Origin: a virus
Direction: 5' to 3' (one strand)
IMG/VR virus record: IMGVR_UViG_3300005532_000039
Span: 1 to 25,457 of that record
Length of the DNA: 25,457 nucleotides
Part shown: one piece after another, positions 1 to 25,457 of the stretch
Layout of the letters: each line of letters opens with the position of its first letter
Numbering within the stretch: the first letter of the stretch is position 1
Position numbers and translations under genes: made by a program
The notes under the pieces: model-generated
The model's database searches: none
Seen by the model: the letters and a program-made list of their open reading frames with translations, nothing else
Told to the model about the DNA's origin: nothing

Positions 1-15
1 CGCAAGAGGTAAATC

Positions 16-453
16 ATGCTCAACAGCATCCTGAAGGACTGCAAGATCGTGAAGGTCAGCAACGGCGCCGCGGCGGGTCAGACCGCCGTGACGACCTTGA
101 CCTTCGACATGAGTGGCTATGACGCTGTCTGTCTCATCGCCGACCTGGCCGCCGTCACCGACGGCTGTGTGCTGTCGCTGAAGGCGCAGGACGGCAACCA
201 GGCCAATGGCGGCGATGCTGCCGATATCAGCGGCGCCACCACGGGCACGTTCACGGCCTCTTCCAGCAGCAACAAGCTCGTCGTCCTCGATGCCGTGCAG
301 CCTCAGCTGCGCTACGTGACCGCCGTTCTGGGCCGGACCACGCAGAACGCCACCGTCAACACGATCATCGCCATCCTGTACCGGACCAAGAACAAGCCGG
401 TCACGCCCGATGCCAGTGTCATCCTGTCGGCCTTGGCCGAGTGCGCGGCGTAA
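16..453 (+). CDS. Small virion structural protein, possibly head decoration
   Basis: This 145-residue protein starts at an ATG preceded by an AGAGGT ribosome site. It is rich in Ala, Thr, Val and Ser with alternating hydrophobic residues, as in a beta-sandwich, and has no membrane segment or enzyme motif. It is the first complete gene of the window, directly upstream of the head-tail connector region, where capsid, decoration or scaffold-related genes sit in siphophage genomes. I do not recognise a named family. A capsid-associated or decoration role is inferred from position and composition only. Confidence 0.6.
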   Translation: MLNSILKDCKIVKVSNGAAAGQTAVTTLTFDMSGYDAVCLIADLAAVTDGCVLSLKAQDGNQANGGDAADISGATTGTFTASSSSNKLVVLDAVQPQLRYVTAVLGRTTQNATVNTIIAILYRTKNKPVTPDASVILSALAECAA

Positions 454-492
454 GCCTCCTGATCCCTTAACCCTCAGAAGGAGGATACGCAC

Positions 493-966
493 ATGGCCGC
501 CGAGAAAGGCCATCATCCGAACCTGCCCTACTTCGATCAGTCGGGGCAGTTCCATATGTCCGACAGCGCCGAGTTCGATCCCAACGAGCTGGCCCTGGCC
601 GCCAAGGTCAGTATCAGTGCCGCCGCGGGCACGACGAACCAGACTCTCGTCACCTTCCAGTTCAAGGATGGGGCTGGCAACAACCTGGCGGCCTGCGTGC
701 CTATTGACATCTGGCTGTCCGACGCGGCCACCGGCATCGGCCTCACGGCGACCACGGCCAGCGGCGCCGTCGGCGCCGGCGCCAGCGGCACCGACTTCGG
801 TGCCTTGACCGCCAAAAAGGCGATCCGGTCGCTGACCGACGCGACCGGCAAGTACATCCTGGCCATCACCGACACGTTGAAAACCGGGTTTTTCCCGTGT
901 TGCTCGATCCCGGGCACCGGGCAGATCGCGGTGGGGGCTCAGCTGCAAACGGCCAACTATGGCTAA
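493..966 (+). CDS. Phage structural protein of unknown role
   Basis: This 157-residue protein has a strong AAGGAGG ribosome site before its ATG. The stretch VTFQFKDGAGNNLA followed by VPIDIWLSD reads as an Ig-like or beta-sandwich fold, and the C-terminal half (roughly 105-140, KKAIRSLTDATGKYILAITD) resembles phage virion proteins of unknown function found beside capsid genes. It has no catalytic motif or membrane segment. Its stop overlaps the next start by 8 bases, so the two are probably translated together. A capsid surface or vertex role is a guess from position. Confidence 0.6.
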   Translation: MAAEKGHHPNLPYFDQSGQFHMSDSAEFDPNELALAAKVSISAAAGTTNQTLVTFQFKDGAGNNLAACVPIDIWLSDAATGIGLTATTASGAVGAGASGTDFGALTAKKAIRSLTDATGKYILAITDTLKTGFFPCCSIPGTGQIAVGAQLQTANYG

Positions 967-1195
967 CCGCGCCAGCTTCCTGATTACGCCGGAAATCCTG
1001 GCGGCATTGCTGGACCTGCCGCCAGGAACGGAGATCGTTTACGGCGAGTGGGATGTCTGGTCCGGCCAGCTTGAGCTGGTCGTCGCACATCCTGACTTGC
1101 CCGAGACCCACGCAGGCCAGCGCTTGGCCCGAGTCGCGCCGCTGTACAAGACCGATGAACAAGGTCTAGGGAAGTTTGTCAGCTGGGGAGCCTAA
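959..1195 (+). CDS. Small hypothetical phage protein in head module
   Basis: This 78-residue protein starts at an ATG inside the end of the preceding gene (8-base overlap) and ends 3 bases before the GTG of the connector gene. It is acidic, Leu- and Val-rich and soluble-looking, with no Cys or recognisable motif. The tight packing between two virion genes supports real expression in the late operon. The function is unknown. Similar small ORFs in this place are often connector- or assembly-related, but the sequence does not show that here. Confidence 0.55.
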   Translation: MANRASFLITPEILAALLDLPPGTEIVYGEWDVWSGQLELVVAHPDLPETHAGQRLARVAPLYKTDEQGLGKFVSWGA

Positions 1196-1198
1196 ATT

Positions 1199-2068
1199 GT
1201 GCCACGCGGCCTTAAAGTCACGACGCCGCCTTCCGGCGAGCCTGTCACGCTGGACGAGGCCAAGCTGTGGTGCCGCATCGACATCCCCGATGACGATGCC
1301 GTGGTGCGGAGCCTGATCGCGTCGGCGCGGCAGTACGTCGAGGCGACCTACAACCGCACGCTGGTCTCGACCGGCTGGCGGTCCTCGATTGACCGCTTTC
1401 CCAGATATAGTTCGTCGGCTGTCTGGCAGTACAACTCGGATGCCATCTGGCAGCAGCGTCTGCCCGTCACGCAGTTGTCCGGCCAGTGGTATCCCGACCG
1501 GGCTGCCATCCGCGTGACGCGACCGCCCTTGCAGGCCGTCACGTCGATCACTTACGTGGACGGCAGCGGTGTGACGCAGACGGTGGACCCGAGCACCTAC
1601 GATGTGGACACCGACACGGAGCCGGGCCGCATCGCGCCCAGCTACGGCAATATCTGGCCGATCGTTCGTCAGCAGCTGGCCAGCGTACAGGTGTCCTTTG
1701 TGGCCGGCTATGGCCCGGTGACGAGCGTACCACTGGCCATTGCCGCCGGCGTGCAGACCGTGACGCCCGCCAGCCTGTTCGGCATCTACGCCGGCACGAT
1801 CCTCGACATCGACCGGCTAACGCCCGTGGCGGAACGCATCGTCGTTAGTTCCGTGACTGCGACGACCTTCACCGCGACCTTCGCCAATGCCCACTCGGCT
1901 GGCTTTACCGTGGAGCCCGGATTGCCCGAGCAGGTGCGCACGGCGATCAAGCAGCTGGTGGCCCACGGCTACGAGAACCGTGAGGCCGTGCAGCAGGGCA
2001 GCTTCAGCGAAGTGCCGCTGGCTGTTCAGGCCGAGCTGATGAGTATTTTCCCGGCCGAATACGAGTGA
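1199..2068 (+). CDS. Head-tail connector protein, gp6/gp8-like
   Basis: This 289-residue protein starts at a GTG preceded by GGGGAG. The N-terminus (PVTLDEAKLWCRIDIPDDDAVV then LIASARQYVEATYNRTLV, residues 16-56) is the hallmark of the phage gp6-like / phiE125 gp8 connector family, which forms the ring below the portal. The usual C-terminal helix (EQVRTAIKQLVAHGYENREAV, 244-264) is also present. Between these, about residues 182-241 form an extra beta-rich segment (VVSSVTATTFTATFANAH) that the compact family members lack, which makes the protein longer than usual. Head closure follows 4 bases after its stop, the expected order. The family call is firm; the role of the inserted domain is unknown. 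Confidence 0.85.
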   Translation: MPRGLKVTTPPSGEPVTLDEAKLWCRIDIPDDDAVVRSLIASARQYVEATYNRTLVSTGWRSSIDRFPRYSSSAVWQYNSDAIWQQRLPVTQLSGQWYPDRAAIRVTRPPLQAVTSITYVDGSGVTQTVDPSTYDVDTDTEPGRIAPSYGNIWPIVRQQLASVQVSFVAGYGPVTSVPLAIAAGVQTVTPASLFGIYAGTILDIDRLTPVAERIVVSSVTATTFTATFANAHSAGFTVEPGLPEQVRTAIKQLVAHGYENREAVQQGSFSEVPLAVQAELMSIFPAEYE

Positions 2069-2072
2069 GCCG

Positions 2073-2456
2073 ATGGCGAACGTCTACATCCGCGCCGGCA
2101 AGCTCCGCCGCCGCGTCGAGGTCCAGGCCCTGACGGCACCGGAGCCGGCCAACGCTTACAACGAAAAGCCGCCGGTCAACTGGCAGACGATCGCTGTGCG
2201 CTGGGCGCAGATCGAGCCGCAGAAAGGTCAGGAGCCGTTTATCGGGGCGCAGATCCAGCCGGACACGACGCATCGCGTGACGCTGCGGTTTTTCCCGGGG
2301 CTGTCGACCAAGATGCGCTTGCTGGTCCGCGATCCCAACGCGGCGGCCAGCAGTGATTTCCCCGAGGGCGGCTATCGCGTGTTCAACATCCTCGATGTCC
2401 AGAACCTGGACGAGCGCGACCGAACCTTGCAGCTGAGTTGTACCGAGGTGCTCTGA
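2073..2456 (+). CDS. Head closure / head-tail adaptor protein
   Basis: This 127-residue protein begins IRAGKLRRRVEVQ, the typical opening of the phage head-tail joining family (SPP1 gp16 / HK97 gp7-like adaptors), in which the first strand is followed by a loop and then WQTIAVRWAQIEP. It ends with a conserved-type strand pair (YRVFNILDVQNLDERDRTLQLSCTEV). Length and gene order (after the gp6-like connector, before gp10-like) match the family. It plugs the connector after DNA packaging and offers the surface for tail docking. Its TGA overlaps the next ATG as TGATG, so translational coupling is likely. Confidence 0.85.
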   Translation: MANVYIRAGKLRRRVEVQALTAPEPANAYNEKPPVNWQTIAVRWAQIEPQKGQEPFIGAQIQPDTTHRVTLRFFPGLSTKMRLLVRDPNAAASSDFPEGGYRVFNILDVQNLDERDRTLQLSCTEVL

Positions 2457-2737
2457 TGCCCACCGTGGCCAACCTGCCCTTTGCGTCCTACCAGGCGACA
2501 CCCGGCGCGCCCTATCAGCACGCCGCCCTGGTGACGCCCGATGACAACAACGACCTGGCCAATGCCGCCACGGCGCTGTTGATCAGCGTCGATGGTGCCT
2601 TGAAGGTCACGACCGAGGGCGGCGAGACGATTACTTTCCCGACCGGAACCTTCACGGTCAAGACCTTCCTGCCGTTGCGCGTGACGCGGGTTTTCGCCAC
2701 GGGCACGACGGCGACCGGCATTATCGCTTTTAGGTGA
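2456..2737 (+). CDS. Spike base protein-like, RcGTA Rcc01079 type
   Basis: The ATG at 2456 overlaps the previous TGA and gives 93 residues. The core, DDNNDLANAATALLI then DGALKVTTEGGETITF, ending in FLPLRVTRVFATGTTATGIIA, matches the small protein family annotated as phage spike base protein after the Rhodobacter gene transfer agent, in which it carries the head spikes. An upstream in-frame ATG at 2438 exists but lies inside the previous gene, and the TGATG coupling favours 2456. In this window the gene sits between head closure and tail completion genes. I infer it attaches a fibre or spike to the capsid or neck. Confidence 0.75.
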   Translation: MPTVANLPFASYQATPGAPYQHAALVTPDDNNDLANAATALLISVDGALKVTTEGGETITFPTGTFTVKTFLPLRVTRVFATGTTATGIIAFR

Positions 2738-2740
2738 GCA

Positions 2741-3214
2741 ATGGCGCACACCATCGAGGTGGTCGGCCTGCAGAACGCGCTCAACCAGCTGCAGGGCGTC
2801 GAGCGCAAGGTGCGCAAGAAGCTCTTGCGGAAGTACGTCAATGAGGCCACCAAGCGCGTTCTCAAGGATGCCAAGAAGCTAGCCCCCGTGGCGCCGCTGG
2901 GGACCTTGAAGGGCCTCTACCGCAAGTCCCTGGGCCGCAAGATCAAGAGCTACCAGGCTGGCCTGGTGCAGGTCGGCCTGGTCGGCGCCCGCGGCGGTTT
3001 TCGTTATCCCGCCGGCGTGCGGAAACGCGGGAAGCGTAAGGGCGAGGTCTGGTATCAGGATCCGGTGAAGATCGCTCATCTGCTGGAGAAGGGCACGGCC
3101 CATGCGGCAGCCCGCCCGCATCTACGGCCGGCGCTGGCGAACAATCAGGCGACCCTGGAGGCCCTGGCTGAGCAGATCATCGGGAAGGGATTGGGAAGCG
3201 GAGGCAGCGCGTGA
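2741..3214 (+). CDS. HK97 gp10-like tail completion protein
   Basis: This 157-residue basic protein has the layout of the HK97 gp10-like family: an N-terminal GLQNALNQLQ helix, KKLLRKYVNEATKRVLKDAKKLAPV, then SLGRKIKSY, and a C-terminal VKIAHLLEKGTAHAAARPHLRPAL, the family's diagnostic EfGt/kpqPFlrPA-like end. Proteins of this family act at the head-tail interface during tail completion. The start lies 3 bases after the preceding stop, and the end overlaps the next start (GTGA). Family membership is well supported; the exact assembly step is inferred from relatives. Confidence 0.85.
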   Translation: MAHTIEVVGLQNALNQLQGVERKVRKKLLRKYVNEATKRVLKDAKKLAPVAPLGTLKGLYRKSLGRKIKSYQAGLVQVGLVGARGGFRYPAGVRKRGKRKGEVWYQDPVKIAHLLEKGTAHAAARPHLRPALANNQATLEALAEQIIGKGLGSGGSA

Positions 3215-3651
3215 GTATCAAGGCCGTGATCGGCAAGCTGGTCGCCGACGCTGGCGTGGCGGCCCTGGCCGCCGATCCCGCCGCCGGCGGCGCCGCCAAT
3301 GTCCGCGTTTATCCCAACAAGGCGCCCCAGGGAGTGGACCGGCCCTTTGTCGTCTGTCGGCGGATTGCCGGGGCGCCCGTGCTGACCTATGCCGGGCCCA
3401 CGACCCTTTCCGGCCGGCGTGTGCAGGTGGATTGCTACGGCGACAGCTACGCCGATGCCGACGCCATGAGCTTGGCGGTGATGGCGGCGCTGAATGGCTT
3501 CGCCGGCAAGGTGGGCAGCACGCCCATCGACGTGCGCGGGGCCTTGCTGGAGGACATCGGCGACGATTACGAGCAGCCGGTCCACTCCGATGAGGCGGGT
3601 ATTCATCGCGTGAGCATGGAGTTCCTGGTCTGGAACGATACCGAGGGCTAA
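3211..3651 (+). CDS. Tail completion protein, gp17-like (DUF3168)
   Basis: This 146-residue protein starts at a GTG overlapping the previous stop. It has the DUF3168/gp17-like pattern: an N-terminal helix (IKAVIGKLVADAGVAAL), a VRVYPNKAPQGVDRPFVVCRRI strand, then RRVQVDCYGDSYADADAMSLAVMAAL, and a closing strand IHRVSMEFLVWN. Members are tail terminators or completion proteins that cap the tail tube and join it to the head. The position directly before the tail tube gene is the canonical order. Length and motifs fit the family well. Confidence 0.85.
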   Translation: MSIKAVIGKLVADAGVAALAADPAAGGAANVRVYPNKAPQGVDRPFVVCRRIAGAPVLTYAGPTTLSGRRVQVDCYGDSYADADAMSLAVMAALNGFAGKVGSTPIDVRGALLEDIGDDYEQPVHSDEAGIHRVSMEFLVWNDTEG

Positions 3652-3655
3652 AGCT

Positions 3656-4090
3656 ATGGCCGTCTCGTCTGTCTCGATCATCGGTTACGGCAGTGATTTT
3701 CAGCGCTCGACCGACGGTAACAGCTATACCACCGTCGGCCAGGTGACGGATCTGGTGCCGCCCAAGAGCAAGGCCACCACGATTCAGCACTCCAACCTGC
3801 AATCGCCGGGCGGCTTCCACGAGTTCCGCGCCGGCATGCGTGACGGCGGTCAGGCCACCTTCAAGATCCTTTTTAAGAAAACCGACTACAACACGATTTT
3901 CTCGGACTGGTCCAGCGGCACGACACGCTACTGGAAGGTCGTCCTCTCTGACCTCGTCTCCACGGCCAGCACGCTGGCCTTCCAGGGGCATATCGAGGAG
4001 CTAGCGGTCCTCAACCCGATGGATGACAAGGTCGAGGCTGAGGTTGCCATCAAGGTGACGGGTCAGATCACGTTCGTTCAAGGGACGTAA
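3656..4090 (+). CDS. Major tail tube protein
   Basis: This 144-residue protein follows the tail terminator by 4 bases. The pattern DGNSYTTVGQVTDLVPPKSKATTIQHSNL, then GGQATFKILFKK, then TRYWKVVLSD and LAFQGHIEELAVLNPMDDKVEAEVAIKVTGQITF is that of a siphophage tail tube subunit, with paired beta sheets and a late 'VEAEVAIKVTG' strand. It would polymerise into the tail tube. Gene order (gp17-like before, chaperones after) supports this. It is followed by a short repeat tract and no obvious terminator. Confidence 0.85.
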   Translation: MAVSSVSIIGYGSDFQRSTDGNSYTTVGQVTDLVPPKSKATTIQHSNLQSPGGFHEFRAGMRDGGQATFKILFKKTDYNTIFSDWSSGTTRYWKVVLSDLVSTASTLAFQGHIEELAVLNPMDDKVEAEVAIKVTGQITFVQGT

Positions 4091-4096
4091 TCCGCG

Positions 4097-4138
4097 GTCA
4101 GGGGCCAGCAATCAGGGATCAGGGGTCAGGAGTCCGCA
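4097..4138 (+). repeat. Degenerate heptanucleotide tandem repeat
   Basis: Between the tail tube stop and the next start lie about six tandem heptamers, reading GGTCAGG, GGCCAGC, AATCAGG, GATCAGG, GGTCAGG, AGTCCGC. The tract fills nearly all the intergenic gap and reaches to within 3 bases of the next ATG, so the usual ribosome site may be supplied by its AGGAG. Unlike the three other heptamer loci of this window it has no opposed arm. It resembles the heptanucleotide STRR class known from cyanobacteria; that likeness is from memory, not from a search. Confidence 0.7.
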
Positions 4139-4141
4139 ATC

Positions 4142-4495
4142 ATGGCGACGCTTACCGTTACGACCGAAAACCACGGCACCGGCATTCTCGATCTGGTCGC
4201 TACTGCGGTGGCCGTCGATGTCGCTGGCAGCGACAAGTTCCCCAACACCGGCAACGAGCTGGTCTTTGTCAACAACGGTGGCGGCGTCAGCCTGACCGTG
4301 ACGGAGAACTACGGCACCGGCGGCACCATCGACGGCCAGACCTTGCCCAACAAGACCAAGGTCATCGCCGCCGGCAAAAGTGCCCTACTAGGGCCGTATC
4401 CGCCAGGGCTTTACAACGACGCCAACGGCTTCATGAATCTGGGTTGGTCGGCCACGACCAGCATCAAGGTGCTGCCCTTCGTGAAAGGATCGTAG
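4142..4495 (+). CDS. Virion structural protein, decoration-like
   Basis: This 117-residue protein has the pattern DKFPNTGNELVFVNNGG, then GQTLPNKTKVIAAGKSALLGPYPPGLYNDANGFMNL, seen in many small phage virion proteins of unknown detail (a beta-sandwich with a 'GP.PP.lYND..G.vnl' signature). It lies between the tail tube and the tail chaperones, an unusual place for a head protein. It ends VKGS then TAG, and the last bases are duplicated 90 bp downstream on the far side of a hairpin insertion. Before that insertion its stop probably overlapped the chaperone start. Confidence 0.65.
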   Translation: MATLTVTTENHGTGILDLVATAVAVDVAGSDKFPNTGNELVFVNNGGGVSLTVTENYGTGGTIDGQTLPNKTKVIAAGKSALLGPYPPGLYNDANGFMNLGWSATTSIKVLPFVKGS

Positions 4496-4583
4496 AGCAG
4501 GAGCCAGGAGTGAGGATCGAGGATCTAGTCTTGCTCGATCCTCACTCCTGGCTCCTCACTCCTACTCGATGTGAAAGGATCGT
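4481..4583 (+). repeat. Hairpin insertion flanked by exact 13-bp direct repeats
   Basis: GTGAAAGGATCGT occurs at 4481-4493 and again at 4571-4583, exactly 90 bp apart. Between them is a hairpin with perfect 23-bp arms (4499-4521 and 4534-4556) and a 12-base loop, made of heptamers of the AGGATCG / AGGAGTG type. A weaker outer pair is GAGCAGGAG at 4495-4503 with CTCCTACTC at 4560-4568. The first 13-mer encodes the end of the upstream protein; the second supplies AAAGGA, the ribosome site of the chaperone gene. Without the 90 bp, the upstream stop would be TGA overlapping the next ATG. This looks like an insertion with a target duplication (inference). Confidence 0.75.
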
Positions 4584-4584
4584 G

Positions 4585-4974
4585 ATGCTTTCCCGTGAGC
4601 AGATTCTCGCCGCGGCCGATCTGCCGCGCGAGGAAGTGTTGATTCCTGAGTGGGGCGGTACGGTTTGGGTGCGGACCCTGTCGGCCGCCGAGCGCGATGC
4701 CTTCGAGGCCGCCAGCGTGCAGGCTCGCGGCAAGGACCGCTCTGTCAACCTGGCCAACCTCCGCGCTCGCCTGGCCGTCTTGTGCCTGGTCGATGAGCAA
4801 GGTCAGCGGCTCTTTACCGACACGGATGCTGTGGCGCTGGGCCAGAAGTCCGCCAAGGCCCTGGCCAAGGTCTACGACGTGGCCGCTCGTCTCAATGGCC
4901 TGTCGGCTGATGACGTCGAGGAGCTGGCAAAAAACTCCGCGAGCGGCCCGTCCGCCGCTTCTGCTTCAAGCTAG
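4585..4974 (+). CDS. Tail assembly chaperone (gpG-like)
   Basis: This 129-residue protein starts at the ATG after GTGAAAGGATCGTG. The pattern EVLIPEWGGTVWVRTLSAAERDAFEA, then RARLAVLCLVDEQGQRLF, DAVALGQKSAKALAKVYDVAARLNGLSADDVEELAKN, is the common phage tail assembly chaperone family. In lambda-like phages gpG and the frameshifted gpGT bind the tape measure during tail assembly. Shortly before its stop it contains A AAA AAC in the zero frame (gcA AAA AAC), and the -1 frame is open from there to 5285. In-frame starts further upstream lie in the hairpin and were rejected. Confidence 0.85.
   Translation: MLSREQILAAADLPREEVLIPEWGGTVWVRTLSAAERDAFEAASVQARGKDRSVNLANLRARLAVLCLVDEQGQRLFTDTDAVALGQKSAKALAKVYDVAARLNGLSADDVEELAKNSASGPSAASASS
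4929..4935 (+). promoter_or_regulatory. Programmed -1 frameshift slippery site
   Basis: The heptamer A AAA AAC is in the correct phase within gca aaa aac of the chaperone gene, 13 codons before the zero-frame TAG. Slipping back one base continues into the open frame starting at 4935 (LRERPVRRFC, then KLALRLGKTV), which runs without a stop to 5285. This reproduces the G to GT arrangement conserved in long-tailed phages. A downstream stimulatory hairpin is plausible in the GC-rich stretch that follows, but I did not resolve one. Confidence 0.8.
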
Positions 4975-5285
4975 CGCTGCGGCTGGGCAAGACGGTCCGC
5001 CAGCTGCTGGCCGAGCTGGATGCCCGCGAGCTGGCCGAGTGGATGGCTCTTGACCGCCTCGATCCCATCGGCGCCGAGCGGGACGACTACCGGGCGGGCA
5101 TCATCGCGGCCACGATCGCCAACCGTCTGCGCGGCAAGGGCGAGTCGGCCTCGAAGCCCGAGGATTTTGTGCCGCGCTTCGACGCCGAGCCGCCCACGCT
5201 GGAGGATTTGGCCGAGAAGGCCCGGCTGCTGGCCCTGGCGCTGGGAGGAGAAGTGATCGAGCATGGCGGTCCTGTCGGTTCGTGA
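4935..5285 (+). CDS. Tail assembly chaperone T extension (frameshift product)
   Basis: This -1 frame runs on from the slippery site and encodes about 116 residues. It has the signature LALRLGKTVRQLLAELDAREL, then AEWMALDRLDPIGAERDDYRAG and IIAATIANRLRG, typical of the DUF4035/gpT-like C-terminal extension of tail chaperones. The internal ATG at 5043 would lose the conserved 'LGKTVRQLLAELDARELAEW' part, so the extension is best read as part of a GT fusion. It would make the rarer isoform that contacts the tail tube. It overlaps the start of the next gene by 23 bases. Confidence 0.8.
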   Translation, partial: LRERPVRRFCFKLALRLGKTVRQLLAELDARELAEWMALDRLDPIGAERDDYRAGIIAATIANRLRGKGESASKPEDFVPRFDAEPPTLEDLAEKARLLALALGGEVIEHGGPVGS

Positions 5286-6402
5286 AATCTGGAATGGCCG
5301 CCGCGGCAGCGCCGATGAGAAGGCCGTGCGCGAATACGCGCGCGTCTTCCGGGTCGTGACCAGCAACAGCCTGGATGGCGCCCTGGTCGCTGAAACGGCT
5401 GTGGACCCATTCAATGGCACCGCCATCCCCAATCTGTTCGCCAGCTACATCGAGCCCAATGGCACGACCTTCGATCTGACGGCCATTGCCCGCAAGATCG
5501 ACGTGGTCCAGGACGATAGCGATCCCAATACCTGGCTGGTGACGGTCAGCTATTCCAATCGCACCGACCTGCCCGAGTTGGGCAATCCCAACCCGCTCTT
5601 GCGGCCCAGCGAAATCAAATGGTCCTTCGCGCAGTTCCAGCGGATCGCCGATGTGGACATCTATGGTGCGGCCGTGGTCAACAGTGCTGGCGAGGCCTTC
5701 GATCCGCCAGCGGAAAAGGATGATAGCCGGCCCGTGCTGGTGGTCACGCGCAACGAGGCGGGCTTCGATCCCGGCATCGCCTATCTGTACCGCGATGCGG
5801 TCAATAGCGATGCCTTCTTCGGCGCGCCGCCGGGGACGGCCAAAATTCAGGCCATTGAGGCCACCCGCCACTACGAGAACAATTTCTTCTACTGGCAGGT
5901 GACGTACACCATCCACTTCCGGCCCGACGGCTGGAACCTCAACTTGCTGGATCAGGGCTTCAACTACCTGGATACCGACGGCAAAACGAAACTGTTGATC
6001 CGCGACAAAAACGGGGCCGCGGTGTCCAAGGCCGTGCCCCTCAACGGCGTGGGCGCCTCGCTGACCAATGCCTTCTCGTCGCTGACGCAGGCGCTGGAGC
6101 CCACGGACACGACGTTGTCCGTCGCCTCGGCAGCTCCCTTTCCCGTCAGCCAGCCACTGCCGGCCAACGGCGTGACGTTGTATCAGCACAGCGTCCAGCA
6201 GTTCATCGTAAAGATCGATCAGGAGCTGATCTTGGTGCCGGCCGTGCAGAATCAGAACCTGACCTGGACCGGCGTGACACGCGGCTATGGCAACACCGTG
6301 GCAGCCGCCCATGTCTTGAACGCCAACGTCACGCTGCAGCCCGTGTTTCTGAGTTTCCAGGTCTATCCGCTGTTGCCCTTTGCGCCCTTGCGCCTGCCCT
6401 AG
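5263..6402 (+). CDS. Large beta-rich virion protein in place of tape measure
   Basis: This 379-residue protein follows the chaperones with a GGAGGAG ribosome site. It opens VREIWNGRRGSADEKAVREYARVFRVVTS and is mostly beta-strand in character, without the long helical or coiled-coil composition of a tape measure protein. The last ~110 residues (TTLSVASAAPFP, then FIVKIDQELILVPAV, then WTGVTRGYGNTVAAAH) match a small beta module repeated across phage tail and fibre proteins. I do not recognise the N-terminal family. A tail tip or baseplate role is inferred from position and fold only. Confidence 0.65.
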   Translation: MAVLSVREIWNGRRGSADEKAVREYARVFRVVTSNSLDGALVAETAVDPFNGTAIPNLFASYIEPNGTTFDLTAIARKIDVVQDDSDPNTWLVTVSYSNRTDLPELGNPNPLLRPSEIKWSFAQFQRIADVDIYGAAVVNSAGEAFDPPAEKDDSRPVLVVTRNEAGFDPGIAYLYRDAVNSDAFFGAPPGTAKIQAIEATRHYENNFFYWQVTYTIHFRPDGWNLNLLDQGFNYLDTDGKTKLLIRDKNGAAVSKAVPLNGVGASLTNAFSSLTQALEPTDTTLSVASAAPFPVSQPLPANGVTLYQHSVQQFIVKIDQELILVPAVQNQNLTWTGVTRGYGNTVAAAHVLNANVTLQPVFLSFQVYPLLPFAPLRLP

Positions 6403-6409
6403 AGGAACC

Positions 6410-6907
6410 ATGAGCGTACCGATTGTCCTACCTACCGACACCCAGGTCCTCGGCACGCTGACGGCCACTCAGCTCAATGTGCCTTTGGGCGCCATCACGG
6501 ACACGATGGTGGCCGCCAGCGCTAACATCGCGGCCACCAAGCTGCAGCAGGAGTATCACCCGACCTGGGGCCAGGAATCGTCCACGACCGCTTTCAGCGA
6601 AACGCATGTTTTCCACGTCGTGCGCGGCTCCACGGGGACAATCATCGAGTTCGCCGCCGGCTCCGTCGTACCGGCCGTGGGCAGCGATACCTGTAACGTC
6701 GATGTGACCAAGAATGGCTCGTTTATCAGCGGCTCCATCGTGCTGAACAGTAGCGACACGGCGCGGACGCTGAAGTTCGCCACGCTAACCATCACCAGCC
6801 TGGCCGCCGGCGACGTGCTCGAAATCAAGATCACTCCCGTCCATACGACGGGGACATTGCCCAAAGGCGTTTTCGCTCGTCTCACGGTGCGGGAGAATTC
6901 GCCATGA
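6410..6907 (+). CDS. Short tail fibre-like protein
   Basis: The ATG at 6410, preceded by AGAGGAACC, gives 165 residues. The N-terminus (VLPTDTQVLGTLTATQLN) is shared with the 488-residue fibre protein encoded at 7716 (VIPTDVQVVGALSATSIT), which suggests a common virion-anchoring segment. The rest (ETHVFHVVRGSTGTIIEF, then TCNVDVTKNGSFI, then LEIKITPVHTTGTLPKGVFARLTV) reads as a jelly-roll-like receptor-binding or head domain. It overlaps the next gene by 4 bases. A tail fibre or adhesin role is inferred. Confidence 0.6.
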   Translation: MSVPIVLPTDTQVLGTLTATQLNVPLGAITDTMVAASANIAATKLQQEYHPTWGQESSTTAFSETHVFHVVRGSTGTIIEFAAGSVVPAVGSDTCNVDVTKNGSFISGSIVLNSSDTARTLKFATLTITSLAAGDVLEIKITPVHTTGTLPKGVFARLTVRENSP

Positions 6908-7701
6908 GCGAGCGCGGCGTTCTCTTTACCCCCGAGGCGGCGGGCCGCATCATCGCGGCCACGCAATGGCAGGAAAACTGGCCGCAATCGCGCAAGCCCA
7001 CGCGCGGCGTGCCGGCGGCGCCCAAGGAGCAGGTGTTCCTGGCCCGCATTACCTCGGGCACACCCGACGCCAACGGCCTGTATGCGGCCGTCATCACCCA
7101 GCGCCAGCCCGATGGCAGCTATGTCGATTTCGGCAGCGTCCGCGTGGCGAGCCTCAATGGCGAGACACTCACCCAGGGCAAGCGCTATGCCGTGCAGGCC
7201 GTGGACCCCAACTACAGCGGCGCACCGGCCTATCAAACCCTCGGCGGCGCCGCCAACATGGCGACGGCCTTCTCGGGAGCTTATTACGTCCAGAGCGGCA
7301 ATCAGACCATTACCTCCAGTGCCAATCTGGGCACAGTGACCAAGATTCTCGGCTTCAACAGTGCCAGCTACGACACCGACGGCTATGGGCCCGGCGATGG
7401 CATTACCATCCCCTTTGGCGGCTACTATCGCGTTACCCTCCAGGTGGCCTGGCAAAACAGTAACGTCGGCTCGCGCCTGTGCAATGCCCTCGTCGCTGGC
7501 ACCTTCACCCCTGCGATGGATGTGCGGCCGGCTGCTTCGGGAGCTTTGGAGTATACCGTGCAGCAGCTGACGTTCACCTACGCCCTCAGCGCCGGCGTCA
7601 GCATTGTTTTCAACGTCTCCCAGGATTCAGGCGGCAATCTCGACATCACCCCCGGCGGCCTTGGCGTGCCCTGCTCGTACTGGATTGAGCGCATCGGCTA
7701 G
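6904..7701 (+). CDS. Tail fibre/adhesin-like protein with C1q-like end
   Basis: This 265-residue protein starts at an ATG overlapping the upstream stop. The N-terminal part (FTPEAAGRIIAATQWQE) is a short helical opening, then a small beta domain (EQVFLARITSGTPDANGLYAAVITQ), and residues about 118-265 form a jelly-roll with FGGYYRVTLQVAWQN and TYALSAGVSIVFNVSQ, the strand pattern of C1q/TNF-like trimeric domains. Such ends are common in phage receptor-binding proteins. It lies between two fibre-like genes that share an N-terminus, so these three probably form one adhesion complex. Confidence 0.6.
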   Translation: MSERGVLFTPEAAGRIIAATQWQENWPQSRKPTRGVPAAPKEQVFLARITSGTPDANGLYAAVITQRQPDGSYVDFGSVRVASLNGETLTQGKRYAVQAVDPNYSGAPAYQTLGGAANMATAFSGAYYVQSGNQTITSSANLGTVTKILGFNSASYDTDGYGPGDGITIPFGGYYRVTLQVAWQNSNVGSRLCNALVAGTFTPAMDVRPAASGALEYTVQQLTFTYALSAGVSIVFNVSQDSGGNLDITPGGLGVPCSYWIERIG

Positions 7702-7715
7702 TTCTGGAGGAGCGC

Positions 7716-9182
7716 ATGTCTCTTTTGACCGTGATCCCCACCGACGTGCAAGTTGTCGGCGCTCTGTCGGCCACCTCCATCACCACGGCGCAGCTGAATT
7801 TCAATGTGCTCGGTCTGACGGGCACCGTGCCCGTGAGCAATGGCGGCACGGGCCTGGCCACCTTGACGGCGCATGGCGTGCTGTTGGGCGAGGGGACCTC
7901 GCCAATCGGCATCGCTCCGACGGGTAACACGGGCTACCTCCTCATCGACCAGGGCGTCGGTGTCGATCCGGCTTTCAAGCTCGTATCTGGCGACGCCACG
8001 CTCACCGGCGGCGGCCTGCTGACGATCGCTAGCCTGTTCGCCAATGTGCAGGGCCTGAAACTGACCTTCACCACGACGGCGCAAATCACCGTCGGCATCG
8101 GCCAGGCCCGCGATTCGACCAACGCCACGACAATCATCCTCAACAGCCCTGTCGCCATCACGGTGACGACTAATGGCAGTGCCGCCGGCAATGACCGCAA
8201 GCAGATTAGTGGTACGGTGGCCACCAATTCCACCAATGCCACCGTGACCGGAACGAGCACGGCCTTCCTGACCGATTTCGGCACCAGGACCTGCTCGGGC
8301 ACCATCGCCGGGGCCTCCACCACCATCACCGGCACCAACACGAAGTTCCTGAGCGAGTTCGCCGTCGGCGACCTCATCGGCACGGCCGCCAAGGGCTACA
8401 GCCGCATTACCGCCATTGCCTCGGATACTTCGCTTACCATTGTGGCCGCCCTCCCCGGTGGCGATCCCTCGGGCACCACGCCCGTTTGCATCGAAAACGC
8501 CTGGTTCCAGGCGGCCAGTCAGACGATCCAGCGCATCAACACGATCAGCTCGAACACGTCGCTGACCCTGGCGGCCAACTCCAGCGCCACGCAGAGCGGC
8601 GTCAATGGCTTCATCGGCGTCTTGCCCGCCTCCCAGGCCGCTCTCATGGTCTGGCTGGCTCAGGGTAACAGCGGCACGACCTGCTATGTCAGCACGCAGC
8701 GGACCACGCCTTTTGGCATCAGCGGCTACACGACCTCCGTGCGCCGCATCGGCTCGATCCAGTACACCGGCAGCGTTGTCGTCGCCTTCGATCAGTGGGG
8801 CACCGGCAATGAGCGCTGGTATCAGTACGAGGTCGCCCAGGGCAGCGCCAACACGCAAATCCTGACCAACGCCGCCAATGTGGCCTGGACCAATGTCGTC
8901 GCCTCGGGCTGCGTACCGCCCACGGCCGATGTGCTGAACCTGACCGCCTCGATCATCACCGGCGGGACGGCGGGCTTGCAGATCTATCTGCGCAAGCGCG
9001 GCATCGGGGATGCCACCGTCAGTCGCAACGCCACCCTGGCCGTGCAGGTCCTCAACTTCACGCTGGCCGTTACGGTCGAGTGTGCCTGCGATGGCGCCCA
9101 GGTCATCGACTACGCCACTTCCAACACCTCGGCCGGCAATGGCCTCTACCTCTACGTCGTGGGTTATCACGAGAACCTGTAA
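7716..9182 (+). CDS. Tail fibre protein
   Basis: This 488-residue protein has a ribosome site (TGGAGGAGC) before its ATG. It begins with the anchoring segment shared with the gene at 6410, then has PVSNGGTGLATLTAHGVLLG, the well-known GGTG-x-T-x-x-GVL tail-fibre motif, followed by GTSPIGIAPTG. The middle contains two related repeats of the form ATVTGTSTAFLTDF and TTITGTNTKFLSEF. The C-terminal ~200 residues are beta-rich and probably trimeric. It would contact the host surface. It ends just before a heptamer-repeat hairpin. Confidence 0.8.
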   Translation: MSLLTVIPTDVQVVGALSATSITTAQLNFNVLGLTGTVPVSNGGTGLATLTAHGVLLGEGTSPIGIAPTGNTGYLLIDQGVGVDPAFKLVSGDATLTGGGLLTIASLFANVQGLKLTFTTTAQITVGIGQARDSTNATTIILNSPVAITVTTNGSAAGNDRKQISGTVATNSTNATVTGTSTAFLTDFGTRTCSGTIAGASTTITGTNTKFLSEFAVGDLIGTAAKGYSRITAIASDTSLTIVAALPGGDPSGTTPVCIENAWFQAASQTIQRINTISSNTSLTLAANSSATQSGVNGFIGVLPASQAALMVWLAQGNSGTTCYVSTQRTTPFGISGYTTSVRRIGSIQYTGSVVVAFDQWGTGNERWYQYEVAQGSANTQILTNAANVAWTNVVASGCVPPTADVLNLTASIITGGTAGLQIYLRKRGIGDATVSRNATLAVQVLNFTLAVTVECACDGAQVIDYATSNTSAGNGLYLYVVGYHENL

Positions 9183-9193
9183 AGAGAGTGACG

Positions 9194-9270
9194 AGTGACA
9201 AGTGACGAGTGACGAGTGACAAGCAAAACCCGCTGTCTTTCTTGTCACTCGTCACTCATCACTTGTCACT
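9194..9270 (+). repeat. Hairpin of opposed heptanucleotide repeats
   Basis: Arms at 9194-9223 and 9241-9270 pair at 29 of 30 positions around a 17-base loop. Each arm is a run of heptamers AGTGACG / AGTGACA. It starts 12 bases after the fibre stop. No T-run follows on the + strand, so it is not a classical intrinsic terminator, though it could still stop or process transcripts. AAAGAG occurs just outside both ends (9181-9186 and 9272-9277), possibly a short target duplication, but too short to be sure. Confidence 0.8.
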
Positions 9271-9340
9271 GAAAGAGTCACTGCTTTTGCCCTCGGCCTC
9301 ACGGCGCTGGTACATCAGAGACACACGCGGAGGAGAGGCT

Positions 9341-9601
9341 ATGGACTGGGTATCGCTCATTCATTCGCTGGGATTGCCCACGGCGCTGCTCCTCCTCATC
9401 CTGATGGCCTTGGGGCGCGCGGGCGTATGGGCCGCCAACAACCTCATGAAGCCGCTGGTGGACAAGCACATCGAGTTTTTGGACAAGGCCATCGAAGCCA
9501 ACGACAAGATTGCCACGAGCCAGGCCGAGATCACCAGGGCCCTGCTGACAATGAATGATCGCCTGGATCGACTGAGCAAGGAGGCTATGGCTCATGCCTA
9601 A
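9341..9601 (+). CDS. Holin-like membrane protein
   Basis: The ATG at 9341 follows GGAGGAGAGG and gives 86 residues. Residues about 8-28 (LGLPTALLLLILMALGRAG) form one membrane segment, followed by a charged helix with coiled-coil character (VDKHIEFLDKAIEANDKIA to MNDRLDRLSKEA). One N-terminal membrane segment plus a charged helix resembles small phage holin or BhlA/XhlA-type proteins. It is the first gene after the fibres, the usual place for lysis genes. Its stop lies inside the next gene (8-base overlap). The holin role is inferred; no experiment-level motif exists. Confidence 0.55.
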   Translation: MDWVSLIHSLGLPTALLLLILMALGRAGVWAANNLMKPLVDKHIEFLDKAIEANDKIATSQAEITRALLTMNDRLDRLSKEAMAHA

Positions 9602-9740
9602 AGTGACGCGACTGGCTGTGCCCTTCTTCCTGTCCGTGGGCCTGGCCGCTGGCGTCCTGGCCGCGAGCCTGGCCGGTCGGCCCACAACGCAGCTGGCCGG
9701 CGCCGTCGAGGTGCAGGTGCCGACTACAGGCGCCTCCTGA
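9594..9740 (+). CDS. Signal-peptide-like small ORF upstream of protease
   Basis: This 48-codon ORF starts at an ATG overlapping the holin-like gene. The product has a basic start (MPKVTR), a hydrophobic core (LAVPFFLSVGLAAGVLAA) and a small-residue end (SLAG), as in a signal peptide or signal anchor, then about 20 polar residues to TGA at 9738. The frame after that TGA is the same as that of the protease at 9798 and stays open all the way into it. It could be the true N-terminus of the protease, read through or interrupted, or a separate small lysis peptide. Confidence 0.6.
   Translation: MPKVTRLAVPFFLSVGLAAGVLAASLAGRPTTQLAGAVEVQVPTTGAS
9738..9740 (+). other. In-frame TGA between signal peptide and protease
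   Basis: TGA is followed by C (TGAC), a context known to terminate poorly in bacteria. Nineteen sense codons, Pro- and Ser-rich, connect it in frame to the GTG at 9798. The protease has no ribosome site of its own. TGA ends many other genes here, so this is not a changed genetic code. Readthrough, reinitiation, mutation and sequencing error all remain possible. Confidence 0.5.
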
Positions 9741-9797
9741 CTGACCCCGCCAGCGCCTCGGTCGGAGGCGCCGTCTCAGGACAACAGCGACAACAGC

Positions 9798-10979
9798 GTG
9801 GCTAACTGTGTGGTCAATGTCTGCTGCGATACCCACTACGGCGGCTCGGGCACCTCCATTTACTGCGAGAACGCCGGCGTCATCATCAGTGCCGCTCATG
9901 TGACCCGCGGCGCTCGCTCGGCCCGGATCACTTTCCGCAGTGGCCAGTCCTATCACGCCCAGGTCCTCGCCGCCGAGGAGAGCACGGATCTGGCCGCCCT
10001 GTGGTTCAGCCCCGAGGGCAACGTGCCGCGCACGGCCGTGGCGGCGCAGGCCCCACCGCGCGGCAGTCGTGTCTGGAAGATCGGCTATCCCGCCGGGCGC
10101 TCGAGCTTACAGCGGCCCAGCATTCTCTCGGGGCAGCTGCTGCGCTGTGAGGGGCGGCTCTATGCCCATATCGAGGTTTACAGTGGGGACAGCGGCGGCG
10201 GTTACTTCAACGACCAGGGCGAGCTGATCGGCGCGGTCACCGGCTATGAGAATGGCCAACATGCGCCGTCGTTTGGTCCCGGCACCGCCCAGCTGCAGCG
10301 CTTCGTCACCGAGGTCTGCAAGCCGCGTCTGCGGCGCCAGCCGCCACAACCTGGCAACCCCGGTGGCCTACCTGGCAAGCAACCTACCAACCCGGGCCCG
10401 AGTGCTGGCCCTCCGGATGGGATCCATCCACCTGCGCCGGCCCCGGACCCGGCCCAGCCTCAACCCCGCCCCCCCAGTGTGCCACCGCCACAACCTAGCG
10501 TTCCGGGCTGCCCCTGCGATCTGTCCCTGATCATCCAGCGGCTTGAACGGCTGGAAGCTTCCCTCCAGGCCCGCCTGGAGCAGATTCAGAAGATGCCAGG
10601 ACCTGAAGGCCCGGCGGGTAAGGAAGGTCCTGCAGGGAAGCCCGGAGTGCCTGGTCCGCAGGGGGTGCCAGGTCCTCCGGGTCCTGCGGGACCTCCCGGC
10701 CCGGCCGGGAAGGATGGCCGCGACGGCAAGGATGGCGGCGCCGTAGTGGCCGAGCTATCGGCCCGCGTTGAGGCCCTGGCCGCCGCACTTTCCGCCCGTA
10801 TCGACGAGCTGGCCAAGCACGGCCCAACAGCACCGCTGGAGGTCGAGCAGATTAAGAAGATCCTGGCGGGCACGGGCTTCACCGTCGATGTGGTCGATAG
10901 CCAGGGCGCCATCATCCAGAGTCAGCAGGTGCCTCTGGGCGGCACGCTGAAGCTGCAGCTGCTGCCCAAGGCGAAGTGA
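9798..10979 (+). CDS. Trypsin-like serine protease with collagen-like stalk
   Basis: The 393 residues counted from the GTG at 9798 contain a complete trypsin-fold triad: His34 in ISAAHV, Asp64 in ESTDLAAL and Ser132 in YSGDSGGG. A Pro-rich linker follows (about 178-238), then a short coiled coil (241-265), then fifteen uninterrupted Gly-X-Y triplets (268-312), then a second coiled coil (316-340) and a small beta end. This would form a trimer with protease heads on a collagen-like stalk. The GTG lacks a ribosome site; the frame is open back to the TGA at 9738, beyond which lies a signal peptide. It sits where an endolysin is expected. Export, wall degradation or virion attachment are inferences. 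Confidence 0.8.
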
Positions 10980-11021
10980 GACGTTTCCCTTTCCTTTTTC
11001 CCACGACCGGAGAAGTGACCG

Positions 11022-11306
11022 ATGGCTATTGCTCAAGAACTGGTCGATGCCGCTGGCGCCGCCGCTCTGCGTGGCTTTACCCGCCAGGCCGATCGGGCCG
11101 ACCAGGACGCCCGCGACATGGGCTCGTTACTCATGTTCGATCATCGCAGCCTCAGCGCCGCGATCTGCCGCGAAGTCTGCATGGCTCCTGATCCAGCCAC
11201 CATCGCCGACTTCAACACGACCTCTCATGTGCCGACGCCGCAGCCCTACATTGCACCGAACGTGTACAACCCGCAGGGTGGGCCTCCGGGACAAACGCCG
11301 AAGTAA
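11022..11306 (+). CDS. Hypothetical protein
   Basis: This 94-residue protein starts at an ATG after GGAGAAGTGACCG. The N-terminal half is helical (AQELVDAAGAAALRGFTRQADRADQDARDMG), and the C-terminal third is Pro- and Asn-rich and probably unfolded (TPQPYIAPNVYNPQGG). It contains no membrane segment or known motif. It lies in the run of small genes between the protease and the cysteine-rich exported protein. The function is unknown. Confidence 0.5.
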   Translation: MAIAQELVDAAGAAALRGFTRQADRADQDARDMGSLLMFDHRSLSAAICREVCMAPDPATIADFNTTSHVPTPQPYIAPNVYNPQGGPPGQTPK

Positions 11307-11325
11307 TCCCACGAGTTAGCATCTC

Positions 11326-11559
11326 ATGGCCGATGCCTCCTCGACCCCCGCAGCGCCCGACCCGGCCGAGGCCTGGGCCGATCTAATCCAGTCTTTTGCC
11401 GAGCTGGCGGACGCTGCGGATGAGGAGACCTGGCAAAAGGCCAGAGCCAACCTGGAAAAAGCGAAAACGGCCTGGGCCGAAGGCATGACGAAAGGAGTGG
11501 CGGGGCTGGTGGCACAGCGGGCAACGCCGCCCGAGTCTGCGTCGCCGGCCCCCGGGTGA
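11326..11559 (+). CDS. Hypothetical small helical protein
   Basis: This 77-residue acidic protein is predicted helical by eye (EAWADLIQSFAELADAADEETWQKARANLEKAKTAW), with a Pro-rich tail. It has no Cys, membrane segment or recognised family. Its start is 17 bases after the preceding stop without a clear ribosome site, and the next gene begins 7 bases later. The colinear position and codon use resemble its neighbours. The function is unknown. Confidence 0.45.
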   Translation: MADASSTPAAPDPAEAWADLIQSFAELADAADEETWQKARANLEKAKTAWAEGMTKGVAGLVAQRATPPESASPAPG

Positions 11560-11566
11560 GGACGTC

Positions 11567-12100
11567 ATGACGGCACAAGAGGCTCTGGCCGCCCGGCGGC
11601 TGGAGTGGAAAGATTGGTTCGTGCAGGCGATGGCCTTCGGCTATGCCCAGACCGATGCCCTGCGCCGCGCGGCTGCTGCCAAGGGGATGGGCTTGGACCT
11701 CGCACAGTTCAGCCGGCCATTTCCCGGCTCACCGATGACACAGACCATCACGGACAATTCCGTCAACGCCGCCCCGCCGCCCGCGGCGGTGCCGGCAACG
11801 GGCCCGAGTGCCCAGGCAGGCACTCTCTCGGGCCCTGCCCCAGGTCCGGCCCCCGAGCGCCTCCCGCATGGGCCGGCGGCCAAGCCCAGCAATCCCCTGG
11901 CGATCATGGCGCTGACGGCGGCCACGCTGCTGGGCGGTACGGCCCTGGGCGCTGGCGTCGTCGGCCTACTGCGCCCAACGCAGCAGTCTCCTCAGATCAT
12001 TCAGCAGCCGGCGCCACCACCAGCACCGACTCCGCAGCCAGAACCCCAGCCTTGTCCTCCACTCAATGACAGAGACTGGCAAATCAAGATCGTCCCCTGA
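11567..12100 (+). CDS. Proline-rich single-pass membrane protein
   Basis: This 177-residue protein starts 7 bases after its neighbour. Residues 1-50 are helical (WKDWFVQAMAFGYAQTDALRRAAAAKG); 55-108 are Pro/Ala-rich and disordered; 110-136 form one hydrophobic segment (LAIMALTAATLLGGTALGAGVVGLL); the end is again Pro-rich (QPAPPPAPTPQPEPQP). The stretched Pro-rich arms on both sides of a membrane segment recall spanin- or TonB-like wall-spanning proteins. I infer a periplasm-spanning accessory of the lysis region, with low certainty. Confidence 0.5.
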   Translation: MTAQEALAARRLEWKDWFVQAMAFGYAQTDALRRAAAAKGMGLDLAQFSRPFPGSPMTQTITDNSVNAAPPPAAVPATGPSAQAGTLSGPAPGPAPERLPHGPAAKPSNPLAIMALTAATLLGGTALGAGVVGLLRPTQQSPQIIQQPAPPPAPTPQPEPQPCPPLNDRDWQIKIVP

Positions 12101-12113
12101 AAGGAGTCCTCTT

Positions 12114-12584
12114 GTGCGTAGCTTGTGCCTCGCCCTTCTGTGTCTGGGTTCGACAGCCCTCTTCGCCCCCGCGCAGTGCCCGTGCCAGCCGTGTCGTCCG
12201 CAAGCCTGCCAAGCCCAGGACTGCGACTGCTTCGAGGAAGCTTACGACCAGGCCGTCCGCGACAACAAGCCCTTGCTGATCTTCGTCCAGCAGAAGGCCC
12301 GCGGCATCGAGGGTTGCCTCAGCTGCTCGGTAGCCTGCTACCCCGGCCAGCGGGGCGCCGGCGTCATCATCGGCCTACCCGATGGGAAGGGCAACCTGCT
12401 GGAAGTAGCCCGCCGTGACAGCTATCCCACCGAGGCCTGGCTGCAGCGGCGTGTCGCCGAGCTACAGCGGCAACACACGAATCTGGCTTGCTACCGCCAG
12501 GGGTTTTTTCTGAGGATCGGCCTGGGCATCGTTAGCGGTCGTCCGGGCCACCCTTCCCACCATCCCCGAGGACCTTGCCGATGA
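12114..12584 (+). CDS. Exported cysteine-rich thioredoxin-like protein
   Basis: The GTG at 12114, after AAAGGAG, gives 156 residues with a clear signal peptide (RSLCLALLCLGSTALFAPA). A Cys-dense segment follows (CPCQPCRPQACQAQDCDC), then FEEAYDQAVRDNKPLLIFVQQKA, the first helix and strand of a thioredoxin fold, with CLSC at residues 68-71 at the active-site place. The C-terminal helix (PTEAWLQRRVAELQRQH) also fits. Residues after about 125 are basic and less ordered. A role in disulfide exchange outside the cytoplasm is inferred. It overlaps the next gene by 4 bases. Confidence 0.6.
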   Translation: MRSLCLALLCLGSTALFAPAQCPCQPCRPQACQAQDCDCFEEAYDQAVRDNKPLLIFVQQKARGIEGCLSCSVACYPGQRGAGVIIGLPDGKGNLLEVARRDSYPTEAWLQRRVAELQRQHTNLACYRQGFFLRIGLGIVSGRPGHPSHHPRGPCR

Positions 12585-12781
12585 GCAACCGTCCCTGCTT
12601 GCGGTTGGCCCACGCTCAAAATGTCGCGGCCATCCGCCGCCAGCAGTACGCCCGGCTGCGCGAGGCCTACCAGGTTGGCGACGTGCCCATTAACCAGCTG
12701 GAAGAGGCCGAGTTGGCCAAGCTGGACGCGGAGCTGCACCTGAAGCTCTGCGAACTGGACGTGCGCGAGGAGGACCGATGA
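12581..12781 (+). CDS. Small coiled-coil hypothetical protein
   Basis: The ATG at 12581 overlaps the previous TGA (ATGA) and gives 66 residues. The product is a single charged helix pair (NVAAIRRQQYARLREAYQVG, then QLEEAELAKLDAELHLKLCEL), likely a coiled coil. A TTG six bases upstream is possible, but the ATGA coupling and GAGGA favour 12581. It is followed directly by a small membrane protein (overlap ATGA), so the two may work together. The function is unknown. Confidence 0.5.
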   Translation: MSNRPCLRLAHAQNVAAIRRQQYARLREAYQVGDVPINQLEEAELAKLDAELHLKLCELDVREEDR

Positions 12782-12909
12782 ACGAGCCAAACATGGTCCG
12801 TGCCAAAGCCCCGCTGGGTTGCTTGCTGGTGTTGTCCTTCATCGGTGGCTGTCTGTTTGCTTTGTCACTCATTGCGGTGGCCTGCCTGATCGTCAACCGC
12901 TTGCTCTGA
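12778..12909 (+). CDS. Small single-pass membrane protein
   Basis: This 43-residue ORF starts at an ATG overlapping the previous stop. After a short N-terminus (NEPNMVRAKAP) almost all of it is one hydrophobic helix (LGCLLVLSFIGGCLFALSL to CLIVN), ending with RLL. The coupling to the coiled-coil gene upstream and the GGAGGACCG ribosome site support expression. It could be an antiholin, second holin or other small lysis-region membrane peptide. Its stop lies just before a heptamer-repeat hairpin. Confidence 0.5.
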   Translation: MNEPNMVRAKAPLGCLLVLSFIGGCLFALSLIAVACLIVNRLL

Positions 12910-12912
12910 TCG

Positions 12913-12983
12913 GAGCAGGATCGAGGATCGAGGATCGAGCAGGTCTTCACTCGATCCTCGATCCTCACTCCTCGATCCTGCTC
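12913..12983 (+). repeat. Hairpin of opposed heptanucleotide repeats
   Basis: The left arm is a run of AGGATCG heptamers beginning GAGCAGGA; the right arm is the opposed run ending TCCTGCTC. The outer 15 bases pair perfectly, and the right arm carries one extra heptamer. It begins three bases after the stop of the small membrane gene and ends just before the AAGGAGA ribosome site of the next gene. The end sequence GAGCAGGA is shared with the hairpin at 4495, so the two belong to one family. Confidence 0.8.
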
Positions 12984-12996
12984 AAGGAGAAAAGCC

Positions 12997-13140
12997 ATGC
13001 GTACCTTCTGGCGCTGGTGGTGTTGGCTGTTGCACCGACCGTTCTGGAAGGTGGGTGTCTGGAGTGACGCGGGAGAGGGAACCCAGGGGCGTCTGCTGTG
13101 CTGTCCCTGCTGCTCGAAAATCTGGACCCAGTTCCGCTGA
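12997..13140 (+). CDS. Small Trp- and Cys-rich hypothetical protein
   Basis: This 47-residue ORF has a good ribosome site (AAGGAGAAAAGCC). The product begins RTFWRWWCWLLHRPFWKVGVW, very rich in tryptophan, and ends with CCPCCSKIWTQF, a possible metal-binding cluster. Trp-rich amphipathic peptides can sit at membrane surfaces, which would fit a lysis region, but this is only a suggestion. No family is recognised. Confidence 0.4.
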   Translation: MRTFWRWWCWLLHRPFWKVGVWSDAGEGTQGRLLCCPCCSKIWTQFR

Positions 13141-13176
13141 GAAGTGACAACGGGCCCGGCCAGCGGGTAAAAAAGT

Positions 13177-13215
13177 GCCGAGCGTAGAGTGTTCTCCCTT
13201 CTGCTCTACCTCGGC
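13177..13215 (-). terminator. Hairpin with minus-strand T-run
   Basis: GCCGAG (13177-13182) pairs with CTCGGC (13210-13215), and GTAGAG (13184-13189) pairs with CTCTAC (13204-13209), with one bulged base. On the minus strand the hairpin is followed by AC then six T, so it fits an intrinsic terminator for leftward transcription. It would shield the late genes from transcripts entering from the integration side. No minus-strand gene is seen directly to its right. The surrounding 190-base gap (13141-13330) holds no gene that I can support. Confidence 0.45.
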
Positions 13216-13330
13216 CGGGGCAGTTAGAAACAAGGTCCCTTCACTGCCCAGAACTATCCTAATGCACTTGGTCAGGACCGTCGTTGCGGTTCTATGGCAG
13301 GACCGTAGACGACCCCACGGAGGGAACAGT

Positions 13331-13711
13331 ATGGATCGGCCTCGGCTGCGGCGCTGGTTGAGCGCTATTGAACACCCCCATCCCCTCTGCCCTTTCTGTC
13401 AGGAGTTGGCCGACGGCCCGGATCATGCGGCCTGTGTGATCCTGTGGCTGAGGCTCTTGCGTTTCGCTTTCCCCTTCGAGCAGGACGGCCCGGATGAAGA
13501 TTACGAGCATGAGGCCCGGCCTCTGCCGGTCCCCTGCTCCGTCGTGTCGCGCGAAGCCCGCGTCAACGTGCTGGCGGCGCGCTATCACCGCGGCGAATCC
13601 CTCTGGCACCCGGCCGATCTCTGCCAGATGCCGGACCTGGCCGGCTGCGCCCTGGAAGTGTCGCGTCTGGCTAATGGCGCCATCGCCGAGGGGGAGGTGC
13701 GCTATGCCTAG
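13331..13711 (+). CDS. Hypothetical protein with CPFC motif
   Basis: The ATG at 13331 after GGAGGGAACAGT gives 126 residues. The N-terminal part has PLCPFCQELADGPDHAACV, a C-x2-C with a later His and Cys that could hold zinc, then a Leu/Phe-rich helix (ILWLRLLRFAFPF) and an acidic loop. The rest is soluble-looking, with no known family. Its last 8 bases overlap the following DNA-binding-like gene, suggesting coupled translation and a shared regulatory or DNA role. Confidence 0.5.
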   Translation: MDRPRLRRWLSAIEHPHPLCPFCQELADGPDHAACVILWLRLLRFAFPFEQDGPDEDYEHEARPLPVPCSVVSREARVNVLAARYHRGESLWHPADLCQMPDLAGCALEVSRLANGAIAEGEVRYA

Positions 13712-14321
13712 TATGCTGAGCCTGGCCGAAAAGCAGCAGCTGGATCAGCAGGAAGCCCGCATTGCCCACGGCCTGCACAAGTTCCACGAGATCGGCGCCG
13801 CCCTCGTAATCATCCGCGAGAAACGCCTCTACCGCGTCGGCTATGCCAGCTTCCGGGAATACTGCCAACAGCGTTGGGGGATCGGCCGCCAGTATGCCTA
13901 CCGTCTGATGGCGGCCGCTGAAGTGGTGGCTCAGCTGTCGCCAATTGGCGACATTCTGCCCCGCACGGAAAGCCAGGCCCGCGCCCTGGCCCGCCTCGAT
14001 CCGGCCCGCCTGCGCTCCGTCTGGGCTGAGTTGACCGCCGATGGCGAGCAACCGACAGCCGCCGAGATCGAGGAGGTGATTCGGCGCTCGGGTGTGGCCA
14101 TACCGCCAGCGAAAGAAGAGATCCTGGAGCGGGTCAAGCAGGCCGAGGCCGAGGCAGCCCGCGAAACCAAACGGCTGAAGGACCGCGACCGCATCGCCGC
14201 GGCTGAGCGTAAAATCCGCCAGGCCATGAAACTGTTTCAGGGTCTAGGTGAAGGCGTTGCTGAAGAGGTCCTGCACCATCTACGTCATGCACTCGCCGCT
14301 AGCGCGCTGTTGGTCGCCTGA
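13704..14321 (+). CDS. Phage DNA-binding-like protein (ParB/DUF3102-like helical)
   Basis: The ATG at 13704 overlaps the previous stop and gives 205 residues. The pattern GLHKFHEIGAALVIIREKRLYR, then FREYCQQRWGIGRQYAYRLMAAAEVV, then LPRTESQARALARLDPARLRSVWAEL, is a helical unit found in many phage and plasmid proteins; RQYAYRLMAAAEVV looks like a recognition helix. A long charged helix follows (KEEILERVKQAEAEAARETKRLK). It probably binds DNA in replication, partition or regulation. A longer in-frame ORF starting at 13494 only shadows the previous gene. The family is recognised only loosely. Confidence 0.6.
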   Translation: MPSMLSLAEKQQLDQQEARIAHGLHKFHEIGAALVIIREKRLYRVGYASFREYCQQRWGIGRQYAYRLMAAAEVVAQLSPIGDILPRTESQARALARLDPARLRSVWAELTADGEQPTAAEIEEVIRRSGVAIPPAKEEILERVKQAEAEAARETKRLKDRDRIAAAERKIRQAMKLFQGLGEGVAEEVLHHLRHALAASALLVA

Positions 14322-14388
14322 CGAACTGGGGGCCTAAAAAGCGGACAGCCCCGGAGGTGCCCAGACCCCGGGGCCGGTCCTGTACACC

Positions 14389-14631
14389 GTGATCCCAGAC
14401 AATCTAGCCCCGGGCCTGCTCATGGTCAAAGCCACGCTCGCCGTTTCGGTTGGCAACCTGCTTTTGGATCTGACCCCGAAAAGCCTGACCGTCCGCACGC
14501 TGCGTACGGACTGCGCCACGGGCGAACTGGTGGCCGCGGGCGGGCCGCAGCTGGAAACCTGTCTGACCACCTATGACCAGATTCGCCAGGCGGGGCTGGC
14601 TCTGGTCCGTTTCGCCGAGCTACTGTCCTGA
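14389..14631 (+). CDS. Possible small protein beside the att site
   Basis: This 80-codon ORF starts at a GTG without a clear ribosome site; an internal ATG at 14422 would give a shorter form. The product (LMVKATLAVSVGNLLLDLTP, then TLRTDCATGELVAAGGPQLETCL) matches no family I know. Its stop is embedded in the first 12-bp arm repeat of the att region. Codon choice is similar to neighbouring genes, so it may be real, but this is weak evidence. Confidence 0.3.
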   Translation: MIPDNLAPGLLMVKATLAVSVGNLLLDLTPKSLTVRTLRTDCATGELVAAGGPQLETCLTTYDQIRQAGLALVRFAELLS

Positions 14632-14912
14632 ATACTGTCCAGAATGATGCCTCCAGTTGCCGTGGACCGCGAAAAACACGTGCGGCGGACAGGTCTTGTT
14701 TCTCCCGAGGATTTCCGCGTAAACTGTGCCCCGACAAGGAGGATAGGGCCTTCCGAAGAGGGGTTTTCAGGGGCTTCATAAGCCGCGTGTCGCTGGTTCG
14801 ATCCCAGCCGCCGCTAATCCCTAAACCCTTTGCCGAACGTGCGTTGCGTACTCCCCTTCTGGGGGAAGCGGCACCGGAAGGCCGTTATTCTGGACAGTTT
14901 ACTGTCCAGAAT
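14621..14912 (+). other. Phage attachment site attP with arm repeats
   Basis: The 12-mer TACTGTCCAGAA or a near copy occurs at 14621-14632 and 14633-14644 (tandem), inverted at 14888-14899, and direct at 14900-14911. The right pair forms a 12-bp inverted repeat with a 2-base centre (14887-14898 / 14901-14912). These flank the tRNA 3' half at 14772-14816 and lie just before the integrase gene. Repeats on both sides of a tRNA-derived core are the layout of an attP with integrase arm sites. Between them (14645-14771 and 14817-14886) I see no gene. Confidence 0.75.
14772..14816 (+). tRNA. tRNA(CAU) 3' half: att core, not a complete tRNA
   Basis: The segment has an anticodon loop TTCATAA (14775-14781, anticodon CAT), the 3' anticodon strand GCCGC, a 5-base variable loop, a perfect T arm (GCTGG / TTCGATC loop / CCAGC, 14792-14808), an acceptor strand CGCCGCT and discriminator A. 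No matching 5' half (expected acceptor AGCGGCG and a D arm) lies upstream, and one anticodon-stem pair is broken. It is therefore the identity block by which the phage restores a host tRNA-Met or tRNA-Ile2 gene on integration. Confidence 0.75.
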
Positions 14913-14935
14913 TCACGGCACAGGAGGTGCCTCCC

Positions 14936-16048
14936 ATGGCGCGCAAACCCGCGTTCCCCCCACCCATCCACAAACATTCCAGCGGCCAGGCCCGCGTTTA
15001 CTGGAAGGGCCAGGTCCATTACCTGGGCCTCTATGGCTCGGCCGAGGCTCAGGCCGCTTACGCCCGCCTGGTTGAGGAGATCCGCTCAACCGGTAACGCC
15101 AGCGGCAAAGCTCGGGAGGCCGCCCTGAGTGTGAAGGCCCTCGTCAGCGAGTGGGAGCGGCACATGGGCCGCCGCTATGCCGCCTCCTCCCGCGAGCCTG
15201 TCCAATTTCGACGGGCGCTGGCCGTGGTCCTCCGCCTCTACGGACACCAGCCGGCCGCGTCGTTCGACACCCTGGCACTCATGAACGTCCAGCAAGCGAT
15301 GGCCTCCGGTTCCTGGATGACTGAGGAAGAAAAAGCGCGCAGTGAAAAGAAAAAGCGCCGTATAGATTGGTGTCGGAATGTCGTCAATCGCCAGATCGTC
15401 CGCATCAGAACCGTGTGGCGCTGGGCGGAAAGCCGCAAGCTGGTCCCTGTCGGCACCTGGTCAAGTCTGCTGACCGTGGAAGGGCTGGGCCGTAATGACC
15501 CTACGGTACGGCACACCAAGCCCCAGGTCGCGGCCAACTTCGAGGATGTGAAGAAGGTGCTGAAACACTGCGGCGCCACGGTCCAAACGATGTTGCTCGT
15601 GCAATGGTGGAGCGGCTGCCGTTCGGGCGAAGTGCGCCTCATGAGGCGGGAGGAGATCGACTGTTCCGGCGAAGTCTGGTATTACCGACCGACCAGCCAC
15701 AAGATGGCCTATAAGGGGCAAGAGCGCGTGATCCCACTGGGCCGAAAGTGCCAGGCTGTGCTACGTCCCTATCTGGCCAAGGCAGGGCTCCTCTTTGAGG
15801 CACGTCCGGGTTCCCCTTACTCCATGTTCAGCTACGCGCAACACATCCGGCGTGCCGCAAGGAAAGCTAACGTGCAGGGCTTCCACGGCTATCTGTGTCG
15901 GCATGCCGCCAAGCAACGGCTGACGCGCCAGTTTGGCCTCGATGCGGCTCGTGCCGTACTGGGCCAGAAGAGCCTCGGCACAACGAATGGCTATGCAAGC
16001 CAACAGGATCTCCTGACGGCCACCCAGGTCGCGGGCAAGGCCTGCTAA
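14936..16048 (+). CDS. int: Tyrosine integrase
   Basis: The ATG at 14936, 8 bases after AGGAGG, gives 370 residues; a GTG three codons upstream is less likely. The N-terminal 50 residues (SSGQARVYWKGQVHYLGLYGS) form the AP2-like arm-binding domain common in planctomycete integrases, followed by a core-binding domain (62-175). The catalytic domain has Arg229 (GCRSGEVRLM), Lys256 or Lys260, Arg322 (CRHAA) and the nucleophile Tyr353 (NGYAS). The usual His of HxxR is Tyr319 and the LGH His is Gln344. Context (att site upstream, excisionase downstream) supports site-specific integration and excision. Confidence 0.9.
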   Translation: MARKPAFPPPIHKHSSGQARVYWKGQVHYLGLYGSAEAQAAYARLVEEIRSTGNASGKAREAALSVKALVSEWERHMGRRYAASSREPVQFRRALAVVLRLYGHQPAASFDTLALMNVQQAMASGSWMTEEEKARSEKKKRRIDWCRNVVNRQIVRIRTVWRWAESRKLVPVGTWSSLLTVEGLGRNDPTVRHTKPQVAANFEDVKKVLKHCGATVQTMLLVQWWSGCRSGEVRLMRREEIDCSGEVWYYRPTSHKMAYKGQERVIPLGRKCQAVLRPYLAKAGLLFEARPGSPYSMFSYAQHIRRAARKANVQGFHGYLCRHAAKQRLTRQFGLDAARAVLGQKSLGTTNGYASQQDLLTATQVAGKAC

Positions 16049-16089
16049 GGCGCAACACTTCCTGCCCAGGATGGATTTTTCGCGCCGCG

Positions 16090-16143
16090 CACAATTGGCA
16101 CGGTGCGGTGCCTTTGCAAAGGCACCGCACCGTGCCAATTGTG
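16090..16143 (+). repeat. 54-bp perfect palindrome after int
   Basis: Bases 16090-16116 are the exact reverse complement of 16117-16143, with no spacer. It starts 42 bases after the integrase stop and ends 13 bases before the ATG of the winged-helix gene. No T-run follows on either side, so a simple intrinsic terminator is not shown. It could end int transcription through a very stable hairpin, bind a dimeric regulator, or be a palindromic processing site. Confidence 0.85.
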
Positions 16144-16156
16144 ATCTAGGATTGAG

Positions 16157-16555
16157 ATGCCCCTTGACCCATCAGGATTTGCTTATGTCTTTCCATCACT
16201 CGCCGATTCTTTTGGTGCACCGCCCATGCCAGAAGATGACGATCTGCGCCAGCGCCTGCTAGAGGCGCTCGCCCCCTTGTTGCCACGCTTGATTCAGCCG
16301 GTGGTCCAGCCGAAGACAGTACAGCCGCAAGCCAACGCTGCTCCTGATCACTTCAAGCTCCGACGCATCCACCAGCGCTTGCTGGCGGTCGCCAAGCCCA
16401 TCCCTCTGCCGGCCAAAAAGCTCATCAGCCTGGCGGGTTACTCCGTCAACACCTACTCGCGCCAGGCCGTGACGCAGCTGTGTCGGGCTGGTTTACTGAT
16501 CCGCACGGCCGATGGCATCAGTCTGCCAGCTGGCAGCCAGCGCCCACGCCCCTGA
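16157..16555 (+). CDS. Winged-helix DNA-binding protein
   Basis: This 132-residue protein starts at an ATG 5 bases after AGGA. The N-terminal ~65 residues are Pro/Leu-rich and loosely structured. The C-terminal half (HQRLLAVAKPIPLPAKKLISLAGY, then SVNTYSRQAVTQLCRAGLLIRTADGISLP) has helix-turn-helix plus wing order, as in a winged-helix family I associate with planctomycete phages and hosts ('AGYsynsyfr..l..Lcr.GLL..tpdGy'). It lies between int and the excisionase-like gene, so control of the integration module or of the palindromes around it is likely. Confidence 0.6.
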   Translation: MPLDPSGFAYVFPSLADSFGAPPMPEDDDLRQRLLEALAPLLPRLIQPVVQPKTVQPQANAAPDHFKLRRIHQRLLAVAKPIPLPAKKLISLAGYSVNTYSRQAVTQLCRAGLLIRTADGISLPAGSQRPRP

Positions 16556-16584
16556 GACTGCCAGGACTTGGCCAGCTGGCAGCC
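16525..16584 (+). repeat. Direct repeat of a GCCAGCTGGC palindrome
   Basis: GCCAGCTGGCAGCC occurs at 16525-16538 and 16571-16584, each carrying the palindrome GCCAGCTGGC, extended to 12 bp in the first copy. The second copy lies 87 bases upstream of the excisionase-like start. Two spaced palindromes can serve a dimeric regulator. The related string CTGGCAGCCCCC recurs at 21352-21363. Confidence 0.45.
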
Positions 16585-16670
16585 CCCGCTGGAAATGCAG
16601 CTGGGATTTGCCAGGGGCGAAAACTCGACACCACAGCTTAGGATCGGCGGCCAGAAAGGGGGTGCTTGTC

Positions 16671-16949
16671 ATGCACAACGATCCAGATGCGGGCCCGTTG
16701 CCCGAGGATTTGTTGACGCCCGCCCAGGTCGCGCGGCTATTGAAGGTCCACATTTCTACGGTGTATCGCTGGTGTTTGTCCGGCCGTCTGCCCAGCTATC
16801 GCCGGGCCGGCAGCCGCTTTCTGATCTGTCGGGCCGACGTGCGCGCCCTCCTGGAACCGGTGCGGCCCTCGCCCACGTCGCCACGCGAGCCCATGCTAGC
16901 GGGCCAGCGGCTTGATGAGTTTCTGCGCTCACGGGGCTACCAGGTGTGA
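16671..16949 (+). CDS. Excisionase-like HTH protein
   Basis: The ATG at 16671 follows AAAGGGGGTG and gives 92 residues. DLLTPAQVARLLKVHISTVY, then RWCLSGRLPSYRRAGSRFLICRADVRALLEP, is the classic MerR-like helix-turn-helix of the HTH_17/excisionase family. The C-terminal part (AGQRLDEFLRSRGYQV) is a short helix. Its position after int suggests that it helps excision or represses int. Upstream in-frame codons run through the repeat region and were not used. Confidence 0.75.
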   Translation: MHNDPDAGPLPEDLLTPAQVARLLKVHISTVYRWCLSGRLPSYRRAGSRFLICRADVRALLEPVRPSPTSPREPMLAGQRLDEFLRSRGYQV

Positions 16950-16959
16950 GCAAGCAAAA

Positions 16960-16993
16960 CGCCCGCTGCCTACGGGGCCTGTGGCAGCGGGCG
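16960..16993 (-). terminator. GC-rich hairpin, terminator-like on minus strand
   Basis: Perfect 11-bp arms at 16960-16970 and 16983-16993 enclose a 12-base loop. On the minus strand the hairpin is followed by TTTTGCTTGC, a short T-run. It lies 10 bases after the excisionase-like stop and may stop both the rightward and leftward transcripts. Confidence 0.55.
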
Positions 16994-17025
16994 CTCAAGG
17001 TGAGGAAGGCACGTGCAGCGAGGCC

Positions 17026-17062
17026 GCGGCCGCCACGGCGGAAGCTGCGCCGTGGCGGCCGC
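17026..17062 (+). repeat. GC-rich hairpin with 15-bp perfect arms
   Basis: Bases 17026-17040 pair perfectly with 17048-17062 around the 7-base loop GAAGCTG. It is the middle of three strong hairpins between the excisionase-like gene and the convergent minus-strand gene. No T-run is present on either side. The gap 16950-17226 holds no gene that I can support, only these hairpins. Confidence 0.65.
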
Positions 17063-17120
17063 CAGGAGGTTCTCGCACAGCGTTGTCGCAGACACTGTAG
17101 TAGGACGATTGGGTTCAGGG

Positions 17121-17162
17121 AAGCAAAAAGGCCCGCGCCGTTTCCGTAAGTCGGCGCGGGCC
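17121..17162 (-). terminator. Intrinsic terminator of minus-strand operon
   Basis: GGCCCGCGCC (17130-17139) pairs with GGCGCGGGCC (17153-17162). Read on the minus strand, the hairpin is followed at once by TTTTTGCTT, a full intrinsic terminator. It lies about 65 bases beyond the stop of the minus-strand membrane protein gene. Confidence 0.8.
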
Positions 17163-17226
17163 GTGGACTCAGCCGTCTCCGACGGCGGGGTTATCTTCGG
17201 AGGTGGGACCGAGGATGGCAAGCAGA

Positions 17227-17757
17227 CTAGCGACGATGGCCGCCACCGCTGCCAGGGGCAGAACGAGTGTAGGAATGCACGACGGTGCCATCCCTGCGTG
17301 TGTAGCCATTCACATGGACCGGCCCGACGTTGGGTGAATGATACCCGCTCTTGCTCGGCTGCATGGCCATAGGACCGCTGGAAGGGTAAGAGTGCTCAGG
17401 CATCGAGGAAGCTACTACGGTGGTCGCAGGAGCTGTCGCCTCGGTCTGGAGAGGAATCGGTGCAGGGATCGGAGCAGTCGTTGCGGCGACGTGCGGAGAT
17501 GTAGCGCGGGGATCGGGGCGCGGAGATATATCCCAGGTATCCGTTGGGCTGGGCTGGTGTCGGCTTTCGGGCGTATCGAGTTGCGTCAGGGCGATCCTTT
17601 CCCGAATGGCTTGCTCTTCCCGAACCTGTCCAGCATGGACTGCGAGAATAGCGAAGCCAAGGATCAAGGTGAGCAGGGACAAGCCAGGCAAAGCCACAGG
17701 GTGCCGCCACCAGGGCGCAGCATCATTGCGCCGATGGGTCATCGGACAGAGAGACAT
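17227..17757 (-). CDS. Membrane-anchored Pro-rich protein with GYTRRDGT end
   Basis: The minus-strand ATG at 17757, preceded by TGAGG, gives 176 residues; a TTG two codons earlier is less likely. Residues 21-41 (VALPGLSLLTLILGFAILAV) are a membrane anchor after a basic N-terminus. A long Pro/Ser/Thr-rich region follows, ending with VHVNGYTRRDGTVVHSYTRS, a motif shape (GYxRxDGTxVxxHxR) that I know from many secreted bacterial proteins. It lies on the opposite strand with its own terminator, next to the RHH regulator, so it may be expressed in the lysogen and act at the host surface (inference). Confidence 0.6.
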   Translation of the reverse strand: MSLCPMTHRRNDAAPWWRHPVALPGLSLLTLILGFAILAVHAGQVREEQAIRERIALTQLDTPESRHQPSPTDTWDISPRPDPRATSPHVAATTAPIPAPIPLQTEATAPATTVVASSMPEHSYPSSGPMAMQPSKSGYHSPNVGPVHVNGYTRRDGTVVHSYTRSAPGSGGGHRR

Positions 17758-17845
17758 GGGCAACCTCAGATAGGTGGGGAGCGGCGCCTGGAGCTATCAA
17801 TAATTGAACATGGATAAAGCAGAGATGCAAGAGGCTTACTGCCAG

Positions 17846-18061
17846 CTAATGAGACTCCGAGGGCGGGTCAATCCACGACCCCCGAGCGCGCAGGGCTTCT
17901 TCCAGGAGGATCTCCACGATCTGGGACATCCGCCTGCGCTCCTTCTTGGCCTCTTTGTCGAGCAACGCTTTCATGTGGTCATCAACGCGCGTGGGCAATT
18001 GATAACCTTTCTGGCGCTGAGGAATGGCGTTCACGGGCTTGTTCTTTTTAGCTTTGCTCAT
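17846..18061 (-). CDS. Ribbon-helix-helix regulator
   Basis: The minus-strand ATG at 18061 gives 71 residues; the longer frame needs a TTG at 18106, and neither start has a good ribosome site. YQLPTRVDDHMKALLDKEAK followed by RRRMSQIVEILLEEALRA is an Arc/MetJ-like ribbon-helix-helix: one strand and two helices. A basic tail (SKAKKNKP) precedes it. Such proteins act as repressors or antitoxins. No toxin partner is seen, and it faces overlapping divergent promoters, so a lysogeny or early-gene repressor is the likely role. Confidence 0.7.
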   Translation of the reverse strand: MSKAKKNKPVNAIPQRQKGYQLPTRVDDHMKALLDKEAKKERRRMSQIVEILLEEALRARGSWIDPPSESH

Positions 18062-18154
18062 GGTGAAATGGTACGTCCATTTGAAGCCAAGAGCAACATC
18101 CTTCAACCATCGTAATCCACTGGCGTCTGAGATGCAAATGGCAACCAGAAGATA

Positions 18155-18184
18155 ATTATTTCAACTTATTGTTGACACAGGCAA
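18155..18184 (-). promoter_or_regulatory. Minus-strand sigma70-like promoter
   Basis: On the minus strand TTGCCT (18184-18179) and AATAAT (18160-18155) are separated by 18 bases. It would read the RHH regulator with an ~85-base leader. Its -35 region lies within the spacer of the + strand promoter, so the two probably compete. Confidence 0.45.
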
Positions 18185-18201
18185 CATGTGTGGATTATGA
18201 T
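18172..18201 (+). promoter_or_regulatory. Strong early promoter (TTGACA-N18-TATGAT)
   Basis: TTGACA at 18172-18177 and TATGAT at 18196-18201 are separated by 18 bases, with an AT-rich stretch just upstream (GATAATTATTTCAAC). It points at the early genes. The spacer holds ACACA-N7-TGTGT (18175-18191), a possible operator for the adjacent RHH protein. This AT-rich island stands out in otherwise GC-rich DNA. Confidence 0.65.
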
Positions 18202-18236
18202 GATTGCACTGATTTTGGCAGTCGCAGCCTGGCGAG

Positions 18237-18449
18237 ATGACAGGCGCTGCATCCCAGCGGTTGTACTTCGCAGGAACTATTCAGTCGTCGGAGGTAAACC
18301 CAGAGGCCCTGGTGCTCCCCACGACTGCGTCACCCCTGCAAGTACCAAGCAACCTAGCCGGGGCGGGTCCGGCCGACTGCCATGAGCAAGCGAGCTACAG
18401 GGTAAGCACCATGCGAAGCAGACCTAACGACTGGTATGACTGGGTCTAA
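18237..18449 (+). CDS. Possible first early ORF (doubtful)
   Basis: A 70-codon ORF begins about 36 bases after the predicted -10 box with a weak GGCGAG ribosome site. The product (GAASQRLYFAGTIQSSEVNP, ending RSRPNDWYDWV) matches no family and looks weakly structured. It may instead be untranslated leader. From 18202 to 18571 I find no other gene. Confidence 0.25.
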   Translation: MTGAASQRLYFAGTIQSSEVNPEALVLPTTASPLQVPSNLAGAGPADCHEQASYRVSTMRSRPNDWYDWV

Positions 18450-18571
18450 ATCTTCTGCCAGCTCCCTGGTGGGACCGCCTGGGCGAGACAAGGATTCCCA
18501 CTTTCTGACCCTTGACGGTGCAGGTCCGATTCCCGCGGCTGGCCTTCTTCCCTGATATGGAGTTGTCCACC

Positions 18572-18748
18572 ATGTACTTCATCATCATCTGGCGCAACGA
18601 CGCTGCTCCGCCCGTTGTCGATTGCGTCTGCGAGACCTGGGATGAGGCGAGCCAGCGCTACGAGGAAGCCATCGACGACCCGCTCAACGGCGGCTGCTGG
18701 ATCGAGATTGCTGTACGCCGCATCCGCCAGTTCCGCCAGCACGACTAA
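18572..18748 (+). CDS. Small hypothetical early protein
   Basis: The ATG at 18572, 9 bases after GGAG, gives 58 residues. MYFIIIWRNDAAPPVVDC, then CETWDEASQRYEEAIDD and WIEIAVRRI, looks like a compact alpha/beta fold with a first strand, helix and second strand. An in-frame ATG at 18557 would add five residues and lacks a ribosome site. It is followed by a strong ribosome site of the next gene. I do not recognise the family. Confidence 0.5.
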   Translation: MYFIIIWRNDAAPPVVDCVCETWDEASQRYEEAIDDPLNGGCWIEIAVRRIRQFRQHD

Positions 18749-18758
18749 GGAGGAAGGA

Positions 18759-19049
18759 ATGAGCCATACGCCCGGACCGTGGGAAATAGCGGAAACCACG
18801 AAGAAGAAGAACTATCTGGAGATCGACGCCCCCGCCGCTGGCTTTTATGGTCTGGCTCGGGTATGGCTGCACGGTGAAATCGGCGACGGCAATGCCCGCC
18901 TTGTTGCCGCAGCACCGGAGCTTTTGGCGGCCTGCGAGTTAGCTTTGCGAATCCTGCACTCTTACCTTCCTCCCGACCAATTCGATGGCCATGCGGCACA
19001 GGCCTTGATCCTGATCCGCGATGCGGTAGCCCGAGCCAAAGGTAACTAG
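18759..19049 (+). CDS. HTPGPW-type conserved phage protein
   Basis: The ATG at 18759 after AAGGAGGAAGG gives 96 residues. MSHTPGPWEIAET near the start and DGNARLVAAAPELLAACELAL later form the signature of a very common small phage protein of unknown function. The C-terminal helix (AAQALILIRDAVARAKGN) also fits. It is encoded in early regions of many phages. The in-frame extension upstream overlaps another gene and was rejected. Confidence 0.7.
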   Translation: MSHTPGPWEIAETTKKKNYLEIDAPAAGFYGLARVWLHGEIGDGNARLVAAAPELLAACELALRILHSYLPPDQFDGHAAQALILIRDAVARAKGN

Positions 19050-19055
19050 CCAGAC

Positions 19056-19373
19056 ATGGAACGCATCACGATTGCCCCTGATGGCACAGCCAGGCTGGAA
19101 ATCAGCGATCCGAAAGGCGAGATTTGGGAATACGCGCTGGCCAAAGTCGGCAACGGCCTGGGTGTCTGGGCCTGCGAGGTCACCAAGATCGAAACGGGGG
19201 ACTGTTATCGCGTGGCCGAGGAGACGCCCGGCCGTTGGCAGTGCAGCTGTCCGGCCTGGAAATACTGCCGCACGCGCCCCCACACCTGCAAACACTGCCG
19301 CACGGTCGCCAACCTCAGCCCGCGCCAACGGCAGCTCCTCGAATCCCTGACCGCCCAGGAAGTCGCCTCATGA
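19056..19373 (+). CDS. SWIM zinc-finger protein
   Basis: This 105-residue protein starts 6 bases after its neighbour. RWQCSCPAWKYC, then TRPHTCKHC, gives C63-x-C65-x12-C78-x-H80, a textbook SWIM zinc finger, which binds DNA or proteins. The N-terminal part is a small beta domain (ERITIAPDGTARLEI). Small phage SWIM proteins often lie beside recombination or replication genes, as here. It overlaps the next gene (ATGA), so the run to 20484 is probably one transcript. Confidence 0.7.
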   Translation: MERITIAPDGTARLEISDPKGEIWEYALAKVGNGLGVWACEVTKIETGDCYRVAEETPGRWQCSCPAWKYCRTRPHTCKHCRTVANLSPRQRQLLESLTAQEVAS

Positions 19374-19717
19374 ACGAAACCACCGAACGCAATACCGCGC
19401 AAGATGCCTTGCGGCTGCGCCAGCTGTCGATGGAACGTGGCGAGACGCTGGCCGGGGAGATCGCGCTGTACTGGCTCGAGAAAGCGGAGCAGCTGGGTCA
19501 GGAGGTCCATGGCCTGCGCGGCGAGCTGCATGGCGTGCGGCTCAAGCTGGATGTGGAGCAGGCGCGGAGCCGCGCCTTGGCCGATGCACTGCGCGAGCTG
19601 CTGGATGGGGTGCGCCACTACTCCAACCTCGTCTTTATCCCCCAACACCTACCCCTGATCAACCGGGCCGCCAAGGCCCTGGCCGAGATGGACTACCAGC
19701 GAGAGGTATCCCCATGA
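19370..19717 (+). CDS. Small coiled-coil early protein
   Basis: The ATG at 19370 overlaps the SWIM gene stop (ATGA) and gives 115 residues. The middle is a long helix with coiled-coil character (ETLAGEIALYWLEKAEQLGQ, then VHGLRGELHGVRLKLDVEQA). The C-terminal part (HLPLINRAAKALAEMDY) is also helical. No catalytic motif or family is recognised. Its end overlaps the next start (ATGA), so it is co-translated with the conserved DNA-metabolism protein. Confidence 0.55.
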   Translation: MNETTERNTAQDALRLRQLSMERGETLAGEIALYWLEKAEQLGQEVHGLRGELHGVRLKLDVEQARSRALADALRELLDGVRHYSNLVFIPQHLPLINRAAKALAEMDYQREVSP

Positions 19718-20484
19718 CCAACCCCGCCGACAAAACTGCTGTGAGCACTGCCGTCATCGAGCAGCCACCAACCCAAGGCGTCTCCGATCTCTATCGCCGC
19801 GCTACCGACGTGGCCGGTGCCTGTCGGGATATTGTGCTGCGGACCTCGGTCTTCATCGGCAAAACCAAGAGCCGTCATGTCCGCGTCGAGGGCTGGCAGG
19901 CCATCGCCGTCTGTCACGGCTGCTGTACCGGGGCGGGCGAAGCCGAGCGCGTCTACGACAAGGAGGGCGAGTGGATCGGCTACAAGGCCATCGGCTACGT
20001 CCGCAATGCCAAGGGCGTCATCCTGGCGACCGGCGAGGGCTTCGTCGGCTTCGACGAAACCGATCGCTACGGCAACTTTACCTGGCGCAATCGTCCTGAA
20101 TACGCCGGCCGAGCGATGGCCCAAACGCGCGCGGTCAGTCGGGCCTGTCGGGGGCTGTTCGCGCATGTGCTCGTGCTTATGGATGCGGGTCTGTCCACGA
20201 CGCCAGCCGAAGAGATGATCGACTCCTACCCCGAGCCCGAAGCAGAGCATCCCGAGAGGCCAGCGGCTGAGGAGGCGCCCGAGGTTGCGGCCCAGGAGAT
20301 CGCCTGGCTGCGCGAGCAACTCGCCCGCAAGGGCAAGACTCCTGACGATGTGAAGACGTTCCTGCACCAGCTGATCAAGAGCCATCCCAATCTCGGGCCG
20401 GTGCCCTTTGATCTGGAAGACATGACCCGCGCCCAGTTCCAGCGTGTCCAGGACCGCCTGATGAAGCTTCCTGACCGACCCTAA
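19714..20484 (+). CDS. Conserved phage DNA-metabolism protein
   Basis: This 256-residue protein has the pattern DLYRRATDVAGACRDIVLRT, then VRVEGWQAIAVCHGC, GYVRNAKGVILATGEGFVG, then RPEYAGRAMAQTRAVSRACR and LVLMDAGLSTTPAEEM. This is a conserved phage early protein that sits with replication or recombination genes. Its helical 'AxxRAxSRA' part and overall shape suggest a single-strand annealing or recombination mediator, but I cannot name it surely. The C-terminal 80 residues are acidic and then helical. It overlaps the upstream gene by 4 bases. Confidence 0.6.
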   Translation: MTNPADKTAVSTAVIEQPPTQGVSDLYRRATDVAGACRDIVLRTSVFIGKTKSRHVRVEGWQAIAVCHGCCTGAGEAERVYDKEGEWIGYKAIGYVRNAKGVILATGEGFVGFDETDRYGNFTWRNRPEYAGRAMAQTRAVSRACRGLFAHVLVLMDAGLSTTPAEEMIDSYPEPEAEHPERPAAEEAPEVAAQEIAWLREQLARKGKTPDDVKTFLHQLIKSHPNLGPVPFDLEDMTRAQFQRVQDRLMKLPDRP

Positions 20485-20517
20485 GCAGCCTGTTGATCGC
20501 CCGGAAGGAATCGCCCT

Positions 20518-20784
20518 GTGGAACCAGCCCCTGAGCTATTAACCCTGGCGCAGGTCGCCGGCCGCCTCAACCTCGATAGCAAGACGCTGCGCCGCCAGTT
20601 CGGCCGCGGCTTCCCCGAGCCGGTGACGATTGGCCGCACGCAGTATTTCTACCCCAAGGACATCGAGGCCTACCTGTACCTCTCCTCGCGTGGGGCCTTC
20701 CGACTGCTCGCCAGGCTTTCGGACGAAGAGGACGAGGAGGATGAAGACGAGGCCAAGCCACGGACTTCCCGGGCGGCCCAATGA
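20518..20784 (+). CDS. HTH_17-type DNA-binding protein with acidic tail
   Basis: The GTG at 20518 follows GGAAGGA and gives 88 residues. ELLTLAQVAGRLNLDSKTLR, then RQFGRGFPEPVTIGRTQYFY, is a MerR/excisionase-like helix-turn-helix. The C-terminal 30 residues are strongly acidic (DEEDEEDEDEAK). It is the second protein of this kind here, far from int, so it probably regulates early genes or replication. Its stop overlaps the next start as ATGA. Confidence 0.65.
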   Translation: MEPAPELLTLAQVAGRLNLDSKTLRRQFGRGFPEPVTIGRTQYFYPKDIEAYLYLSSRGAFRLLARLSDEEDEEDEDEAKPRTSRAAQ

Positions 20785-20996
20785 CGGACATTCGTGGACA
20801 TTCAAGGACTCTCGCGGGAATTCGTGGACTTCCATGGACATGGGCTTTTTCCCGCTTGAAAGCGGTCTTGCGGCTGGTAATTTTGTCCTTCACCAAGCCT
20901 GACCGTCCCGAAACGATTCGGGACCTTCCCCAAGAACTGGACGCGCCGCGCCTTGGCGTACGGGGTGCGCGCGCAGGCAGGGAGTTTCCAGGATGA
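20781..20996 (+). CDS. Small ORF translated across decamer repeats
   Basis: This 71-codon ORF overlaps both neighbours by ATGA, which is hard to explain by chance and supports translation. Its first 20 codons run through the 10-bp repeats (DIRGHSRTLAGIRGLPWTW), so the N-terminus may be a by-product of the repeat. The rest is basic and lacks known motifs. Function unknown; it may serve only to couple translation. Confidence 0.35.
   Translation: MTDIRGHSRTLAGIRGLPWTWAFSRLKAVLRLVILSFTKPDRPETIRDLPQELDAPRLGVRGARAGREFPG
20785..20844 (+). repeat. Six tandem 10-bp repeats
   Basis: Six consecutive decamers (CGGACATTCG, TGGACATTCA, AGGACTCTCG, CGGGAATTCG, TGGACTTCCA, TGGACATGGG) share the consensus NGGACATTCN. 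The pitch of about one helical turn would place bound proteins on one face. It lies between two small early genes, 1 kb before the primase-helicase, so an iteron-like or operator array is possible. It may also be a dispersed repeat. Confidence 0.6.
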
Positions 20997-21265
20997 TTCG
21001 CTTACCCCACTGGTTCACGCATCTGGTGCGGCTGTTTCGCCGCAAGGCGCAGGCCGGCCAGGCCCTGCGGCTCAAGAAGCACCAGCAGCGCCCAACGAAG
21101 CATCGGCCCGAGCCTCTCAGTCCCGGCCGGCCCCTGTGGCAGCTGGGCGGCGGCTGGGCGGTGGAAGTGCAAACCGGCGTGACCTATCTGGTCTGCCCCA
21201 ACCGCCGGCACTACTGGCCGCTGCTGCCGGTCGGCTACCTCGACTACTACCGCGACCTGAACTAA
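20993..21265 (+). CDS. Small basic hypothetical protein
   Basis: This 90-residue protein begins at an ATG overlapping the upstream stop, with GGGAG nearby. The N-terminal half is strongly basic (RLFRRKAQAGQALRLKKHQQRP) and could bind nucleic acid. The C-terminal half is beta-like and aromatic (LWQLGGGWAVEVQTGVTYLV, then YWPLLPVGYLDYYRDLN). No known family is recognised. Placement in the early operon suggests a replication-linked accessory. Confidence 0.5.
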   Translation: MIRLPHWFTHLVRLFRRKAQAGQALRLKKHQQRPTKHRPEPLSPGRPLWQLGGGWAVEVQTGVTYLVCPNRRHYWPLLPVGYLDYYRDLN

Positions 21266-21276
21266 GCGACACGCCT

Positions 21277-21367
21277 GCGTGGGGCTGCGGCCTGGCACCT
21301 GGTGGCCGACTCGGGGTTGGCCGCCAGGCAGGCTGGGATTCGCCAGCCAGGCTGGCAGCCCCCACGC
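21277..21367 (+). repeat. Imperfect intergenic inverted repeat
   Basis: GCGTGGGGCTGC (21277-21288) pairs with GCAGCCCCCACGC (21355-21367) with one bulge, and inner CCTGG/CCAGG pairs add further stems. It fills most of the gap between two early genes. CTGGCAGCCCCC is shared with the 16571 region. It could be a structured leader or an operator. Confidence 0.45.
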
Positions 21368-21391
21368 GGGCCTTTCACGAGAGCGAGAATC

Positions 21392-21829
21392 ATGGACTAT
21401 GTTAACTGCTACAGCAGCACCGAGACGATACGTCTGTATCGCTACACCCTGCAGGGCAATCAGTTACGCCCTACCTGGGACTCCTTTTATCCGGTGGGCC
21501 CCGCCGCGGTCATCCGCCCGCTGGCACAGGCCCGCGACCAGACCGACGATGAGGTGCCGATCGTCGTCAATCTGTCGGAGTGCCTGGAGAACCTACCTGA
21601 GGAGCAGCCCGGCGTGCTGCTGATCGCCAGCCGGGAAGTGACGCGCCTGGCCAATCTCCAGGGGCGGGCGGATGTGGTCTGTCCCTGGTGGCCGACTGGG
21701 AAAGAGGAACGTGACAGCCACGGCCGCATCCTCATACGCCGCCTGGAGTGTTTCTTCGACCCCGACCAGTGGGTTTATGAGATGGCCAAGCCAACTCCGA
21801 GCGAAACCTTGCAGGAGACGCCATCATGA
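21392..21829 (+). CDS. Hypothetical early protein
   Basis: The ATG at 21392 gives 145 residues; longer in-frame starts run through the inverted repeat. DYVNCYSSTETIRLYRYTLQ opens the product, with mixed alpha/beta character later (GVLLIASREVTRLANLQGRA, then RILIRRLECFFDPDQWVYEM). There is no known motif. It overlaps the primase-helicase start by 4 bases, so the two are likely translated together. The function is unknown, but coupling suggests a replication accessory. Confidence 0.55.
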   Translation: MDYVNCYSSTETIRLYRYTLQGNQLRPTWDSFYPVGPAAVIRPLAQARDQTDDEVPIVVNLSECLENLPEEQPGVLLIASREVTRLANLQGRADVVCPWWPTGKEERDSHGRILIRRLECFFDPDQWVYEMAKPTPSETLQETPS

Positions 21830-23769
21830 CCGACACGGCTGTCAACGGCCGCCACCGACGGCGTTACGCCAGTCCGTCCCATCCCTGTCCTGTTTGCGGC
21901 GGGCAGGACGCCTGTTCTGAAGGCGACGACGGCTTGCTGTTCTGCCGCCGCTGCGGCGGTGAGCAACTCGGGTTCGTCTACTTGGGGGTCGCCAAGGGCG
22001 ACCCCCAATTCAGCCTGTATCGCCGGGAAGGCGATCCGGAGCTGAGACAGAACCAGTCGGGCGGCCGCAGCCGCAGGGACGCGAAGAACGGCCGGCCGAC
22101 CTCGGTCGATTGGAACGCCCTGGCGCGACATTTCGCCGCCGCCCTGACGGCGAGCCGCCTTGCCCAGTTGGCCCGGATACTGGGCCTGCCGGAGCAGGCC
22201 ATCTCTCTTCTGCCCCTGGTCGGCTACAGCTCACGCGGCCACCATCCGGACTATTACGGGCAGGACTGTTTCACCTTCCCGCAAATGGACGCTTCCGGTC
22301 AGGTGACGGGCCTCTGCTGCCGCTACCCGGACAACAGCAAGAAGCTGATGGCGGGCAGCCGGGCCGGTCTGTACCTGACGCAAGGCTGGGAAGAAAGCAC
22401 CGGCCCCCTTCTGGCCGTCGAGGGGCCGACCTGCGCGCTGGCCGGCGCTGCCCTGGGGATGGCTGTCGTCGGCCGCCCCAGCAACACCGGCGGCGTTGAG
22501 CCTCTGGCCCAGCTGCTCCGGGGCCTGCCAGCGGAGCGACCCCTCATCGTCCTGGGTGAATACGACCCCAACGACAAGGGCGGCTGGCCGGGCCTGGAAG
22601 GCGCCAAGAAGACGGCTGCCGCCCTGGCAGACCGGCTGGGCCGCAACACCTCCTGGTGTCTGCCGCCCGAGAAGGCCAAGGACGTACGAGCCTGGGCGAT
22701 CGCCCAGGGCCTTGATCCGCAGCGTCCAGAGTTGTGGAACGAGGCGGGTCAAAGGTTCCTGACCTGGGTCGAGGCGCACCGCCATATCGTCAGTGGCCAG
22801 GCGGTGATTGACCCCGCCGAGGTGGCTACCATCGAGGACCTGATCCGGGTCGGCTCGGAGATCCGCTGGCTATGGGATGGCTGGCTGCAAATTGCCGTCC
22901 TGGTCGTGTTGGCCGCCAATGCCGGCATTGGCAAGACCCGGTTTGTGGCGGACCTGATCCGACGCATCCGCCACGGCCTACCCTGGCCCGATGGCAGGCC
23001 GATGACACTGCCGCCGGACGCCAGGGTGCTCTGGGTCGTTAGCGACAACAATCACGACGAGCTGGTGAGCCTGTGCAAGGCGTTCGGCATCGTCAGCAAC
23101 GTGTTCCTCAACGCCACGAAGGCCGACCCCTACGGCGGGACCACGCTGGACCTCAAGGAGGAGCTGGAGCAGCTGGAGGCCCGCATCCATGCCGTCAGGC
23201 CGGCCCTGGTCATCATTGACACGGTCGGCAACGCCACGGACAAGGATCTGTGCCGCCAAGAGGAGGCCAAGGCGTTCTTCCAACCCCTGCAGGTCATTGC
23301 TCGCCGGACCGCCATCACCTTCCTGTGCCTGGCCCACCTGAACATGGCTGGCGGCGTCGTCGGCCGCCGCACCTTGGAGAAAGTCCGGGTTGCCATCCGC
23401 ATGGACTGCCCCGATGAGGAGGGTCAGCCCAACCGCCGCCGGCTGGAGGTCCTCAAGAGCAACTCCAAGAAGCCGGCCGCCCTGGGCATCACGATGGGCG
23501 ATCAGGGCAACGAGTATGACACCAACCCGCCCCAAAAACCCGACCAGCCCGTCGGAGGCCGTCCTCCCGCCAAGATCCAGGAGTGTGTCGAGTGGCTGTC
23601 GGAATACCTCGACAAGACCCCCAAGCGCGTCAGCAAGATCATCAGCGAGGGGGGCCAGAAAGGCTTCTCCAAGGGCACGATTTATCGCGCCCGTGACGTT
23701 TTGGAGGCCGAAGAGTACGAGGACGCGGAAGACAAGAAGTGGTGGAGACTTACGTCCAATAATGAGTGA
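21826..23769 (+). CDS. Primase-helicase: zinc finger, Toprim, RecA-fold ATPase
   Basis: This 647-residue protein has a zinc finger (C21-x2-C24 and C40-x2-C43), a Toprim-like domain with Glu199 (LLAVEG) and EYDPND at 245-250, and a RepA-like helicase/ATPase with Walker A ANAGIGKT (364-371) and Walker B LVIIDT (461-466), then LCLAHLN as a sensor motif. The first Walker A Gly is Ala. The end carries a helix-turn-helix-like part (VSKIISEGG, then GFSKGTIYRARDVLEA). This layout suits priming and unwinding at the phage origin. It overlaps the upstream gene by 4 bases and ends just before a long hairpin. Confidence 0.8.
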   Translation: MTDTAVNGRHRRRYASPSHPCPVCGGQDACSEGDDGLLFCRRCGGEQLGFVYLGVAKGDPQFSLYRREGDPELRQNQSGGRSRRDAKNGRPTSVDWNALARHFAAALTASRLAQLARILGLPEQAISLLPLVGYSSRGHHPDYYGQDCFTFPQMDASGQVTGLCCRYPDNSKKLMAGSRAGLYLTQGWEESTGPLLAVEGPTCALAGAALGMAVVGRPSNTGGVEPLAQLLRGLPAERPLIVLGEYDPNDKGGWPGLEGAKKTAAALADRLGRNTSWCLPPEKAKDVRAWAIAQGLDPQRPELWNEAGQRFLTWVEAHRHIVSGQAVIDPAEVATIEDLIRVGSEIRWLWDGWLQIAVLVVLAANAGIGKTRFVADLIRRIRHGLPWPDGRPMTLPPDARVLWVVSDNNHDELVSLCKAFGIVSNVFLNATKADPYGGTTLDLKEELEQLEARIHAVRPALVIIDTVGNATDKDLCRQEEAKAFFQPLQVIARRTAITFLCLAHLNMAGGVVGRRTLEKVRVAIRMDCPDEEGQPNRRRLEVLKSNSKKPAALGITMGDQGNEYDTNPPQKPDQPVGGRPPAKIQECVEWLSEYLDKTPKRVSKIISEGGQKGFSKGTIYRARDVLEAEEYEDAEDKKWWRLTSNNE

Positions 23770-23773
23770 AATA

Positions 23774-23830
23774 CCACCTGCGCCCAAGCGCCCAAAACCC
23801 CGGGGGTTTTGGGCGCTTGGGCGCAGGTGG
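23774..23830 (+). terminator. 57-base near-perfect hairpin after the helicase gene
   Basis: Bases 23774-23801 pair perfectly with 23803-23830 around one central base (28-bp arms). It starts 4 bases after the primase-helicase stop. No T-run follows, so it is not a textbook intrinsic terminator; transcript stabilising, attenuation or an element insertion are alternatives. The next gene's ribosome site lies about 22 bases beyond it. Confidence 0.65.
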
Positions 23831-23866
23831 GCGCAGGGGCCGGAAAGGCTCTCCGAGGGTGAGACG

Positions 23867-24106
23867 ATGGGGCCATTTTCGGAAGCACAAGAAGAGAACC
23901 TGGATCTCCTACGCGACGCCTTGCTCAAGCTGCACGATGTCCGTCAAGCCGCCCAGGCGCTGTACGGCTTTCTGGAGCGTAGTGGCGAGCGCCTCGGCAC
24001 GCGCACGCTGCAGCGTTTGCGTGAGGGCACCCGTCGGGCGGCTGAGGACTACTGCCGCGAGTTGCTGGCCCTTTGGGAAGCTATCGACGAGGACTACGTG
24101 ACATGA
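23867..24106 (+). CDS. Small helical hypothetical protein
   Basis: The ATG at 23867, after GAGGGTGAG, gives 79 residues. The product is almost wholly helical and charged (EAQEENLDLLRDALLKLHDV, then ERLGTRTLQRLREGTRRAAE), without Cys or a membrane segment. A larger in-frame ORF from 23390 only shadows the helicase gene. It overlaps the next start (ATGA). The function is unknown. Confidence 0.5.
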   Translation: MGPFSEAQEENLDLLRDALLKLHDVRQAAQALYGFLERSGERLGTRTLQRLREGTRRAAEDYCRELLALWEAIDEDYVT

Positions 24107-24465
24107 CACAAAAGCCTCCCGAGCCCGACGTGATCATCACGCTGCGTCCCCTGGCCGCCGCTGAGCCGGTCGCCGTGCGGCTGCGCCGCCTGTTGAAATT
24201 CGCCGGCCGCAAGCTGGGCCTGAAGTGCCTCCAGTGCCAGGACGCGCCCGCCCAAGACCAACACCCCAGGGAGCCCCCGATGACCCACCCGAAGAAACCC
24301 GCAGCGGCTGCGTCGCCGCCCTCCTCCTATCAGCGCCCCGTCGTCGAGCTGACCGAGCGAGGCGTGCGCTGCGGCTGGTGTCAGTACCCCCATTCACTGG
24401 GCTGCCCTCTGTGTTATGAGGCGCGCAAGCATTACAAAGAATCACGTAACAAGGACTCACGCTGA
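24103..24465 (+). CDS. Zinc-binding-like protein with three CxxC motifs
   Basis: This 120-residue protein starts at an ATG overlapping the previous stop. It carries CLQC (42-45), CGWC (90-93) and CPLC (101-104). CGWC with CPLC looks like a treble-clef or zinc-ribbon site. The centre is Pro-rich and unfolded, and the end is basic. Its TGA overlaps the next ATG (TGATG), so it is probably made together with the PP-loop enzyme and may assist it. An internal ATG at 24280 could make a shorter form. Confidence 0.55.
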   Translation: MTQKPPEPDVIITLRPLAAAEPVAVRLRRLLKFAGRKLGLKCLQCQDAPAQDQHPREPPMTHPKKPAAAASPPSSYQRPVVELTERGVRCGWCQYPHSLGCPLCYEARKHYKESRNKDSR

Positions 24466-25337
24466 TGGACAAAAAAATCGTCGTCGGCTTTTCCGGGGGC
24501 ATTGACAGCCAGGCCGTCGCACTGTGGGCGCGACAGACCTTCCCGCAGGAGGATATTCTCCTGCTCAATTCGGACGCCGGCGGCAACGAGCACCCGCTGA
24601 CCGAAGGCTTCATCCGCTGGTACTCCGTTAATGTCTTCCCCGTGACCGTCGTCTGCGCCCTGCTCAAGGACCTGGGCGACGTGGGCACGCGCGACGGCGC
24701 CACGCGCGAGCGACGGCTGACGCTCGGCGAAGAGGAGCCGTTGACCTTCGACAAGCTGGCTTTCGTGAAGGGAATCTTCCCTTCACGAAAGGCGCAATTC
24801 TGCACGGAGTATTTGAAGCTGGCACCGCAAAAGCGCTGGCTCGACGACAATCTGACCGCCCAAGGCATTCGCTATGCCAGATATATCGGCGTCCGCGCCG
24901 ACGAGTCCAATGAGAGAGCCAGCTGCCCGGAGCAGGAGTTTGATTCTTACTTCCACTGCATGCTCTATCGGCCCCTGTTCCGGTGGACCAAACAGCAATG
25001 TTTCGATTTCGTCCGTGCCGCCGGCGAGGACATCAATCCGCTCTACAAGCTGGGTTTTACTCGCGTCGGCTGTGCGCCGTGCATCAACTCCAGCAAGGCC
25101 GACATCCGCAATTGGGCGGCCCGTTTCCCCGAAATGATCGACAAGGTGAGACGCTGGGAACAGTCGGTGGGCAGGACGTTCTTTGCACCTGTGGTGCCGG
25201 GCAAGGACATCAACTGGATCGATGAGGTCGTTACTTGGTCACGGACGGAACGGGGGGGACGGCAGTTCAGCCTGCCGTTCGTGGAAGCGCAAGCCGAGTC
25301 AGGAACCTGTATCAGCAAGTATGGGCTTTGTGAGTGA
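24465..25337 (+). CDS. PAPS reductase-like PP-loop enzyme
   Basis: This 290-residue protein carries the PP-loop SGGIDS (residues 10-15), the next motif ILLLNSDAGGNEHPLTEGF, the QFCTEYLKL part (Cys113), and GVRADES (142-148), as in phage PAPS-reductase-family enzymes and DndC relatives. C203-x2-C206 (GCAPC) with Cys282 and Cys289 could hold an iron-sulfur cluster. The family activates a substrate with ATP and transfers sulfur or sulfite. The role in phage is unknown: it could be a nucleic acid thio-modification or a metabolic helper. It is coupled to zinc-ribbon genes on both sides. Confidence 0.75.
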   Translation: MDKKIVVGFSGGIDSQAVALWARQTFPQEDILLLNSDAGGNEHPLTEGFIRWYSVNVFPVTVVCALLKDLGDVGTRDGATRERRLTLGEEEPLTFDKLAFVKGIFPSRKAQFCTEYLKLAPQKRWLDDNLTAQGIRYARYIGVRADESNERASCPEQEFDSYFHCMLYRPLFRWTKQQCFDFVRAAGEDINPLYKLGFTRVGCAPCINSSKADIRNWAARFPEMIDKVRRWEQSVGRTFFAPVVPGKDINWIDEVVTWSRTERGGRQFSLPFVEAQAESGTCISKYGLCE

Positions 25338-25345
25338 GCTACGCC

Positions 25346-25457
25346 ATGACCTGTAACGACTGCCACTGCCCACTAAACCCCAAGATCCGTACCGGCTTCT
25401 GCCGGCGCTGCTACGAGCGCCGCCGCTGCTTGTACTGCAGCCGGCCTTTTGCGGCCC
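25346..25457 (+). CDS. Zinc-ribbon protein, cut by window end
   Basis: The ATG at 25346 opens a frame that runs off the window. The first 37 residues (TCNDCHCPLNPKIRTGFCRR, then CYERRRCLYCSRPF) carry four CxxC-type pairs, so it binds zinc. It starts 8 bases after the PP-loop gene stop. It may partner with that enzyme or be a small DNA- or RNA-binding protein. The rest cannot be seen. Confidence 0.5.
   Translation, partial: MTCNDCHCPLNPKIRTGFCRRCYERRRCLYCSRPFAA

Follow-up and report, generated by a model that had tools for sequence, protein, structure and literature searches.

A conserved in-frame UGA followed by a SECIS-like hairpin may link an export segment to a trypsin-like protease in a tailed DNA phage

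Why would a phage place a single in-frame UGA between what resembles a signal peptide and a secreted-type protease? This question is raised by one locus of the window, by which we mean the whole stretch of DNA analyzed, a single IMG/VR virus record of 25,457 bases (IMGVR_UViG_3300005532_000039). The features of the locus are as follows.

9341..9601, + strand: ORF of a putative small membrane (holin-like) protein, with a ribosome site; at its 3' end it overlaps the ribosome site and the start of the next ORF by a few codons
9578..9584, + strand: Shine-Dalgarno-like AAGGAGG, recognized by sequence, 9 nt before the ATG at 9594
9594..9737, + strand: N-terminal signal or membrane-anchor segment of 48 codons, from codon usage and protein-level conservation with a relative
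9737..9772, + strand: block of 36 nt identical in a diverged phage, from DNA alignment
9738..9740, + strand: in-frame UGA, the proposed recoded codon, identical in both contigs of the related phage
9741..9797, + strand: linker of 19 codons between the UGA and a GTG, open in both phages
9753..9771, + strand: SECIS-like hairpin, with arms at 9753-9759 and 9765-9771 (7 bp) and the loop GGUCG at 9760-9764
9798..9800, + strand: conserved GTG, a possible alternative restart codon, kept in both phages and without a ribosome site in the window
9804..10325, + strand: Trypsin_2/HtrA-type serine protease domain, from Pfam and PDB matches
10326..10979, + strand: Pro-rich stretch, coiled segment, collagen-like repeats (about 10596-10736) and conserved C-terminus

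The ORF at 9594-9740 encodes 48 amino acids, MPKVTRLAVPFFLSVGLAAGVLAASLAGRPTTQLAGAVEVQVPTTGAS, in which a long hydrophobic stretch comes after a charged N-terminus. The base directly 3' of its TGA is C (UGAC context), and past this stop the frame stays open for 19 codons to GTG 9798, the first GTG in frame, and onward to the TGA at 10977-10979. This layout, described in the first-pass annotation, was confirmed from the sequence, as was the missing ribosome site of the GTG: none is found at the usual distance in the preceding sequence (AGGACAACAGCGACAACAGC), where the sole AGGA lies 16 nt upstream. By codon usage, the signal segment is clearly coding (log-odds of +11.4, against -14 to -17 for the other two frames of the same strand). 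The linker scores -0.55 and is neither clearly coding nor clearly non-coding. The same annotation had called the first segment signal-peptide-like. It is indeed coding, hydrophobic and conserved as protein, and an uncleaved anchor may have these properties too; the name signal peptide is one reading of the sequence, and we refer to a signal or anchor segment. A single hydrophobic segment suggests that the ORF upstream encodes a holin-like product; this ORF had no family match in the Pfam scan.

Downstream of the stop, the open frame matches Trypsin_2 (E=8e-17) and the collagen repeat (E=1e-7) in Pfam, and the PDB relatives of the protease domain are HhoA, DegS and HtrA. The catalytic triad (His 9897, Asp 9987, Ser 10191) is intact. 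Like the HtrA/DegS/HhoA proteases (Trypsin_2, PF13365), the window protease has this catalytic domain and triad; unlike them, it has a collagen-like and proline-rich tail and an N-terminus interrupted by UGA, and no PDZ domain was found in the gene by the Pfam scan. The AlphaFold model of the readthrough protein, made from two sequences, has a mean pLDDT of 34. Downstream of the protease cassette, at 12066-12584, lies the gene for a cysteine-rich protein (CPCQPC, CDC, GCLSCS) that is 53% identical in the related phage and has no Pfam family. This protein is probably secreted and may act with the exported protease as its redox partner.

In IMG/VR, the same arrangement was found in one other phage, represented by two nearly identical contigs from two metagenomes. 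This phage has the same small ORF, TGA, frame and protease, and the triad motifs AAHV, TDL and SGDSGG are invariant between the two proteins. The two phages are well diverged: identity is 71% in the protease domain, about 29-35% in the tail proteins, 30% in the integrase and 87-89% in a PAPS-reductase-like gene. Further searches of IMG/VR with protease queries, element DNA patterns, two other phage proteins and a palindrome returned only this second phage again. A scan of GTDB with the protease gave no homologues, and one with the PAPS-reductase-like gene gave nothing but a remote Phyllobacterium match. No close homologue was found among GenBank phages, and a query with the protease domain only, which begins after the UGA site, gave remote plasmid matches.

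The comparison with this relative shows that the interruption is real and not accidental. The first-pass annotation had proposed that a conserved TGA in a conserved frame among homologues would support programmed readthrough, and the only homologue found has both, together with conserved downstream coding, which favors recoding on the evidence of two phages. The UGA-GTG linker has 19 codons in the window and 21 in the relative, a difference that is a multiple of 3. The signal segment is conserved as a protein, with 22 of 46 residues shared between the phages, as against 8 of 46 codons. Around the stop, DNA itself is kept: the block at 9737-9772 takes in the UGA with one base before it, a 12-nt spacer and the 7-bp hairpin with one base after it, and is the longest exact match between both genomes, longer than any within the PAPS-reductase-like gene. 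About one third of the positions flanking it differ between the phages. In the rest of the ORF, 31% of aligned codons are identical, and among 20,000 codon shuffles 13 produced a run this long. Because the signal segment is kept as protein and not as DNA, this freezing applies specifically to the stop and the sequence after it. No other stop in the two phages has the same conserved junction. The exact 31-nt core of the block occurs in IMG/VR solely in these contigs, and with up to 3 mismatches the block was absent from 398 Pseudomonadota genomes. Reassignment of TGA in the window phage was considered and is not supported, given that many window genes end in TGA and no other TGA junction is conserved.

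Several other repeats were observed in the window. The second longest exact match between the phages is a perfect 15-bp inverted repeat with a 2-nt center at 24760-24791, which falls within the PAPS-reductase-like gene. Its arms are unchanged in the related phage, with the center flipped (TC versus GA), as if inverted or template-switched; as we read the two sequences, the encoded residue is Ile versus Arg. At 9186-9270, immediately before the holin-like gene, AGTGACGAGTGACAAG runs form a 36-bp, 92% inverted repeat, and AGGATCGAG inverted repeats resembling it lie at 4499-4556 and 12913-12983. A terminator-like, perfect 28-bp hairpin at 23774-23830 begins 5 bases after the primase/helicase stop codon. 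Just past the integrase gene, at 16090-16143, a perfect 27-bp palindrome without a spacer is a candidate terminator or attachment-region feature.

The hairpin in the block, GCGCCUC-GGUCG-GAGGCGC, begins 12 nt past the UGA and folds with -14.7 kcal/mol. According to a review, bacterial SECIS elements have a loop of 3-9 nt, a stem of 4-16 bp and 16-37 nt from the UGA to the apical loop, with G in the first two loop positions, usually followed by G or U, and an energy of -7.5 kcal/mol or lower (PMC13188914). The window element agrees with all of these rules, with its 5-nt loop, 7-bp stem, loop sequence GGUCG, 19 nt from UGA to apical loop and energy of -14.7 kcal/mol. Among the 1,894 TGA triplets of both phages, about 9% pass the loose rules, 4% also have a GG or GU loop, and 15 combine such a loop with comparable stability. 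In shuffled sequence, 2 of 20,122 TGAs combined a GGUC loop with a 7-bp stem and a spacing of 17-21 nt, a descriptive figure framed post hoc; the criteria for these geometry statistics were set after the hairpin had been seen. The folding energy is unremarkable for the composition (z-scores of the isolated element: window, -0.45; relative, -0.48). For the window, a longer pairing is predicted that draws in bases ahead of the UGA, and the relative cannot form it. Since the block is invariant, with an identical hairpin and zero compensatory changes, the hairpin cannot be proven by covariation. An Rfam scan of the element matched no SECIS or other RNA family.

The element can be compared with known systems. 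The E. coli fdhF gene, annotated as selenocysteine-containing and with its sequence confirmed in annotated genomes, folds such that a GGUC loop lies 18 nt past the UGA. As in fdhF, the window UGA is followed by a short GC-rich hairpin with a GGUC loop, at 19 rather than 18 nt, and its stem, loop and energy lie inside the published consensus. The window element differs in lying in a phage gene, at a linker instead of a redox site, and in showing no bulged U like that of E. coli. No cysteine was found at the UGA position in a homologue; the sole homologue that spans the site also has UGA. Trypsin-like serine proteases have been predicted as selenoproteins in the Global Ocean Sampling (GOS) metagenomes (PMC2398784). 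The window shares with these a secreted-type trypsin-like protease, an in-frame UGA and a SECIS-like hairpin. In the GOS family the predicted selenocysteine replaces a conserved cysteine inside the domain (PMC2398784), whereas the window UGA is of phage source and lies 21 codons upstream of the domain, which starts at 9804.

Since a distant phage keeps both the stop and a SECIS-shaped hairpin, the stop probably serves programmed readthrough. The explanation that we prefer, at roughly even probability, is that the hairpin directs recoding of UGA 9738, most likely as selenocysteine, and so joins the export segment to the protease. The locus would then be a single long gene instead of two. Ribosomes would start at ATG 9594 and make the export or anchor segment, and the conserved hairpin would redirect some of them to insert an amino acid at the UGA and go on through the linker, the trypsin-like protease and the collagen-like stalk. 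Because readthrough puts the export segment before it, the protease would be delivered across the membrane. The remaining ribosomes would terminate at the UGA and release a 48-residue membrane peptide. The decoder would most likely be host SelB with Sec-tRNA, the hairpin serving as a bacterial SECIS element. Selenocysteine is preferred because its insertion is the best-known bacterial process that uses a hairpin directly after a UGA, and it is better supported than generic leaky termination because the conserved 12-nt spacer and 19-nt hairpin fit the SECIS consensus. The gene product may thus be a viral selenoprotein, and the inserted residue may have a function of its own. The linker position upstream of the domain, the lack of a known cysteine counterpart and the small number of phages (two) weigh against selenocysteine.

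Such decoding would depend on the host. No tRNA-Sec was found in the phage records, and host assignment through the integrase, primase, terminase, Cas12-like ORF and repeat stretch gave no result. The collagen-like and repeat features of the window phage suggest Planctomycetes (the Gemmata/Isosphaera groups) as host, which is our guess. Gemmata and Isosphaera have the full selenocysteine insertion machinery (PMC4807772). At about 40180-40780, the related phage (IMGVR_UViG_3300005607_000005) has a CRISPR-like repeat of 37 nt in 8 copies, separated by spacers of 37-41 nt. Beside these repeats, an ORF of 350 amino acids (L011:966-2018, - strand) is weakly similar to Cas12f/Cas12u3 (PADLOC E=1.6e-5), and together they could form a phage-borne miniature type V-like CRISPR system. 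The spacers had no matches in either phage.

Another possible explanation, which we consider rather unlikely, is programmed readthrough without selenocysteine. A near-cognate tRNA, carrying tryptophan, would read a leaky UGAC, and the hairpin would stimulate this at the ribosome entry, giving a fixed ratio of short to long product. The conservation of the TGA, the frame and the block counts for this equally, and special host machinery is not needed. There is also a precedent in the A1 protein of phage Q-beta, made by UGA readthrough that inserts tryptophan at about 1 in 15 (PMC8067240). Both cases have a phage UGA stop between a short and an extended product; Q-beta A1 differs in being a structural protein of an RNA phage that extends the coat protein, whereas the window UGA would join an export segment to an enzyme. 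However, stimulation by a hairpin directly downstream is the hallmark of a bacterial SECIS, and the likeness to fdhF in loop and spacing would have to be a coincidence. The first-pass annotation had attributed leakiness to the TGAC context alone. C does follow the TGA, but the main feature, a conserved spacer with a SECIS-like hairpin, had been missed.

It is also unlikely that the UGA terminates a 48-residue peptide and that a cytoplasmic protease is made separately from GTG 9798 by coupled reinitiation, a restart already suggested in the earlier annotation. Both phages keep the GTG, and in the relative a weak AGGA precedes it by 10 nt. A protein begun at this codon would contain the whole trypsin-like domain, and the codon usage of the linker, not clearly coding, would permit such a start. 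That the window GTG lacks a ribosome site speaks against restart, which also leaves unexplained the agreement in frame and the freezing at the DNA level of the 32 nt after the stop, in contrast to the remainder of the linker. In addition, a cysteine-containing HtrA-type protease with a collagen stalk would better suit an extracytoplasmic location.

A third alternative, that the block has no role in decoding and is instead a site in DNA or RNA (for protein binding, recombination or a small RNA) that straddles the stop by chance, is decidedly improbable. An exact palindrome-like block could fill such roles, and an integrase lies about 5 kb downstream in both phages. However, the block edges coincide with the TGA and the foot of the hairpin, and the block was not found elsewhere in IMG/VR or in the Pseudomonadota genomes. 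With integrases of only 30% identity, the two phages would not be expected to share an attachment core. Finally, a recent nonsense mutation, as the first-pass annotation had allowed, or a pseudogene or sequencing error, is very unlikely because the TGA, frame and 36-nt block are kept in the contigs of a diverged phage from two other metagenome assemblies; nothing beyond the presence of the stop favors it, and the protease, with its triad preserved, evolves under constraint at the level of the protein.

In the open-licence papers searched, no description was found of a phage-encoded selenoprotein with its own SECIS element. The SECIS-like element itself is of a known kind; in a tailed-phage gene and at such a position, it would be a new form. 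That a tailed DNA phage has an exported, collagen-tailed serine protease that is a selenoprotein, dependent on host insertion at a phage-borne SECIS, is a reading that we put slightly short of even. The conserved 36-nt block is a compact unit suited to a reporter assay. For genes of this kind, standard gene callers report a signal-less protease and a tiny orphan ORF; because they begin at a false internal start (here, GTG 9798), similar viral cases would be missed. If the reading is true, readthrough would serve the unusual purpose of giving an enzyme its export signal through a recoded UGA, protease output would be tied to the selenium status of the host, and each failed decoding would release a membrane peptide.
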